A stretch of 64,000 nt of DNA. Origin: Nitratidesulfovibrio termitidis HI1. GTDB taxonomy: Bacteria; Desulfobacterota; Desulfovibrionia; Desulfovibrionales; Desulfovibrionaceae. The translations under genes and the position numbers were made by a program. The stretch lies in assembly GCF_000504305.1 (NCBI RefSeq), contig NZ_KI632512.1, positions 2,230,250-2,294,249 on the forward strand. Reading direction: 5' to 3'. Positions 1 through 64,000 of this stretch are shown in pieces. Under the pieces are notes generated by a model. The model was given only the letters and a program-made list of their open reading frames with translations. It did not search any database and had not been told where the DNA came from. How positions within the stretch are numbered: the first letter of the stretch is position 1; each line of letters begins with the position of its first letter.

Positions 1-224
1 ACGGTTTCGCCCCGCGCCAGACGCGCGGCGGCGTCCTCTTCGTCGGCCTTGGCCGACAACGCGATGATCGCCACATCCTCGTCGGCCAGCACCCGGCACC
101 GGGCCAGCGCCGCCACAGAATCCACCTGCGCGCGCGGCACGATGATGCCGTCCACGCCCGATTCCAGCGCCAGGGTCACCAGGCCCTTGTCGAAAGGCAC
201 GCTCTTGAAAAGAATGGTCCGCAT
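1..224 (-). CDS. aroB': 3-dehydroquinate synthase II (AroB'), 5' part only
   Basis: The gene runs off the left edge, so 74 codons from its ATG are visible. The N-terminus (MRTILFKSVPFDKG, then ESGVDGIIVP and EDVAIIALSAK) reads like the archaeal-type 3-dehydroquinate synthase II family. That enzyme makes 3-dehydroquinate from the product of AroA', replacing the DAHP route into the shikimate pathway. An AGGGG ribosome site precedes the ATG. It lies on the same strand as, and 262 nt downstream of, aroA', so the two are probably co-transcribed behind the attenuator at 1.5-1.7 kb. A palindromic repeat sits in the gap between them. The assignment rests on the N-terminus and on the neighbour. Confidence 0.85.
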   Translation of the reverse strand, partial: MRTILFKSVPFDKGLVTLALESGVDGIIVPRAQVDSVAALARCRVLADEDVAIIALSAKADEEDAAARLARGET

Positions 225-344
225 CGGCCCCTCACATTTTTGTCATGGCGGCGAACCGCTCTTTGAATCCACCCGAACACTACGCGGGAGGAACAAGAAC
301 ATTCCACCTCATTCGGCGGGACATTCCGTGCCTCTTCGGGCGTG

Positions 345-477
345 TCGGGATTCAGGCAATTTCGTTCTCCGGCAAGGAAGGCGAGTCGTCCATGAAGGGA
401 GTGTACTCTTATCGTACTCGACCGGAATGGACGACGAAGCCTGACGACGCCGGAGGGCGAAAGTGCCTGAATCCCGA
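345..477 (+). repeat. Palindromic element, copy A
   Basis: The outer arms TCGGGATTCAGGCA and TGCCTGAATCCCGA form a perfect 14-bp inverted repeat. Inside is a second hairpin, GTCGTCCAT pairing with ATGGACGAC, around a loop containing GTACTCTTATCGTACTCGACC. The same layout occurs near 23.1, 28.8, 31.3 and 33.5 kb. In this copy the inner stem is CGTCCAT/ATGGACG where the others have CTGCCAT/ATGGCAG, so pairing is kept by paired changes. It lies between aroA' and aroB'. Confidence 0.85.
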
Positions 478-486
478 TACGCCCGC

Positions 487-1284
487 CTACTCGCCGACGA
501 GGGCGATGGCCTGCTCCACATCCCAATCCTCGTGCACCAGGCCGCGCAGGGCCTTGACGAGGGCGGGGGTACGTTCGTGCTGAAAGATGTTGCGGCCCAC
601 GGAAAGACCGGCTGCGCCAGCGCGCACCGCGTCGTGGACCATCTGCAGGAACGAGCGGGTGGAATCCAGCTTGGGACCGCCCGCGATGACCACGGGCACG
701 CAACAGGAGGCCACAACGTGGGCGAAGCTGTCCATGTCGCCGGTGTAGGCCACCTTGACCACGTCGGCGCCCAGTTCCACGCCCACGCGGGCGGCGTGCG
801 CCACCACTTCCGGGTCGAACTCGTTCTTGATGCGGGGGCCGCGGGCGTACATCATGGCCAGCAGCGGCATGCCCCAGTCGTTGGCCACGGTGGCCATGCG
901 GCCAAGGTCGGCCAGCATGTCGCGTTCGGTTTCGTCGCCCAGGTTCACGTGCACGGACACGCCGTCGGCGCCGTGCTTCAGGGCGTCTTCAACGGTGGCG
1001 ACCAGGGTCTTGGCATTGGGGCGGGGGGAAAGGGAGGTGGATGCGGAAAGGTGTACGATCAGGCCCACGTCACGGCCGCCCTCGCGATGGCCGCAGCGCA
1101 CCAGGCCCTTGTGCATGAGCACCGCGTCCGCGCCGCCTTCGGCAACCTGGTTCACGGTTTCGCGCATGTCCACAAGGCCGTAGATGGGCCCCACGCTTAC
1201 CCCGTGATCCAGCGGCACGATGACGGCACGCCCGGTTTTTCGATTGAAAATGCGCTCCATCCTGATTCTTTTGCCGATTTGCAT
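487..1284 (-). CDS. aroA': 2-amino-3,7-dideoxy-D-threo-hept-6-ulosonate synthase (AroA')
   Basis: This 265-residue protein belongs to the class I (DhnA-type) aldolase family. It starts [13 protein letters not shown], followed by VPLDHGVS, a run of strands and VIAGGPK near the C-terminus, with VKVAYTGD matching the region of the Schiff-base lysine. In organisms with this pathway it condenses an aspartate-semialdehyde-derived and a sugar-derived precursor into the substrate of AroB', starting aromatic amino acid synthesis. The ATG at 1284 is chosen because an AGGGG site lies just upstream and the family N-terminus begins there; the open frame extends about 74 codons further up without family similarity. 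It follows the leader peptide and attenuator. Confidence 0.9.
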
Positions 1285-1510
1285 CGTATGTTCCCCTGTT
1301 CTTTCGGAAAGGTTTCGGCGCAACTGGCCGTGATCGTGTTTCCTTGCCTTGCGCCCGGACCATCGGGTCGCGGGCGCCGGGGGGCATTCCCCCCGCGTAC
1401 CGGGTACTGCTGATGCGGCAGCGTCAGGCGTCGGACGTGGGGCTGGCCTGCGGCCTGCCCGGTCCTCCGGGTCACACGTTTCCGGGGTGCGCCGCGCGTA
1501 ACGCACCGCC

Positions 1511-1553
1511 GGAAAAAACAGAAAGGGGCCGCCGGCTTTTCGCCCGCGGCCCC
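1511..1553 (-). terminator. Attenuator terminator of the aro' operon
   Basis: Read on the minus strand, an 8-bp stem (GGGGCCGC with GCGGCCCC) extends past a mismatch by 3 bp around a GAAAA loop and is followed by TTTCTGTTTTTT, a strong intrinsic terminator. It begins about 35 nt after the leader-peptide stop. A rival pairing exists: GCCCGTGGCC, inside leader codons 27-30 (1606-1615), pairs over 10 bp, one of them a G-U, with GGCCGCGGGC in the 5' arm of the terminator. That is the expected antiterminator. Confidence 0.85.
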
Positions 1554-1588
1554 TTGAGTCTTCGTGTGTTTACACCTTCGTCAGATGC

Positions 1589-1693
1589 TTACGCACGCTC
1601 CATGCGGCCACGGGCTTCTCCATAGCTAAAAAAGTACCAAAAATAATAGTTGGTACGATAGGCAGTGGTGAAGGTGGCGGAGGTGGAAAGCAT
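1589..1693 (-). CDS. Aromatic-rich leader peptide of the aro' operon
   Basis: A 34-codon frame encodes a peptide whose residues 12-24 read YRTNYYFWYFFSY: nine aromatics in thirteen, with Tyr, Phe and Trp all present. It starts at an ATG with AGGA 12 nt upstream and ends at TAA shortly before the attenuator hairpin. The last codons include the segment that can pair with the terminator's 5' arm, so ribosome stalling at the aromatic run would leave that segment free and favour read-through. This is the classical logic of amino acid attenuation, here ahead of aroA'/aroB'. Peptide, rival pairings and terminator are seen directly; the regulation is inferred. Confidence 0.85.
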   Translation of the reverse strand: MLSTSATFTTAYRTNYYFWYFFSYGEARGRMERA

Positions 1694-1736
1694 TGTCGTG
1701 ATGTCCTGACGTTATCCGTTTTCAGGTGTTTCGGGA

Positions 1737-1766
1737 TACCTACGCCCGCCTTGCAAGGGCTGTCAA
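1737..1766 (-). promoter_or_regulatory. Probable sigma-70 promoter for the aro' leader
   Basis: On the minus strand TTGACA (1761-1766) lies 17-18 nt from TAGGTA (1737-1742). Initiation near 1730 would give a leader of about 37 nt before the leader-peptide ATG. Confidence 0.6.
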
Positions 1767-2075
1767 GCGGAATGTTCGGCAAGACCCCATCTTTTTCACC
1801 GGGGCGGGGCGCATTAGATTTACGTTTTTGTTTCCTTGAACACTCATGCTGTGTTCATTTTTGTCATTATATGCCCCCTCGATTATCTCCACACCCTTGC
1901 CCGGCACCTGCGGAGTCTTGAAATTCGCCGGGTTGCCACCATTGGCCCCCCTTTTGCTATCTCACCAGCACGGACGGCATGCGCCGCCCGCGTCGCCCCC
2001 ACCGGTTGCCGCCGGAAAGGGCATGTACAGTACAACAGAATCTGCGGGCCTTTGCCGCCCGGTACGGACAACGTC
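1767..2075. other. Gap without a recognised gene
   Basis: The stretch is AT-richer than its surroundings up to about 1960, which suits divergent promoters for the aro' leader and the membrane protein at 2076. No convincing gene or structured element was seen. Confidence 0.5.
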
Positions 2076-2699
2076 ATGCACGCCGCGTCACGCCATACGA
2101 CAGCCAGCCATGCTCCCCGCCGCAACGGCGCGGGCCGCTCCATGGCCGTGGCTGCCGAAGCCTACGCGGATGTGCTGCCCTTTGCCTGTCCCGATGCGGC
2201 CACAGGCTCCACCATTCCAGCGCCGCCCGCGGGCGCCGGACGTGCCTGCGACACGCCCGGCCACACCTCGCGCGGCCTTGCGCCGGGGCTCTCGTGCCTT
2301 CTGGCGGCCGGGCTGGGCGTGATTGCCGCCGCCCTGCCCGGCGACCCGGCCCGCATCGCCTGCGCGGCCCTGGTCTGCGCATGGCTGGTGTTCACCATGC
2401 ACGTGGCAGCCGCCTCGCTGCGCAGCCTGCTGCGCCTGCCCACGGAACATGACCCGAGCACCGGCGACAGGCTTTTCGACGACGATGCGTCACTGTTTGC
2501 CCGTGGCCACGCTGCCTCCCACGCCGGGGGGCACGCTGCCGCAACGGGTGGTGGCTTTCCGCCGGAAGCACCCGGCGCAGGTTCTGCGCCCGGCTTCACG
2601 GTTCCTTCCGTGCACGGTTCCGCCGGGGGGAGCACCCTGCCGCTCCACCTGCAACCCGACGGAATCACGCACGGTTCCTCGCCCTGGCGAGGGAACTGA
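2076..2699 (+). CDS. Hypothetical membrane protein with a low-complexity tail
   Basis: Not recognised as a known family. From the ATG at 2076 the frame gives 207 residues. Two adjacent hydrophobic stretches (GLSCLLAAGLGVIAAALPG and ACAALVCAWLVFTMHVAAA) look like a transmembrane hairpin. The last third is rich in Gly, His, Ala and Pro and probably disordered. The ribosome site is weak and the open frame extends upstream to 1836, so the start is uncertain. It is followed by the EAL protein on the same strand with a 140-nt gap. It could be a small partner of that protein or an orphan. Confidence 0.5.
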   Translation: MHAASRHTTASHAPRRNGAGRSMAVAAEAYADVLPFACPDAATGSTIPAPPAGAGRACDTPGHTSRGLAPGLSCLLAAGLGVIAAALPGDPARIACAALVCAWLVFTMHVAAASLRSLLRLPTEHDPSTGDRLFDDDASLFARGHAASHAGGHAAATGGGFPPEAPGAGSAPGFTVPSVHGSAGGSTLPLHLQPDGITHGSSPWRGN

Positions 2700-2839
2700 C
2701 AACGGCGTGAACGGGCGGCGACACCCCAGCAACCCCCGCCGCCCGCACCCTCCGCCGGACCGGGGCACCCTTCCCCCGCCCGCCGCCCCGGTCCGGCCCT
2801 ATTTCTTTCCGCGCGCCGCCGCGCCAACGAGACGACCAC

Positions 2840-4252
2840 ATGATCGCCACGAACCCGGCGCGCGCAGGTTCCCACTCGCCCGCCAAAACGCATACGCACG
2901 CCCCCCACACCCCCCACACCCCTGACACCGCGCTCCATGCGGCGCGGGACGGTGCGTCCACTGGCGGCGTTGTTCCCGGCTCGGAACACCATGGCGAAGC
3001 CTCCACCGCCGTGGCAGCCCGCGCCACCCCGTCTCCCGTGCCCGGCGTGAGCATCACCGATGTGTTCACCCTGTTCCAGCCGCTGGTTTCCGTGCGCCGC
3101 CACACCGTGGTTGGCATGGAAGCCCTGAGCCGGGGACGCGTGCCCGGCGGCGCGGTGATGCCGCCCGACCTCATGTTTGTCACCGCCGCCGCCAGCGGCA
3201 GTGCGCTGGAACTGGACCGCCTGTGCCGCGAGCGGGCCTTTGCCGCCTTTGCCCCGCTGGTGCGCCGCAAGCCGGAACTGCTGCTGTTCGTGAACATCGA
3301 CACCGCCGTGCTGCGGCGCGGGGTGGTGGGGTCCGGGCACATCCAGCGGCTGGCCGAGGCCAGCGGGGTAAGCCCCAACAACGTGGTGCTGGAAATCGTG
3401 GAGTCGCAGGTGGACGACACCGATGCGCTGATGGAGTTCGCCGCGCGCCACCGCAAGCTGGGCTTTCTGGTGGCCCTGGACGACGTGGGGGCCGGGCATT
3501 CCAACCTGGAACGCATCGCCGCGCTGAAGCCCGACGTGCTCAAGCTGGACCGCTCGCTGGTGTCCGGCCTGCCCGATTCGTTCCACCGCCAGGAGGTGGT
3601 GCGGGCGCTGGTGGGCCTGGCCCGGCGCATCGGAGCCATGACCGTGGCCGAGGGCGTGGAGCACGAACGCGAGGCCGCCCTGCTGATGGACCTGGGGGCC
3701 GACGTGATGCAGGGTTTCCTGTTCGCGCGGCCCTCGCCCGAAGGGGCCGTGGCCGAAGGCGGCACGGCCATGCACAACGTGGCCCACGCCTACGCCGCGC
3801 TTACCCTGGCCCAGGTGGAGGAAGAAGAACGCCACGTGGCCACCCTGCGCAGCGCCGTGCACCGCCTGCGCGAAGACCTGCACCACGCCTGCCCCGGCGA
3901 CTTCGACAAGCTGCTGGCCCGTTACCTGAACGCGGAATCGGCCCTGGAATGCCTGTACGTGCTGGACGGCGCGGGGCGTCAGGTGTCGGACACGGTATGC
4001 AACCCTTACCGGCTATCGGCCAGCAGGCGGTTCATCTACCAGCCCGCGCGGCGCGGCACAGACCATTCGCTGAAGGAATATTTCCTGCCCATGCGCAGCG
4101 GCATAGAGGAATGCCTGACCGCTCCGTACATTTCGCGGGCCTCGGGCAACCTGTGCGTGACGCTGGCGGTGCGCTTCACCGATGCCATGGGCGCGCCCCA
4201 CGTGCTGTGCGCCGACGCGGGCCGCCCGGACCGCAGGCGGCGCGGCGCGTAG
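2840..4252 (+). CDS. EAL-domain cyclic-di-GMP phosphodiesterase with C-terminal sensor domain
   Basis: A 470-residue protein. After about 70 low-complexity residues comes an EAL domain (about 72-310). The catalytic signature is intact: EALSR (Glu94), VNIDT, EIVESQ, DDVGAG, LKLDRS, and AEGVE followed by MQGFLFARP. An active phosphodiesterase hydrolysing c-di-GMP to pGpG is therefore likely. Residues 320-460 form a separate C-terminal domain containing LYVLDGAGRQVSD and LCVTLAVRF, resembling a Cache/PDC-like sensor fold. No transmembrane segment is visible, so it is probably cytoplasmic. Placing the sensor after the EAL domain is less common than the reverse. No neighbour indicates the signal. 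Confidence 0.9.
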   Translation: MIATNPARAGSHSPAKTHTHAPHTPHTPDTALHAARDGASTGGVVPGSEHHGEASTAVAARATPSPVPGVSITDVFTLFQPLVSVRRHTVVGMEALSRGRVPGGAVMPPDLMFVTAAASGSALELDRLCRERAFAAFAPLVRRKPELLLFVNIDTAVLRRGVVGSGHIQRLAEASGVSPNNVVLEIVESQVDDTDALMEFAARHRKLGFLVALDDVGAGHSNLERIAALKPDVLKLDRSLVSGLPDSFHRQEVVRALVGLARRIGAMTVAEGVEHEREAALLMDLGADVMQGFLFARPSPEGAVAEGGTAMHNVAHAYAALTLAQVEEEERHVATLRSAVHRLREDLHHACPGDFDKLLARYLNAESALECLYVLDGAGRQVSDTVCNPYRLSASRRFIYQPARRGTDHSLKEYFLPMRSGIEECLTAPYISRASGNLCVTLAVRFTDAMGAPHVLCADAGRPDRRRRGA

Positions 4253-4400
4253 CCGTCCGCCCCCTGTTCTGCCCGACTCCGGCCTGCTCTGCCCCGCCCC
4301 GCCACCCCCCGCGCTGAACGGCAGCTCGGGCGCCGTGCCGGGCAGCAGCACCGCCACCCCGGTGGCCCGGCCATTGTCCCTTTCCCTTCCCTCCGCGCGC

Positions 4401-4434
4401 AAGGCCGCCCCCCGGAACCCCGGAGGGCGGCCTT
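4401..4434. terminator. Hairpin between convergent genes
   Basis: AAGGCCGCC and GGGCGGCCTT pair around a CCCCGGAACCCCGGA core between the EAL gene (ends 4252) and the DHH gene on the other strand (ends 4668). There is no clear U-tract, so termination is inferred from stem strength and position only. Confidence 0.45.
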
Positions 4435-4667
4435 GCCATATCCGGCATGCCTGCCATATCCGGCATATCCGGCGCGAAAGGCGCAAAAACGTGACGTTCA
4501 CGACCCGCCCCCCCCCGGAGCGGGGTATTCTCGCCAGCGGCAGCACGCGGATTGCGCCCACGCACGACCAGCAGCACGCACCGTGCCGCGCGCGAACACG
4601 CATTACGTAGGCGAAACAGAACGGGTACGAGGCGTTGGATACACGCGGGGGGTGGCGCGCCAGTTCG

Positions 4668-5942
4668 CTACTTGCCGCGCGCGGGCAGCGGGGAGGGGGT
4701 AGCGGCAGCCGCCGCCCCGGTCGAGGCAGCGGACGTCGCGGCGGGTGTCTCCGAGGAGGGACCGGCAGGCGTTCCGGCAGGCAGGGCCGCAGGGGCCTTT
4801 TGTTCGGGCCTGTTTTCGCCCGGCGGCACGGCCTTCTGGGCGGCCTTCTGCCCGACAGCGGGTTCCGGTCCGGCTCCGGGTCCGGCGTCGGGCTTGTGGT
4901 CCGTTTTCGGTTCGGCCTTCTGCTCGGGCTTCTGTTCGGGCTTCGCGTCCACCTTGGCCCGCATTTTCTTGCGGGGAGCCAGCAGCCGCTTGTAGATGAA
5001 GAATTCCACGTTGCGGCCCTCTGCGGTGGCCAGCGGTATCTCCGCGCGGGCCATGGCCCGGTGCCCCCCGGCGGAGCCCACGTCGCCGAACTGCAGGCTG
5101 GCGTAACGGCCAAGGTCGCGCCCCATGCCGTCGCCGCGCAGGATGACCACTATGGTGTCCTGATACACCCCGCACACCGCCGCCCAGCGGATTTCGTGCA
5201 CCCGCATGAAGAAATCGGCAATGACCACCAGGATGTCCGGATTTTCCACCTCGCCCACGTACACGTACTGACCGGTGCCCAGCTTGTGCATGCTGATGAA
5301 CGCGCGCGAAAAGTAGTCCAGCCAGTGCAGCCGGAATTCGCTGCGCACGATGCGCGACAGCAGGGCGTGGTCCGCGAACTTGGTCAGGTAGCGGTAGGCG
5401 CGCATGTCCACGTCGTGAAAAGTGCGCTCGAAGCTGGCGGTGTCGGTCTTGATGCCGAACTGCAACGCCGTGGCCAGCAGCTTTCCGGGTCGGATGCCGA
5501 GATTGTACAGATACTCGGTCATGATGGTGGAGGTGGCGCCGTACTCGTTGCGAATTTCCTTGTAATCGGCCACCACCGGGTGTTCCTCGACAAGGGGGTG
5601 GTGGTCGATGACCAGCGAGAAAGACAGGTCCTTGAACGCGGGGTGGTGGTGGGGCTGCGAATCGACCACCGCAAAACGGTCGAACTGGGCGGCCAGGGTG
5701 GGGGTAAGCTTGACCATGGGAATGCGCAGGTAGCGGGCCATGGCCAGATTGTCGGGGCGGGTGATTTCATTGACGCGGGCGATGGCCACGTCGTCCACGC
5801 GGTGGATCATGATGCGCTTCAACGCCAGGGCGGAAGCCATGGCGTCGGGATCGGCGTTGATCACGATGAGCCAGCGTTCGGCGCGGTCGAACAGCTCCTG
5901 CAGGTGGGTGAGCTTTGTCTCCAGCTTCCGGAAGTAACTCAT
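4668..5942 (-). CDS. DHH-family phosphoesterase with Lys/Pro/Ala-rich tail
   Basis: A 424-residue protein from a well-placed ATG (AGGAGATC upstream). Residues 25-45 hold NADPDAMASALA, the first metal motif of DHH phosphoesterases, and VIDHHP is the signature DHH. A second region with GGHRAMAR matches the GGH motif of the DHHA1 substrate domain. Such proteins (RecJ, NrnA/oligoribonuclease-like) cleave short nucleic acids or cyclic-dinucleotide products. From about residue 340 the protein changes to repeats of PEQK and Ala/Pro/Ser, probably a disordered tail. The neighbouring EAL protein makes pGpG as its product, so a pGpG-degrading role is attractive but unproven. Confidence 0.85.
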   Translation of the reverse strand: MSYFRKLETKLTHLQELFDRAERWLIVINADPDAMASALALKRIMIHRVDDVAIARVNEITRPDNLAMARYLRIPMVKLTPTLAAQFDRFAVVDSQPHHHPAFKDLSFSLVIDHHPLVEEHPVVADYKEIRNEYGATSTIMTEYLYNLGIRPGKLLATALQFGIKTDTASFERTFHDVDMRAYRYLTKFADHALLSRIVRSEFRLHWLDYFSRAFISMHKLGTGQYVYVGEVENPDILVVIADFFMRVHEIRWAAVCGVYQDTIVVILRGDGMGRDLGRYASLQFGDVGSAGGHRAMARAEIPLATAEGRNVEFFIYKRLLAPRKKMRAKVDAKPEQKPEQKAEPKTDHKPDAGPGAGPEPAVGQKAAQKAVPPGENRPEQKAPAALPAGTPAGPSSETPAATSAASTGAAAAATPSPLPARGK

Positions 5943-6137
5943 GATCTCCTCTCGGCCCCGAATCGCGTGATGCCCGATGCGCGTCTTTCGTGATGCCCGT
6001 GATGCCGGTCGATGCCTGGGGTGCCCGATGCGCGAGCGATGCCGGGCGTTCGCCACCACCGGTTCACCGATGAGTGGGATGAATGGGATGAGTGACGCGT
6101 CCGACAGCGCCGACCACACAGGTTCAGGCTGACAAGT

Positions 6138-6953
6138 TCAGGCCGACACCCCGTCCAGCAGGCGTTCCAGCACCGGCAGCGAGGCCAGCACGCCGTCCCA
6201 GGCGAACACCTCCACCATCAGCACCGCGTCCGGCGGCAGGGCGGGCAGCACCCGCGCGGCCCAGGCGGCTTCTTCCATCGCCAGTTCGGTGAGGGGGCGG
6301 TGACGGTCCATGCCGCCGGGGGCATGCACGTGCATCATGCGCACCCGCCGAAGCAGTTCGGCGGATGCGGGCAGCCTATGCTGACCGTAGGTCAGGACAT
6401 GGCCCATGTCCAGACACACCTTGCAGTTTCCCTCGGCGATGATCGGCAGCAGGTCCGCCAGATCCTGCCCGGCGATGTTTTCCAGCAGCAGGCAGGCCGG
6501 GTCGCGGCCCTGGCGGGTCCATTCGGACAGAAAGGCGGCCAGCAGCCGGGCCGGGCCGTCCGTACCGGCAAAACCCGCCGCCTCGGACTGCTTCGGCGTG
6601 GGCGGGTGCAGCACCGCGCGCTGCCCCCCCAGAAAAGCCACCCGGTCCATCAGCAGCCCGCACACCTGCGCCGCGCCCGAGCCGGGTGCGCCGTGCGGCC
6701 CCGCCCCCCAGGCCAGGTCCACCGGCAGGTGGGCGTGCCAGGTCAGGGGCAGCGCGGCCAGCGCCGGAGGCAGGTCGGCATCGCTGTAGGCAAGGCAGGC
6801 TTCTGCCTCGAACAGGCACAACCCGACCTCGTGCACTTTTTTCGAAAGAAATGCGCAATTATCATGGATGTTGCCCGCAATGACCCACGAAGGGGCCGCT
6901 ACGGTTCTGGACAGAAGCCGAGGCGATGCGGTAAGGGCCTGCGGAACGTGCAT
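6138..6953 (-). CDS. cbiR: Cobamide-remodelling phosphodiesterase CbiR (probable)
   Basis: A 271-residue TIM-barrel protein of the AP-endonuclease/xylose-isomerase-like class. Its features are GNIHDNCAFLSKKVHEVGLCLFEAEACLAY near the N-terminus, HAHLPVDLAW, a LLLENIAG strand end, VCLDMGH and MMHVHAPGGMDRH. The pattern of Glu, Asp and His residues fits a metal-dependent phosphodiesterase, and the NCAFL...EVGLCLFE stretch resembles CbiR, which hydrolyses the nucleotide loop of cobamides so that the lower ligand can be exchanged. The ATG at 6953 is chosen because similarity starts soon after; an alternative ATG at 7046 with a G-rich ribosome site is possible. No cobalamin riboswitch was seen upstream. 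Confidence 0.65.
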   Translation of the reverse strand: MHVPQALTASPRLLSRTVAAPSWVIAGNIHDNCAFLSKKVHEVGLCLFEAEACLAYSDADLPPALAALPLTWHAHLPVDLAWGAGPHGAPGSGAAQVCGLLMDRVAFLGGQRAVLHPPTPKQSEAAGFAGTDGPARLLAAFLSEWTRQGRDPACLLLENIAGQDLADLLPIIAEGNCKVCLDMGHVLTYGQHRLPASAELLRRVRMMHVHAPGGMDRHRPLTELAMEEAAWAARVLPALPPDAVLMVEVFAWDGVLASLPVLERLLDGVSA

Positions 6954-7186
6954 GTCGTTCCGGTTACGGGCTTTCCGCCTGACCGGCAAGCGCGGCCCGG
7001 CAGAAAAGTGCCGCCCGCGCGCCCGCAACGCCGGTTTTTCGTCCATCCGCACTGCGCCCCCCTCTCGCAAGGGGCCGCCACCATGGACCACGAACCGCAC
7101 CGGCATGCGCCATGCACGGCATACGTCGTTCCCCCGTCAGGTCACAGCGGGCCACACTGGACCATGCCGGAGAACAGGAGATCTTG

Positions 7187-7336
7187 ATGCGCCACGTAAA
7201 GCACTTTCTGCAGCACCGTTTCAACCCCCTGCACGTCTACTGTCGCCTGCGCGACGCGGGCCTCAGCCCCCGTGCGGCGGGCAGGGTGTCCGGCCTGTAC
7301 GAACGCTACGTGTACCGGATGTGCTGCCCCCTGTAG
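7187..7336 (+). CDS. Small conserved-looking protein, 49 residues
   Basis: This short frame starts at an ATG with a good AGGAG site six bases upstream. It encodes a basic, cysteine-containing protein (MRHVKHFLQHRFNPLHVY, ending RMCCPL). Similar tiny proteins with a HVYCRL-like core occur, from memory, in other Desulfovibrio genomes; no function is known to me. It stands alone between cbiR and the helicase gene, both on the other strand. Confidence 0.6.
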   Translation: MRHVKHFLQHRFNPLHVYCRLRDAGLSPRAAGRVSGLYERYVYRMCCPL

Positions 7337-7554
7337 CCCGCCCGCCACGCCAATTCCCGCCTGACGGGACGACTTGCGCCACGGAACGGCTTGTACGAAG
7401 GGACGGCTTGCGCAAGGGCGCACCGTCCGCGACGCCTTCCCCTTCCCCGAAAAACACCACGGCCGGCATGACCGGGCCGTTTGCATTGGGGGAAGGGGCG
7501 GAAGGATGCGGCCTGCCGGACAGCAGACGCAGGAGCGGGCGGAAACCGACGACA

Positions 7555-10500
7555 TCACATCAGCGACAGCTGGCGCTCCTTGCGCTTCTGGTGCTGCACC
7601 AGCATGGAACGGCGCAGCCCTTCCAGCGGCACGTCGTCCAGAAAACGCGAAGGCTTCAGGCGCAGTTCGCGGCCATACAGCTGGCGGCGCGCGGCGCAGC
7701 TGAGGAACAGCCCCTCGGACGCGCGGGTCATGCCCACGTAAAGCAGGCGGCGTTCCTCGTCCAGGTCGGTACGGGCGTCCGGGCTGGCGCCGTCGCGATC
7801 GGGCTTGCCGGTCAGGGTGCCCGCCCCGGCAAAGGGCATGATGCCGTCCTCCAGCGCGGGCAGGAACACCGCGCGGAATTCCAGCCCCTTGGCCGCGTGC
7901 AGGCTCATGATCTGCACCTTTTCGCTGCCGCGCCGCACCAGTTCCAGTTCGCTTTGCAGACTGATCCAGTTCATCAGCCCGGCCCAGCCGCCGTGGGTGT
8001 CGTAGGCGCGGGACAGCGCCCGGAAGGCCGAGGACTGCCAGAACAGATCGTCGAAGGGCGGGGTTTCGCGCAGGTAGGCGGCCACGCCCAGCGGACCGCG
8101 GGCCAGCACCTTGGGCGGGCAGTCCACCTCATGCGGCAGGCCGCGCGCGGGAATTTCCGCGTCGGGCCGCAGGGGGGCCTCACCGCCTATGGAGTCCGTG
8201 CCCTCGACACCGGAAACGCCGGAGACGTCGCCCCCGTCGCCAGATAAATCTGACATGCCAGACGGGCCAGACATGCCAGACGGGCCGGATGCATCGATTG
8301 CATCGGAAGCATCGGCAGTCGCGTCCCCGCCCCGATGCACGGGGAACGGCGAGGCATCCAGCCCCAGCCGACCGGCCAGCGAGGGATGCACCCCTTCCGC
8401 CACCAGGCGGCGGTGACTGAGTCCGGCGGGCAACGCGGGACCAGACGGGGACGATGTGGACCCGATGCCCAGCATGCGCCCGGCGGCCCCCAGAATGAGC
8501 GCCACCCGCTGGTCGGCCCAGAAGGACTCGGCCTCGGGCACGGCGCAGGGCACGCCAAAGCGGGTCAGGGTGCGCTGCAATTGGGGAATCAGCGATTTGA
8601 CGCGGACCAGCACGGCGATGTCGCCGGGGCTGAACCCGCCCTCGTCCAGCACCGTGCCCCGGCGCGTCCGGCCATGCCCGGCGTCCAGCAACGAATGGCT
8701 GGTGGCCCCGATGAGGCCGCGAATCTGCTCGCCGATCCAGGCTGCCTCGCCTTCCGCCGTGGGCGCCTCGAACAGGTGCAGTTCGCCGGGCAGGTCGCGC
8801 GCGGCGCGTAGCGGGCCGCAGGCCGAACGGCCCTGCAGAAGGCCGCCCGCAAAATCGAGAATGCGCGCCGAGGAACGATAGTTTTCCTCCAGCGCCACCA
8901 CGGAAAGGTCGGGCCATGCCTCGCGCAGGAAGGCGGCCACGTCGCCGTGCGCGCCCCGGAAGCCGTAGATGGACTGGTCCGGGTCGCCGATGCCGAAAAA
9001 GCCTGCCCCGCCCCGCGGGGCCAGCGCCCGCACCAGCGTCAGTTGCAACGGCGAAAGGTCCTGAATCTCGTCCACCAGCACATGCCGCCACGGGCTGGCG
9101 TAGATGTTGTTCTGCATCTGATCCAGCCAGAATTCCAGCAGATCTGTGTAATCCGCCAGGTTCCAGGCCGCCTTCTGCTCGGTGTAGCGGGCCAGCAGCG
9201 GGGCGTGCTCCACAAGGCACGAACGCATCTTCTCGCGGCACACCCCGATGGCTTCCCACGCCTCGCGCAACCGCTGGGCGGGCTCGTCGGGGTTGGCCTC
9301 GGCGAACACGCGGCGGGCCGCCTCTTCCGAAAGCAGCACCGGGGGCGTGGGCGTGGCCCGGTGCCAGTATTCGAAGGCCAGGGCGTGCAGGGTGTCGGTG
9401 CGCGGCAGGGGGGCGTCCTCGCCAAGGGCGGTGGCGAGGCGCTCGTCCATTTCCGCCGCCGCGCGCCGGGTGAAGGTGACGGCCAGGATGCGCCGGGCGT
9501 CGATGCCCGTTTCCACCAGATGCAGCACCCGGCCCACCAGGGTACGGGTCTTGCCCGTGCCGGGACCGGCCAGCACCAGCACCGGCTGCGGTCCGGCGGT
9601 CAGCGCGCGGCGCTGGGCGGGGTTGAAGCGCACGGTGGCGCCTTCCGGCGGGCGGGGCGCGCTGAACGCGGCAAAGGCAGGCGGCGGGGGGCCGTCGTCG
9701 GTTTCGGAAACAGGGGACGGGTCGGGGGTGCCGGGCGCGGGAGAAAATTCGAATTCGGGCTCTGCGGCGGGGCCGGACGCTGCCCCCAGCGTCGTATAGG
9801 AAGCCCTGTCGGACGCCGTGCCGGGGACCGGGCCCGTCTGGCCCGATTCACCAGACTGGCCCGATTCACCTGACTGGCCCGATTCGCCTGATTGGCCGGA
9901 AGCGGCATCCAGCAGCGAGGGGCGGTCCGTGCCCTTGCCCTTCTTGCCCTTGGCCGTGGCGCGGGGCGCGTCCTTTCCGGCATCCGCGCGGGGGGCGGCG
10001 GGCACGCCCATGCCCTCCAGCAGCGGCAGGCCGCCCACCACGGAGCGGCGCTGGATGGAGGCGCGCTCCTTGTCCGTGAACACGCGCACCACGCCGTACT
10101 CGCCGTCGTAGCCCGACTGGCGCAGCACCTCGCGCCGCCGCATGCGGGCAATGCCTTCGCCCAGCGGTTCCCAGAACCGGGAAAGCTCGGCCTCCGGCAC
10201 GTCCTGCAAAATGTTCAGTTCCGAGCCGAACCGGGCAATGCACCGGGCGTGCTGTTCCGCCACCTTGCGGCTCTTGGAACCCACGCCCAGCAACTCGCCC
10301 AGGATTTCCGGCAGCGGGATGAGCGAAAGGTAGCCCTGCTGCCCCGGCGACTGGATGGGGGTTTCGCGGTCGGCCAGTTCCACCACCCGGTGCAGCACGC
10401 CCACGGTCACCGGCTTGCCGCACACCGGGCACAGCCCGCCACGGGCGCGGGTTTCGCGCGGTTCCATGACCACGCCGCACTTGCGGTGGCCGTCCAGGTG

Positions 10501-11328
10501 GTATTTGCCTTCCTCGGGAAAGAATTCCAGCGTGCCCAGAAAGCGCCCGCCGATGCCCTGCCCCTTCAGGCTGCGCAGGATGCTTTCGTAGCCGATCTCG
10601 CCGGAGAACAGGTTGGCCTCGCGCCCCAGGTTTTCGCCGGAATGCGCGTCGGAATTGGAGATGAGCGCAAAGCGGTCCAGTTCGCTCCACAGCCAGTTCA
10701 TCTCCGGGTCGGACGACAGGCCCGTTTCCATGGCGAAGATTTCGGACGACAGGTCGCCGAAGCATTCCGCCACCGAGTCGAAACCCGACTTCGAGCCGAA
10801 CAGGGCGAACCACGGCGTCCAGATGTGCGCGGGGATCAAAAATGCCTGGGGATGCGTTTCCAGCACCATTTCCAGCAAATTGCGCGAATCCAGGCCAAGG
10901 ATGGGCCGCCCGTCGGATTCTATGTTGCCCACCTCTGCCAGGCGGCGCGACAGGCGGTCGGCGGCGTCCATGTCGGGCACGTAGACAAGGTTGTGCACCT
11001 TGCGCACCTTGCCGCCGCGTTTGTAGATGCTGCTGATTTCGGCCTGGAGCATGAACAGGGTGCGCCCGGCCAGCGGCTTGCCCGCGTATTCGGGCAGTTC
11101 GGCGTCCAGCCCGCGCGGGTCGCGCAGGCGGTACAGGCCGCTGGGCTCGTCCAGCACCAGTTGCTCGGCCAGTTCCGCCCGCCATTTGGGGTGCGTGAAG
11201 TCGCCGGTGCCGAGCACGTCCAGCCCCTTTACCCGCGCCCACGCGGCCAGATGACGGGCGTTGAGCCGCCCGCTGGTGGCGCGCGAAAAGCGGGAATGGA
11301 TGTGCAGGTCGGCCCGGAACTGTTGCAT
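7555..11328 (-). CDS. PHP-domain/UvrD-type helicase fusion
   Basis: A 1257-residue protein with an AGGAG site before its ATG. Residues 1-400 form a PHP-type phosphoesterase region beginning FRADLHIHSRFS, with GTGDFTHP, HIWTPWF and NSDAHSGENLG, and followed by a Cys-containing segment (CGVVME, CPVCGKP) like a zinc ribbon. Residues from about 640 hold a superfamily 1A helicase: VLAGPGTGKTRTL (motif I), AVTFTRRAAAEM (Ia), VDEIQDL (II), GDPDQSIYGFRGA (III), and IMSLHAAKGLEF and YVGMTRA near the end. The linkers carry Ser-Gly repeats (GQSGESGQSGES and SGPSGMSGPSGM). Repair or replication-conflict processing is likely; pairing PHP with a helicase suggests nucleic acid or pyrophosphate hydrolysis coupled to unwinding. 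Confidence 0.9.
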   Translation of the reverse strand: MQQFRADLHIHSRFSRATSGRLNARHLAAWARVKGLDVLGTGDFTHPKWRAELAEQLVLDEPSGLYRLRDPRGLDAELPEYAGKPLAGRTLFMLQAEISSIYKRGGKVRKVHNLVYVPDMDAADRLSRRLAEVGNIESDGRPILGLDSRNLLEMVLETHPQAFLIPAHIWTPWFALFGSKSGFDSVAECFGDLSSEIFAMETGLSSDPEMNWLWSELDRFALISNSDAHSGENLGREANLFSGEIGYESILRSLKGQGIGGRFLGTLEFFPEEGKYHLDGHRKCGVVMEPRETRARGGLCPVCGKPVTVGVLHRVVELADRETPIQSPGQQGYLSLIPLPEILGELLGVGSKSRKVAEQHARCIARFGSELNILQDVPEAELSRFWEPLGEGIARMRRREVLRQSGYDGEYGVVRVFTDKERASIQRRSVVGGLPLLEGMGVPAAPRADAGKDAPRATAKGKKGKGTDRPSLLDAASGQSGESGQSGESGQSGESGQTGPVPGTASDRASYTTLGAASGPAAEPEFEFSPAPGTPDPSPVSETDDGPPPPAFAAFSAPRPPEGATVRFNPAQRRALTAGPQPVLVLAGPGTGKTRTLVGRVLHLVETGIDARRILAVTFTRRAAAEMDERLATALGEDAPLPRTDTLHALAFEYWHRATPTPPVLLSEEAARRVFAEANPDEPAQRLREAWEAIGVCREKMRSCLVEHAPLLARYTEQKAAWNLADYTDLLEFWLDQMQNNIYASPWRHVLVDEIQDLSPLQLTLVRALAPRGGAGFFGIGDPDQSIYGFRGAHGDVAAFLREAWPDLSVVALEENYRSSARILDFAGGLLQGRSACGPLRAARDLPGELHLFEAPTAEGEAAWIGEQIRGLIGATSHSLLDAGHGRTRRGTVLDEGGFSPGDIAVLVRVKSLIPQLQRTLTRFGVPCAVPEAESFWADQRVALILGAAGRMLGIGSTSSPSGPALPAGLSHRRLVAEGVHPSLAGRLGLDASPFPVHRGGDATADASDAIDASGPSGMSGPSGMSDLSGDGGDVSGVSGVEGTDSIGGEAPLRPDAEIPARGLPHEVDCPPKVLARGPLGVAAYLRETPPFDDLFWQSSAFRALSRAYDTHGGWAGLMNWISLQSELELVRRGSEKVQIMSLHAAKGLEFRAVFLPALEDGIMPFAGAGTLTGKPDRDGASPDARTDLDEERRLLYVGMTRASEGLFLSCAARRQLYGRELRLKPSRFLDDVPLEGLRRSMLVQHQKRKERQLSLM

Positions 11329-11640
11329 CGGGCGGGCTCCTGTGGGGCTGGCCGGAAGGGGATGGAATGCGGACGGGGGGCAGATGCACCGCCTTTGCCA
11401 TGCCCCATGTTTCATGTCCCGTATCCGGCAGTGCATGCGGGGCGAAAGCACCGGAACGGCAGGCGGCGGAACGACGCGACGCGGAAAACGGACGGCCCCA
11501 AGACACATGGCAATGACGCCGCGCGGGTCTGCCGCCGTCACTCTTGTCTACCAAAATCATCAGCGATGGCAAATGGGTTCGCCAGGGCAAACGGGGCGGC
11601 ACCCGTTGCCAACCCGGCGCCGCCCGGATAGCCTGCCCCC

Positions 11641-12768
11641 ATGCGCCGCAACGCCCCACATACCCCCAAGGCCCCACACGGGCCAGATTGCCCGAACGGC
11701 CCCCCAGACAAACCAGACAAACCGGACAAACCGGACGAACCGGACCGGACTGGCAGCCCCGGCACGCCGGGCACCACGCCCGACGTCGTCCTCCAGGCCC
11801 GCGCCCTGTTTCCGCGCGGTCTCGCCCAGCCGGTGGGCGGCTTCCGTTTTTCCGTGGACGCCCTGCTGCTGGCGGCCTTTGCGGGGGAGTGCCTGCCGGA
11901 GGGAAACGCGTTGGCGGTGAGGGCGGAAAACCTGCGCGACGAACGCAGTACGACACCTCATGCGCAGCCCATGTCGGGGCAGGGTGCAGCACAGGGCGCG
12001 TCCCCAGGCATAGCGGGCATGGCGGGCATGACGACCTTTGCCGACCTTGGCGCCGGTTGCGGCGTGGTAGGGCTGGCCCTGCTGCTGGCCCACCCGCACC
12101 TGACGGGCACCGGCATCGACATCGACGGGGAACTGGCCGATGCCGCGCGCCAGAACGCGGCGCGGCTGGGGCTGGCGGATCGCTTCCGGGTGCTGCGGGC
12201 GGACCTTACCGCAACCGGCTCGGACGGCTGCAAGGACGAGAGGAACATTTCCGGCATGCCCGAAGCCCGCGAATTCACGAAGGCAGCGAACCTGCCCGAC
12301 CCCGCGCTCGCCTTCGACGCCCTGCCCCGGGCCGCATCCATGGATCTGGTGGTGGCCAACCCGCCCTACCGCCGACACGGCTCGGGTCGCCCCTCGCCCA
12401 GCAGCCAGCGCACCCGCGCCCTGTTCGAGACGCCCGAAACACTGCCCGCCTTCACGCGGGCAGCGGCACGCCTGCTGCGTGCGCGGGGCCGCAGTTGCTG
12501 GGTGTACGGGCCGGACCGCCTGCCCGACCTGCTGCTGGCGCTGCGAGCCACGGGGCAGGAGCCCGCCCGGCTGCGCTGCGTGCATGCCCGCGCCCACGGC
12601 CCGGCAACGCTGGTACTGGTGGAGGCCCGCCGCGCGGGCAAGCCCGGCCTGGTGGTGGAACCGCCGCTCATCCTGCATGCGGGCGAGGGGGCAGCCACGG
12701 CCCTCACCGACGAGGCGCTGACCTTCTGCCCCCTGCTGGCCTGCAACGCCAGGGGGAAAGGGCGGTAG
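11641..12768 (+). CDS. TrmN6-like adenine N6-methyltransferase
   Basis: A 375-residue Rossmann-fold methyltransferase. FADLGAGCGVVGLALLL is the SAM-binding motif I, GIDIDGELAD the acidic loop, and VVANPPYRRHG the NPPY motif of N6-adenine methyltransferases. Upstream, PVGGFRFSVDALLLAAF matches the start of the TrmN6/YfiC family, which methylates A37 of tRNA1(Val). The extra N-terminal stretch (DKPDKPDKPDEPD, encoded by a short tandem repeat) and a roughly 40-residue insert between motifs make it longer than usual family members (about 245-260 residues). The start may lie downstream of the repeat, but an ATG at 11641 is available. Confidence 0.8.
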   Translation: MRRNAPHTPKAPHGPDCPNGPPDKPDKPDKPDEPDRTGSPGTPGTTPDVVLQARALFPRGLAQPVGGFRFSVDALLLAAFAGECLPEGNALAVRAENLRDERSTTPHAQPMSGQGAAQGASPGIAGMAGMTTFADLGAGCGVVGLALLLAHPHLTGTGIDIDGELADAARQNAARLGLADRFRVLRADLTATGSDGCKDERNISGMPEAREFTKAANLPDPALAFDALPRAASMDLVVANPPYRRHGSGRPSPSSQRTRALFETPETLPAFTRAAARLLRARGRSCWVYGPDRLPDLLLALRATGQEPARLRCVHARAHGPATLVLVEARRAGKPGLVVEPPLILHAGEGAATALTDEALTFCPLLACNARGKGR

Positions 12769-12896
12769 AGCAACGCCCCCTCTTCGCACTGGCACGTACT
12801 TGACAGCTTATGCGGAAGCGAGGTTTTTTGGCGCTTCACAGCCATAGCGCATGCATGTGCAGTGCGCCATCGGCCTGCGCAAACTCAGGGGGAAGC

Positions 12897-15422
12897 ATGC
12901 CCAAGAAACCCAACCGGCCATATTTCTCAGCCAGCATAGAGCACCTTGAAGATCTATACGCCACGCGGGGGGCAGACGTTTCTGTACTACACGCTATTGC
13001 ACAGGAATTATCCCACCGGCAAACGGTCCGCGCTGCTGCCCTTAACGCAAAAGTCACTCGGGATATGAAGAATAGCGCGCCAACCAAGCCTGACGCCAGG
13101 CCATCTGCCGCCAGCGGCACGCCCGCCGTCCCCTTTCCGCCAACCACTCAGGCAGGCACTCCCGCACCGCCCACGCCTAACACGACACACGGCAGTGCAG
13201 CAGCTGCGTCCCCTATTGGTGAGTCCCCCACGGCACCCGTAACGCCATCCGCCTCTTCCCCACCGCATCTTAACCCGGAAGCGCCATCATTTCCTTCTCC
13301 GGACAAAATGCCGCCCCCCTCGCGCATTCTTGCCGCATGGACCGCACTGGAAGCATTGTCACCACAAGCGTTCAGCAGGCCCGAAGACCTGGCCAATGGA
13401 GACCGGAGTTGCATAGCCCTGCTTGACCGCAGTTTACCGTGGAACCCACCGGGAGCGAAAGCACGCCCCAAAACGCAACTGTATTATCAGGTTGTTCTCG
13501 GCTCCATCTCCATGGGCAAGGCTACCGACGCCATGGTCGCCGCATTTGGCGAAAACGATGAACAGCCGTCCCGGCAAGGCGGCAACGCCGCAATTGCCAC
13601 GCTGCTCGTTGACAGGCACGGCATCCTGCTGGCCGAAAACTGTATCGCGCTCAGTAGTTTTGCCTGGGCGTTGCCTTTGGCCCTGCAACAGCGTCTTGAG
13701 GTTTTGGGCGCATGGACATGCGTGGAACGGCAGACCGCCGAGGCTCTGGAGGAAATGCTGCGCAAAACCGATGAGGACGGCGCGCCGCTGCCCCTGACGC
13801 ATGACGACATCATGGAAGCGTTCGACTGGCTTACCCGGCACTTTGCCATTCCGGGCGAGATGACAACACCGCCCACCTTTGCCGTACGCGTCTACCATTA
13901 CTACAAGGCCCAGAATCCTCCGGAACCGTTGCTGCTCAATTCCTTCTTCCTGCATGACCTTGGTCGATGCCTCGGACAATCCCAGCAGGGCGATTTGCCC
14001 AAGGGCCTCCGCCGTTATCTCGGCGTCGAAACACCGCAGTCACCGCCCGACCTGCTGACCGACACGGCAGCGTTGGAGCAGGCTATCTCGCCAGCCGTGA
14101 TGCCCCCCGCCCGCTGGCCAAGCCCAGGCGGACACCCGCTGGTGACATTGCAACAGGCCGCCGTGAACCTTTCCCGAAAGGAACTTGGACCCAACGGCGG
14201 TATCCTTGCCGTCAACGGCCCGCCCGGCACTGGCAAGACCACCTTGCTGCGGGATGTGGTCGCCGCGTGCGTATTCGACCGGGCAGTGGCCATGGTGGGT
14301 TTTGACAATCCCGTGTCTGCCTTCAGGCCATCCGGACAGCAGATAGCCTTCGGTGGGGGGGCATTCTACCACCTTTACCACGTGGATTCCCGCTTGAAGG
14401 GCCATGAAATTCTTGTGGCATCAAGCAACAACAAGGCCGTGGAGAACATCAGCCGCGAACTTCCGGCGCTTTCCGCCGTTGGCCGCTCCACGGACGAACT
14501 GCGCTACTTCAAAACCGCCAGCGACAGGCTGCAGCAAGGTGCCACTGGCGGAAACCCATGGGATGGTGACGGCGCCCCTAGCGCCATAGACGTTGCAGCC
14601 CCCGTTGAAACCTGGGGGCTGATCGCCGCCGTGCTGGGAAACCGGGCGAACTGCGCGGCGTTTCAAAGGGCATTCTGGTGGGACAAGGATTGCGGCCTGG
14701 CTGGCTATCTGAAAACCGCCGCCGGAAAGCCGCAGCAGATTCCGGTCCTGGACCCCAAGACGGGCAATGTAATAGGGCAGCGCCCGCCGCGCATCGTCGA
14801 AGAGGAACGTCCTCCAACTCCGCAACTGGCGCTTGCGCAATGGAAAGCCTGCAAGGCGCGCTTTCTGGCACTCAAAAAAGATGTCGAAAACGAGTTGGCA
14901 TCACTGGAACAAGTTCGCCAAAGCTGCCTGCGCATTCCGGCTGTCCGGACCAGGCATGCGCAACTGCGGGAAGCCCATGCACAGCTTGCCGCACGGCACG
15001 AGCAGGCGGCAGCAGCCAGGGATGCCTGCATCGCCGACGCCGACGCCGCCCGGCAAGCGCACGAGCGGCAAGCCTCCGTGGCGCAACACCACCGGCTTAC
15101 ACGTCCGGGTTTCTTCTCTCGCCTGTTCCGCACTGCCCGGTGGAAACAATGGGCAGCAGACAACGATGCCTTGCTGGATGCCGTGGCGGCGGCTCTTGCG
15201 GCAGTGCGCGATACCGAGCAGGTGCGTGCACAGGCCGTGGCAGCCCTGAATACCCTGGCTGATGAACTCCGCTCGGGAGAAGTTGCCCTTGATGCGCTCA
15301 CACGCGAACTGTCGGAACTTGCACGTCAGGTTGCGTCATGGCGTTCCACCTTGGGCGAACGCATGGTGGACGAGCATTTCTTCGGCACGGGGCATGAGGC
15401 CGTCAACCTTGCCGCACCGTGA
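12897..15422 (+). pseudogene. SF1 helicase, N-terminal half, ended by an in-frame TGA
   Basis: Starting at an ATG with AGGGGGAAGC upstream, this half (841 residues) holds an N-terminal region (SIEHLEDLYATRG, ELSHRQTVRAAALN), a Pro-rich linker, Walker A (NGPPGTGKTTLLRD) and a long coiled-coil insertion rich in Ala, Arg and Glu (LREAHAQLAARHEQAAAARD). It ends at TGA 15420-15422, directly after NLAAP. The same frame continues without another stop to 16559 with the rest of an Upf1/Dna2-like helicase. Related proteins, from memory, have Trp at this position (APW), so TGG to TGA is the simplest explanation. Without the second half it lacks Walker B and motifs III-VI. The substrate is unknown. Confidence 0.8.
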
Positions 15423-16559
15423 ATCCCTGCCAGCTTGCACAAGAAACGGGAAAACCTGTTCATCGCAGCTTTGGATGTCCATCGCGCGTTCATCGACGTT
15501 TCCGCTCAAAAACTCCTGCACAATATCGGAGTGCTCACCGGATTCATGTCCGGACCTGTGCAAGACCCCGGCAAACGCGCCCTGCTGGGTGACCTGTGGT
15601 CGTCGCTGTTCATGGTTGTCCCTGTGGTGTCCTCCACCTTCGCTTCGGTAGAGCGCATGCTTTGCGACCTGCCGCCGGAAAGTCTCGGCTGGCTGCTCAT
15701 CGACGAGGCAGGGCAGGCAACGCCGCAGGCCGCCGCAGGCGCAATCATGCGGGCGCGGCGCACCATCGTGGTAGGTGACCCCATGCAGGTTCCGCCTGTC
15801 GTCACCTTGCCGCAACGACTTGTGGAAAATGTGTGCCGCCATTTCCACGTTGATCCGCTGCACTGGGCCGCGCCCGAGGCATCAGCCCAGATATTGGCCG
15901 ACCATGCATCGGATTTCCAGGCTGCATTTGCGGCGGACCCGGAACCACGCCGCGTGGGCGTGCCGCTGCTTGTGCACCGGCGCTGCCAGAACCCCATGTT
16001 CGGAATATCCAACCGCATCGCGTATGACGGGCAGATGGTGCATGCGCCTGCCCCATGTCGCGCGTGCGCGGTAGCCGACGCACTGGGCCCCTCATGTTGG
16101 CTGGACATATTGAGTCCCTCCAACGCCAAGTGGAGTGCCGCCGAAGGAGACATGGCTTACGGTCTGTTGCAACAATTGGCCGACGCAGGCATCGCGGACC
16201 CCGATGCCTTCATCATCACCCCGTTCCGGAATGTCTCCAACGGACTTCGCACAGCCGCGAGGGGAAAAAACTCCCTGTTCGCAGCGTTGCGCGCGGACCC
16301 AAAAGAATGGGCAGAGCGCCGCATCGGCACCATCCACACCTTTCAAGGCAGGGAGGCGGATACGGTCATCTTCGTGCTGGGGGCTCCTGGCGCGGCGGAG
16401 GTCGGCGCCAGGATGTGGGCGGGGAACACACCGAACATCCTCAATGTTGCGGTGTCACGGGCAAAACGGAACCTGTACGTCATCGGATCGTACGATGCAT
16501 GGTCCCGAATCGGACATTTCGCGGCACTGGCGGACGCTCTGCCCCGTACGCGCACCTGA
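15423..16559 (+). pseudogene. SF1 helicase, C-terminal half of the interrupted gene
   Basis: This is the same reading frame downstream of the TGA (IPASLHKKRENLFIAALD onwards). It carries Walker B as LLIDEAGQATPQ, motif III as VVGDPMQVPPV, motif V as IGTIHTFQGREADTVIF and motif VI as NVAVSRAKRNLYVIG, the canonical Upf1-like order. No good ribosome site or ATG lies near its beginning; the first ATG in this region falls after the conserved start, so independent translation would be poor. The continuous similarity across the stop supports one broken gene rather than two proteins. It ends just before the convergent ClC gene. Confidence 0.8.
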
Positions 16560-16574
16560 CGGACGGAACGTCTC

Positions 16575-18392
16575 CTACTGTTCCTCGCGCAGCGCCTTCA
16601 GCGATTCGCTGTACGCCCGGAACAGGTCGGAGCGTTCCAGCAGGCCCAGCACGTCTTCCTCGTTATCCTTGGAGACCACGGGCAGTTGCGAAAGGTCGGT
16701 CTCCACGAAGGCCAGCAGGGCGGTGTACAGGTCGTCGTCCTCGGTCAGCGCGGTCAGGGGCCGGGCCAGGTCGCCCGCCAGCACCAGGTCGAACAAGTCC
16801 GCCTCGTACAGGATGCCGCGCACGTCCTGCACGGCCAGCAGGCCGTTCAGCTTGCCGCGCATGCCCCGCACCGGAAAGGTGAACGCCTGCGTGTTGGCGA
16901 TGATGTCGGTGAGGGCTTTCAGGGTCACGTTTTCCTCCACCACCGCAACCCGGCCCCGCGTGTAGCAGTCGCGCACGCGCATGGTGGCCAGCAGGTTCAC
17001 CGTGGCGTCCTGCAGGTGGGCGGGGGATTCGAACTTGTTCTCCACCTGGTTCTCGTACAGCGCGGTGCGCCGCCCCAGCAGGATGCACACCGCCGAGGAC
17101 AGCATCAGCGGGGCCAGCAGCCCGTACCCCTGGGTGAGTTCGCAGACCATCACCAGCGGCCCGATGGGCGCGTGCGCGATGCCCGCGAAGAACGCGGCCA
17201 TGCCCACCAGCACGTAGCCGCCGGGCTGGGTGACCACGTTCGGCTGGATCTGCTGCGCGGCAAACCCCACCACCCCGCCGGTCATGCCGCCCACGAACAG
17301 CGCCGGGGCGAACATGCCCCCGCTCATGCCGGAACCCAGCGTAAGCGCCGTGGCCAGCGTCTTGCCCAGCAGGATGGTGACCATGGTTATCACGGGCAAC
17401 TGGCCAAGGATGGCCTGCTCGATCCACCCGTAGCCGTCCGACAGCACCGGCGGGTACAGGATGCCGAACAGCCCCATGAGCACCCCGCCCAGGGCCGTGG
17501 TCCACATGATGCCCACCCGCGCCCGCAGCTTGCCGAACACCGAATACTTGAGCACCCGGAAGGTGCGCACGTAGGCCCAGCCGGTGGCGGCGCAGGCCAG
17601 CGACAGCAGCAGGTACCACGGCAATTCCAGCACGGAAGTGAAGCTGAAGCGCGGAATGCCGAAGATGGGCGCGGTGCCGAACACGAAGGTGAACAGCGAA
17701 TAGGACACCACCGACGAAAGCACGGCGGGCAGCAGCGCCTCGGACTCGAAGTCCTCGCGGTACAGCACCTCGATGGCGGTCAGCGCGCCGCCCAGCGGGG
17801 CTCGGAACACGGCCCCCAGGCCACCTGCCGCCCCGGCCAGCATCAGGATGCGCCGTTCGCGCGGGGAAAGCCCAAGGCGCATGGACATCCACGAGCCGAT
17901 GCCCGCCCCGATCTGCGACACCGGCCCCTCGCGCCCGGCACTGCCCCCGGAGGCGATGGTGCAGATCGAGGTCAGCCCCTTCAGCAGCGGGGCACGGCGG
18001 CGGATGACGCCCTTTTCCGCATGGAAGGCCCGGATCATGGCGTCGGTGCCGTCGGTCATGCCGTCCAGGCTCTTGGGCAGAAAGCGCTGCACCAGCCAGC
18101 CCGTGACCAGCCCCGTGATGCCCAGCGCCGCCACGATGACCCAGGGCCGGTAGGCGCGCGCGACGTCCTCCGCGTGGCCGAACAGCGTTTCTCCCGCCGG
18201 GGCGGGCAGGGAGAGCCCGGCCCAGAGCACCTGGATGTAGTGCTTGCCCGCCTCTATGCCCAGAAAGAACAGGATGGCCGCGCAGCCGGAGAGCACCCCC
18301 AGCCCCATGCCCAGCACGCCAAGGCGCACATAGGCCACGGTGCGGTACAGGCGCAGGAATTCGTGCACGGGTTTCTTGAGTATGCGTACCAT
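16575..18392 (-). CDS. ClC-family chloride channel/transporter with CBS domains
   Basis: A 605-residue membrane protein. Helices fill residues 20-430. GSAGREGPVSQIGAG contains the gating glutamate motif GREGP, and GSGMSGGMFAPALFVGGM is the helix-N anion-binding loop. The classic GSGIP selectivity motif of E. coli ClcA is not evident at the expected place, as in several bacterial ClC subgroups. The C-terminal 150 residues form a CBS pair (VRDCYTRGRVAVVEENVTLK and LPVVSKDNEEDVLGLLERSDLF) for nucleotide-dependent regulation. GGAAGCATC precedes the ATG. It probably mediates chloride flux or proton/chloride exchange. Confidence 0.92.
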   Translation of the reverse strand: MVRILKKPVHEFLRLYRTVAYVRLGVLGMGLGVLSGCAAILFFLGIEAGKHYIQVLWAGLSLPAPAGETLFGHAEDVARAYRPWVIVAALGITGLVTGWLVQRFLPKSLDGMTDGTDAMIRAFHAEKGVIRRRAPLLKGLTSICTIASGGSAGREGPVSQIGAGIGSWMSMRLGLSPRERRILMLAGAAGGLGAVFRAPLGGALTAIEVLYREDFESEALLPAVLSSVVSYSLFTFVFGTAPIFGIPRFSFTSVLELPWYLLLSLACAATGWAYVRTFRVLKYSVFGKLRARVGIMWTTALGGVLMGLFGILYPPVLSDGYGWIEQAILGQLPVITMVTILLGKTLATALTLGSGMSGGMFAPALFVGGMTGGVVGFAAQQIQPNVVTQPGGYVLVGMAAFFAGIAHAPIGPLVMVCELTQGYGLLAPLMLSSAVCILLGRRTALYENQVENKFESPAHLQDATVNLLATMRVRDCYTRGRVAVVEENVTLKALTDIIANTQAFTFPVRGMRGKLNGLLAVQDVRGILYEADLFDLVLAGDLARPLTALTEDDDLYTALLAFVETDLSQLPVVSKDNEEDVLGLLERSDLFRAYSESLKALREEQ

Positions 18393-18564
18393 GATGCTTC
18401 CAATGCTGAAGGTAACGCGGACATGCCGTCAACACACAGGGGCGCTGTGCGTTACGGCGGCATGCGGGCCGCGCGGCGCGGCACATGGCCGGGCGCGCGG
18501 CGGGCGAAGAAACCGGCAGGGCGACATGTCCCGCCGATGCGGCGGGGTGTACCCCGCCGGAAAA

Positions 18565-19509
18565 CTACAGGCGCGCGTCGGGCGCGGAAAGGATTTGCCG
18601 GGCCAGGTCCACGTCGCGGCGGATCTGGGTCACCAGTTCATCCAGGCCGGAGAACTTGCGCTCGTCGCGCAGGCGATGCACGAACGAGACGCGGATCTCC
18701 CAGTCGTAGATATCGCGGTCAAAGTCGAGAATGTGGGTTTCCACGCTCAGCCGGGCATTGTCGAAGGTGGGGTTGAAGCCCACGTTGGTCACGCCCTGGT
18801 ACACCTGCCCGTCGATCTGCACCCAGGTGGCGTACACGCCGGGCCTCGGCATCAGTTCGTCGCGCGGCTCCATGTTGGCGGTGGGAAAGCCCAGCAGCTT
18901 GCCGCCGCGGTCCATGCCGTGCACCACCTTGCCCCGCACGGTGTAAAAGCGGTCCATGAGCGGGCGCACGTCCCACACGTCGCCCGCGCGGATCAGGTCG
19001 CGGATGCGGGTGGAACTGACCACGGCGTCGTTGATGATCACCGGGTCCAGCCGTTCGGTGGCGAAGCCGTACTGCGTGCCCAGGCGCTGGAGCAGTTCGA
19101 AGTTGCCCTTGCGCCCCTTGCCCAGCGAAAAATCGTAGCCGATGACCAGTTCGCGCGTGTGCAGGGCGTCCACCAGCACGCGGCGCACGAACTCCTCCGG
19201 CTCCTGCGCGGCCATCTCGCGGGTGAAGCGCAGCATCAGGGTCAGGTCCACCCCCAGCGCCTCGAACAGGTCCAGCTTCTTCTCGTAATCGGTGATCAGC
19301 GGGGGGGTGTGCGGCCCCACCAGCACCCGCAACGGATGCGGGCAGAACGTGACCACCACCGAGGGCACGCCCAGCGCGGCGGCCTTGGCCATGACCCGCC
19401 CGATGAGCTTGCGGTGGCCGTTGTGCACGCCGTCGAAGTTGCCGACGGTGACGCAGCTGCCCCGCGAGAGGTCGAGGCCGATTTCCTGTACTTCGCGTGC
19501 GATTTCCAT
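18565..19509 (-). CDS. ribF: Bifunctional riboflavin kinase/FAD synthetase
   Basis: A 314-residue protein of typical RibF length. The N-terminal adenylyltransferase domain has TVGNFDGVHNGHRKLI (GxFDGxHxGH) and SSTRIRDLI (ISSTxIR-like). The C-terminal riboflavin kinase domain has GFPTANME (PTAN), GVYATWV, and a closing GLDELVTQIRRDVDLAR helix. It phosphorylates riboflavin to FMN and adenylates FMN to FAD. It is transcribed away from the tRNA-Leu gene. No FMN riboswitch was seen upstream. Confidence 0.95.
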   Translation of the reverse strand: MEIAREVQEIGLDLSRGSCVTVGNFDGVHNGHRKLIGRVMAKAAALGVPSVVVTFCPHPLRVLVGPHTPPLITDYEKKLDLFEALGVDLTLMLRFTREMAAQEPEEFVRRVLVDALHTRELVIGYDFSLGKGRKGNFELLQRLGTQYGFATERLDPVIINDAVVSSTRIRDLIRAGDVWDVRPLMDRFYTVRGKVVHGMDRGGKLLGFPTANMEPRDELMPRPGVYATWVQIDGQVYQGVTNVGFNPTFDNARLSVETHILDFDRDIYDWEIRVSFVHRLRDERKFSGLDELVTQIRRDVDLARQILSAPDARL

Positions 19510-19889
19510 GAATACTCGTGACGGCGGAATGGTGCGCGGCGCATGTCGACGGATCGGACGGCGAGGGGTATGCGGCGCGGGGCCAGCGTGAACGGCTGGC
19601 GGCGCGGGGCCGACGTTCCGGCACCGCGCCGTCTCGTGCTACCCCAAACGGCGCAAGGGTTCAAGGGCGGGGACGTGATGGCCGTACGCACGGACGAACG
19701 CGTGGACGTGTCGGGCAAGGGACGGGCATGGGACGGAACAGGGCCAGAGCGGAGCGTAGGGCAGGCGAAAGACCAGACGGACAAGCGGTGCCCGTGGCCG
19801 TTGCCGCTGCGGCTGACCACGGCATTTCCCGGCCCCCCCCGGGGGGGGGAGAAGGGAGGGGTCGGGCCGCACCTCGCCAGTGCCCGTGC

Positions 19890-19949
19890 AAGATGCCGGT
19901 TTCACACCGGGGCAACGCCCGCCATCCATATATATCGGCATCTTTTTTT
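19890..19949 (+). terminator. Structured element ending in a U-tract (orphan terminator)
   Basis: AAGATGCCG (19890-19898) pairs with CGGCATCTT (19936-19944), enclosing a CCGG...CCGG hairpin and a GGGC...GCCC hairpin, and the 3' arm runs into seven Ts (19943-19949). On the plus strand this is a good terminator, yet no plus-strand gene lies upstream: the stretch 19510-19889 is empty of recognised genes. It may end a small RNA or stop read-through into tRNA-Leu. Confidence 0.55.
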
Positions 19950-19969
19950 ACGCCGGGCAAAAAAACCGC

Positions 19970-19999
19970 TTGCCAAGCTCACCCTCCTGTGGCTATACG
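19970..19999 (+). promoter_or_regulatory. Promoter of tRNA-Leu
   Basis: TTGCCA (19970-19975) and TATACG (19994-19999), spaced 18 nt (17 if CTATAC is taken), lie just upstream of the tRNA. Confidence 0.6.
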
Positions 20000-20009
20000 A
20001 CTCCTCCGC

Positions 20010-20096
20010 GCCGAAGTGGTGGAATTGGTAGACACGCTAGGTTCAGGGTCTAGTGGGGGTTCCCCCGTGGGAGTTCGACTCTCCCCTTCGGCACCA
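20010..20096 (+). tRNA. tRNA-Leu (anticodon CAG)
   Basis: The acceptor stem GCCGAAG pairs with CTTCGGC. The anticodon stem CTAGG/TCTAG encloses the loop TTCAGGG, giving anticodon CAG (codon CUG, by far the preferred Leu codon in this DNA). A long variable arm with a GGGGG/CCCCC stem is typical of class II tRNAs, and the T arm has GTTCGACTC. Discriminator A and an encoded CCA follow. Length 87 nt. Confidence 0.97.
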
Positions 20097-20103
20097 CGAG
20101 AAT

Positions 20104-20140
20104 AAAGGGCCGCAACGAAAGTTGCGGCCCTTTCTCATTT
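20104..20140 (+). terminator. Intrinsic terminator of tRNA-Leu
   Basis: A 13-bp perfect stem (AAAGGGCCGCAAC with its complement) around a GAAA loop, followed by TTTCTCATTT, eight bases after the tRNA CCA. Confidence 0.9.
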
Positions 20141-20221
20141 CCGAAGCCTGACGCCCGACCGGACTGCCGACCGACGGGATACCGGAACCGGCGCAACGCT
20201 GCCCGCCCCGATCAGCCTCCC

Positions 20222-21424
20222 CTAGAACCTCAACCCATACTCGCTGAACTTGTAGCGCAGGGTGCGCGGGCTGACGCCCAGCAGGCGCGCGGCCTCGCCC
20301 TTGTTGCCGCCGCTGGCGCGCATGGCCTTCAGGATCACGCGCACCTCGGCCTCGCGGCGGGCCACGTCCAGGCTGAGGTCTTCCCCCATGCCTGCCGGAT
20401 GCACGGCATGGATGGCCAGGCCTCCACCCGTCAAGCCACCGCTGCCGCCCCCGCTCCCCCCATTACCGACGCCGTTGCCGTTCCCCGCTCCGCCAGGCGA
20501 GCCATCGGTCGCGCCGCCCCCGGCGTATCCGCCAGCCCCGCCAACGCCCCCGACACCCCCCACACCCGTTGTCCCCAGCGCCACGGCTGACCGCAGTTCC
20601 AGCGGCAGGTGCTCCGGCCCGATGTCGCCATCCGGGGCCAGCAGGGCCAACCGCTCAACCAGATTCTTCAGTTCGCGCACGTTGCCCGGCCACGGGTAGC
20701 CGCTCAGCCCCGCCTCGGTCTCCGGACGAAAACGCATGCCGTGCCGGTGATACTTCTCTGCGTAGTGGGCAAGAAAATGCCGGGCCAGCGGCACGATTTC
20801 CTCGCGCCGCGCCCGCAACGGCGGCAGCGACACCGGGATCACGTTCAGGCGGAAGAACAGGTCCGCCCGGAACCGCCCTTCGCGCACCATGTCCGGCAAT
20901 TCGCGGTTGGATGCGGCAATGATGCGCGCCTGGAACGGAATGTCCCGCTGCCCGCCGATGCGCCGGTACTTGCGCTCTTCCAGCACCCGCAGAAAGTCCG
21001 CCTGGTTGGCGGGCGGAATCTCGCCTACCTCGTCCAGAAACAGCGTGCCGTCCCCGGCAAGCTCGAAACACCCCTGACTGGTGCGGTGCGCGCCGGTAAA
21101 GGCCCCCTGCTCGTGCCCGAAGAACTTGTCCGCGAACAGTTCGCCCTCGTGCACGCCGCAGTTCACGGCCACGAAAGGCTTGCGCGCCCGCACGCTCATG
21201 TCGTGGATGAGCCGCGCGAACAGCTCCTTGCCGGTGCCCGTTTCGCCGTGGATCAGGATGGGCGCGTCCGACGAGGCCACCTGCACCGCCAGCTGTTTCA
21301 GGCGCAGCATATCCCCGGACAACAGGAGAAACCCTGTTCCGTTCTGCAACGTTTCGAAATGAGGACCATCCTGGCCATCACTCGGCAATTTGTTGCCGGT
21401 ATGCGGAAAATTTCTGCCGTCCAT
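20222..21424 (-). CDS. Sigma-54-dependent transcriptional activator
   Basis: A 400-residue protein with only a short N-terminal segment before the AAA+ domain, so like PspF it has no obvious receiver or PAS domain. Walker A is GETGTGKE, the sigma-54 contact loop GAFTGAH is canonical, Walker B is TLFLDEVGE and YPWPGNVREL closes the domain. A linker of about 80 residues, very rich in Gly (VGGVGGVGGAGG), leads to a Fis-type helix-turn-helix (NKGEAARLLGVSPRTLRYKF). It is divergent from the TauE-type exporter, whose upstream region holds a sigma-54-like promoter, so it is the likely activator of that gene. Confidence 0.9.
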   Translation of the reverse strand: MDGRNFPHTGNKLPSDGQDGPHFETLQNGTGFLLLSGDMLRLKQLAVQVASSDAPILIHGETGTGKELFARLIHDMSVRARKPFVAVNCGVHEGELFADKFFGHEQGAFTGAHRTSQGCFELAGDGTLFLDEVGEIPPANQADFLRVLEERKYRRIGGQRDIPFQARIIAASNRELPDMVREGRFRADLFFRLNVIPVSLPPLRARREEIVPLARHFLAHYAEKYHRHGMRFRPETEAGLSGYPWPGNVRELKNLVERLALLAPDGDIGPEHLPLELRSAVALGTTGVGGVGGVGGAGGYAGGGATDGSPGGAGNGNGVGNGGSGGGSGGLTGGGLAIHAVHPAGMGEDLSLDVARREAEVRVILKAMRASGGNKGEAARLLGVSPRTLRYKFSEYGLRF

Positions 21425-21470
21425 GTTCGTGAACTAGGCCTTTTCCCTATGTTTGGCAAGCGCTCATTGA

Positions 21471-21486
21471 TGGCACGAAACTTGTT
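21471..21486 (+). promoter_or_regulatory. Candidate sigma-54 promoter
   Basis: TGGCACGAAACTTGTT matches the -24/-12 consensus TGGCACG-N4-TTGCW except for GT in place of GC at -12; spacing is exact. It faces the exporter gene at 21681 and lies next to a sigma-54 activator gene, which raises its credibility. Confidence 0.55.
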
Positions 21487-21638
21487 ACAGCTATCACAAT
21501 CTCAGGCTCAGCCAGACCACCATCCCGATTTTCGGTGTGTTGCTGGCAAACTGGACGCAACGCGCGCCGCAGCGCCGGGCAGGAAGACCAAACATCCCCC
21601 CGGATTGCGGACCGTGATGGCGAGTTGTTGTTTCATTA

Positions 21639-21663
21639 ATGTTTCAATGTTTCAATGTTTCAA
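21639..21663 (+). repeat. Three tandem ATGTTTCA octamers before the exporter gene
   Basis: ATGTTTCA is repeated three times directly, ending about 18 nt before the ATG and just ahead of the AAGGGGA ribosome site. Possible protein-binding iterons or a slippage-prone tract. Confidence 0.7.
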
Positions 21664-21680
21664 AAGGGGACATTACCGAC

Positions 21681-22658
21681 ATGAACACCGCTACCAAAGT
21701 CAGGTTCTGGGGCCCGGCGGTCCTTGCGGTCCTGCTTGTGCTGTGCTGGGCCCTTCCCGTGCTGGCGTCGGGGGGCGACGTGGCCTCCGCTGCCGCCGCA
21801 GCCATGCCGGCAGACGGCCATCCGTGGTGGTTCTGGCCCACGGCGCTGCTGTTCTTCTGTTTCATTCTCGGCATCATCGCCGTGCTTGCGGGCGTGGGCG
21901 GCGGCGTGCTGTTCGTGCCGCTGGTCAGCGGGTTCTTTCCGTTCCACCTCGACTTCGTGCGCGGCGCGGGCCTGCTGGTGGCCCTGGCGGGCGCGCTGGC
22001 GGCCGGTCCCGGCCTGCTGAAGCGCAATCTGGCCAGCCTGCGCCTGGCCTTGCCCGTGGCGCTCATCGCCTCGGCCTGCTCCATCGTGGGCGCCATGGTC
22101 GGCCTGGCCCTGCCCACCAACGTGGTGCAGATCTGCCTTGGCGGCACCATCCTGTTCATCGCCGTGCTGCTGCTGGTGTCCAAGAACACCGTGCGGCCCG
22201 AAGTGAAGAAGCAGGACGCCCTCAGCATCGCGCTCGGCATGGATGGCGTGTTCATCGAACCCTCCACCGGCGAAGTCATCGACTGGAAGACCCACCGCAC
22301 CCTGCCGGGCCTGCTGCTGTTCATCATCATCGGCCTCATGGCGGGCATGTTCGGCCTTGGCGCCGGGTGGGCCAACGTGCCGGTGCTCAACCTGCTCATG
22401 GGCGTGCCGCTGAAGGTGGCCGTGGGCACCTCCAAGTTCCTGCTGTCCATCACCGACACCTCGGCCGCGTGGGTGTACCTGAACCAGGGCTGCGTCATCC
22501 CGCTGATGGCCATCCCCTCCATCATCGGCCTGATGCTGGGTTCTTTCGTGGGCGTGCGCCTGCTGGCCGTGGCCAAGCCCAAGTTCATCCGCTACATGGT
22601 CATCGGCGTGCTGCTGTTCTCTGGCGGCAAGGCGCTGTTGAAGGGCCTTGGCATCTAG
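21681..22658 (+). CDS. TauE/SafE-family sulfite/organosulfur exporter
   Basis: A 325-residue protein with about eight membrane segments. After an N-terminal hydrophobic segment, FCFILGIIAVLAGVGGGVLFVPLVSGFFP is the first TauE repeat signature and GLMAGMFGLGAGWANVPVLNLLMGVPLKVAVGTS the second, the family's inverted-repeat organisation. A soluble loop of about 40 residues (QDALSIALGMDGVFIEP) joins the halves. The family moves sulfite, sulfonates or other small organic anions. A 139-residue membrane protein follows at 24 nt, so the two form an operon, probably driven by the sigma-54 promoter upstream and by the divergent activator. Confidence 0.88.
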   Translation: MNTATKVRFWGPAVLAVLLVLCWALPVLASGGDVASAAAAAMPADGHPWWFWPTALLFFCFILGIIAVLAGVGGGVLFVPLVSGFFPFHLDFVRGAGLLVALAGALAAGPGLLKRNLASLRLALPVALIASACSIVGAMVGLALPTNVVQICLGGTILFIAVLLLVSKNTVRPEVKKQDALSIALGMDGVFIEPSTGEVIDWKTHRTLPGLLLFIIIGLMAGMFGLGAGWANVPVLNLLMGVPLKVAVGTSKFLLSITDTSAAWVYLNQGCVIPLMAIPSIIGLMLGSFVGVRLLAVAKPKFIRYMVIGVLLFSGGKALLKGLGI

Positions 22659-22682
22659 CCCGGCACACAGGAGGAAACAGAC

Positions 22683-23102
22683 ATGTCCAATCAGTCCGTC
22701 AAGGCGTCTCCGGAACAGGTGACTTACGCCAACCTGCTCTATTACGGCTGCTGGGGTTCGCTGGCCATCATGGTGGTCACCTACCTTATCTATGCACTGG
22801 GCATCCTGCCCCCGCACATCCCGCTGGATACCATCACCCAGCTGTGGAGCCAGCGCGTGGGCGTGTACCTGACCCAGGGCAACGTGCCCACCGGCTGGGG
22901 CTGGGTCGCGCTGCTCGGCCAGGGCGATTTCCTGAACTTCATCGGCATCGTGCTGCTCGCGGGCATGACCATCATCTGCTACCTCACGCTGATCCCCGCC
23001 TTTCTCAAGAAGAAGGAACCGCTGATGGCCGCCATCGCGGTGCTTGAGGTCATCGTGCTCACCGTGGCGGCGTCGGGCATCTTCGGCGCTGGCGGCCACT
23101 AG
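22683..23102 (+). CDS. DUF1634-like small membrane protein
   Basis: A 139-residue protein with three to four membrane helices (LAIMVVTYLIYALGIL, FLNFIGIVLLAGMTIICYLTLIPAF and IAVLEVIVLTVAASGIFG). It follows the TauE-type exporter after an AGGAGGAAA ribosome site. Small DUF1634-type proteins often accompany TauE transporters, and the size and topology fit. Its role is unknown, perhaps an accessory subunit. A palindromic repeat begins 3 nt after its stop codon. Confidence 0.75.
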   Translation: MSNQSVKASPEQVTYANLLYYGCWGSLAIMVVTYLIYALGILPPHIPLDTITQLWSQRVGVYLTQGNVPTGWGWVALLGQGDFLNFIGIVLLAGMTIICYLTLIPAFLKKKEPLMAAIAVLEVIVLTVAASGIFGAGGH

Positions 23103-23163
23103 TGCCTGTTTTCAAGTAGTCCTTTCGCCCGTTGGCGTCCGACCTGAAGGGCGCGAAGCGTGG

Positions 23164-23191
23164 CCGTTGGGCGAGCTTGCGAGCCCTACGG
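23164..23191 (+). repeat. REP-like hairpin, copy 1 (nested)
   Basis: CCGTTGGGC and GCCCTACGG pair with a single T-T mismatch around GAGCTTGCGA. The related element at 44130 has CCGTTAGGC/GCCTTACGG, so one base pair has changed on both sides. Confidence 0.75.
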
Positions 23192-23265
23192 ACATCGTGC
23201 GCAGAGAGGTCAAACGTCGCCTGCCGCTTCGGTCAAATACGAGAAGAGCGCGTTGCGGTCCGCAT

Positions 23266-23293
23266 CCGTAATGCTCGAAGACTCGCATAACGG
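23266..23293 (-). repeat. REP-like hairpin, copy 2 (nested, opposite orientation)
   Basis: On the minus strand CCGTTATGC pairs with GCATTACGG around GAGTCTTCGA, the same fold with another compensating pair of changes. It sits in the inner loop of the palindromic element. Confidence 0.75.
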
Positions 23294-23565
23294 CTGAGGC
23301 ACTCCCTCGCGGCAGGCTTGTTTTCCTTGCCAACGAACGAAAATCCTACGCTGAAAACAGCCACTAGCATTCCAATCTGAAACGCGGCTGGCACAGCCGC
23401 TTGCAAAAATGTGCCGCCCATGGAACTGCCATGGGCAGCGGTCCGGGGCGCGACGCGGCGCCCCGGGCCGGGAACCCCGAACGCCGGACGGCGGCTCGCT
23501 CCCGCTTCCCGCCCCTTGTTTCGCAGGGCAACCGGCACAACGCGCAACGACGGAACAGGTGTTTC

Positions 23566-25173
23566 GTGTCCACACAGCACACAGGCCCAGCAGCCCCGCA
23601 CACCACCCGGCCCCGCGCCGGGTCGCCCGCACGCCATGGCGCGCCGCCGCCGCAGGTATCGGGCATCTCGCCCCTGCCGGTGGACCTTGCCGCCATGCTG
23701 GACGCCCTGCCCGTGGGCGTGGCCCTGCTGGACACCGACTGCACCATCCGCCTGATGAACCGCGCGTTGGAAACCCTGACCGGCTTCACCACGGCGGAAG
23801 TGCGCGGCATCCCTTGCCGCCATGCCCTGCGCGCCAGCATCTGCCTGCACCGCTGCCCGCTGCGCCGCCCGCTGACCACCGCATCGGGGATCACCGTGGC
23901 CACGGCGTCGGGGGCGCATTACGACATGGCCGACGACGGCGATCTGCCCCCCGTTCCGCAGGCCCAGGAAGGCGATATCCTGAACCGTCACCGCCGCCGC
24001 ATCCCGGTGCGCATGAGCATGTCCCCCCTGCGCGATGCCGATGGCCGCGTGGTGGGCTGGCTGCACGCCGTGGAAGACCTGACGCTGGTGCGCGAACTGG
24101 AAGAAAAAACCGCCAGGGGCGAGGCCTTTGGCCCGCTGGTGGGACGCAGCGTGGCCATGGAACGGGTGTTCCAGGCCCTGCCCGCCATGGCCCAGAACGA
24201 CGGTCCCCTGCTGGTCACCGGCGAGACGGGCACCGGCAAGGACACCCTGGCCGAGGCCGTGCACAAGGCCTCTTCCCGCGCCCGCGAGCCCTTCGTGAAG
24301 GCCAGCCTGTCGTCCCTGCCCGAATTCCTGGCCGAATCGGAACTGTTCGGCCACCGCAAGGGGGCCTTCCCCGGCGCGGAAGAAAACAAGCCGGGCCGGT
24401 TCCGCATGGCCCAGGGCGGCACGCTGTACCTCACCGAGGTCGGCGACCTGCCCCTGTCCATCCAGGGCCGCCTGCTGGCCTTCCTGGACGAGGGGGTCAT
24501 CTACCCCGCAGGCGCAACAGACCCCGTGGCGTGCGACGTGCGCCTGGTGGTGGCCACCAACCGTGACCCGGAACAACTGGTTACCGAAGGCCGCCTGCGC
24601 GAGGACCTGTTCCGCCGCCTGTCCGCCGTGCGCCTGCACCTGCCCCCCCTGCGCGACCGGGGCGAGGACATCGAATTCCTGCTCAACCACTTCATGGGGC
24701 ACTTCGCCGCGCGGATGAAAAAGACCGTGCGCGGCTGCTCCGGCAAGGCCCTGCGCACCCTGCTGGACTACCCCTTCCCGGGCAACGTGCGCGAGTTGCG
24801 CAACATCGCCGAATACGCCGTCACCCTGTGCCATGGTGAAACGGTGATGCCCGCCCACCTGCCCGCGTATCTCTTTCAGGCCAAGGCAGAGGCCCGCCGC
24901 GCCGAGCGCGAGCGCAAGGCCGGGCGCGGCATTCCCGGCGCGGTAGATGCGTTCGATGCCACCAGCGCCCCCAGCCAAGCGCAGTCTGCCGCGCAGGCCG
25001 CCTCCGGCGAGGGCGGCGAACACCTGGCCCGGGCCAGCGTCAGCGACCTGGAACGCCGCCTCATCGCCGACGCCCTGCAACGCACCGGCAACCGCCGGGG
25101 CGAAGCCGCGGAACTTCTGGGCTGGGGCCGTTCCACCCTGTGGCGCAAGATGAAACAGTACGGGATGTGCTGA
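23566..25173 (+). CDS. PAS-AAA+-Fis regulator with altered sigma-54 motifs
   Basis: A 535-residue protein if it starts at GTG 23566 (GGAACAGG upstream); ATG 23695 is an alternative. A PAS domain (MLDALPVGVALLDTDCTIRLMNRAL, then a Cys-rich CRHALRASICLHRCPLRR) leads into an AAA+ domain and a Fis-type helix-turn-helix (RRGEAAELLGWGRSTLWRKM). Walker A (GETGTGKD) is intact, but the sigma-54 contact loop GAFTGA reads GAFPGA (residues 266-271) and Walker B LDE reads LTE (289-291). Contact with sigma-54 and ATP hydrolysis are therefore doubtful. It heads an operon with the NifX-like gene and a histidine kinase. Confidence 0.85.
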   Translation: MSTQHTGPAAPHTTRPRAGSPARHGAPPPQVSGISPLPVDLAAMLDALPVGVALLDTDCTIRLMNRALETLTGFTTAEVRGIPCRHALRASICLHRCPLRRPLTTASGITVATASGAHYDMADDGDLPPVPQAQEGDILNRHRRRIPVRMSMSPLRDADGRVVGWLHAVEDLTLVRELEEKTARGEAFGPLVGRSVAMERVFQALPAMAQNDGPLLVTGETGTGKDTLAEAVHKASSRAREPFVKASLSSLPEFLAESELFGHRKGAFPGAEENKPGRFRMAQGGTLYLTEVGDLPLSIQGRLLAFLDEGVIYPAGATDPVACDVRLVVATNRDPEQLVTEGRLREDLFRRLSAVRLHLPPLRDRGEDIEFLLNHFMGHFAARMKKTVRGCSGKALRTLLDYPFPGNVRELRNIAEYAVTLCHGETVMPAHLPAYLFQAKAEARRAERERKAGRGIPGAVDAFDATSAPSQAQSAAQAASGEGGEHLARASVSDLERRLIADALQRTGNRRGEAAELLGWGRSTLWRKMKQYGMC

Positions 25174-25174
25174 T

Positions 25175-25522
25175 ATGCCCGCCACCCTGCTCATACCCCT
25201 GTACCGTGACGAGGTAGCCCCCCGCTTCGACCTGGCGGGCGAGGCCCTGCTGGTGCACCTGGACGCCGACGGCGCCGAGCTTTCCCGTTCCAGCGTGCTG
25301 CTGGCCCATGCCTCGTCCGAGGAACTGTGCCGCATCGCGCTGGAAGAAAAGGTGCGCGCGGTGATCTGCAACGGCATCGACGACGAGTTCTGGCAGTACC
25401 TGCGCTGGAAGCGCATAGAGGTCATCGACAACGTCATGGGCCCGGTGGACGAGGCCATTGCCCGGTTCCGCGCCGACGTGCTGCGCCCCGGCGACATCCT
25501 GTTCCACAGGAGCGACGCATGA
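25175..25522 (+). CDS. NifX/NifB-type metal-cluster-binding domain protein
   Basis: A 115-residue protein beginning one base after the regulator's stop. LIPLYRDEVAPRFDLAGEALLVH and AVICNGIDDEFWQYLRWKRIEVID match the dinitrogenase iron-molybdenum cofactor family fold (NifX, NafY, NifB C-terminus, orange protein). Such single-domain members bind metal-sulfur clusters. Its place between a PAS regulator and a kinase suggests a sensory or metal-related accessory role rather than nitrogen fixation; no nif genes are in view. Its TGA overlaps the ATG of the kinase. Confidence 0.8.
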   Translation: MPATLLIPLYRDEVAPRFDLAGEALLVHLDADGAELSRSSVLLAHASSEELCRIALEEKVRAVICNGIDDEFWQYLRWKRIEVIDNVMGPVDEAIARFRADVLRPGDILFHRSDA

Positions 25523-27249
25523 GCCGCCTGGAACGTTTCCGCAGCCTGTTCCGCACCGCGCTGGACGTGCCGGAAGAAATCGCGCCGGAACGCTACCAGG
25601 CCCTGCGCCGCAAGATCACCCTGCTGCTGACCACCGCCGCCGTGGTGCCGCTGCTCATTCTGTCGGTCATCAACTACCACCAGTACCGGGCCACCCTGAC
25701 GCGCGAAATAGTCACCCCGGTGCGCGGGCTGGTGAACAAGACCCGCCATTCCTTCGAGCTGTTCCTGGCCGAGCGCGCATCCACCGTCAGCCTCATCTCG
25801 CAGGTGTACAGCCCGGCGGAACTGGCCGACGAACGCAACCTGAACCGCATCTTCCGCGCGGTGAAAAGCGAATTTCCCGGTTTCATCGACCTTGGGCTCA
25901 TCAACGAAAACGGCGTGCACGCCAGCTACGTGGGCCCGTACAACCTGAAGGGCAAGGACTACTCCACCGCCGACTGGTACCAGCAGACGCGGGTCAAGGG
26001 CGTGTACGTCAGCGACGTGTTCATGGGCTTCCGGCGCTTTCCGCACATCGTCATCGCCGTGCAGCGCATGACCGACGACGGCCACTCGTGGGTGCTGCGC
26101 GCCACCATCGACACCGGGCAGTTCGACCGGCTTATCGCCTCCATGGGGCTGGAACCGGAAAGCGACGCCTTTCTGGTGAACACCGCGGGGGTGCTCCAGA
26201 CCGCCTCGCGCTTCTATGGCGCGGTGCTGGACCAGCTGCCCCTGCCCATGCCGCCCATGACCTATGAAACGGCCACGCTGGAAACCACCGACCCGGCCGG
26301 GCGCGACGTGTTCATCACCTACACCTACTTCCAGCACGCCGACTTCGTGCTGATGGCGGTGAAGCCCCGCGCCGACATCTTCAAGCCGTGGACCACCCTG
26401 CGCAGCGACCTGATACTGCTGTTCGTCACCAGCGTGGCGCTGATCCTGTCCGTGGCCTTCGGCCTGACCGACCTTCTGGTGCGGCGCATGCGCGCCAGCG
26501 ACGAGCGGCGCATCGCCGCCTTCGTGCAGATGGAACACACCCAGAAGCTGTCCTCCATCGGACGTCTTGCCGCAGGGGTGGCGCACGAGATCAACAACCC
26601 GCTGGCCATCATCAATGAAAAGGCAGGCCTTGCCTCCGACCTCATGGAACTGGCCAAGGACTTTCCGGAGCGTGACCGCTTCCGCGCGCTGGTGGACGCC
26701 ATCCTGCGCTCGGTGGAGCGCTGCCGCTCCATCACCCACCGCCTGCTGGGCTTTTCGCGCCGCATGGACGTGAACATCGAGCAGTTGGACGTCAACGACG
26801 TGCTCAAGGAAACCATGAGCTTCCTGGAGCAGGAGGCCCTGCACCGGTCCATTGCCACCTCGGTCAGCCTGGACCAGGCCATGCCGCGCATCGCGTCGGA
26901 CCGGGGCCAGTTGCAGCAGGTGTTCCTGAACATCCTGAACAACGCCTTCGCCGCCGTGCCGGACGGCGGATCCGTGACGCTGGCCACCTGGCTGCGCGAC
27001 CCGGACACGGTGGGCGTGTCCATCAAGGACAACGGCAAGGGCATGTCCGACGAGGTGCTTCGCCACATCTTCGAGCCGTTCTTCACCACCAAGAAGACCT
27101 CGGGCACAGGCCTTGGCATGTTCATAACCTACGGCATCATCAAGCGCCTTGGCGGCGACATTGCGGTGCAGAGCAAGGAGGGCACGGGTACCACCGTGTC
27201 CATCTTCCTGCCCGTCAAAGCCGCGCCAACCGCCACCCTCGGGAGCTAA
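25519..27249 (+). CDS. Cache-domain sensor histidine kinase
   Basis: A 576-residue membrane kinase starting at an ATG that overlaps the previous stop (ATGA), with AGGAGCGACGC upstream. A first membrane helix (TLLLTTAAVVPLLILSVIN) and a second (LILLFVTSVALILSVAFGL) bracket a periplasmic Cache sensor (FIDLGLINENGVHASYVGPYNLKGKDYS). The DHp domain has HEINNPLAII, and the ATPase domain has NILNNAF (N box), DNGKGM (G1), FEPFFTT (F) and GTGLGM (G2), so it is complete. The receiver gene two bases downstream is its likely partner. Confidence 0.93.
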   Translation: MSRLERFRSLFRTALDVPEEIAPERYQALRRKITLLLTTAAVVPLLILSVINYHQYRATLTREIVTPVRGLVNKTRHSFELFLAERASTVSLISQVYSPAELADERNLNRIFRAVKSEFPGFIDLGLINENGVHASYVGPYNLKGKDYSTADWYQQTRVKGVYVSDVFMGFRRFPHIVIAVQRMTDDGHSWVLRATIDTGQFDRLIASMGLEPESDAFLVNTAGVLQTASRFYGAVLDQLPLPMPPMTYETATLETTDPAGRDVFITYTYFQHADFVLMAVKPRADIFKPWTTLRSDLILLFVTSVALILSVAFGLTDLLVRRMRASDERRIAAFVQMEHTQKLSSIGRLAAGVAHEINNPLAIINEKAGLASDLMELAKDFPERDRFRALVDAILRSVERCRSITHRLLGFSRRMDVNIEQLDVNDVLKETMSFLEQEALHRSIATSVSLDQAMPRIASDRGQLQQVFLNILNNAFAAVPDGGSVTLATWLRDPDTVGVSIKDNGKGMSDEVLRHIFEPFFTTKKTSGTGLGMFITYGIIKRLGGDIAVQSKEGTGTTVSIFLPVKAAPTATLGS

Positions 27250-27251
27250 GC

Positions 27252-27641
27252 ATGCAGGAACTGAAGGTTCTGCTCGTGGATGACGAGGAGGAATTCGTCA
27301 CGACCCTGGCCGAACGGCTGTCGCTGCGCGGCATGGTCACGCGCATCGCCACCGATGGCGAACAGGCCCTGCGCGCCGTGGAGGCGGACCCGCCCCACGT
27401 GGTGGTGCTGGACCTGATGATGCCCGGCATCAAGGGCACCGAGGCCCTGCGCCGCATCAAGGCCGGGCACCCCGGCGTGCAGGTCATTCTGCTGACCGGG
27501 CACGGCAGCGCGCGCGACGGCATCGAAGGCATGAAGCTGGGCGCGTTCGACTACCTGATGAAGCCCCTGCGGCTGGAAGACCTGCTGGAAAAGCTGCACG
27601 AAGCGGGCAGGCTGGCACAGGCCGCGCAGGCAAACGCCTGA
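27252..27641 (+). CDS. Single-domain response regulator
   Basis: A 129-residue CheY-like receiver. The acidic pair is VDDEEE, the phospho-acceptor Asp lies in VVLDLMMPG, T/S is in LLTGHGS and the conserved Lys in YLMKPL. There is no output domain, only a short helical Ala-rich tail, so it either relays phosphate or acts by protein contact. It follows the histidine kinase by two bases and precedes the kinase-like protein at 27680. Confidence 0.93.
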   Translation: MQELKVLLVDDEEEFVTTLAERLSLRGMVTRIATDGEQALRAVEADPPHVVVLDLMMPGIKGTEALRRIKAGHPGVQVILLTGHGSARDGIEGMKLGAFDYLMKPLRLEDLLEKLHEAGRLAQAAQANA

Positions 27642-27679
27642 GCCCCGCAGCACACAACGTACCGCACAGGAAACACGGC

Positions 27680-28423
27680 ATGGCACACGACGACACCATC
27701 CACCTGGCCGCCCCCGCCACAGCGGGGGATGACGCCGCCCACGAATGCGTGGGTTGTCTTGCCGCATCGGCCACGCACGAATTGCAGAACGCCCTGGCGG
27801 TGATCCGCGAATCCGCCGGGCTGATGCAGGATCTCGTGTCCCTGTGCGGCGAAGGGCTGCCCCACCGCGACCGGCTGTGCACCATGCTTTCGCTGATTCA
27901 GGAACAGGTGGCGCGCGGGGGCGACCTTGCGTGGAACCTGAACCGCCTGGCCCACGCCTGGGAAGAGGACGGCGAGGCCGCCCGCGACCTTGGCGCGGTG
28001 CTGGAGGAATTCGTGGCCCTGGCCCGGCGCGGTTGCGCCATGCGCGGGGTGGAACTTGTCCTTGCGCAACAGGGGGGTGACGGCCCGGCAGTGCGCGTAA
28101 GCGCCCAGGGCCTGGCCTTGCGCACCAGCCTGCTGCGTGCGGTGCGCTGCTGTCTGGGCGAGGGAACGGAACAGGACACCGCCCGGAATGCCCGTCCCGC
28201 CACCGGCGGAATGCTGGTGCTGCGCGCGGCACTGCACAACGGGGTGCCCGGCGTGGAGATGGACTTCACCCCGCCCGGCGCACAGGCCGGTTCCGGATCC
28301 CTGGAACTTTCCACGGTCAGTGCCGATACAGCGCGCTGCATGCAGGCGTACGGAGTGGATGTGCGGCAGGCGGAAGGCGCGCAACTGCGCTTCTTTCTGC
28401 CCTGTCCCAAATGCACCGCCTGA
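27680..28423 (+). CDS. Kinase-like protein without recognisable ATP-binding motifs
   Basis: A 247-residue protein. Residues 30-60 (AASATHELQNALAVIRESAGLMQDL) look like a DHp helix with an H box (HELQN in place of HEINN). The C-terminal half has the length of a HATPase domain, but no N box, DxGxG or GxGLG motif can be seen; MDFTPPG stands where G1 would be and LRFFLPC where the final strand would be. It may act as a phosphotransfer or scaffold protein for the receivers on either side rather than as a kinase. It sits in the same operon as the kinase and receiver. Confidence 0.6.
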   Translation: MAHDDTIHLAAPATAGDDAAHECVGCLAASATHELQNALAVIRESAGLMQDLVSLCGEGLPHRDRLCTMLSLIQEQVARGGDLAWNLNRLAHAWEEDGEAARDLGAVLEEFVALARRGCAMRGVELVLAQQGGDGPAVRVSAQGLALRTSLLRAVRCCLGEGTEQDTARNARPATGGMLVLRAALHNGVPGVEMDFTPPGAQAGSGSLELSTVSADTARCMQAYGVDVRQAEGAQLRFFLPCPKCTA

Positions 28424-28548
28424 TGCGACGCCATATTTTCCGCTTTCGTGTTGCAACGGTTTCAGCTACGATATAGCCAACTGCTCTCCTGAAACACTTG
28501 TCCCACGCGGCGGCAACATCCTGCCGCCACGGCACAACGGAGGAACGT

Positions 28549-28839
28549 ATGGCAACACTTCGTGAAACGCTGGAACGCTGCTTCGCGGCCGTGGCCTTCG
28601 CCGATGCGGCGGACCACGGCGAGGCCATGCGCATGGCGGGTGTAACCCCCGCTGCCGCATGCGCCGGGCGGCTTGAGGATGTCTTTGCGGCCGTGGCCTT
28701 CGCCGAGGCCGACTGCCACGACGTGGCCATGGAGATGATGGGATGCGTGCGCCCCGCGCGCCGGGTCATCCACAACAGCTTCCTGGATAACGTGGGGCTT
28801 GGCGACGTGGCCGTGTGCTACGGCGTCGTGCCCATCTAG
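28549..28839 (+). CDS. Small protein with internal duplication
   Basis: Not recognised. The 96-residue protein follows a clear GGAGGAACGT ribosome site. It contains two copies of one motif about 34 residues apart: CFAAVAFADAADHGEAMRMAG and VFAAVAFAEADCHDVAMEMMG. Each looks like an amphipathic helix pair with His and Cys. It lies between kinase-like and receiver genes, so it may belong to the same signalling island. Its stop codon touches the first base of a palindromic repeat. Confidence 0.65.
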   Translation: MATLRETLERCFAAVAFADAADHGEAMRMAGVTPAAACAGRLEDVFAAVAFAEADCHDVAMEMMGCVRPARRVIHNSFLDNVGLGDVAVCYGVVPI

Positions 28840-28983
28840 GAGCTGCTTCCGAATTGTCTTTTCGCCCGTTGGCTTCGTCAAACATCGTCTGCCATTTTGG
28901 TCAAATACGATAAGAGTATACTCCCTCATGGCAGCCTTGTTTTCCTTGCCAACGAACGAAAATCCTCATTCAGAAACAGCTCC
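28839..28983 (-). repeat. Palindromic element, copy D
   Basis: GGAGCTG and CAGCTCC close a 145-nt palindrome. On the minus strand the core reads CGTTGGCAAGGAAAACAAGG, then CTGCCAT, a loop with AGTATACTCTTATCGTATTTG, and ATGGCAG. The element starts at the last base of the stop codon of the upstream gene. Confidence 0.85.
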
Positions 28984-29072
28984 GGAATACAGCAAGTGCC
29001 CCGCGCGGCGGATTCGCCACCGCCGCGCGGGTTCGCGGACCGAGTTTCACCCGAACCCGAAGGAGAGCAGTC

Positions 29073-29528
29073 ATGAAGGGTATCAAGGTATTGCTGGTGG
29101 ACGACGAGGAGAATTTCGTCCGCACGCTGGCCGAGCGCATGTCCATGCGCGACGCCGGGGCCACCGTTGCCCTGAACGGTGAAGAAGCCCTGCAGATGGT
29201 GTCCGCCGGTGAGGTGCCCGACGTCATGGTCCTTGACCTGCGCATGCCCGGCATCGACGGCATGGAAGTGCTGCGCCGCGTCAAGAAGGCCTATCCGCAG
29301 GTGCAGGTCATCGTGCTGACCGGCCACGGCACCGAAAAGGACGAGGAAGAAGCCCGCCGTCTGGGCGCTTTCGAGTACCACAAGAAGCCCGTGGACATCG
29401 ACATTCTGGTGCGCGACATCCGCCGCGCCTTCCGCGAAAAGGTCGAGGACGCCATGGTGGCCGCCACCTTCGCGCAGGCAGGCGATTTCGACAACGCCCG
29501 CAAGATCCTGGACGAAGACAAGAAATAG
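29073..29528 (+). CDS. Response regulator with short C-terminal extension
   Basis: A 151-residue receiver: VDDEENF, VLDLRMPGIDG (phospho-acceptor Asp), VLTGHGT and YHKKPVD carry the conserved residues. About 30 extra residues (DAMVAATFAQAGDFDNARKILDED) form a helical tail that resembles half a TPR. AAGGAGAGCAGTC precedes the ATG. It lies upstream of a receiver-kinase hybrid, so the two may form one relay. Confidence 0.92.
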   Translation: MKGIKVLLVDDEENFVRTLAERMSMRDAGATVALNGEEALQMVSAGEVPDVMVLDLRMPGIDGMEVLRRVKKAYPQVQVIVLTGHGTEKDEEEARRLGAFEYHKKPVDIDILVRDIRRAFREKVEDAMVAATFAQAGDFDNARKILDEDKK

Positions 29529-29609
29529 CGGGCGGGCCGCGCCCGCCTGGGGGTCTCCGGGGCCGGGGCATCCGCCGCGATGCCCATTCCGGGGATATCC
29601 GAGGGAAGC

Positions 29610-30938
29610 ATGATGCGCGCCCTGCTCGTGGATGACGAGACGGCATTCGCCGAACTGCTGGCCGAACGGTTGCGTGCGCGCGGCATTGCCGTGCGCACCG
29701 CCTATGACGCCGAATCCGCCCTGGCGTTGCTGGACGCCGGAGAGGAATTCGACGTGGCCGTGCTGGACGTGTGCCTGCCCGGCGCCAGCGGCATCGACCT
29801 GTTGCGGCGCATGAAGGCGCGCCTGCCGCTGGTCGAGGCGCTGATGCTGACCGGCTCGTCCGACGTGCGCAACGCCGTGGAGGGCATGCGTCACGGGGCG
29901 TTCAACTACCTGCTGAAGCCTGCCAACATCGATGATCTGGTGCGCGAACTGCGCTCCGCCCACGAGCGCAAGCTGCGCCAGGAAGAAAACGCCCGCATGA
30001 TCGAGGCGGGCAAGCTGGCCTCCATCGGGCGACTGGCCGAAGGCGTGGCGCACGAGATCAACAACCCCGTGAACATCATGACCAACGCGGCGGGCTGGAT
30101 AGAGGACCTGCTGGACGAGCCGGACCTTGCATCCAGCCCGCACGCGGCGGAAATGCGCCGCTCGGTGGTCAAGATCAAGGCCCAGAGCCGCCGCGTGCGC
30201 GAGATAACCCGCAAGCTGCTGTTCTTCGGCAAGGGGCTGGACCCGCGCCCCGGCCCGGTGCGCGTGGCCGACCTGCTGGGCGAGGCCCTGCGCCTGCTGG
30301 CAGACCGCGCCGCCGACCTTGGCGTGGCGGTGCACCTGGATGTGCCGCCGGACACGCCCCTGCTGGTGGCCCCGCCCGTGGAATTGCGCCAGGTGTTCGT
30401 GCACGTGGCCGAAAACGCGCTGGATGCCGTGGAATACGCCCAGTCCACGGTGACGGAACGCAGGCTTGCCGTCACCGTGCGGGTGGAGTTTCCGACTGCC
30501 GGGGGTTCCCCGCCGCCGGAAAACGCCGCGCCCGCGCGCGCCTCATCCGGCGCGTCTCCCTCATCTGGTCCGTCCTTCTCTGCTGGCGCGTCCTCCACAC
30601 CTCTCTCACCCGGCGCATCCCCCTCTGCTGGCTCCCCCCCTGCTCCGGGCACATCCCCTGCACCGGGCGGCGAGATGTGCATCGCCTTCCGCGACACGGG
30701 GCACGGCATCCCGTCCGAAGTGCTGCCCTACGTGTTCGAACCCTTCTTTTCCACCCGCCCCGTGGGGCGCGGCATGGGCCTTGGCCTGTCCGTGGCCGTG
30801 GGCGTCATCACCTCGCTTGGCGGGTTCATCGACATCGACAGCCAGCCCGGCGACACCACGGTGACCCTGCGCCTGCCCCTGCCCCAGTCCCTGTCGGAAA
30901 CGCCTGACGAGGCGCCCGCCTCCACTTGCAAGGGCTAG
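29610..30938 (+). CDS. Receiver-histidine kinase hybrid (soluble)
   Basis: A 442-residue protein from the ATG behind GAGGGAAGC (a second ATG follows at once). The N-terminal receiver has VDDE, VAVLDVCLPG and YLLKPA. A kinase core follows with HEINNPVNIM, ENALDAV (N box), DTGHGI (G1), FEPFFSTR and GMGLGL (G2), all intact. Between the N and G1 boxes an unusual insertion of about 60 residues rich in Ser, Gly, Pro and Ala interrupts the ATPase fold. No membrane segment is present, so the receiver probably controls the kinase from within the island's phosphorelay. Confidence 0.9.
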   Translation: MMRALLVDDETAFAELLAERLRARGIAVRTAYDAESALALLDAGEEFDVAVLDVCLPGASGIDLLRRMKARLPLVEALMLTGSSDVRNAVEGMRHGAFNYLLKPANIDDLVRELRSAHERKLRQEENARMIEAGKLASIGRLAEGVAHEINNPVNIMTNAAGWIEDLLDEPDLASSPHAAEMRRSVVKIKAQSRRVREITRKLLFFGKGLDPRPGPVRVADLLGEALRLLADRAADLGVAVHLDVPPDTPLLVAPPVELRQVFVHVAENALDAVEYAQSTVTERRLAVTVRVEFPTAGGSPPPENAAPARASSGASPSSGPSFSAGASSTPLSPGASPSAGSPPAPGTSPAPGGEMCIAFRDTGHGIPSEVLPYVFEPFFSTRPVGRGMGLGLSVAVGVITSLGGFIDIDSQPGDTTVTLRLPLPQSLSETPDEAPASTCKG

Positions 30939-31040
30939 CCCCGCCCGGCGGCCCTGCGCCGCCCCCCCTGACGCGTCCCCCAAACGCGTCCCCAGAAACT
31001 TCACCAGACTCTTCCCCCAAACGCATCCCCCACAAACGTC

Positions 31041-31075
31041 GGAGGCGGACCGGTCAAGCCGGTCCGCCTCCTTTT
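31041..31075 (+). terminator. Intrinsic terminator after the hybrid kinase gene
   Basis: GGAGGCGGACCGG pairs perfectly with CCGGTCCGCCTCC around TCAAG and is followed by TTTT. It ends the plus-strand signalling operon. Confidence 0.9.
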
Positions 31076-31137
31076 GCGGGAAGGGGGAGAGAACATTCAG
31101 GGGGCGCGATGAAAACCGCGCCTCCCGTTGTGGCCGG

Positions 31138-31220
31138 CCACCCGCGCCGGACATCGCCGCACGTCCGGCGCGGGTGTGGTTGCCGGCGGATGGAGCGTCC
31201 CGCCGCCAAACGGGGCGCTC
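31138..31220 (-). other. Two strong hairpins downstream of acs
   Basis: CACCCGCGCCGGAC/GTCCGGCGCGGGTG (within 31138-31178) and GGAGCGTCCCG/CGGGGCGCTCC (31191-31220) are consecutive stable stems. acs transcription on the minus strand would run into them. Neither has an immediate U-tract, so they may protect the 3' end or back up termination. Nothing else is seen in 31076-31307. Confidence 0.5.
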
Positions 31221-31307
31221 CACCTTGCTATGATGAACTGTAACTTTCCGGCGTCATTCTTGGCCTTTCATTTCTTTCGCGGGCAACACACGGCGCGCTC
31301 GCGATTC

Positions 31308-31451
31308 GGGGCTGTTTCTAAATTAGGATTTTCGCTCGTTGGCGAGGAAAACAAGCCTGCCATGAGGGAGCATACTCTTCTCGTATTCGACCGATATGGC
31401 AGGCGAAGTTTGACGACGCCAACGGGTGAAAGGACAATTTAGAAACTGCCC

Positions 31452-31452
<1 letters not shown>
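31308..31452 (+). repeat. Palindromic element, copy E
   Basis: GGGGCTGTTTCTAAATT and AATTTAGAAACTGCCCC form a 17-bp inverted repeat with one mismatch, enclosing CGTTGGC/GCCAACG and CCTGCCAT/ATGGCAGG stems. Its last base is the first base of the acs stop codon on the opposite strand. Confidence 0.87.
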
Positions 31453-33455
<2,003 letters not shown>

Positions 33456-33541
33456 GCCGTTGCCTCCCGTTCGTTTGGCGGTACGCCGGTGTTTCCGGCC
33501 TTTTCGCGTGGCCCGGCCCGTGTCGCGGCGGGGCGTGGCCC

Positions 33542-33688
33542 AGGGGCTGTTTCCGGATAAGGATTTTTGTTCGTTGGCAAGGAAAACGGGTCTGCCATGA
33601 GGGAGCATACTCTTCCCGTATTCGACCGATGTGGCAGACCGCGTTTGACGTAGCCAACGGGCAAAAGGACAATCCGGCAACAGTCCCT
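33542..33688 (+). repeat. Palindromic element, copy F
   Basis: AGGGGCTGTTTCCGGAT and ATCCGGCAACAGTCCCT form the outer arms. The inner stem is TCTGCCAT with GTGGCAGA, and CGTTGGC pairs with GCCAACG. It lies in the divergent acs-pat intergenic region, about 90 bp upstream of acs. Confidence 0.87.
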
Positions 33689-33774
33689 GCAACCTTTGTT
33701 TAGCGACGCACCGTCAACATGCGAAGCCGTGCGCCACCCCCTTTTCGGTGAACGGTCATCCCGCGCCGGTGAAA

Positions 33775-33803
33775 TTGACTTTTTGCCGGTGGACGGAAAG
33801 AAT
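33775..33803 (+). promoter_or_regulatory. Possible promoter of the acetyltransferase gene
   Basis: TTGACT lies 17 nt from AAGAAT (four of six -10 bases match), 215 nt ahead of the GTG at 34019. The rest of 33689-34018 shows no gene. Confidence 0.35.
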
Positions 33804-34018
33804 GCCCTGAATGGTGCGCCCCATGAACGGCGCAAGACGGCCCGTCACCGGACGGGGACGGCACGCCGGGGCAACAGCATGCGCCCCGCCCGCGCCATCC
33901 CCCGCCGCGCAGACCACCCCCGTGGCCGCCGCAACCGCGCACCGCACGACGCCGGGCAACCGCCCGGCGCGCCCGCACCTGCCCGCACGCGGCGGCTCGA
34001 CGGAAGGGGGTTCGCACG

Positions 34019-36721
34019 GTGTCCACGCATTCGACCCTGGAACAGATGTTCAAGCCCACTTCCGTGACCGTCATCGGAGCCACGGCCACGCCGGGCGAGC
34101 CGGGTTGCGTCATCATGGACAACCTGATGTCCGGCACCTTTCTGGGGCCGGTGCTGCCGGTGAACGAAACGGGCGAGGCCGTGGCGGGCATGCCCGGCCA
34201 CACCGACATCGACACCCTGCCGCTGACGCCGGACCTTGCCATCATCTGTTCCCCGCCCGAGACCATTCCCGGCTACATAGAAGAGCTTGGCAAGCGCGGC
34301 ACCCGCGCCGCCGTGATCATGAGCCGGGGGTTCTTCCGGTTCGACCGTGAACGGCGCGAAGTGCAGAAGGCCGCCCTGCTGCAGGCCGCACGGCGCTGGG
34401 GCGTGCGGGTGCTGGGGCCGAACTGCCTGGGGTTCATCACGCCGTCGGTGGGGGTGAACGCCAGCCTTGCCCCGCGAGAAGCGCTGCCCGGCAAGGTGGC
34501 CTTTCTTTCGCAGTCCGATTCGCTGTTCACGTCCGTTCTGGACTGGGCCACGTCCAAGGGCATCGGCTTTTCGCACTTCATCGCCCTGGGCGACCGCTAC
34601 GACGTGCACTTTCACGACGTGCTGGACTACCTGAACAGCGACGTGAACACCCGCGCCGTGCTGCTGTATATAGAGACCATCGACAGTGCCCGGCGGTTCA
34701 TGTCCGCCGCGCGCGCGCTGGCCCGCAACAAGCCGGTGCTGGTGATCAAGGCGGGCCGGTCGGAGGCGGCGGCCACGGCAGCGGCCGCGCATTCCGGCAT
34801 GCTGCTGGGCGCGGACGAGGTGTACGACGCCGCCTTCCGCCGGGCGGGCATGCTGCGGGTGGCCGACATCGACGCCATGTTCGACACGGTGGAAACGCTG
34901 GCCCTTGCCAAGCCGCTGAAGGGCGACCGGCTGGCCATCCTGACCAACGGCGGCAGCCCCGGCTTTCTGGCCACCGACGCCCTGTTGCAGGGGCGCGGCA
35001 AGCTGGCCGAACTTTCCGACGAAACCTGCCAGGCGCTGGACAACCAGTTGGGGCGCGACTGGTCGTACTGGAACCCGCTTATCGTGCGCAGTTCCGCCGA
35101 TGGGGCCATGTACGCCAAGGCGTTGCAGATATTGCTGGATGACCGGGGCGTGGACGCCGTGCTGGTGATGCACGTGCCCACCTTTTCCATACCCAGCGAC
35201 GACGTGGCGGGCGCGGTTATCGAGGTGGCGCGGCGCAGCCGCAAGCCGGTGCTGACAAGCTGGCTGGGCATAGACGACGCCGCCGGGGCGCGCCGCAAGT
35301 TTGCCGCCGCCGGGGTGCCCAGCCACTTCACCCCGGACAACGCGGTGCGGGCCTTCCTGAACATGGTGGAGTACCGGCGCAACCAGGACACCCTGATGGA
35401 AACGCCGCCCTCGCTGCCGGAGGCCTTCAACCCCGACGTGACGGCGGCGCGCATGGTGGTAAACGATGCGCTGGAGGCCAAGCGCATGCTGCTGACCCCG
35501 GCAGAGGCCCACGCCGTGCTCACCGCCTATGGCATACCCGTGGCCGAGACGCGCCACGTGAAGACCCCGCGCGAGGCCGTGGCCGCAGCAGCACAGATAG
35601 GCTACCCCGTGGCGCTGAAGGTGGAATCGCCCGACGTGCCGCGCACGTCGCTGGCTGGGGGCGTTGCCCTTAACCTGTCCAGCGACGAAGAGGTGATGGA
35701 CGCCGCCCTGTCCACCGCCAACAACGTGTGCGACCAGGTGCCCGGCGCGCGCATGGAAGGCTATGCCGTGCAGCGCATGTGCCGGTTGGCCGGGGCGCAC
35801 GAACTGGCCGTGGAAACCGCCACCGACCCTGTTTTCGGCCCCATCATCCGCTTCGGGCAGGGTGGGTCCATGGCAGAGGTGCTGGCCGACCGCCAGACCG
35901 CCCTGCCGCCGCTGAACATGGGCCTTGCGCAGGAACTGGTATCGCGCACGCGGGTGTACCGCCTGCTGCGCGGCAACGGTCACAAGGACCGCGTGAATCT
36001 GGACGCCGTGCGCCTGCTGCTGTGCAAGGTGTCGCAGCTGATCATCGACATACCCGAAATATTCGAGCTGGAAATTGACCCGCTGTTCGTGGATGCCGAC
36101 GGCGTGGTGGCGCTGGATGCGCACATGCGCATTGCCTGGTCCACCACCACCGGCACGGACCAGCTGGCCATCCGCCCCTACCCGCGTGAGCTTGAGGAAT
36201 GCGTGACCCTGCGCGACGGGCGGCACGTGGACCTTCTGCCCATCCGCCCGGAAGACGAGCCGGAGCACTGGGAATTTGTGGAAAGCCTGTCCGCCGAGGA
36301 CAAGCGGTTCCGCTTTTTCGGCAACGTGGCCAAGCTGCCCCGCGCCGAAATGGTGAAGCTGACCCAGATCGACTACGACCGCGAAATGGCCTTTATCGCC
36401 AAGGGGCCGGATAACGAAGGGGTGGTGCGCACGCTGGGCGTGGTGCGGGCCATGGTCAGCACCGACAACAGCGAGGCGGAATTCGCCGTGGCCGTTCGGT
36501 CCGACCTGAAGCGGCAGGGTCTGGGCAAGCTGCTGATGCAGAAGATCATCCGCTACTGCAAGGCGCGCGGCACCAAGCGCATTGTGGGTGCGGCCCTTGG
36601 TGACAACAAGTCCATGGCCGAACTGGCACGGTCGGTCGGCTTCATCGTCAGCAAGGACTACGACGAGGACATCTGGCAGCTAGACTTGCCGTTGGAGGAT
36701 GGGAAGGGGGAAGGACATTAA
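34019..36721 (+). CDS. Pat-type protein acetyltransferase (NDP-forming CoA ligase-GNAT)
   Basis: A 900-residue protein starting at GTG with GGAAGGGGG upstream. Residues 10-130 are a CoA-binding Rossmann domain (VIGATATPGEPG), 150-460 a succinyl-CoA-ligase-like region (PGKVAFLSQSD, LVIKAGRSEAAATAAAAHSG), 490-690 an ATP-grasp domain (GYPVALKVESPDVPRTSLAGGV) and 720-890 a GNAT domain (VAVRSDLKRQGLGKLLMQKII is its acetyl-CoA loop). The organisation matches the PatZ/Pka family, which acetylates and shuts off acetyl-CoA synthetase. Its position divergent from acs supports that target. A receptor role for another acyl-CoA cannot be excluded. Confidence 0.88.
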   Translation: MSTHSTLEQMFKPTSVTVIGATATPGEPGCVIMDNLMSGTFLGPVLPVNETGEAVAGMPGHTDIDTLPLTPDLAIICSPPETIPGYIEELGKRGTRAAVIMSRGFFRFDRERREVQKAALLQAARRWGVRVLGPNCLGFITPSVGVNASLAPREALPGKVAFLSQSDSLFTSVLDWATSKGIGFSHFIALGDRYDVHFHDVLDYLNSDVNTRAVLLYIETIDSARRFMSAARALARNKPVLVIKAGRSEAAATAAAAHSGMLLGADEVYDAAFRRAGMLRVADIDAMFDTVETLALAKPLKGDRLAILTNGGSPGFLATDALLQGRGKLAELSDETCQALDNQLGRDWSYWNPLIVRSSADGAMYAKALQILLDDRGVDAVLVMHVPTFSIPSDDVAGAVIEVARRSRKPVLTSWLGIDDAAGARRKFAAAGVPSHFTPDNAVRAFLNMVEYRRNQDTLMETPPSLPEAFNPDVTAARMVVNDALEAKRMLLTPAEAHAVLTAYGIPVAETRHVKTPREAVAAAAQIGYPVALKVESPDVPRTSLAGGVALNLSSDEEVMDAALSTANNVCDQVPGARMEGYAVQRMCRLAGAHELAVETATDPVFGPIIRFGQGGSMAEVLADRQTALPPLNMGLAQELVSRTRVYRLLRGNGHKDRVNLDAVRLLLCKVSQLIIDIPEIFELEIDPLFVDADGVVALDAHMRIAWSTTTGTDQLAIRPYPRELEECVTLRDGRHVDLLPIRPEDEPEHWEFVESLSAEDKRFRFFGNVAKLPRAEMVKLTQIDYDREMAFIAKGPDNEGVVRTLGVVRAMVSTDNSEAEFAVAVRSDLKRQGLGKLLMQKIIRYCKARGTKRIVGAALGDNKSMAELARSVGFIVSKDYDEDIWQLDLPLEDGKGEGH

Positions 36722-36736
36722 TGGTGGTTTGCAACA

Positions 36737-38747
36737 CAGTGATGTTGCTCTGAATCAAACTTCGTTAACAGTGATAGACTCGACCATTACACAGGACAGT
36801 CAGTTGTGACTTGACCTGAATCAGACCCCGTTTACAGTCCCCGGCCCGGGCGTCCGTGAACAGGCTGAGTTGTGACTTGACCTGAATCAGACCCCGTTTA
36901 CAGTCCACACCGTCAGCGGCCGGTTGTCCGTGGCGTTGTGACTTGACCTGAATCAGACCCCGTTTACAGTTTGCTGCACGAGCAACGGGTGTGAAAATCT
37001 GTTGTGACTTGACCTGAATCAGACCCCGTTTACAGTCGATCGCGAAGGCTGGTGCCAGGTTGCCCCGTTGTGACTTGACCTGAATCAGACCCCGTTTACA
37101 GTTCGGCGTCGGCCACATCGCATCCCCGGCTTGTTGTGACTTGACCTGAATCAGACCCCGTTTACAGTTTGCTGCACGAGCAACGGGTGTGAAAATCTGT
37201 TGTGACTTGACCTGAATCAGACCCCGTTTACAGTCGATCGCGAAGGCTGGTGCCAGGTTGCCCCGTTGTGACTTGACCTGAATCAGACCCCGTTTACAGT
37301 TCGGCGTCGGCCACATCGCATCCCCGGCTTGTTGTGACTTGACCTGAATCAGACCCCGTTTACAGTGGCCATCCGCACCGGCATAGCGCCCAACTTGTTG
37401 TGACTTGACCTGAATCAGACCCCGTTTACAGTCAGACGCCCCGTGCTCATGAGTTTTACGAGGTTGTGACTTGACCTGAATCAGACCCCGTTTACAGTCC
37501 CTGTACGCCGCCCAGCAGCTGGACCGTTGTGACTTGACCTGAATCAGACCCCGTTTACAGTTTGACCTGGACTATATCCCCCTGGTCGTACGTTGTGACT
37601 TGACCTGAATCAGACCCCGTTTACAGTTGCCGCTGTCCAGTACCGCCGCCGTGACGCGTTGTGACTTGACCTGAATCAGACCCCGTTTACAGTACGGCAC
37701 ACAGTATCCCTCCAGTGGTCTGCGTTGTGACTTGACCTGAATCAGACCCCGTTTACAGTCTTGTCAGCCAGCTGGCGCACCGTGTAGCGGTTGTGACTTG
37801 ACCTGAATCAGACCCCGTTTACAGTGGCCGCAGCCCACGCACGCGAGGGAAATGAGTTGTGACTTGACCTGAATCAGACCCCGTTTACAGTGCCCGTACC
37901 TCGCGGCTGACGTGCTGGCGGGTTGTGACTTGACCTGAATCAGACCCCGTTTACAGTTCCACGGTGATGCCATTCACCTTCCGGGTCGTTGTGACTTGAC
38001 CTGAATCAGACCCCGTTTACAGTCTTCCACGTCGCCCAACAGGTAGCGGATGCGTTGTGACTTGACCTGAATCAGACCCCGTTTACAGTGATAGAGCCAT
38101 CTCACCGTCCGCCAAGCAGGTTGTGACTTGACCTGAATCAGACCCCGTTTACAGTCGCGGCCACCATCACCTCGTAGCACTCGTGGTTGTGACTTGACCT
38201 GAATCAGACCCCGTTTACAGTGCGGGGCGAACACCGCCCCGTCGGCATAGAGTTGTGACTTGACCTGAATCAGACCCCGTTTACAGTCCGGGTACGTGTC
38301 CGTGCCTGTGCCCCCGCGTTGTGACTTGACCTGAATCAGACCCCGTTTACAGTATCGGCAGCGGCGGCTCGAAGCCCTTTGGGGTTGTGACTTGACCTGA
38401 ATCAGACCCCGTTTACAGTATGACACATGGACTCAAGCATCATACGTAGGTTGTGACTTGACCTGAATCAGACCCCGTTTACAGTCGTGGGTGTGAACAC
38501 GCTCCACGCCTTCTAGTTGTGACTTGACCTGAATCAGACCCCGTTTACAGTTCCCCGCCGTCTCGCCGCTGCCGGTCCTGGGTTGTGACTTGACCTGAAT
38601 CAGACCCCGTTTACAGTCACCGGCGAATCGGACATGAACAACTGGTAGTTGTGACTTGACCTGAATCAGACCCCGTTTACAGTTCCAGCCCCGCGCGCTC
38701 GGCTTGCAGCGGTTGTGACTTGACCTGAATCAGACCCCGTTTACAGT
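36737..38747 (+). CRISPR. Type II-C CRISPR array, 31 repeats and 30 spacers
   Basis: Thirty identical 36-nt repeats (first 36803-36838, last 38712-38747) begin GTTGTGACTTGACC and end CCCCGTTTACAGT. A degenerate repeat at 36737-36772 keeps only the 3' half. Spacers are 30 nt except one of 27 (37499-37525) and one of 28 (38684-38711). Three consecutive spacers (36971-37132) recur exactly at 37169-37330, so 27 are unique. TTGACC and TACAGT inside every repeat, 16 nt apart, form a promoter-like pair reading on the plus strand, opposite to the cas genes. With the degenerate repeat at the 5' end, this matches the type II-C pattern known from Neisseria and Campylobacter. Confidence 0.98.
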
Positions 38748-38772
38748 TGAAGGCCGCGCAAGCGGCCTTCAA
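38747..38772. other. Perfect hairpin at the cas-proximal array end
   Basis: TTGAAGGCCGC and GCGGCCTTCAA form an 11-bp stem with a GCAA tetraloop, starting at the last base of the final repeat. There is no U-tract on either strand. It could end pre-crRNA transcription or mark the spacer-acquisition end. Confidence 0.7.
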
Positions 38773-38797
38773 CACTCCAAAAATTCCGTTCAAATCC

Positions 38798-39145
38798 CTA
38801 CAAAAGCCAGAGTTGTTCGGGCGCTTTTTCCACGGGTTTGGCCTTTTTTCCCAAAAACACCTGCATGCGCGCAAACTGCTTGTCGGTCAGGAACATCAAG
38901 CGCACCTCGCCATCGGGCGGCAGTTCGGACTTGATGATCCGTACGGCCCGTTCGCTGCGGCGTTCATCGGGAAACGGCTGGGCATAGACGGAAAGCTGCA
39001 ACCGGGTGAACCCGGCCCCCATCAATATCTTGCGGAACCTGTTGGCCCGCTTGCGTTCTTCTGCCGTCATCACCGGCAAGTCAAACAGGGCTATGCACCA
39101 CATGATGCGGTACCCCGAAAAATCACGCGGCGTCGCCGTCATCAT
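38798..39145 (-). CDS. cas2: CRISPR-associated endonuclease Cas2
   Basis: A 115-residue Cas2 with the usual ferredoxin-like start (GYRIMWCIALFDLP, the Asp of the FDLP motif), then RKILMGAGFTRLQLSVYAQPF and a closing VRLMFLTDKQF strand. It bridges the Cas1 dimers in the spacer-integration complex. The reading frame overlaps the end of cas1 by 23 nt, and the array begins 50 nt further on, so cas9-cas1-cas2 form one minus-strand operon. Confidence 0.95.
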   Translation of the reverse strand: MMTATPRDFSGYRIMWCIALFDLPVMTAEERKRANRFRKILMGAGFTRLQLSVYAQPFPDERRSERAVRIIKSELPPDGEVRLMFLTDKQFARMQVFLGKKAKPVEKAPEQLWLL

Positions 39146-40064
39146 CCAGGCCGTCCATCTGCGGCCCGCAACCGCACAGCGGCTCCACCGGGGGCAGCCA
39201 CAGCCCGCGCCGTGCGCCGCCCACCACGCCCGCCAACGATGAACAGGCCCGCGTGACGATATCCCACAAGGTACGGGCCTCTTCTTCCACCGCGAACCTG
39301 CCGCATACGCCCTCCAGCAGGGCGCGTTTGGCTGCCCCGTCCAGTTCCGCTCCCGGTCCGCATGGCTCCATGCCCGCCACCACCGTATCCACCAGCGGGC
39401 GAAACGGTTCCATCATGTCACTGGCAAGGCAGAACGCATCATAGCGGTTGTGGTGGTGCAGCCCCAAGGACGGATGCAGTCCCGCCCCGCACACGGCACG
39501 CCCCACCATAGCCCGCAATATGGCATAACCATAATTGAGCCGGGCATTCACGCCGCCCGAATCCCTGTCTCGCGTGAAGTCTGAACCGAAACACAGCGGC
39601 CAGTACAATCGGGCGGCCTGCGCCTCTACGTTGTCGGGGTCGCCGGAACGCACCCGCCCCGCCAACGCGGCCAGCCGCGTCCCGTCGCCCCCCAACCGCC
39701 GCACGGCGGCGGCCTGCGCCAACACCTTGGCCCGCACCAGTTGCTGCCACAGCCGCTTGCGCGTGGGCAGGTTCAGGTCCGCTTGCCGTCGAAACCGCTC
39801 TGCCTGCACGCTGTTGTCCGTCAGCGGCAGCAGCATGCCCACGGGTTGATGCCTGGCGTCGCAGCAGATGAACGGCACCCCGGCACCGGCCAACCCTGCC
39901 AACACCGCCTGAGTGTAGGTGACGCCGGGGCAGGAGACCACCACCGCCCCCAGATTGTGCAGGGGTACCGTTTCCTTGCTGTTGCCCACCTCCACCACCA
40001 GCAGGGAATTGCTCACCGATAGCCGGGCCGGTGTGGCCGCGATGTCCAGAATGCGGTCAATCAC
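39123..40064 (-). CDS. cas1: CRISPR-associated integrase Cas1 (type II)
   Basis: A 313-residue type II Cas1. The metal ligands are visible: Glu147 in NVEAQAARLYWP, the His of GLHPSLGLHHHNRYDAF (about 203-205) and Glu219 in SDMMEPFRP. With Cas2 it integrates new spacers. It overlaps the end of cas9 by 8 nt and cas2 by 23 nt, so translation is probably coupled. No cas4 or csn2 is present in the locus, which sets the subtype to II-C. Confidence 0.97.
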   Translation of the reverse strand: MIDRILDIAATPARLSVSNSLLVVEVGNSKETVPLHNLGAVVVSCPGVTYTQAVLAGLAGAGVPFICCDARHQPVGMLLPLTDNSVQAERFRRQADLNLPTRKRLWQQLVRAKVLAQAAAVRRLGGDGTRLAALAGRVRSGDPDNVEAQAARLYWPLCFGSDFTRDRDSGGVNARLNYGYAILRAMVGRAVCGAGLHPSLGLHHHNRYDAFCLASDMMEPFRPLVDTVVAGMEPCGPGAELDGAAKRALLEGVCGRFAVEEEARTLWDIVTRACSSLAGVVGGARRGLWLPPVEPLCGCGPQMDGLDDDGDAA

Positions 40065-43000
40065 GGCAGGGCACCACTGTGCCCAAGGGGGTGATAACCA
40101 CCTTCTCGCAGTCGCCTTGCTGCAATTGCTTCAAACTGAGTTTAAAGAAACCGCCTTCTCTCTTTTTGCCGATTTCTTTTTTCGGTCGCGCGTCTTGAAG
40201 ACGTACCGCTTCCACCTTCAAAACCCCTTGCTCCATGTACACGGAACGCACCCGCAGGTACTCGTCCCGCCCGTCCACGCGCACCCGGATGCATTCGCCC
40301 GAACTCAGCGTGAACAGGAAGCGCGCGCCCTCCGGTCCCTGCCGGTCCACTACCGGCCCCCCCTCACTTTTCTTCCATGCCTCCTTGCGCTGCATGGCCT
40401 CCAGCAGGCTGACCACACCGGGGCATACCCATTCCTCACCCTTCTTGCCCGGCACGGCGTACACCGGGGCGTGGTGGTTACTGGCCGTCTGGCACAGCCT
40501 GCCGTCTTTGCCCACGGACACCGGGGTGCCCGTCTGGAGCACCCGTACGGAACGAACGGGCGGCGGACTGCCGTCATCATCGCGCCGGGGCACGCTGCCC
40601 GTCAGCAGCAGGGCCACACTGGGGGCAAGGCCAGGGTCCAGCAACTTGGCGGTAAAGGTGTTGGCAGCATCCTGCCCCACAGGTTTGCCCTTGCCCACGT
40701 CATCCAGCCGCTTGCGCACGGCATAGCCCACCGCGCCGTCCGGCAGTTCGCGGCGGGCGTAAATGGTCTCGTTGTGCAACGCACCCCGCACCCGGCGCGA
40801 CACCCGGTGCGACGGCAAAATGGACAGCACCACATTGTCCGCCTGCTCCATGAACCCCTCGAACGGCAGCGGCACCATGTCGCGCGGCACAAGCCGATTC
40901 ACCCGGCCCGACTCCGCCTGCGCGGCGGCGCGCTGCAACGCCTGCACCATGCCCCGGCTCGTCGCGGCCACGGCTATGGCGTCCACCGCATGGTGGCGAT
41001 GGTCGCCGCGATTCTTGCCGCCGTCTCCCAGCAGCCTGTTGAGGCCCCACAGGCCGCGCAGCATGGCGGTAATTCCTCCACGGCTGGCCTGTACGTAACG
41101 GTTGGACTGCGGCCCGTAGAGCAGGCCCAGATACTTGCAGGCCAGAACCGAGGCATGGCGGGTGTCGTTCAACTGGCGGTCGGCGAAGTCTTTCCACTCC
41201 TGCATGGTGGGCGCGCGGAACCGGGCCAGCTTGGCCCGGCACGTGGCGGCATCGCCCTGGAAGGCCTCCACCCGCCGCAAGATGGCGTCCATGCGTTCCG
41301 GGTCTGCCGCATAGGCTTCGTGCGGAGTGCGCCCGCGCTTGTGGGCGCGGTTTTCCGGAGCATGGCACAGGGTTTTGTTCAGGAAACTGTCATCGAAACA
41401 GCGGCTGTACGGCAGAATGTGTTCCACATCGAACTGCGGATGCGGGCCGAACAGGTCATTCCACCCGATCATGCGCCCCGTGTACGGGCACTGCCAGCCG
41501 CATTCTTCGGCCAGCAGCAGTTTTTCCACGTCGTTGCGGCGGGGTGTGGCGATGCGTGCGTTGCCTGCTTCCGGCGACATCAGCCGTTCGGCCATTTTTT
41601 CTCGTTGCGATTCCTGCTTCCTGTTCCGTGCGCTGTAGTCAGTCCGTTCCTTGCGCGAACGCTTCATGTCGCGGGCAAGCTCCACGCGGATGACCACCGG
41701 CTTGCCATGTTCGCGCACAATGGCATTGACCACCTTGCGCAGTTCGGTAAGACAGCGCAGCACCACGGGATTGCGCAACGTGGACATGGCCTCCAGCGCA
41801 GGGGGCAAGGTGTCTTGCGGGGCATCGCCATAGCGGGGCGGGTACAGGCACGGGCGCACCGTGCCGTACGATTCGCCCGCGCGCATGGCGGGCAACAGGG
41901 TACGCAACGCCTTCAGGCTGTGGCTGGCATAACCTTTTTCAGGCAGCGGCCTTGCGAACTGTACGGCCTTTTCCTCGCTCAGCCCCCATGCCCTGCGCCC
42001 GCGCCCGCACAACGCGCGGGCATCATCCATGCTGATGATGTCGTGCAGGATCGCCGCGCGCTTTTCCGGAGCAAAATCATCCCAGGCATCTCCGAACACC
42101 GCGTGCATGCGGGCATTCACCCGGTGCCCGAACAATTTCTTTTCGCCGCCCTCCTCAAGGTTGAACCGGCTGTCCTGCGGCAGCCCCAGCAGCTTGCGCA
42201 TGGCCGGAAAGGTCATGGAATCCGCCCGCAGCATGGCATCGCGCAGCCGCGCATACTGTTCCGGGTTGTCCGCCAGCCTGTGCGGCACAAGCTGTTTGTC
42301 GTACCATACAAGGTCGTTCAACCGCTGGAGCAGGCGGAATTCCTGCGCTTCGTCCGCATATTTGGGTGCACGCCGTTCGCCGGGTTCCAACTCGCAGAAC
42401 CCCACAAGGTTTGCCTGCACCTTCAGGGGGCGCTGGTAGAAAATGGCGTCGCACAGGGCGTTGCGGGCAGCCTCGCGCAGATGCGCCGGGTACGGCGCGG
42501 GGTGCAGGGCGCGCTGGCGTTCCCACAGCAGGTCGAATTCCTGTGTCAGCATGTCGCGGCTGGTGTAACGCCCCCGGATACGCGACACGGACGGCGCCAG
42601 CCCGGCAAGGTACTGGCCCAGCGTCTCCGCCCCGGCGGCATCCATTTCCGCCTGAAGGCCATTGATGGACGTCTTGACCTTGCCGAGTTCCTCGTCCTCT
42701 TCCGCCTCCGTGCGGCGGTTGCTGAGAAAGCCCCGCCGCTGGGCAAGCTGGTAGACGGCCCGTCCGAATTCATGGGCGGAAAGCGGGCGGGTCAGCCCAT
42801 CCGCGCGCAGCCGATAAGGGAAGACATGCAGAAAATCCGGGTCGCAAGACAGCCGTTCTGCCTCTGCGGGAGAACAGGAGGCCGCGTGGCGATTCAGCCA
42901 CTGGTCCAGCAGTGCGGCATCCAGAGTGTTGAAAAAGGCATTGCGCGCGTTGGTGTCGCGCACGTTCCCCGGCGGCAGCAGCCCATACTTCTGCATGAGC

Positions 43001-43257
43001 ACAAGAATGCGCTGACGGCGGCGCGCCTTGCGGCGGTGCTGCCTGCGCATCTGCCGGGCGGCGCGGCGGGCGGCGTTGGGGCTTTCCTCCTTGCCGCGCT
43101 GGAATTTGTCCATATCGCCCGCGCACCCCATCTCGAACAGTCGCACCCCGGAACGCAGCACACCCACTGGTTCGCCGTCGTTACCAGCGGCCAGCAACGC
43201 CCAACCGATGGATGCCGCGCCAAGGTCAAGCCCAAGAATGTAAGGAACCTGCTGCAT
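40057..43257 (-). CDS. cas9: Cas9, type II-C, compact (1066 residues)
   Basis: An RNA-guided DNA endonuclease with all catalytic residues visible. RuvC-I is ILGLDLGAASIGWAL (Asp11), RuvC-II VIRVELARDM (Glu526), the HNH domain contains CPYTGR and FDVEHILPYSRCFDDSF (His613), and RuvC-III HHAVDAIAVA (Asp759). The Arg-rich bridge helix (ARRAARQMRRQHRRKARRRQR) follows the first RuvC motif. At 1066 residues it is close to Neisseria Cas9 and much shorter than type II-A enzymes. The C-terminal 300 residues form the wedge and PAM-interacting region; the PAM cannot be read from sequence. The divergent tracrRNA begins about 60 bp upstream. Confidence 0.98.
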   Translation of the reverse strand: MQQVPYILGLDLGAASIGWALLAAGNDGEPVGVLRSGVRLFEMGCAGDMDKFQRGKEESPNAARRAARQMRRQHRRKARRRQRILVLMQKYGLLPPGNVRDTNARNAFFNTLDAALLDQWLNRHAASCSPAEAERLSCDPDFLHVFPYRLRADGLTRPLSAHEFGRAVYQLAQRRGFLSNRRTEAEEDEELGKVKTSINGLQAEMDAAGAETLGQYLAGLAPSVSRIRGRYTSRDMLTQEFDLLWERQRALHPAPYPAHLREAARNALCDAIFYQRPLKVQANLVGFCELEPGERRAPKYADEAQEFRLLQRLNDLVWYDKQLVPHRLADNPEQYARLRDAMLRADSMTFPAMRKLLGLPQDSRFNLEEGGEKKLFGHRVNARMHAVFGDAWDDFAPEKRAAILHDIISMDDARALCGRGRRAWGLSEEKAVQFARPLPEKGYASHSLKALRTLLPAMRAGESYGTVRPCLYPPRYGDAPQDTLPPALEAMSTLRNPVVLRCLTELRKVVNAIVREHGKPVVIRVELARDMKRSRKERTDYSARNRKQESQREKMAERLMSPEAGNARIATPRRNDVEKLLLAEECGWQCPYTGRMIGWNDLFGPHPQFDVEHILPYSRCFDDSFLNKTLCHAPENRAHKRGRTPHEAYAADPERMDAILRRVEAFQGDAATCRAKLARFRAPTMQEWKDFADRQLNDTRHASVLACKYLGLLYGPQSNRYVQASRGGITAMLRGLWGLNRLLGDGGKNRGDHRHHAVDAIAVAATSRGMVQALQRAAAQAESGRVNRLVPRDMVPLPFEGFMEQADNVVLSILPSHRVSRRVRGALHNETIYARRELPDGAVGYAVRKRLDDVGKGKPVGQDAANTFTAKLLDPGLAPSVALLLTGSVPRRDDDGSPPPVRSVRVLQTGTPVSVGKDGRLCQTASNHHAPVYAVPGKKGEEWVCPGVVSLLEAMQRKEAWKKSEGGPVVDRQGPEGARFLFTLSSGECIRVRVDGRDEYLRVRSVYMEQGVLKVEAVRLQDARPKKEIGKKREGGFFKLSLKQLQQGDCEKVVITPLGTVVPCRD

Positions 43258-43285
43258 ATCGTCGTGCCCCTTTTCTTTACGAATG

Positions 43286-43314
43286 TTGACGCTACGTCAA
43301 AAAACACATAATAG
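43286..43314 (+). promoter_or_regulatory. tracrRNA promoter overlapping a palindrome
   Basis: TTGACG (43286-43291) and TAATAG (43309-43314) are 17 nt apart, a strong sigma-70-type promoter firing into the anti-repeat. The -35 box is part of the 15-bp palindrome TTGACGCTACGTCAA (43286-43300), which looks like an operator and also lies in the 5' region of cas9 on the other strand. Confidence 0.75.
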
Positions 43315-43319
43315 CCAAT

Positions 43320-43427
43320 TGTCAAGTCACAACAAGGCTGCCTCTCCCTTCCCTGGAAGGTGACGCGCCGCAGGGTGTTGTTCGCAAGAACGGCCCCATG
43401 GCCCTCCCAGCGGGGGCCTTTTCATTT
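43320..43427 (+). ncRNA. tracrRNA of the type II-C system
   Basis: GTCAAGTCACAAC (43321-43333) is the exact complement of the first 13 bases of the CRISPR repeat, so it is the anti-repeat. It is followed by AAGGCTGCC, like the AAGGCCGUC nexus of Neisseria tracrRNA, then hairpins at 43347-43360 (CCTTCC/GGAAGG) and 43380-43391 (GTTC-GCAA-GAAC). A terminator hairpin GGCCCC/GGGGCC (43392-43418) runs into TTTTCATTTT. A promoter sits at the right distance upstream. The orientation predicts crRNAs transcribed on the plus strand. Ends are estimated from promoter and terminator. Confidence 0.88.
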
Positions 43428-43438
43428 TCTGTCCCGCC

Positions 43439-43467
43439 TTGACAAGGGGTATGGATTGGATACCCTT
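43439..43467 (+). promoter_or_regulatory. Promoter/operator region of brnTA
   Basis: TTGACA (43439-43444) overlaps an inverted repeat, AAGGGGTAT and ATACCCTT (43444-43467), directly before the BrnT ATG at 43473. The -10 box is poor. Self-repression by BrnA at such an operator is known for the family. Confidence 0.5.
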
Positions 43468-43472
43468 TTCAT

Positions 43473-43748
43473 ATGCTGTTCGAGTACGATCCCATAAAAA
43501 GCGACGCCAACAAGGCAAAGCACGGTATCGACTTCGAGGCCGCCAAGGCGCTGTGGGACGACCCGTACCTGATTGAAATTCCCAGCAGGGTAAGCGGCCC
43601 GGAGCCGCGCAGGCTGGCCATCGGAAATCTGGCAGGCCAGTGCTGGGCCGCCGTCATCACTGACCGGGGCCAGGCCGTGCGCATCATATCCGTGCGACGG
43701 GCAAGAAAAGAGGAGGTGGCACTGTATGTCCAAGCAAATTTCCACTGA
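43473..43748 (+). CDS. brnT: BrnT-family ribonuclease toxin
   Basis: A 91-residue toxin with the family's order of motifs: FEYDPIKSDANKAKHGIDFEAAKALWDDP at the N-terminus and VRIISVRRARKEEVALY at the C-terminus. BrnT folds like RelE and cleaves RNA. The downstream antitoxin gene overlaps its end by 23 nt. The pair sits right after the tracrRNA terminator, next to the CRISPR locus. Confidence 0.92.
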   Translation: MLFEYDPIKSDANKAKHGIDFEAAKALWDDPYLIEIPSRVSGPEPRRLAIGNLAGQCWAAVITDRGQAVRIISVRRARKEEVALYVQANFH

Positions 43749-43968
43749 AGAATTCGACCGCCGTTTTGACGAGGGCGAGGACATCACCGCCTTTCTGGAT
43801 ACCAGCGCCATCCGCCATCCCAACCGCGAGAAGAAGACCGTGAACGTGGACTTTCCGCTGTGGATGGTGAACGCGCTGGACAAGGAGGCCAAGATCCTTG
43901 GCGTCTCGCGGCAGGCGCTCATCAAGACGGTGCTCGGCAGGCACTTGCAGGAACGCAAGGGGCAGTAA
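43726..43968 (+). CDS. brnA: BrnA-family antitoxin
   Basis: An 80-residue antitoxin. The N-terminal part (SKQISTEEFDRRFDEGEDITAFLDTS) wraps the toxin. The C-terminal part (KKTVNVDFPLWMVNALDKEAKILGVSRQALIKTVLGRHL) is a ribbon-helix-helix DNA-binding domain that represses the operon. It overlaps brnT, the usual toxin-first order of this family. Confidence 0.92.
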   Translation: MSKQISTEEFDRRFDEGEDITAFLDTSAIRHPNREKKTVNVDFPLWMVNALDKEAKILGVSRQALIKTVLGRHLQERKGQ

Positions 43969-44054
43969 GTCTGGCTCGGTGCAGGGTAGCGGGGAGCCGT
44001 CCGCCGTGCCTCCGCACCTCCAGCCCCCCTCGCTCCCCCTTTCTCCGAAACGCC

Positions 44055-44084
44055 AAAAGGCCTGCCGTATACGGCAGGCCTTTT
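44055..44084. terminator. Bidirectional terminator, perfect 30-bp palindrome
   Basis: AAAAGGCCTGCCGTA and its exact complement abut without a loop base, with A-runs and T-runs on both sides, so it can stop transcription from brnTA and from the opposite strand. A second C/G-rich inverted repeat (CCCCTT...AAGGGG) follows at 44094-44122. Confidence 0.85.
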
Positions 44085-44129
44085 GATTTGAAACCCCTTA
44101 CCCCCTAAAAGGGGTCAAGGGGACGGCAG

Positions 44130-44157
44130 CCGTTAGGCGCGCTTGCGAGCCTTACGG
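44130..44157 (+). repeat. REP-like hairpin, copy 3
   Basis: CCGTTAGGC pairs with GCCTTACGG with one T-T mismatch around GCGCTTGCGA. It matches the two hairpins nested in the element near 23.2 kb. Confidence 0.75.
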
Positions 44158-44193
44158 ATGGCGATCGCAACGCGCGCGGCCCCCTTGCCTCAG

Positions 44194-44225
44194 CCGTTGG
44201 TGAGCGCGCAGCGCGAACCTTACGG
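44194..44225 (+). repeat. REP-like hairpin, copy 4 (diverged)
   Basis: CCGTTGG and CCTTACGG close a longer loop containing AGCGCGCAGCGCG. It is preceded by GCCTCAG, as is copy 2. It is weaker than the other three, so family membership is likely but not certain. Confidence 0.55.
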
Positions 44226-44301
44226 ATGAGGACAGCAGAGCTACAGGGGTGCGGGGCAGCGCCCCGCTCTCCCAGACTTACGCCCGCAGTCGCCAGTCCC
44301 C

Positions 44302-45969
44302 CTACAATATGAAATCGTTCGACAGGAAATTCGACCGCCTGTCCCGGATGATGCTGGTCAGAATCTCCTTGTTGGCGTCGCTGCCCTTGGCGGCCACCAG
44401 CGTGCGGATGGAGAAGCAGCGCAGCGCATCGCTGACCGAAAGGGTGCCCTCGGCGGAATCCTTGCGGCCGGTAAAGGGAAAGGTGTCCGGCCCGCGCTGG
44501 CATTGGCTGTTGATGTTCACCCGGCACACCTGGTTGACCATGGGGTCGATCAGCCGGGCCACGTCGTCCGGGTCGTTGCCGAAAATGCTCAGCTGCTGCC
44601 CGTACTGCGACCCCACCACGTAGCGCACTGGCGTTTCTATGTCCGTGAAGGGGATGACGGGTATCACCGGGCCAAACTGCTCCTCGTGGTACACGCGCAT
44701 CTGCGTCGTGGCCGGGCAGACCACCGTGGGGTGGTACAGGGTTTCGGCGTGGGTGCCGCCGCCGCTGTTGGCCACCTTGCCGCCGTGCGCGGCGGCGTCC
44801 CGCACCAGGTCGTCCAGATAGGCGGACTTGCCGGGCACCGGCAGCGGGGTAATGCGCACCCCTTCGTCCCACGGCATGCCGATGCGCAGCTTGCGGATGC
44901 CCTCGTCCATGCGGGCCAGGAATTCATCCAGCCGCTTCTGATGCACGAACAGCATCTTCAGCGCGGTGCAGCGCTGCCCGTTGAACGAGAACGAGCCTTG
45001 CAGCGCCTCGGCCACGGTCAGGTCCATGTCCGCGCAGTCCAGCACTATGCCCGCGTTCTTGGCGTCCAGCCCCAGCACGCAGCGCAGCCGGTGCGGGTGC
45101 GGGTGGGCCAGGCGCAGCGCGTCCGCCGCCGTGCTGGACCCGATGAACGCCAGCACGTTGATGCGGCCCGACGCCATGATGGGCTTCACGATGCGCCGGT
45201 CGCCGTGCAGGATGTTGACCACCCCGGCGGGGAACGCATCGCGGAAGGCTTCCATCAGCGGCGAATACAGCAGCCGCCCCAGGCGCGGCGTTTTCACGAT
45301 GACCGGGTTGCCCATGATCAGCGCGGGCATCAGCGTGCAGAAGGTTTCGTTCAGCGGGTAGTTGTACGGCCCCATGCACAGCACCGGCCCCAGCGGCGCG
45401 CGGCGAATCTGCGCGTAGATGCCTTTCTCTATGACGAAGCGCGACGAGGCGCGGTCCAGATCCTTCAGCGCGTCGATGGTGTCGCGCAGGTACTCCATGG
45501 TGCGGTCGAATTCGCCGCTGGCGTCCTGCCACGACTTGCAGATTTCCCACATCATGATGCGCACCACGTCGGTGCGCCGCGCCGCCATGCGCCGGGCAAA
45601 ATCCTCCACGTGGCGGATGCGCTCGGCCACGCCCATGGTGGGCCATGCGCCCATGCCGTCGGCCCAGGCGCGGTCGGCGGCGTCCACGGCGCGCAGTGCG
45701 GCGGCCTCGTCAAGGATGGGGCAGCGGCCCAACAGGCGCGGGGTAAAGCCGCCCGCAGCGTCGGTCTCGCCAATGGGCGAAAATACCTGCTGCATCTCGC
45801 CGGGCCATTCCTCCAGCTTGCCGTCGATAAGGCAGGTGCGCTGCTCTATGGGCGCAAAGGCGTGGGCGGCTTCCGGCAGAGGCTGCCCGGCCACGGGAAA
45901 CAGCCCGCGCAGGCTATCGGCGGTATGGACGGCGGGGGCAGCAGTCGAGGCGGTCGGCTGGGACGACAT
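44302..45969 (-). CDS. Aldehyde dehydrogenase, GapN-like (NADP-dependent GAPDH family)
   Basis: A 555-residue enzyme starting at the ATG behind AAGGAGTTTCGC. YNYPLNETFCTLMPALIMGNPVIVK is the cofactor-binding region, and FNGQRCTALKMLFV holds the catalytic Cys. In place of the usual ELGGK motif with the general-base Glu it has LGLDAKN, a variant seen in part of the GapN group. Non-phosphorylating glyceraldehyde-3-phosphate oxidation to 3-phosphoglycerate with NADP is the expected reaction; other aldehyde substrates remain possible. About 60 extra N-terminal residues precede the core. It is divergent from the LuxR-type regulator. Confidence 0.8.
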   Translation of the reverse strand: MSSQPTASTAAPAVHTADSLRGLFPVAGQPLPEAAHAFAPIEQRTCLIDGKLEEWPGEMQQVFSPIGETDAAGGFTPRLLGRCPILDEAAALRAVDAADRAWADGMGAWPTMGVAERIRHVEDFARRMAARRTDVVRIMMWEICKSWQDASGEFDRTMEYLRDTIDALKDLDRASSRFVIEKGIYAQIRRAPLGPVLCMGPYNYPLNETFCTLMPALIMGNPVIVKTPRLGRLLYSPLMEAFRDAFPAGVVNILHGDRRIVKPIMASGRINVLAFIGSSTAADALRLAHPHPHRLRCVLGLDAKNAGIVLDCADMDLTVAEALQGSFSFNGQRCTALKMLFVHQKRLDEFLARMDEGIRKLRIGMPWDEGVRITPLPVPGKSAYLDDLVRDAAAHGGKVANSGGGTHAETLYHPTVVCPATTQMRVYHEEQFGPVIPVIPFTDIETPVRYVVGSQYGQQLSIFGNDPDDVARLIDPMVNQVCRVNINSQCQRGPDTFPFTGRKDSAEGTLSVSDALRCFSIRTLVAAKGSDANKEILTSIIRDRRSNFLSNDFIL

Positions 45970-46321
45970 GCGAAACTCCTTCATCCGGCGGCGGGCCGGG
46001 CTGTGGGATGGCGGCGATGGTTACGGCACGGCGCGGAACGGTCGGCAACGGTACAGGGCGGCACAGAAGCGCGGGCCGGACCATGCCGCGACATGGGACC
46101 ACCATAACAGGGTTGCGCACCGATGGCAGCAGGGAAGGCGGGGCAGGGGTGATACGGGGAGTGACGAAAGCCGCCAACGGGCCGTCATCTGGACGTCTCA
46201 CAGCACAAGCAACACACCGCAACAGCATCTCAATCCCTGACATTCTGGCAAATGAACGACGCATTGCCACCGCATCATCCATGCTTGCCAAACAGCACAG
46301 CGGGTAGTACCACACTGCACA
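45970..46321. other. Divergent intergenic region
   Basis: No gene is seen. The right third is AT-richer and contains GCATTGCCACCGCATCAT (46261-46278), which shares the GCATTGC and GCATCAT words with the inverted repeat at 47931, so it may hold a regulator site. Confidence 0.4.
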
Positions 46322-47728
46322 ATGCCCAACACTACCCGCAAATCATCATCCACGCCGCGCCAGCTTGCCCCCGCCACGCCGGGGCAGGTTGTCGATGCAT
46401 GGAAAGACCTTGTCCTTCTCACCGATGCACGCGGCATCATACTGGAAGTACGCGGGCATCCCATTGCCTGCGCGGGCAGTCCGCCTCGTCCCGGCCAGTC
46501 GTTCTGGAAGGCTCTGGGGCTTGGCGGCCGCTCGGCGGACGACGCGCTGCGCCGCTACCCCCCGTTGTCCATCCACGAAATTCACCGCGCCGGGCGCACC
46601 TTTCTGCTGCGCATCATGCCCCTGCCCCCGGCCATCGCCCCGCAGGGCGGGCTGGTGGTCGTGGCCACGGACAACCACTCCATGCACGCGCTCTACCGGC
46701 GCTACGAGCAGCGCCTGCACGACCACATCTCGGCCTGGGCCGATTCGGTCACCCTGTTCAACGCGCTGTTCGACACCGCCAAGGACGCCACCTTCCTGAT
46801 GAACGAGGACGGCGTGATCATTGCCGCCAACCCGGCAGCCCTGCGCAGGCACGCCGGGGACACGCGGGCCGAGCCCGCAGAGCCGGACGGACCAGCCCCA
46901 ACGGGACCAGCCGAACCGACCGGACCGGCCAGACCGGCCGGACCGACCGGACCGACCGGACCAGATGGGGCGGACGGGACGGAATTCGCGGGCACCGCCG
47001 TGGACGCGCTGCTGGCGCGGCGGGCGCGCCCCATGGTGCGCAAGGCCATGCGTACGCTGCCCCCCAACAAGCAGTGGACGCGCACGCTGGCCGCCCGCGA
47101 CGGCGAAGGCGCCACTTTTCCGGCAGAGGCCACCCTGCGCCGCATCGCCTTTCAGGGCGGCAGCCTGTTCCAGCTTATCCTGCACGACCTGTCCGAACGC
47201 GTGGAATTGCAGGATTCGCTGCGCGACCGCATGGCCGAGGTAAAGGAGATGAACATCGCCCTGCGCCAGGTCTTGCGGTCCGTGGAAGAAGAACGGCAGG
47301 AAATGCTGCGCACCCTGCACACCCGCATGAAGCGGCGCATGCTGCCCGCGCTGGACAAGATTGCCCGCGCCGAAACCGCAGAGGTGCGCGAAGGCTACCG
47401 CAACATCCTTGCCGAACAGCTGGTGGGCATGATGGGCGAACCGAACGGAGCAAACGGATCGGGCGGACTGGGCAGACTGGGCGGGATCAACGAGGCCAAC
47501 GGGGCGGACGGCGGAAACGACCTTGCGCTGCTGGGCCTGACCCCGCGCGAACTGGAAGTGTGCCGCCTGATCCAGCTTGGCCGCAGCGGCAAGGAAATAG
47601 CCGACCTGCTGGGCATCTCGTTCGAAACGGCCCAGACCCATCGCAAGAACATCCGCAAGAAGCTGGGGCTGCGCGGCAGCACCACGTCGCTGCAAACCCA
47701 CCTGCAACAGGGGCCGTCGCTGCTCTGA
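46322..47728 (+). CDS. LuxR-family regulator with two PAS-like domains
   Basis: A 468-residue protein. Residues 20-120 (AWKDLVLLTDARGIILEVRG) and 140-310 (LFNALFDTAKDATFLMNEDGVIIAANPAAL) are PAS-like; the second is split by a collagen-like repeat (GPTGPTGPDGADG). A coiled coil (MNIALRQVLRSVEEERQEMLRTLH) precedes a short Asn/Gly-rich tract and a LuxR/GerE helix-turn-helix: LTPRELEVCRLIQLGRSGKEIADLLGIS and TAQTHRKNIRKKLGL. It probably senses a small ligand in the cytoplasm. It sits just before the amino acid transporter and ablAB, the most likely targets. Confidence 0.85.
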   Translation: MPNTTRKSSSTPRQLAPATPGQVVDAWKDLVLLTDARGIILEVRGHPIACAGSPPRPGQSFWKALGLGGRSADDALRRYPPLSIHEIHRAGRTFLLRIMPLPPAIAPQGGLVVVATDNHSMHALYRRYEQRLHDHISAWADSVTLFNALFDTAKDATFLMNEDGVIIAANPAALRRHAGDTRAEPAEPDGPAPTGPAEPTGPARPAGPTGPTGPDGADGTEFAGTAVDALLARRARPMVRKAMRTLPPNKQWTRTLAARDGEGATFPAEATLRRIAFQGGSLFQLILHDLSERVELQDSLRDRMAEVKEMNIALRQVLRSVEEERQEMLRTLHTRMKRRMLPALDKIARAETAEVREGYRNILAEQLVGMMGEPNGANGSGGLGRLGGINEANGADGGNDLALLGLTPRELEVCRLIQLGRSGKEIADLLGISFETAQTHRKNIRKKLGLRGSTTSLQTHLQQGPSLL

Positions 47729-48168
47729 GCCTGGGCCCCCTCGCGCTGACGCCCCCCTTTCCTGACGCCCGCCCCGTCCGCCCCGACCCGCTCCGTTCCG
47801 CCCCACCCGGCCCGCCCGGCCCAATCCACCAGCCTTCCCCCCCTTCCCCGCAGCAGCGCAAACACCTCCCCCATCGGGTATGCCGCCATACCCGACACGT
47901 AACCCATATCCCCCTCTTGCCAGTCATGACGCATCATGCCAGCATTGCGGCATGATGCGATACTGTTCGCCATTCACGCCGCAGCACTCTGAAAAAATCC
48001 CCACGGATACGCACGCTGCAACCAAGCATCGATGACCATCCGGCAAACGCATGTGGCGACCATGCAGTTCATGCCATCGCCATTCCCACGCCATCAATGC
48101 GGCAATGCGTGCATCACACTCGTCATTTCCGCTCCAACCATCCAATCACCATCAACAAAGGAGCATCC
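47729..48168. other. Regulatory gap before the ABC transporter operon
   Basis: No gene is seen in this 440-nt gap. It becomes AT-richer from about 47880 and holds a 10-bp perfect inverted repeat (47931-47958) and several GCATCA/GCAATGC words. It probably carries the promoter of the transporter operon. Confidence 0.45.
47931..47958. promoter_or_regulatory. Inverted repeat, possible operator
   Basis: GCATCATGCC and GGCATGATGC are exact complements separated by AGCATTGC. With no U-tract and a place about 210 nt upstream of the ABC transporter operon, it looks like a dimer-binding site. The LuxR-type protein just upstream is a candidate. Confidence 0.5.
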
Positions 48169-48996
48169 ATGAACATCCCCACCCAGGCGGCGCTCCTGCG
48201 GCCCGGCCCATCGCCGCTGCCGCGACTATTTTCCCTGATCTCGCTGCTGGCCCTGCTGGTGCTGGCCCTCACGGCCTGTTCCAGCCCCCCGCCCACCGGG
48301 CTGGAACGGGTGAAGAAGGCAGGAAAGATCAGCTTTGCCATGAGCGGCGGCTATCCGCCCTTCAACTTCTACGACACCACCAACACCCTCACCGGCTTTG
48401 ACGTGGATGTGGCCGCCGAGGTGGCCAAACGCCTTGGCGTCACCTCGGCCCCGGTCACCACTGACTGGAGCGGCATCATCGAGGGGCTGCGTTCCGGCGC
48501 GTACGACGGCATTCTGGGCAGCATGGCCGTGACCGAAGAGCGCGGCAAGGTCGTCGATTTCTCCACGCCCTACTACTATTCGGGCGCGCAGCTCATGGTG
48601 CGCAAGGGCGCGCCGTTCGCCACGCCCGCCGACCTCGCGGGCAAGACCATCGGCGTGGTCACCGGCACCACCTTTGCCGACGACGCCAAGGCCCTCGGCG
48701 CGGGCGAGGTGCGCCTGTACAAGGATGACAACCAGACCCTGATGGAACTTTCCACCGGTGTGGTGGACGGGGTGATCACCGACCGCGTGGTAGGCGTCAC
48801 CGCCATGCAGGGCGGCAAGTTCGACGTGACGGCGCTGGGTTCGCCGCTGCGCCGCGAGGACATTGCCGTGGCCTTCCGCAAGGGTGACGACACCCTGCGG
48901 GCAGAGGTGGACCGCATCCTTGCCGCCATGCACGCCGACGGAACCCTGAGCAGGCTCAGCGAAAAATGGCTGCACAGCGACATCACCAAACGCTAG
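48169..48996 (+). CDS. Amino acid ABC transporter, substrate-binding lipoprotein
   Basis: A 275-residue family 3 solute-binding protein. The signal peptide ends in the lipobox LTAC (Cys37), so it is membrane-anchored. SFAMSGGYPPFNFYD, LTGFDVDVAAEVAKRLG and VVDFSTPYYYSGAQLMVRKG are typical of polar amino acid binders. AAGGAGCATCC precedes the ATG. Permease and ATPase genes follow. The ablAB genes downstream use lysine as substrate, which makes lysine or another basic amino acid a reasonable ligand, but the binding residues do not settle it. Confidence 0.92.
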   Translation: MNIPTQAALLRPGPSPLPRLFSLISLLALLVLALTACSSPPPTGLERVKKAGKISFAMSGGYPPFNFYDTTNTLTGFDVDVAAEVAKRLGVTSAPVTTDWSGIIEGLRSGAYDGILGSMAVTEERGKVVDFSTPYYYSGAQLMVRKGAPFATPADLAGKTIGVVTGTTFADDAKALGAGEVRLYKDDNQTLMELSTGVVDGVITDRVVGVTAMQGGKFDVTALGSPLRREDIAVAFRKGDDTLRAEVDRILAAMHADGTLSRLSEKWLHSDITKR

Positions 48997-49195
48997 GCCG
49001 GGCGGGGCGCGCGCGCCGTGGCGTCAGATGTGACGACCGGCCCCATGACCATCGCCATGACCATCACCATGACCGGCGTTACGCTCAACGCGACGCCACA
49101 GCCCGCGCTCCCCGCCCCGCTCGCCCCATCCCTGCCATCGCCCTCATCGCCCCCAGCCCTGATGCCGCAACCGCCGGATACGGGAGGCAGGCGCC

Positions 49196-49852
49196 ATGAA
49201 CTTCGACCTGAACGCCGTGGTCCACTACCTGCCCTACTTCCTGCCCGCCGCATGGATGACCATCGAAATCACCGTGCTGGGCATCCTGCTGGGCACGGCG
49301 CTGGGGCTGGCCGCCGCGCTGCTGCGCCTGTCCGGCCGGTGGTGGCTGCAACTGCCCATGCGCGCCTACATCTACCTTATCCGGGGCACGCCGCTGCTGC
49401 TGCAACTGCTGTTCATCTACTTCGGCCTGCGGGGGCTGGCGGGCTTCAGCGCGCTGACCTCTGCCGTGCTGGCGCTGGGCATCCACAACGGGGCCTACGT
49501 GGCGGAAATCTTCCGGGGGTCCATCATCTCCATTTCCGCCGGGCAGATGGAAGCCGCCCGCAGCCTGGGCATGACCCGGCACCGGGCCATGGTGCGCATC
49601 GTGCTGCCGCAGGCGTTGCGGCGGGCCATTCCCGCGCTGGGCAACCAGTTCATCATCGCCCTCAAGGATTCGTCGCTGGCCAGCACCATCACCATCAACG
49701 AACTCTTGCTGAAGGCGCAGCAACTGGCCTCGTCCAACTTCCTGATGATGGAAATGCTGGCCGTGGCCGCCATGTTCTACCTGTTCTACACCGCCCTGTT
49801 CAGCTGGCTGCTGGGCAGGCTGGAGGCGCGCCTTGGCGTGTCCGGGGCCTGA
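49196..49852 (+). CDS. Amino acid ABC transporter permease
   Basis: A 218-residue HisM/GlnP-type permease with five membrane helices. [24 protein letters not shown] begins the domain, and [34 protein letters not shown] is the EAA loop that docks the ATPase. The ATG follows an AGGCGCC site. The 199-nt gap to the binding-protein gene contains a short ATGACCATC repeat. A single permease gene implies a homodimer. Confidence 0.93.
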
Positions 49853-49922
49853 GGCGGCGTCCGCTGATGCTGCTTCCGCCCCCCTCGCACACGACACGGC
49901 GCAGGCCCCGAAAGGAGGCGCC

Positions 49923-50714
49923 ATGAACGATACCGTCACAGCATCCACAGCAGCGACAACGGGCATATCTGGCACATCGGGCACAACGCCCGTCATCGAC
50001 ATACAGGGACTGCACAAGTGGTTCGGCGACACTCACGTGCTGCGCGGCGTGGACCTGCAGGTCATGCCGTCCGACGTGGTGGTGCTGATCGGCGCCAGCG
50101 GCTCCGGCAAAAGCACCCTGCTGCGCTGCGTGAACCGGCTGGAAACCCACGACGAGGGCGAAATCCGCATCTCGGGCGAGCCTGTGCGCGGCGACGAACG
50201 CTACATCAACGCCCTGCGTGCCCGCGTGGGCATGGTGTTCCAGCACTTTCACCTGTTCCCGCACATGACCGCCCTTGGCAACGTCATGGAGGGGCCAACC
50301 CAGGTGCGCGGCATGCCCGCGGCACAGGCCGCCGACATGGCGCTGGGCCTGCTGGATCGCGTGGGGCTTGCCGACAAGGCCGACGCCTACCCCGCCACCC
50401 TTTCCGGCGGGCAGAAGCAGCGCGTGGCCATTGCCCGCGCCCTGGCCATGCAGCCCGACGTGATGCTGTTCGACGAACCCACGTCGGCCCTGGACCCGGA
50501 ACTGGTGGGCGAGGTGCTGGCCGTCATGCGCGGGCTGGCCGACGAAGGCACCACCATGATGGTGGTGACCCACGAAATGGGCTTTGCGCGGGAAGTGGCT
50601 GATGTGGTGGCCTACATGGACGAGGGGGCCATCGTGGAGATGGGGCCGCCCGCCCAGATATTCGACGAGCCCGCCATGGAACGCACCCGCCGCTTTCTGG
50701 GGCAGATCCTTTAG
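49923..50714 (+). CDS. Amino acid ABC transporter ATP-binding protein
   Basis: A 263-residue GlnQ/HisP-type ATPase: [13 protein letters not shown] (Walker A), [18 protein letters not shown] (Q loop), [15 protein letters not shown] (signature), [14 protein letters not shown] (Walker B) and [13 protein letters not shown] (H loop). AAAGGAGGCGCC precedes the ATG. The first 22 residues are a Thr/Gly-rich extension. It powers the importer encoded by the two genes upstream. Confidence 0.96.
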
Positions 50715-50754
50715 CTGGTCCTAGCACCCGGCTTAGCACCTGGCCTTGCATCCG

Positions 50755-50808
50755 GCCCGCACCCGGCCCGCGCCCGGCCCGCGCCCGGCCCGCGCCCGGC
50801 CTGCCCGT
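50755..50808 (+). repeat. GC-rich tandem repeat, about 11-bp unit
   Basis: About five copies of CCGGCCCGCGC between the ATPase gene and ablA. Strong GC self-pairing is possible. No coding sense is evident. Confidence 0.75.
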
Positions 50809-50930
50809 CAGGCCTGTCACGGCCCCATACATCCGGCGCTGGCGCAGCAGGCCATGGACGTCAAGGTCCGGGCGGAGCGCATCGGGCGCATCCGCGTCCG
50901 GCCCATTCACCCCCGACAAAGGAGGCTTCC

Positions 50931-52262
50931 TTGAACATACCCACGTTGCACCATCACCCCGGCACCTCGCGAACCGCCCCGGCGGCCCAGCTTGGCGACA
51001 TGACCGACGACCCGCGCTGGCACGACTGGCGCTGGCACATCCGCAACGCCGTGCGCAGCGTGGCCGATTTCGAACGGGCGCTGGGCATTCGCTTCACCCC
51101 CGAACAGCGGCAACTGCACGAACGCACGCTGGAGCGCTTTCCCATGTCGGTGACGCCCTATTACCTGTCGCTCATCGACACGGAAAACCACGCCACCGAC
51201 CCGGTGTTCCTGCAATCCTTCCCCTCGCCCGGCGAAATGGTCATAGGGCCGCACGACATGGCCGACCCCCTGCACGAGGACAGCGACAGCCCGGCCCCCG
51301 GCATCACCCACCGCTACCCCGACCGGGTGCTGTTCCACGTCAGCAACACCTGTTCCATGTACTGCCGCCACTGCACCCGCAAGCGCAAGGTGGGCGACGT
51401 GGACTCCATCCCCTCGCGCGGCGACCTGGAACGAGGGCTGGAGTACATCCGCAATACCCCGCAGGTGCGCGACGTGCTGCTGTCCGGCGGCGACCCGCTG
51501 ATGCTGTCCGACGACATGCTCGACTGGCTGCTGACCGAGGTGGAATCCATCGACCACGTGGAGGTGGTGCGCATCGGCACCCGCATGCCGGTGGTGCTGC
51601 CCTTCCGCATCACCAGCGACCTCGTGGACATGCTGCGCACCCATCACCCGCTGTGGCTGAACACCCACTTCAATCACCCGCGCGAAATCACCCCCGACGC
51701 CAGCCGCGCCCTGCGCCGCCTGGCCGACGCGGGCATCCCCCTCGGCAACCAGACCGTGCTGCTGGCCGGAGTGAACGACTGCCCCCGGATTATCCGCTCC
51801 CTGAACCTGAAGCTGGTGCGCAACCGGGTGCGCCCCTACTACCTGTACCAGTGCGACCTTTCCGAAGGGCTGGCGCATTTCCGCACCCCGGTGGGCAAGG
51901 GCATAGAGATCATGGAAAGCCTGCGCGGCCATTGCAGCGGCTTTTCCGTGCCCACCTACGTGGTGGACGCCCCCGGCGGGGGCGGCAAGATACCGGTCAT
52001 GCCCAACTACGTGGTGGCGTGGGGCGCGGGCAAGGTGGTGCTGCGCAACTACGAGGGGGTCATCACCACCTATCACGAGCCGGACGACTACACCCCGGCC
52101 CGCTGCGACCTGCGGTGCGGCGACTGCGCCCTGCAACTGCACGCGGGCGACGTGCCCGGCCATGCCGTGGGCGTGGAAAAGCTGCTCTCCGACTGGGACG
52201 ACACCCGCAGCCTGACCCCGTCTGACAATGAACGCATGGAGCGCAGGCGCGATGCGTCCTGA
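50931..52262 (+). CDS. ablA: L-lysine 2,3-aminomutase
   Basis: A 443-residue radical SAM/PLP enzyme. The cluster motif CSMYCRHC gives Cys141, Cys145 and Cys148. [15 protein letters not shown] contains the PLP lysine region. GVND and YVVDAPGG keep the two Asp that hold the substrate side-chain amine in lysine aminomutase, which favours lysine over glutamate. It converts L-lysine to beta-lysine. Together with the acetyltransferase gene overlapping its end, it forms the ablAB pathway to the osmolyte N-epsilon-acetyl-beta-lysine. Confidence 0.9.
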
Positions 52263-53337
52263 TGCGGCGGATTCCGTCCGGGTGCAGCCGGACCAGACAC
52301 GACCGGACAGGACACGACCGGGCCAGACACATCCGGACCGTACACATCCGGACAGGGCGCGGCCTGACGAGGTAATCCGCCACGGACGCTCGCTGCTCCA
52401 GCACGGACCGCTCAATGACCGGGTCTACCTGATGAAGCTGGACGAGTCCGACCTGCCCGGCCTGCCCGGCCTATCAGGCCTACCCGGTACGACCAGCATC
52501 ATCGACCGGATGGAGGAACTGGCGGCGTACCACGGCTACACCCGGCTGTTCGCGCGGGTGCCGGAGCACGCGGCCCATCGTTTTCTGGCGCGGGGCTTTG
52601 CCGTGGAGGCCCGTGTGCCGGGAATGTGCCGGGGGCGCACAGCCGGATGCTTCATGGGGCGGCACCTGTGGGACGCGCGTGCCGTGCCGCGCCGCCCCGG
52701 ACTGCTGTGCGAGGTGCTGGCCCTGGCCAATGCCAGGAGAGCCGGGCTGGAACAAGGTACGGCATGCGCACGGCACGGCAGCCAGCCGTCCGACGCCACC
52801 AGCGGAACGCAGGAAATTGAACCGAAACCGAAGACGGGAAGGGTGATCGAACTGAATCCGGACCACGCCCCCGCGCTGGCCCGCCTGTACGCGGCCACCT
52901 TCGCCACCTATCCCTTTCCCGTGCACGACCCGGCGTACCTTGCCCGGTCCATGGCCGAAGGGGTGCTGTTCCACGGCATTGCGGACGGCGACGACCTGCA
53001 CGGACATGATTCCGGGCCGACCCGGGGGAACGACCTGCTGGCCGCCGCCTCTGCGGAAGTGGACATGGCATGGCGGTGCGCCGAGATGACCGACTTCGCC
53101 ACCCGGCCCGAGGCACGCGGACGGGGGGCCGCCCTGCGCCTGCTGCGACACATGGAAGAACGGGTGCGCCGCATGGGCATCCTTACCGCCTACACCATCG
53201 CCCGGGCCGAAAGCCACGCCATGAACGTGGTGTTCGCGCGGGCCGGGTACACCCTGGCGGGCACCCTGCACAACAACACCAACATCGGCGGCGGGCTGGA
53301 AAGCATGAACGTGTGGTACCGGCATCTGCCCGAATGA
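52252..53337 (+). CDS. ablB: Putative beta-lysine N6-acetyltransferase
   Basis: A 361-residue protein that overlaps ablA by 11 nt. The C-terminal half is a GNAT domain: [25 protein letters not shown] and [25 protein letters not shown] (acetyl-CoA loop), ending [27 protein letters not shown], typical of AblB. It acetylates beta-lysine on N6. The N-terminus carries an Asp/Arg/Pro/Thr repeat ([20 protein letters not shown]) and a [12 protein letters not shown] tract, both of tandem-repeat origin. The first ATG could instead be 52228. Confidence 0.85.
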
Positions 53338-53532
53338 TGGCAGATGCGGACAGCAAGGTGAGACACCGGGAAAGCTTGGTGGTGCGGCTGGCTGGGGAGA
53401 GGATACGGGGGCTGCGGGAACGGACGGCCTGAAATCACGGGAATCGCCCGAGGCAGGAATGCCGTCTGGCGGACGGCGCATCGGGAGGTGTCGATCTGGC
53501 GCGCCCCGCGTTCGCGGGCGCCCTGCGGAATG

Positions 53533-54384
53533 CTACCCCGCCGCCTCCCACGCGGCGGCCTGCTCGCGCTCTTCCGGCGTCAGCAGGTCCAGCCAGCGGC
53601 GGCGGAATTCCATGTAGTGGTTGATGCGCAGGTCCTTCCACAGCGCGGGTTTGGTGTCCCACGGCTTGGGACCGTGAAAGTGCACGATGCGCGCCCGCGT
53701 CAGCGCGTCGGCCCGGTAGGGCGGGCAGTTCCACGAAGGGTCCAGCTTGGTCACCCGCTTGCCGAAGAAGTAATTCAGCAGCGACTGGTCCAGGTTGCCG
53801 ATGCGGTGCAGGTTCTGCACGCAGAAGGCCAGAAAGTTGTGGATGTGGCCGTGCCGCCGCAGCCGGGCAAGGTTGAACAGCACCACCCCGCTGCTGAAGG
53901 TCCAGATGGGAAAGGGCAGCGGCACCACGTAGCGGCGGCCCCGCCATTCGTAGTCCAGCTGTTCGTGGGTGTGGTGGAAGGGGGCCGTGGCCTCGCGGGC
54001 CATGGCCATGTACTGCGGGCGGATATGCTCCGCCCCGCCGGATGCAGCGTCACCCAGAATCGGTTGATGAAAGTACACGTCGGCGTCGCAGTACAGCACG
54101 TACTCGTCGTCGGCCAGTTCCGGCAGCAGGGCCAGTTCCAGCTTCAGGAACGCGCCGATGCAGCGGTGGAACTGCGGCGGGGCGTTGTGCACGCCGATGA
54201 CCGGGGTGTGCCGGGCAAGCTGCACCCCTTCCGCGCGCACCGCGTCCATCACCGCCGGGTTGCTGCCGCCGTACACGCACACGCAGGGGGCCGCATCGCC
54301 GTGCAGACGTCGCAGCGAGCGCACGGCGGCACGCATCATCAGCAGGTAGCGGGGGTTGTCGTCGATGCAGAAGACGATCTTCAT
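53533..54384 (-). CDS. Glycosyltransferase, GT8-like
   Basis: A 283-residue protein starting MKIVFCIDDNPRYLLMM, as GT8-type enzymes do. VLYCDADVYFH holds the DxD metal motif, FSSGVVLFNLARLR the acceptor region, and IVHFHGPKPWD the C-terminal HxxGxxKPW motif. It probably adds a hexose from a UDP- or similar sugar to a cell-surface glycan. The ribosome site is weak, but the frame upstream (to 54783) is low-complexity and includes a tandem repeat, so the start at 54384 is preferred. No other polysaccharide genes are nearby. Confidence 0.88.
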   Translation of the reverse strand: MKIVFCIDDNPRYLLMMRAAVRSLRRLHGDAAPCVCVYGGSNPAVMDAVRAEGVQLARHTPVIGVHNAPPQFHRCIGAFLKLELALLPELADDEYVLYCDADVYFHQPILGDAASGGAEHIRPQYMAMAREATAPFHHTHEQLDYEWRGRRYVVPLPFPIWTFSSGVVLFNLARLRRHGHIHNFLAFCVQNLHRIGNLDQSLLNYFFGKRVTKLDPSWNCPPYRADALTRARIVHFHGPKPWDTKPALWKDLRINHYMEFRRRWLDLLTPEEREQAAAWEAAG

Positions 54385-54535
54385 GCGGCAGGGGTCCGGC
54401 GTGCGGGTGCGTGGGAATGGGGGTCTGCCCCCGCTCGTAGCCCATTTCCGGCGGCAAGGCCAGCGTGCGCGGGCGCGCGGCGGGAACGGGCGGTGAAATG
54501 GAGGCGGCGCAGTCGGAAGACGAAATCCGAGGTGG

Positions 54536-54600
54536 GCTGCCCGGTGCACGCTGCCCGGTGCACGCTGCCCGGTGCACGCTGCCCGGTGCACGCTGTCCGG
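54536..54600 (+). repeat. 14-bp tandem repeat
   Basis: Four exact copies of GCTGCCCGGTGCAC and a partial fifth between the GT8 and cheD genes. It is a likely length-variable minisatellite. Confidence 0.9.
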
Positions 54601-54634
54601 CCCAACGTGTCCGGCGTGAACTAGCCGACGCTGG

Positions 54635-55360
54635 CTATCCGGCCTGTCCGCCCGGCTCGTCCGAACCTTCCTCTTTGCCCGATTCGCCAAGCGGGAAGGG
54701 GCCGGGCCACGGCTCCGGCTGGGCGTCGTACGACCACGCCGGGGGTTCGGCATGGCGTCCCCGCGCGGGCCTTCCCGCGCCACGCCCCTGTTCGGCCAGG
54801 CTGCGCCGCAGCAGCTTCACCCACACCTCGCCGGTGCCCGCGTGAAACAGCAGCTTGCGGCCCCGTTCGCCCAGCACGTGTTCGCCGGACACCACCAGGC
54901 CCCTGGCGTGCAGCAGGTCGCGGGCCACCTGCACGTTGCGGCCCCCCACATCCACCAGCGAGCGCACCAGCGATTTTTCTTCGGTGTTCATGCTGAAGGC
55001 GCCGCCGAACAGCTTGGTTTCGATCTCGATGACCGGCACGCCCTTGCGCAGGAAATGGGCCAGCACCGCCTCCACGGCGGTGTCCACGTACTTGCAGGGG
55101 TTGCAGTCGTGGTCGCGGCTGCCTTCCGCCGTGGGCAGCATGGCGTGAAAGATGCCCGCAAGCCCCGTGGTCCGATGGAAGAACGTGGCGGACACGCACG
55201 AGCCGAGCACCGTGGCGATGATGGCCGGGCGACGCGCCACGATGCCCTCGCCGATGCGCAGGTGCAGATGGCGCAGCCGTTCTTCCGCCAGCTCGCGCGG
55301 CATGGCTGCCGGGACAGGACATGCCCTGTGCCCGTAGGTGTCTTGCGTACCGTTGCCCAT
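54635..55360 (-). CDS. cheD: Chemoreceptor glutamine deamidase CheD
   Basis: A 241-residue protein. ATVLGSCVSATFFHRTTGLAGIFHAMLP contains the catalytic Cys and His of CheD, and METKLFGGA-like IEIETKLFGGAFSMN and VGGRNVQVARDLL follow. It deamidates or demethylates specific Gln/Glu residues of chemoreceptors. The ATG at 55360 has AGGGGGAT upstream. A C-terminal extension of about 50 residues rich in Gly, Pro and Glu is longer than usual. No other che genes are in the window, so it acts on receptors encoded elsewhere. Confidence 0.9.
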   Translation of the reverse strand: MGNGTQDTYGHRACPVPAAMPRELAEERLRHLHLRIGEGIVARRPAIIATVLGSCVSATFFHRTTGLAGIFHAMLPTAEGSRDHDCNPCKYVDTAVEAVLAHFLRKGVPVIEIETKLFGGAFSMNTEEKSLVRSLVDVGGRNVQVARDLLHARGLVVSGEHVLGERGRKLLFHAGTGEVWVKLLRRSLAEQGRGAGRPARGRHAEPPAWSYDAQPEPWPGPFPLGESGKEEGSDEPGGQAG

Positions 55361-55537
55361 CATATCCCCCTGCGCCGCCCGCCGGGCGGCACGCATCCCC
55401 GATATGCATCCTTGCCCAAACCAAACGCGAGCGCTCACGCAGCCAGCCCCCCGACCGGCAGCGCAACCGCCCGCATGGCGACGCCTTGCGCGCCGCCCCA
55501 CCTATGACGAAAGCAAAGGTTCCCGCGCCCCCGAATC

Positions 55538-55813
55538 CTACGGATTCAGGATGTCCTTCAATTCCTTTCCGGCGCGGAACACGGGCAACCGCTTGGGCGG
55601 CACCGCCACGGAATCGCCGGTCTTGGGGTTGCGGCCCTTGTAGCCGCGATAGCCCTTGATCTTGAACGAACCGAAGCCGCGAATCTCCACGCGGTCACCT
55701 TCCAGCAGCGCGTCGCGCACGCAGTCGAAGAAGGTGTTCACCACCACGGTGGCGTCCTCTACAGGCAGTTCGTGCTCTTCGGCAAGCGCTCGTACCAGTT
55801 CGCTCTTGTTCAC
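55538..55813 (-). CDS. HU/IHF-family DNA-binding protein
   Basis: A 91-residue histone-like protein starting at GTG with a strong GGAGGT site four bases upstream. NKSELVRALAEEHELPVEDATVVVNTFFDCVRDALLEGDRVEIRGFGSFKIKGYRGYKGRNPKTGDSVAVPPKRLPVFRAGKELK is the full HU/IHF fold with the RNPKTG arm tip. It bends DNA in the nucleoid. The ATG-initiated frame further up is not needed and has no family similarity. Confidence 0.95.
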   Translation of the reverse strand: MNKSELVRALAEEHELPVEDATVVVNTFFDCVRDALLEGDRVEIRGFGSFKIKGYRGYKGRNPKTGDSVAVPPKRLPVFRAGKELKDILNP

Positions 55814-56048
55814 GTGGACCTCCAGTCGGACCTGTCCGTGCGGGGCATGGCGTGTCGGTGCGGGGCCGCCGCGCGCGCCCCGGAACCCCGATGCGGCAAC
55901 CCCATGTGCGAAACATGTTTTCTGGCGGCATGTTATATGCGTGCTCGGCACTGCGCCGACACATTCCACGCCCTGCCATAGGGACGTTGCGGGTGCATTC
56001 TTTGCTGTTGCCGCATGGCGTCACCACGCCCTTCTCCCCAATATTCCA

Positions 56049-56077
56049 TTAATATCGCGTCGCCCTCCCTGTGACAA
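56049..56077 (-). promoter_or_regulatory. Promoter of the HU-family gene
   Basis: On the minus strand TTGTCA (56072-56077) and TATTAA (56049-56054) are 17 nt apart in an AT-rich island, giving a leader of about 230 nt before the GTG at 55813. No other gene is seen in 55814-56124. Confidence 0.65.
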
Positions 56078-56124
56078 GGGGGGTGGACACATTTCATCGG
56101 TCCGTATGCGCGACCATGCCGCCT

Positions 56125-57207
56125 TCAGCGCGTCACGGGCACCCAGTCGCCGCCAGTCCCATCAGTCCCGCCAGTTCCACCAGCCCCGCCGCCGTCGTTG
56201 CCCCCTGCAGCGCGCCCCTGCACGAAGCGGAACCCTTCCAGCCGTCCGTCGGCGGAAAGGCGGGCCCACAACTGAAAGGGAACGCCCTCGCCGCGCAGCA
56301 TACGCATGAACGGCACCGTACTGGCAAAGCGCAGATCGCGGTAGGCGATCACGGGGGCGCCGTTCTCCTGCCGGGTTTCCTGGGTCATGAACATGGCAAA
56401 ACGGCCATACACGCGGAACAGTTCCTCCGCCTCGGACAGACGGCGGTACAGCACCGGGTCCGCCTTTTCGAACAGTTCGAAGGCCAGCGGCGCGTCCGGG
56501 TTCAGCAACTGGTAGCGGGCCATGCCGTAGCGGCGGCCATCGTCCACCACCACCTTCCAGTTGAACGGGGCCAGCGCCTCGGGGATTACCGCCACCGACA
56601 CGGGCGGCACGGGCTGGGCCGCCAGCTTCGCCACCAGGCCGGACTGCACGCGCTGCTGCACCGCCAGCGAGGCGCCGGGCCACAGCAGGGTCCAGGCCAG
56701 GCCCAGCGCGGCAAAGGTGCGCCGATGCGCGCGGCCCATGGCCGCCACGATGCACGCCAGCATCACCAGTGTCATGATCGGGTCGATGATGAACACGGCG
56801 GGCAGGGCCACCCGGTAGTCGGAAAAAGGCAGGAACACCTGCGTGCCATAGGTGGTGATGCAGTCCAGAAAGATGTGCAGCAGTATCAGCGCGTACGCCG
56901 TCAGGGCGTAGCGGACATAGCCCCAGGTATGCACGCCGCCGCTGCCGACGGTATCGCGCGGAGCACGCCGCAGCAGCGGCAGGAACAGCAGGGCCATCAG
57001 CAGGGCCATGACCGCGCCCCCGGCGAAGGAATGGGTGATGCCCCGGTGCACGGTCAGATAGGCCAGCGGCGTCGCGCCGAAGAACACGTCCACGTCGGGC
57101 AGCACCGCGCAGATGAGGGCAAAGGGCATGAACCAGCGGCTGCGCCGGGTATCGGGCAGGGCCATGGCCACAAGCGCGCCGCTGGCAAGATGGGTTACCG
57201 GGTCCAT
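56125..57207 (-). CDS. YdjM-family membrane metal-dependent hydrolase
   Basis: A 360-residue protein with four to five membrane helices in the first 200 residues. MDPVTHLASGALVA, CAVLPDVDVFF and YLTVHRGITHSFAGG form the DUF457/YdjM signature with the HRGITHS motif, likely a metal site. The C-terminal 150 residues are soluble (FELFEKADPVLYRRLSEAEELF). Members are phospholipase- or hydrolase-like membrane proteins of uncertain substrate. A short Gly/Thr repeat (GGTGGTDGTGGD) ends the protein. Confidence 0.87.
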   Translation of the reverse strand: MDPVTHLASGALVAMALPDTRRSRWFMPFALICAVLPDVDVFFGATPLAYLTVHRGITHSFAGGAVMALLMALLFLPLLRRAPRDTVGSGGVHTWGYVRYALTAYALILLHIFLDCITTYGTQVFLPFSDYRVALPAVFIIDPIMTLVMLACIVAAMGRAHRRTFAALGLAWTLLWPGASLAVQQRVQSGLVAKLAAQPVPPVSVAVIPEALAPFNWKVVVDDGRRYGMARYQLLNPDAPLAFELFEKADPVLYRRLSEAEELFRVYGRFAMFMTQETRQENGAPVIAYRDLRFASTVPFMRMLRGEGVPFQLWARLSADGRLEGFRFVQGRAAGGNDGGGAGGTGGTDGTGGDWVPVTR

Positions 57208-57549
57208 GAGGCGACCTCCGTGGGAAGCATATTGGGAATGCGTGCGTGACGCGCGGGGCGAGTGGTGCGGCAGGGGAAACAGAAGGGGCAGGGAGAAGCC
57301 GGGGAAGGGGAATACGAAAGCTTGCGGAATACGCCGCCCTTCCGCCCGCGCGGCGGGACGGAGCCTGGCGGCGGTTACCGGACTATCGGACAGGGACGTG
57401 CCCCGGATATATCGTCATCGGAACGGCGGATGGCAAGATGGGGGCGTGGGTCCGGACGGGGGGAAGGATGGGACCGGGCGGGGCAGAACCGGGACAGAGG
57501 GAACGAAAGGGGGACGCAGGCCGACATGCGGCCCCGCCCCCATCACCCT
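57208..57549. other. Gap without a recognised gene
   Basis: This 342-nt, GC-rich and purine-rich stretch shows no convincing coding frame, terminator or repeat. Confidence 0.5.
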
Positions 57550-58644
57550 TCACGCGTGGTTGCGCAGCTTCAGTTCCACCGGGTGCGGGTTCAGGTAGAA
57601 CTGACCGGCCAGATACGGCTCGCCATACTTGCGCACGTAGTGGTTCAGCAGGGTTACCGGCACCACCAGCGGCACCTGCAACTTGCGGTAGCGCTGGATG
57701 ACCTCCAGCATTTCCAGCTTTTCGTCCGGGGTCAGCACCCGCTTGAAATACCCCATGCAATGTTGCAGCACGTTGGCGTGCTTGGCCGTGGTGGCGGGCA
57801 GGCGCAGCCCGTCCATGAGGCCGGTCAGGTAGTCGCGGGCCAGGTCTGCCGGGTCGTGGCTGGCCGCATGGGCCACCAGCCTGCCCAGCGCGCGGTAGTG
57901 CTCCACCGAATGCGACATCAGCAACAGCTTGTGCCGGGTATGAAAATCCACAAGACCGCCGCGCGTCAGGCCCGCTTCCGCAAGGGCGCGCCAGCGGCGC
58001 ATGACGAACAGCCGCTCGATGAAGTTTTCGCGCAGGCGCGGATCGTTCAGGCGGCCTTCCTCTTCCGTGGGCAACAGCGGAAAGCGGTCCATGAACACGC
58101 GGGCAAAAATGCCCACGCCCTTTTCCTGCGGTGGCCCCAGATTGATGCGTGCAGTATCGACGCGGCCCGCACCTTCCGGAACCTCGCGGGGGTCGTGGTC
58201 GGCGTACACCTTGACCCGCTCCATGCCGCTGGAGGGCGAGGCCCGCTTGAAGATGAATCCATCCAGTCGTTCGGCGGCCAGTTGTTCCACCCGGCGCAGG
58301 GCAAAGGCGCGCATGCGCTCCGTCCAGTCCTCGTAGCCCTTCACCGTGACCAGGCGCGGGCTGGCCGGGTCGCCCACCAGCCGCAGCGCCTCGCGCGGGA
58401 CGGGCATGCCGCATTCCACCTCCGGACAGACCGGCACGAAGTCCATGTACTGGCCAAGGGTGCCGGTAATGTACGGATCGTGCTTGTGCCCGCCGTCGAA
58501 GCGCACCTTGTTGCCCATAAGGCACGAACTGATGCCCACCCGCAGCCGGTCATCACCGCCAGCGGGATGCGCCGGACCGGAATCCCCGATGAACGAGGCT
58601 GAGGTAACAGATACAGTGGATGCAGACCTCGTGGATTCTTCCAT
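57550..58644 (-). CDS. DUF523/DUF1722 protein (YbgA-like)
   Basis: A 364-residue two-domain protein. The N-terminal DUF523 part has VGISSCLMGNKVRFDGGHK and VCPEVECGMPVPREALRL, with Cys residues that may bind a metal. The C-terminal DUF1722/YbgA part has FHTRHKLLLMSHS and VLQHCMGYFKRVLTPDEK. Proteins of this build are linked with 2-thiouracil desulfuration and DNA-repair contexts, but the reaction is not settled. GGAGGCAAAG precedes the ATG at 58644. Confidence 0.88.
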   Translation of the reverse strand: MEESTRSASTVSVTSASFIGDSGPAHPAGGDDRLRVGISSCLMGNKVRFDGGHKHDPYITGTLGQYMDFVPVCPEVECGMPVPREALRLVGDPASPRLVTVKGYEDWTERMRAFALRRVEQLAAERLDGFIFKRASPSSGMERVKVYADHDPREVPEGAGRVDTARINLGPPQEKGVGIFARVFMDRFPLLPTEEEGRLNDPRLRENFIERLFVMRRWRALAEAGLTRGGLVDFHTRHKLLLMSHSVEHYRALGRLVAHAASHDPADLARDYLTGLMDGLRLPATTAKHANVLQHCMGYFKRVLTPDEKLEMLEVIQRYRKLQVPLVVPVTLLNHYVRKYGEPYLAGQFYLNPHPVELKLRNHA

Positions 58645-58788
58645 TGCGCTTTGCCTCCGCGTGGTTATCCTGAACGGGTTGCCGCCCGCGCCCGCAACGC
58701 CTTTCCGGCGCACGGGGGCGACGGCATCCGGAAACCGGGGCGCCGCGCCGCAAGCACGGCGTGGTCCCGCAGACCTCAAGGATATCCC

Positions 58789-59445
58789 ATGACACACTCG
58801 CGCGGCAATGCCGCACCCCACATCGACGTCATCTTCTTCGACTTCAGCGGCGTGCTGGCCGAGGAAGGCTTTATCGAAGGCCTGCGCGCCATTGGTCGTG
58901 CCCAGGGCCTGGACCCGGAAGCCACCATGCGCACGGCCACCGACCTGTGCTACGCCACCGGCTACGTCAACGGGCAGACCGACGAGGCCGCATGGTGGAA
59001 CGCCGTGCGCGCGGCCACCGGCATGACCGGCACAGACGCCGCCCTGCGCGCCGAAATCATGAGCCGCTTCACCGTGCGGCCAGAGATGCTGCGCGCCGCC
59101 GATGCGGTGCGCGCCGCGGGGTTGCGCGCGGCCATCCTGAGCGACCATACCAACTGGCTGGAAGAAATCGACGCGGCGCACGGCGTGTACCGCCACTTCG
59201 ACCGGGTGTTCAATTCGTTCCGCGAAGGGCTGAACAAGCGCGACCCCGGCTTCTTCACCCACGCTACCACCATCATGGGCGTGGACCCGGCGCACGCGGC
59301 CTTTTTCGACGACAACGCCGGGCACATCGGCCGGGCCACCGCGCTGGGCATCCATGCCCGGCTGTTCACCGGGCGCGATGCCTTCCGCACGGATCTCGCC
59401 GCGCTGGTCCCGCAGGTGGCGCTGCCGGAGGGCTGGCCGGGATAA
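58789..59445 (+). CDS. HAD-family hydrolase
   Basis: A 218-residue HAD-IA protein. Motif I is IFFDFSGVLAEE: the nucleophile Asp is present but the second Asp of DxD is Ser, seen in some HAD members. Motif II is AAILSDHTN, motif III KRDPGFF and motif IV FFDDNAGH. A cap domain lies in residues 30-110. It is probably a small phosphatase or dehalogenase; the missing acid/base Asp leaves activity open. AAGGATATCCC precedes the ATG. Confidence 0.87.
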   Translation: MTHSRGNAAPHIDVIFFDFSGVLAEEGFIEGLRAIGRAQGLDPEATMRTATDLCYATGYVNGQTDEAAWWNAVRAATGMTGTDAALRAEIMSRFTVRPEMLRAADAVRAAGLRAAILSDHTNWLEEIDAAHGVYRHFDRVFNSFREGLNKRDPGFFTHATTIMGVDPAHAAFFDDNAGHIGRATALGIHARLFTGRDAFRTDLAALVPQVALPEGWPG

Positions 59446-59621
59446 CCCCCTGGTCATTTTTGACTGAATCCAGGGGCCGGGGGGCCAGACCGGGTCCATC
59501 CGTGCCCGACCGCGTTACGTCACCGGGCCATCATCATTCCGCCACGCGCCACCCCCATGCTGCGCGTGGCGGTTTTTCTTCCTGGCAAAGGCCGCCCACA
59601 CCCCGGCAGGCAGGCCCGCCC

Positions 59622-60560
59622 GTGCGCATTCCCCGTCGCCCCCCCCCACCCCCAGCCCGCGGCCCCCTCGACCCCCGTGCCCCCCTCGACCCCCGAGACA
59701 GGGCACACGACGGGCCTGCCGCCGCATGTGTCCCGCTCCCCGCCCCAAAAAAGGGAGCGCGCGACACAGGGACACGGTGCCCCATCCTGAAAGCACTGGC
59801 CGCCCTGCTGCTGCTCAGCCTTGCCCTGCTGTTCCTTACCGGCAAGCTTCCGACTCCGGGCCCGGACCAGACCCTGGCCCTGCGCGACCGGCTGCTGGAC
59901 CTGCACGCCCGCCACCCCGTAACCAGCGTGGCCGCGTACATTGCGGGCTACGTGACCATGACCGCCTGCTCCATCCCCGGCGCGGTGTTCCTGACCCTGA
60001 CCGGCGGGGCGGTGTTCGGTTTTGGCGTGGCCCTTGCCGCCGTCAGCGTGGCCAGCACCGTCGGGGCCTGTCTGGCCTTCCTGAGCGCCCGCCACCTGCT
60101 GCGCGGCACGGTGCGCCGCCTGTGGCCCGGCCAACTGACCCGCATCGACGCGGCCATGGCGAATGAAGGCAGCGGCGGCACGGCGACGGGCACCGCGAAT
60201 GCTGCCGGGGCACATCCCCTCTGCCCCAGACTCCTCTCTCCCGGCGCGCTGTGCCTGCTGGGGCTGCGCTGCGTGGCCGTAATGCCTTACTGGCTGGTGA
60301 ACCTGCTGTTCGGGGTTACCGCCATGCGCCTTTCCACCTTCGCCACGGTCTCGCTGGTCGGCATGGCGCCGCTGAACGCCCTTTACGTGCACGCCGGGGC
60401 GGAACTGGGGCGCGTCCGCCACCTTGGGGACATCATCTCCTTGCGCACCGGACTTACCCTGTGCCTGCTGGCTGTGGCGCCGTTGCTGCTGCGCCGGGTG
60501 GCGCGCATGCTGGAGGCGCGGCGGTGTACGGGCGACCAGCGCAGGCCAGCCCAAGGGTAA
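59622..60560 (+). CDS. TVP38/TMEM64-family membrane protein
   Basis: The conserved part begins [21 protein letters not shown] (about 59784) and contains [47 protein letters not shown], the SNARE-associated/VTT signature, with later helices [21 protein letters not shown] and [13 protein letters not shown]. The start is unclear: the first in-frame start codon of the right kind is GTG 59622, giving 312 residues with a Pro-rich N-terminus ([13 protein letters not shown]). No ATG is available before the first helix. Family members are lipid scramblase-like. Confidence 0.75.
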
Positions 60561-60748
60561 ACCTACCGATCGTTCGACGATTGCTACCCTTCCGCCAACG
60601 ATTCCCGTCCCCGTCCCATTACCTCATCGGTTGCCCGCAGGTTGCCAGCACGGCGGCTTTTGCCTACACTCCCGCCATATTGCCCGCACGCGGGCCGCGC
60701 GCGGCGACCCCGGCGCACTGCAAACCACCGCAACCAACGGTACCCTAC

Positions 60749-61393
60749 ATGCGTAAAGCCTCCATCGGCATCACCCCCGAAGGCGTCCCGGCCATCGGCC
60801 TGTGCGCCCTCGTCACGCTTTCCCTCGCCATGCTCGGCTGCGCCACCGGCAGCTTCGTGTTCATGCTGCTGACGTGGTTCTGCTGCCACTTCTTCCGCGA
60901 TCCGGAACGGGTCGTCCCCACCGCGCCCGGCCTTGCCGTCAGCCCTGCCGACGGAAAGGTGGTACGCGTGCAGACCATGCCCGACCCGTTCACCGGCCAG
61001 CCGCGCACCGCGGTGTGCATCTTCATGAACGTGTTCAGCGTGCACGTGAACCGCGCCCCGGTGGCGGGCGCCGTGACCGGCATTGCCTATCATCCCGGCA
61101 AGTTCCTGAACGCTGCCTGGGACAAGGCATCCACTGACAACGAACGCTGCGCCTACCAGATGACCGATGACGGCGGCTCCGCCTGGACCTTCGTGCAGAT
61201 TGCGGGGCTGATCGCCCGGCGCATCGTGTGCCGCACCGATGAAGGCGACACGCTGGACCGGGGCGAGCGCTTCGGCATGATCCGCTTCGGCTCGCGGGTT
61301 GACCTTTACCTGCCGGACGACTATTCTCCGTCGGTGAACGTGGGTGAACAGGTGTTCGCCGGGCAGACCATCGTGGCGCGCCGCAACGCCTAA
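60749..61393 (+). CDS. psd: Phosphatidylserine decarboxylase (short, archaeal-type)
   Basis: A 214-residue proenzyme of the short PSD class. An N-terminal hydrophobic segment ([27 protein letters not shown]) anchors it, [10 protein letters not shown] and [11 protein letters not shown] are the conserved centre, [12 protein letters not shown] the active-site region, and [13 protein letters not shown] contains the Ser where self-cleavage makes the pyruvoyl group. It produces phosphatidylethanolamine. pssA follows 58 nt downstream, so the two steps of PE synthesis are adjacent. Confidence 0.95.
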
Positions 61394-61451
61394 CCCCCAT
61401 CAATTCCTTCGGTTCACGGACCGCAGAAAGGCACAGGACAGCCGCAAGGCC

Positions 61452-62201
61452 ATGGAACAGCCCGCCCGCCCGATCCACAAGGGAGTGTACATCCTCCCGA
61501 ACCTCTTCACCACGGCAAGTCTCTTTGCAGGCTTCCTGGGGATGTTGTGGGCCGTTTCCGGGCGGTACGAAGACTGCGCCATGGCCATTCTGTTCAGCGC
61601 CCTCATGGACGGTCTGGACGGCAAGGTGGCCCGTCTCACCAACACCGCCAGCGAATTCGGCGTCCAGTACGATTCGCTGTGCGACCTGGTGGCCTTCGGC
61701 GTGGCACCCGGCTTCATGATGTACCAGTGGCAGCTGCACCAGTACGGTCGCCTCGGCATTGCCGCCGCCTTCCTGTTCGCGGTGTGCGGGGCGTTGCGCC
61801 TTGCCCGGTTCAACATCTCCACCGCCACCACCTCAAAGAAGTTCTTCATCGGCCTGCCCATTCCGGCGGCCGGTTGCGCCGTGGCCACGCTGGTGCTGTT
61901 CAGCCCCTACGTGCCCGACCAGCTCGCGGTCATGTTCCCGCGCTTCTGCCTTGCGCTCGCCTTTGTGCTCGCCTTCCTCATGGTAAGCCGCGTGCGCTAC
62001 GCATCCTTCAAGGAATACGGGCTCATCAAGGCCCATCCGTTCAGCTCGATGGTTACCGCCATCCTGCTGTTCGTACTCGTCTCCTCCGAACCCAAGCTCT
62101 TGGGTTTCCTGGTGTTCGCGGGCTACCTCATCTCTGGTCCCGTGTACACCTTCGTCATCATTCCCCGCCGCAATCACAAGCTACTACGCAGCCTATCCTA
62201 G
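61452..62201 (+). CDS. pssA: CDP-diacylglycerol-serine O-phosphatidyltransferase
   Basis: A 249-residue membrane enzyme of the CDP-alcohol phosphotransferase family. The motif DGLDGKVARLTNTASEFG followed by YDSLCD is complete. About seven helices follow (YILPNLFTTASLFAGFLGML onward). It makes phosphatidylserine, the substrate of Psd encoded just upstream. leuA follows after 228 nt, and such a psd-pssA-leu arrangement is shared, from memory, with other Desulfovibrio. Confidence 0.95.
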   Translation: MEQPARPIHKGVYILPNLFTTASLFAGFLGMLWAVSGRYEDCAMAILFSALMDGLDGKVARLTNTASEFGVQYDSLCDLVAFGVAPGFMMYQWQLHQYGRLGIAAAFLFAVCGALRLARFNISTATTSKKFFIGLPIPAAGCAVATLVLFSPYVPDQLAVMFPRFCLALAFVLAFLMVSRVRYASFKEYGLIKAHPFSSMVTAILLFVLVSSEPKLLGFLVFAGYLISGPVYTFVIIPRRNHKLLRSLS

Positions 62202-62429
62202 GGTTGTCGTAGCAGCGCCCCGTACCTCCGTGTCAGGAACGCCCGCCGTTCCCGGGCGGACGTGTACCCTCCTCTCAGCCAGAGTCCCGTCTCCCGGGCC
62301 GGCGCGCAGCTAACGAACAGATGCAGCAATCCGTCAGGCGCACACGCCGCACGTGACGACCGCGCATCAGCGCCATGGTCCCGCCCCCAACCACAACGGG
62401 CGCGGACCGCAGCCAGAGGAGCACGAACC

Positions 62430-63974
62430 ATGACCATCGAATCCGGTCGCATCCGCATTTTCGACACCACCCTGCGCGATGGCGAACAGTCGCCCGGCGC
62501 CACCATGAACCTGCAGGAAAAGATCCGCCTGGCCCGCCAGTTGGAAACCCTGGGTGTGGACATCATGGAAGCCGGGTTCCCGGCATCCAGCCAGGGCGAC
62601 TTCGAGGCCGTGCAGGCCATTGCCCGCGCCGTGAAGGGCGTGGAAGTGGCGGGCCTGTGCCGCGCCATGCCCGCCGACATCGACCGCGCATGGGACGCCG
62701 TGAAAGTGGCCGAAAATCCGCGCATCCACACCTTTCTCGCCACCTCGCCGGTGCACATGCAGTACAAGCTGCGCAAGGAACCGGACCAGGTGGTGGAAAT
62801 GGCCGTGGCTGCCGTGCGCCATGCCGCCAAATACACCAGCAACGTGGAGTTTTCCGCCGAAGACGCCTCGCGCTCCAACCCCGACTTTCTGGTGCGGGTG
62901 TTCGAGGCGGTGATCAACGCCGGGGCCACCACCATCAACGTGCCGGACACCGTGGGCTACGCCCAGCCCGAGGAATTCGGGCGGCTCATCAGGTACGTCA
63001 TCGAGCACACGCCGAACAGCCACAAGGCCGTGTTCAGCGTGCATTGCCACAACGACCTCGGCATGGGCGTGGCCAACACCCTTGCCGCGCTGAAGGCGGG
63101 CGCCCGGCAGGCGGAAGTGACCATCAGCGGCATTGGCGAGCGGGCGGGCAACGCATCGCTCGAGGAAATCGTCATGGCCCTGCACACCCGGCGCGACTTC
63201 TACCAGTTGGACTGCGGCGTGGCGACCGAGCAGCTGTTCCCCACCTGCCGCCTGCTGTCCATGATCATCGGCCAGCCCATTCCGCCCAACAAGGCCATTG
63301 TGGGCGCCAACGCCTTCGCGCACGAGTCGGGCATCCACCAGGACGGCATGCTCAAGAACCGCGAGACGTACGAGATCATGACGCCGGAATCCATCGGCAA
63401 GACCAAGACCGACCTGGTCATCGGCAAGCATTCGGGCCGCAACGCCGTGAAGAACAAGCTGGAAGAACTGGGCTACCGGCTGGAGGAAGACCAGCTTGCC
63501 ACCGTGTTCGAGGCGGTGAAGAAGCTGGCGGACAAGAAGAAGCAGATTTATGACGAGGACATCGAGGCGCTGGTGCTTGAAGAGGTCTACCGCCTGCCCG
63601 ACCAGTACCGGCTGGTGAACCTTTCCGTGCAGTGCAGCGACACCGGCATGCCGCCCACCGCCGCCGTGGTCATGGACGTCATGGGCGAGACAAAGCGCGC
63701 CGCCGGCTTCGGCGTGGGGCCGGTGGACGCCATCTTCAACGTCATCGGCGAAATAGTGGGGCGCACGCCCAGCCTTGAACGCTATTCGGTCACCGCCATC
63801 ACCGGCGGCACCGACGCCCAGGGCGAAGTCACCGTGCGCCTGCGACAGAACGGCAGCAGCGCGGTCGGACGCGGGTCCGACCCCGACATCATACTGGCCA
63901 GCGCCCGCGCGTACGTGAACGCGCTGAACCGCTTGGCAAAGAAAGAAGAAGAGCAAGAGAAGGAGGGCATCTAG
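62430..63974 (+). CDS. leuA: 2-isopropylmalate synthase
   Basis: A 514-residue enzyme of standard LeuA length. IRIFDTTLRDGEQSPGATM is the catalytic start, SVHCHNDLGMGVANTLAAL the metal-binding HxH region, GANAFAHESGIHQDGML a subdomain signature, and the C-terminal 120 residues form the leucine-sensing domain (PPTAAVVMDVMGE). It condenses 2-ketoisovalerate with acetyl-CoA, the first step of leucine synthesis. AGAGGAGCACG precedes the ATG. No leucine-rich leader peptide was found in the 228-nt gap upstream. leuC begins at the base after its stop. Confidence 0.96.
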   Translation: MTIESGRIRIFDTTLRDGEQSPGATMNLQEKIRLARQLETLGVDIMEAGFPASSQGDFEAVQAIARAVKGVEVAGLCRAMPADIDRAWDAVKVAENPRIHTFLATSPVHMQYKLRKEPDQVVEMAVAAVRHAAKYTSNVEFSAEDASRSNPDFLVRVFEAVINAGATTINVPDTVGYAQPEEFGRLIRYVIEHTPNSHKAVFSVHCHNDLGMGVANTLAALKAGARQAEVTISGIGERAGNASLEEIVMALHTRRDFYQLDCGVATEQLFPTCRLLSMIIGQPIPPNKAIVGANAFAHESGIHQDGMLKNRETYEIMTPESIGKTKTDLVIGKHSGRNAVKNKLEELGYRLEEDQLATVFEAVKKLADKKKQIYDEDIEALVLEEVYRLPDQYRLVNLSVQCSDTGMPPTAAVVMDVMGETKRAAGFGVGPVDAIFNVIGEIVGRTPSLERYSVTAITGGTDAQGEVTVRLRQNGSSAVGRGSDPDIILASARAYVNALNRLAKKEEEQEKEGI

Positions 63975-64000
63975 ATGGCACACACGCTTGCGCAGAAGAT
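63975..64000 (+). CDS. leuC: 3-isopropylmalate dehydratase large subunit, first codons
   Basis: Only MAHTLAQK is visible before the window ends. The ATG directly follows the leuA stop, with an AAGGAGGGC ribosome site inside the leuA end. Position after leuA and the MAHTLAQK start fit LeuC. Confidence 0.7.

What the first reader, a model, noticed from the sequence alone, without database searches (positions are those of the whole stretch)
36737..43427. Complete type II-C CRISPR-Cas locus with compact Cas9 in a sulfate reducer
Cas9 (1066 residues, all catalytic residues visible), Cas1, Cas2, array and tracrRNA are all present and look functional. Desulfovibrio genomes that I recall mostly carry type I-C systems, so this is likely a transferred locus. 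The PAM-interacting domain is unlike any I can name.
Basis: partly seen in the sequence, partly recalled or inferred. Interest (0 to 1): 0.65.

Follow-up and report, generated by a model that had tools for sequence, protein, structure and literature searches.

The report
Cas9 immune locus in defence slot
A sulfate-reducing bacterium carries a complete and apparently intact Cas9 immune system, ordinary in its kind but from a little-studied branch, sitting at a spot in the chromosome where its relatives keep other foreign, partly anti-phage gene cassettes.

Summary
Window 36737-43427 is an intact type II-C CRISPR-Cas locus: cas9 (1066 aa, catalytic residues present), cas1, cas2, an array of 31 repeats and 30 spacers (27 unique), and a divergent predicted tracrRNA whose 13-nt anti-repeat is the only copy of the repeat's 5' end outside the array in the window. 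The host has dsrA and also type I-C and I-E genes.

It is a new member of a known kind. Repeats carry promoter-like -35/-10 boxes and the oldest repeat is degenerate, as published for II-C. The Cas9 belongs to an SH-100 clade spread over nine named phyla and more; its nearest solved structure is Nme1Cas9 (27% identity), and its PAM-interacting region has the ordinary compact-Cas9 fold.

(1) The locus fills a variable slot between two conserved genes. One congener has the same locus; five others have different AT-rich cassettes there: GAPS4 in one, restriction-modification-like genes in another, an ATPase in a third, unassigned genes in two. (2) One good and two tentative protospacers lie in conjugation, tail-fibre and pilus genes; their 3' flanks suggest NGNCYAY, weakly.

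Transfer is likely; direction and donor are unproven. Nothing was tested at the bench.

The parts
36737..36772 (+). oldest, degenerate repeat (cas2-distal end, first in the direction of crRNA transcription)
   Evidence: 14 of 36 mismatches; the last 6 bases read AACAGT
36737..38747 (+). CRISPR array, 31 repeats of 36 nt, 30 spacers (27 unique), crRNA strand +
   Evidence: strand set by the anti-repeat
36935..37330 (+). tandem duplication of a block of three spacers (198 bp twice)
   Evidence: 100% identity of 36935-37132 and 37133-37330
36773..36802 (+). spacer 1, matches a TraK-like conjugation gene in congener G022 (28 of 30)
37628..37657 (+). spacer 14, tentative match to tail-fibre genes (4-5 mismatches)
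38712..38747 (+). cas2-proximal repeat, predicted site of spacer acquisition
   Evidence: intact repeat at the end opposite the degenerate one; rule from passages of PMC12080349
38748..38771 (+). perfect 10-bp inverted repeat next to the newest repeat
   Evidence: read from the sequence; the same in G021
38798..39145 (-). cas2 (true start may be the ATG at residue 15)
   Evidence: TIGR01573 matches from residue 15
39123..40064 (-). cas1, type II
   Evidence: TIGR03639 245 bits
40057..43257 (-). cas9, 1066 aa
   Evidence: TIGR01865 588 bits; model pLDDT 86; Nme1Cas9 6jdv_A Z 32.2, rmsd 6.5, 903 aligned
43286..43314 (+). predicted tracrRNA promoter TTGACG-N17-TAATAG
   Evidence: read from the sequence; not tested
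43317..43428 (+). predicted tracrRNA, divergent from cas9; anti-repeat 43321-43333, terminator 43400-43428
   Evidence: the same arrangement upstream of cas9 in five relatives
43473..43968 (+). flanking BrnT/BrnA toxin-antitoxin pair, part of the variable slot
   Evidence: PF04365 and NF047399; BrnT partial or absent in five congeners
34019..36721 (+). left edge of the slot: acyl-CoA synthetase/GNAT protein gene (called 'pat' here)
   Evidence: similarity in five congeners ends at 36699-36714
44302..45984 (-). right edge of the slot: aldehyde dehydrogenase gene
   Evidence: PF00171; DNA match in all seven congeners, in G024 only in part

Best explanation
A complete, probably working type II-C adaptive immune system. 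Inferred mechanism: Cas1-Cas2 insert new 30-nt spacers at the cas2-proximal repeat. Each repeat carries a -35/-10-like promoter that starts a short crRNA running towards cas2. The crRNA's repeat pairs with the tracrRNA through a 13-bp duplex. Cas9 with this guide cuts matching plasmid and phage DNA that carries a 3' PAM. The locus occupies a chromosomal slot in which this genus exchanges defence-like cassettes. Shown here: the genes, array, anti-repeat, protein family, predicted fold, the slot, and one good protospacer. Inferred: expression, processing, cutting, PAM and direction of transfer.
For: Family scores; catalytic residues; anti-repeat unique outside the array in the window; predicted fold. 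Repeat positions 31, 32, 34 and 36 (T, A, A, T) are invariant in 24 of 24 clade repeats; mean match to TTGACA/TATAAT 7.7 of 12, against 2.8 in shuffles. 0 of 18 array spacers of G021 are shared with the window, which points to turnover since the two split. Spacer 1 matches a conjugation gene of a congener at 28 of 30, E 8.6e-5. Slot.
Against: No expression or activity data. 25 of 27 unique spacers have no accepted match, and the phage and plasmid collections gave nothing above chance. A control is sobering: a G021 spacer has a 27-of-30 match, E 1.8e-4, at a G175 gene of the heavy-metal-resistance type, so a low E-value alone does not prove a protospacer. Two own-genome tail-fibre genes lie within 4-5 mismatches of spacer 14 with flanks like the proposed PAM, which either reflects mismatch intolerance or argues against strong activity. 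The repeat-tracrRNA duplex energy did not stand clear of shuffled repeats for the window, the tracrRNA fold is not exceptional (z -1.46), and Rfam gave no tracrRNA match.
Confidence: 0.9

Rival explanations
1. The locus is ancestral to the genus (or the family) and was lost or replaced in the other species, rather than recently acquired.
For: Family Cas9s group in the tree with support 86-90. Part of brnT persists in G020 and G023, and brnA in G020, G023 and in part in G025, which suggests that the slot once held BrnTA and was overwritten. Cas9 GC (0.649) is close to the window's (0.664).
Against: 2 of 8 genus genomes and 6 of 288 family genomes have it. In the five other slots no exact copy of the repeat's first 13 bases on either strand and no cas protein match at E 1e-3. 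GC3 of cas9, cas1 and cas2 is 0.76-0.81 against 0.87-0.90 in the neighbouring acs, pat and aldh genes.
Confidence: 0.3
2. The locus is intact in sequence but silent or idle in this host, which also has I-C and I-E genes.
For: Tail-fibre genes near-matching spacer 14 coexist with it; few spacers have a recognisable target.
Against: Open frames, conserved residues, 30 identical repeats, and no spacer shared with the 96%-identical sister system in G021.
Confidence: 0.15
3. The Cas9 has a PAM-interacting domain of a new fold (a reading of the first reader's remark).
For: Low sequence identity in that region (12-20% to solved Cas9s).
Against: Foldseek and VIA-align match residues 812-1066 to the C-terminal part of Nme1/Nme2, ThermoCas9, GeoCas9 and others (best Z 11.5, rmsd 5.9, 215 aligned).
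Confidence: 0.05

Closest known systems
Neisseria meningitidis type II-C system (Nme1Cas9)
   Same: compact Cas9; best structural match over residues 3-1066 (Z 32.2, rmsd 6.5, 903 aligned, 27% identity); promoter inside each repeat (reported in passages of PMC13187072 and PMC7038990)
   Different: 27% identity; the window's repeat also has a -35-like TTGACC at positions 9-14 (that the Nme repeat lacks one is recalled); PAM likely different (inference)
Clostridium cellulolyticum II-C system (CcCas9; passages of PMC7038990)
   Same: tracrRNA upstream of the cas genes, array transcribed opposite to them, promoter-like 3' end of the repeat
   Different: CcCas9 was not compared here by sequence
Cas9s of Acidobacteriota, Planctomycetota, Hydrogenedentes, Desulfovibrionaceae and others
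   Same: long similarity to the window Cas9, cas1 and cas2 next to cas9 in most of the loci that extend far enough, 36-nt repeats ending in TANANT
   Different: the four Desulfovibrionaceae repeats counted have TTGAC at positions 9-13; 0 of the other 20 clade repeats counted do, though L098, left out for a short consensus, does

Membership tests
CRISPR-Cas type II-C | Cas9 with RuvC and HNH nuclease motifs | tested here: met
   TIGR01865, HNH_4, RuvC_III; residues
CRISPR-Cas type II-C | type II Cas1 and a Cas2 next to cas9 | tested here: met
   TIGR03639, TIGR01573
CRISPR-Cas type II-C | no csn2 and no cas4 in the locus | tested here: met
   with the starts listed, cas9/cas1 and cas1/cas2 overlap, 50 bp lie between cas2 and the array, and the tracrRNA region lies upstream of cas9, so no further gene fits inside; the rest of the genome was not searched for them
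CRISPR-Cas type II-C | tracrRNA with an anti-repeat | tested here: met
   13 of 13 complementary bases, unique outside the array in the window; transcription not tested; duplex energy not outside shuffles
CRISPR-Cas type II-C | Cas9 groups with II-C Cas9s | tested here: inconclusive
   the best solved sequence is Nme1Cas9 (234 bits), while the II-A SpCas9 scores about 21-22 bits; the tree held no II-A or II-B reference
CRISPR-Cas type II-C | promoter inside each repeat, oldest repeat degenerate, acquisition at the cas2-proximal end | tested here: inconclusive
   sequence features present; transcription and acquisition not testable with these tools
CRISPR-Cas type II-C | RNA-guided DNA cleavage next to a 3' PAM | not testable with these tools
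   three candidate protospacers only

The most novel reading that the evidence does not exclude
The interval between the acyl-CoA synthetase/GNAT gene and the aldehyde dehydrogenase gene is a genus-wide hotspot for defence cassettes. It holds this II-C system in two species, GAPS4 in another, restriction-modification-like genes in another, and two or three uncharacterised cassettes that are therefore candidate new anti-phage systems. The resident Cas9 belongs to a family lineage with full -35/-10 promoters in every repeat and a short N4YAY-type (NGNCYAY) PAM.
Probability: 0.3. Interest if true: 0.5.

Novelty: new member of a known kind. Interest (0 to 1): 0.35.

Why it matters
It gives a compact Cas9 from a broad clade in which my few literature searches showed no characterised member, with an intact tracrRNA region, ready for a PAM assay. 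It also gives an anchored chromosomal slot in a sulfate reducer where cassettes can be compared across species, so that unknown neighbours become testable as defence genes. For the field at large it is an ordinary II-C system.

Tried and rejected
Led nowhere. (a) Exact 20-nt spacer seeds in IMG/VR: 0 hits for 6 of 6 spacers tried, out of 27. A seventh scan, with spacer 14's variable positions as N, found 5 contigs, but that pattern was built from hits already seen. (b) Phage and plasmid collections with the own array and the G021 array: best E 0.4, taken as chance. (c) Cas9 in IMG/VR: none confirmed. (d) Rfam: nothing relevant. (e) The full maximum-likelihood tree did not finish; FastTree was used instead.

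Considered and rejected as protospacers. Spacer 28 has 23-base matches in 7 of 8 genus genomes (6-7 mismatches over the whole spacer in the 6 that I compared). Spacer 17 sites in several family genomes (5-6 mismatches) lie, in the one examined, in a gene with 4Fe-4S domains (L052); two of them carry GGGCCAT as 3' flank, so the PAM guess can arise by chance. A G175 site matches a G021 spacer at 27 of 30 (E 1.8e-4), but the open frame there with a family match is of the LTXXQ/metal-resistance type, no phage family matches, and the flank TTGCCGAA does not fit; a second site of that spacer, in G192, lies in a PEP-utilising enzyme gene. A G265 site matches spacer 14 with 4 mismatches inside an AraC-type regulator gene, flank TGGCCCCC. 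Spacer 30 has 6-mismatch sites in the same stretches as spacer 14's, flank GCTTGTAG, which does not fit; not counted. Contexts of most other hits were not examined. A new fold for the PAM-interacting domain was rejected.

Papers. PMC13187072, PMC7038990, PMC9174804: passages only. PMC12080349: abstract, outline and passages. PMC10309648, PMC6079278, PMC10640760, PMC12026748, PMC13043603, PMC10146906: search listing only. Zhang 2013 and Dugar 2013: known only through those papers and recall.
Full report
What is there. The window lies at 2230250-2294249 of a single-contig genome of 4,257,954 bases that has dsrA over its curated cut-off (660 bits against 393), so 'sulfate reducer' is supported. 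On the minus strand lie cas9, cas1 and cas2, overlapping by a few bases with the starts listed; 50 bp downstream of cas2 is an array of 31 repeats; upstream of cas9, on the plus strand, is the predicted tracrRNA. The catalytic residues are present. Of 30 spacers 27 are unique, because a block of three is duplicated.

Polarity and expression (inferred). The anti-repeat at 43321-43333 fixes the plus strand as the crRNA strand. Every intact repeat reads GTTGTGAC-TTGACC-N16-TACAGT, which resembles a sigma-70 promoter with a 16-base spacer. I compared 51 repeats of 36 nt: 50 from 85 scanned loci and the window's, which I added by hand (loci without an array or with a consensus of other length were dropped, a few 37-nt ones trimmed by one base; L022 duplicates L084 and stands in the other group). 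24 belong to this Cas9's clade (22 by the tree; L026 and L116 were not in it and were assigned by me). Positions 31, 32, 34 and 36 are T, A, A, T in 24 of 24, and the mean match to TTGACA/TATAAT is 7.7 of 12 against 2.8 in shuffled repeats (largest of 2000: 3.9). Shuffling single repeats is a weak null, because repeats share descent. TTGAC at positions 9-13 is found in 4 of 4 Desulfovibrionaceae repeats counted (window, G003 as L084, G135 as L023, G115 as L026) and in 0 of the other 20 clade repeats; L098, dropped for its short consensus, has it too, and so do at least two repeats outside the clade (L123, L132). Promoters inside II-C repeats, acquisition at the last repeat, and a mutated first repeat are in print (passages of PMC12080349; of PMC13187072; of PMC7038990). 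In G115 and G135 the degenerate first repeat has lost its 5' pairing part but keeps a -35/-10-like remainder, as expected if it only serves as promoter; in the window the first repeat ends AACAGT, a weaker fit.

tracrRNA. All six loci looked at (window, G021, G003, G135, G015, G115) have an anti-repeat upstream of cas9 in divergent orientation, each preceded by a TTGAC-type box. The window's predicted transcript 43317-43430 folds into three hairpins (-41.6 kcal/mol, z -1.46, not exceptional). The repeat-tracrRNA duplex energy of the window (-24.7) is not outside the shuffled range (mean -21.8, lowest -30.7), so the argument rests on the exact 13-base complement, found nowhere else in the window outside the array.

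The Cas9 and its kin. In the family, 32 of 288 genomes have some Cas9 match; 6 of 288 have this Cas9 or a close relative (window; G021 96%; G003 46%; G135, G015 and G115 at 43-44%, the last split over two contigs). A FastTree of 81 rows puts the window in a 35-row clade (SH 100) with Acidobacteriota 11, Planctomycetota 8, Thermodesulfobacteriota 2, six further named phyla with one row each, and 8 rows without a phylum label, Hydrogenedentes among them. Inside it the window, G021, L084 (G003), L088 (G015), L023 (G135) and one unnamed bacterium form a fork of support 90, not a starred one. Rows that were incomplete, lacked a start, or duplicated another were left out. The predicted structure (pLDDT 86.2, pTM 0.71) aligns end to end with Nme1Cas9 (6jdv_A, Z 32.2, rmsd 6.5, 903 aligned, 27% identity). 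The C-terminal 255 residues folded alone (pLDDT 86.9) match the same region of Nme2, ThermoCas9, GeoCas9 and others (Z 11.5 at best, rmsd 5.9, 215 aligned). The domain is divergent in sequence, ordinary in fold.

Targets. Spacer 1, the oldest, matches 28 of 30 bases in congener G022 (E 8.6e-5), inside a gene with a TraK_N domain among TrbC, TrbI and TraN genes. Spacer 14 matches, with 4-5 mismatches, tail-fibre genes in G022 and in the window's own genome (two copies), the same sequence in G021, and 5 IMG/VR contigs (family scans were made for G022 and the two own copies only; best E 0.02). A G021 spacer matches with 4 mismatches a T2SSF-type gene beside TrbI, shufflon and TcpQ genes in G025 (E 0.008). 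The last two are tentative: hits in plainly chromosomal genes reach E 1.8e-4 (G175, metal-resistance type), 0.003 (G192, PEP-utilising enzyme) and 0.0045 (G265, AraC regulator) in the same family-wide searches. Spacer 1 stands out by lying in a congener and in a conjugation gene. The 3' flanks of the three are AGTCTACA, TGRCCATC and GGGCCATC, compatible with NGNCYAY. That motif occurs at 0.56% of positions in the window, but two sites of a hit judged to be chance also fit it. Screening reversed spacers on the eight fetched stretches gave 0 hits at 6 or fewer mismatches, the real spacers 5, of which 2 are not accepted. The PAM guess is weak.

The slot. In the five congeners whose slot could be read across (G020, G022, G023, G025, G026), similarity stops at the end of the left-hand gene (window 36699-36714) and resumes between 43624 and 44302. 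G021 has the same CRISPR locus, split over two contigs; G024 (75% complete) has the two flanks on different contigs and cannot be read. The five other slots show no exact copy of the repeat's first 13 bases on either strand and no cas protein match at E 1e-3 (one at E 0.98), but different genes of 39-40% GC against 66% for the window. G023: GapS4a and GapS4b over their curated cut-offs, plus a NA37-type gene. G026: a GHKL ATPase with sub-cut-off similarity to BbrUII/HgiDII restriction enzymes, and a protein matching type II methyltransferase models. G022: an Sll1717-family P-loop ATPase with a sub-cut-off match to an anti-phage model. G020 and G025: no informative match. The cassettes show no clear relation to one another (one weak hit, E 0.03-0.07, between a G023 and a G026 protein). 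BrnT is partial or absent in these five. The CRISPR locus itself is not AT-rich (cas9 65%), but GC3 is 0.76-0.81 against 0.87-0.90 in acs, pat and aldh. I read this as a defence hotspot; with three of five other cassettes only weakly or not assigned, that is an inference.

Other CRISPR genes in the host. Cas5d (type I-C) at 2538479 with a Cas1 at 2542630 (its subtype not tested), and Cas1e, Cas2e and a sub-cut-off Cas6e at about 865000.

In print. Searches for Desulfovibrio, Desulfovibrionaceae or Nitratidesulfovibrio with Cas9, II-C or CRISPR returned 0, 0, 2, 28 (10 listed), 3 and 0 papers; nothing on this system shows in the listings. One search found one review with 'Cas9 orthologs', 'type II-C' and 'Planctomycet', which I did not read. 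The library lacks most subscription papers, so this is no proof of absence.

Verdict. A real, intact II-C system: a new member of a known kind from a broad clade in which these searches showed no characterised member. The variable slot around it is the part I would follow up.

Noticed in passing
L024 8300-11801 (G015:C30): A full-length Cas9 of this clade with a tracrRNA-like anti-repeat but no cas1, cas2 or array in the 20 kb fetched; its 15-base anti-repeat start occurs once in that genome, plus one 2-mismatch site. An apparently orphan Cas9; an array on missing sequence is not excluded (97% complete).
   Followed up: partly
L025 10780-12882 and L026 9061-10170 (G115): The Cas9 of G115 is split over two contig ends, with a stop before the first contig ends; an insertion or an assembly break. 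Left as it is.
   Followed up: no
L207 2563-4307 and L206 1649-2716 (slots of G020 and G025): AT-rich cassettes without informative family matches: a 333-aa protein with a 271-aa protein that has a very weak nucleotidyltransferase match (G020), and a 355-aa protein (G025); candidates for unknown defence genes by position.
   Followed up: partly
L194 314-2251 (own genome, about 865000): Cas6e-like (below cut-off), Cas1e and Cas2e genes of type I-E; with I-C and II-C genes the genome holds three CRISPR types.
   Followed up: partly
L022 array (G003): Two spacers (numbers 3 and 11) differ by one base, suggesting two captures from variants of one target.
   Followed up: no
window about 44100-44275: Short stretches beside the 3' end of the aldehyde dehydrogenase gene match dozens of places in the genus genomes, a dispersed repeat family.
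   Followed up: no
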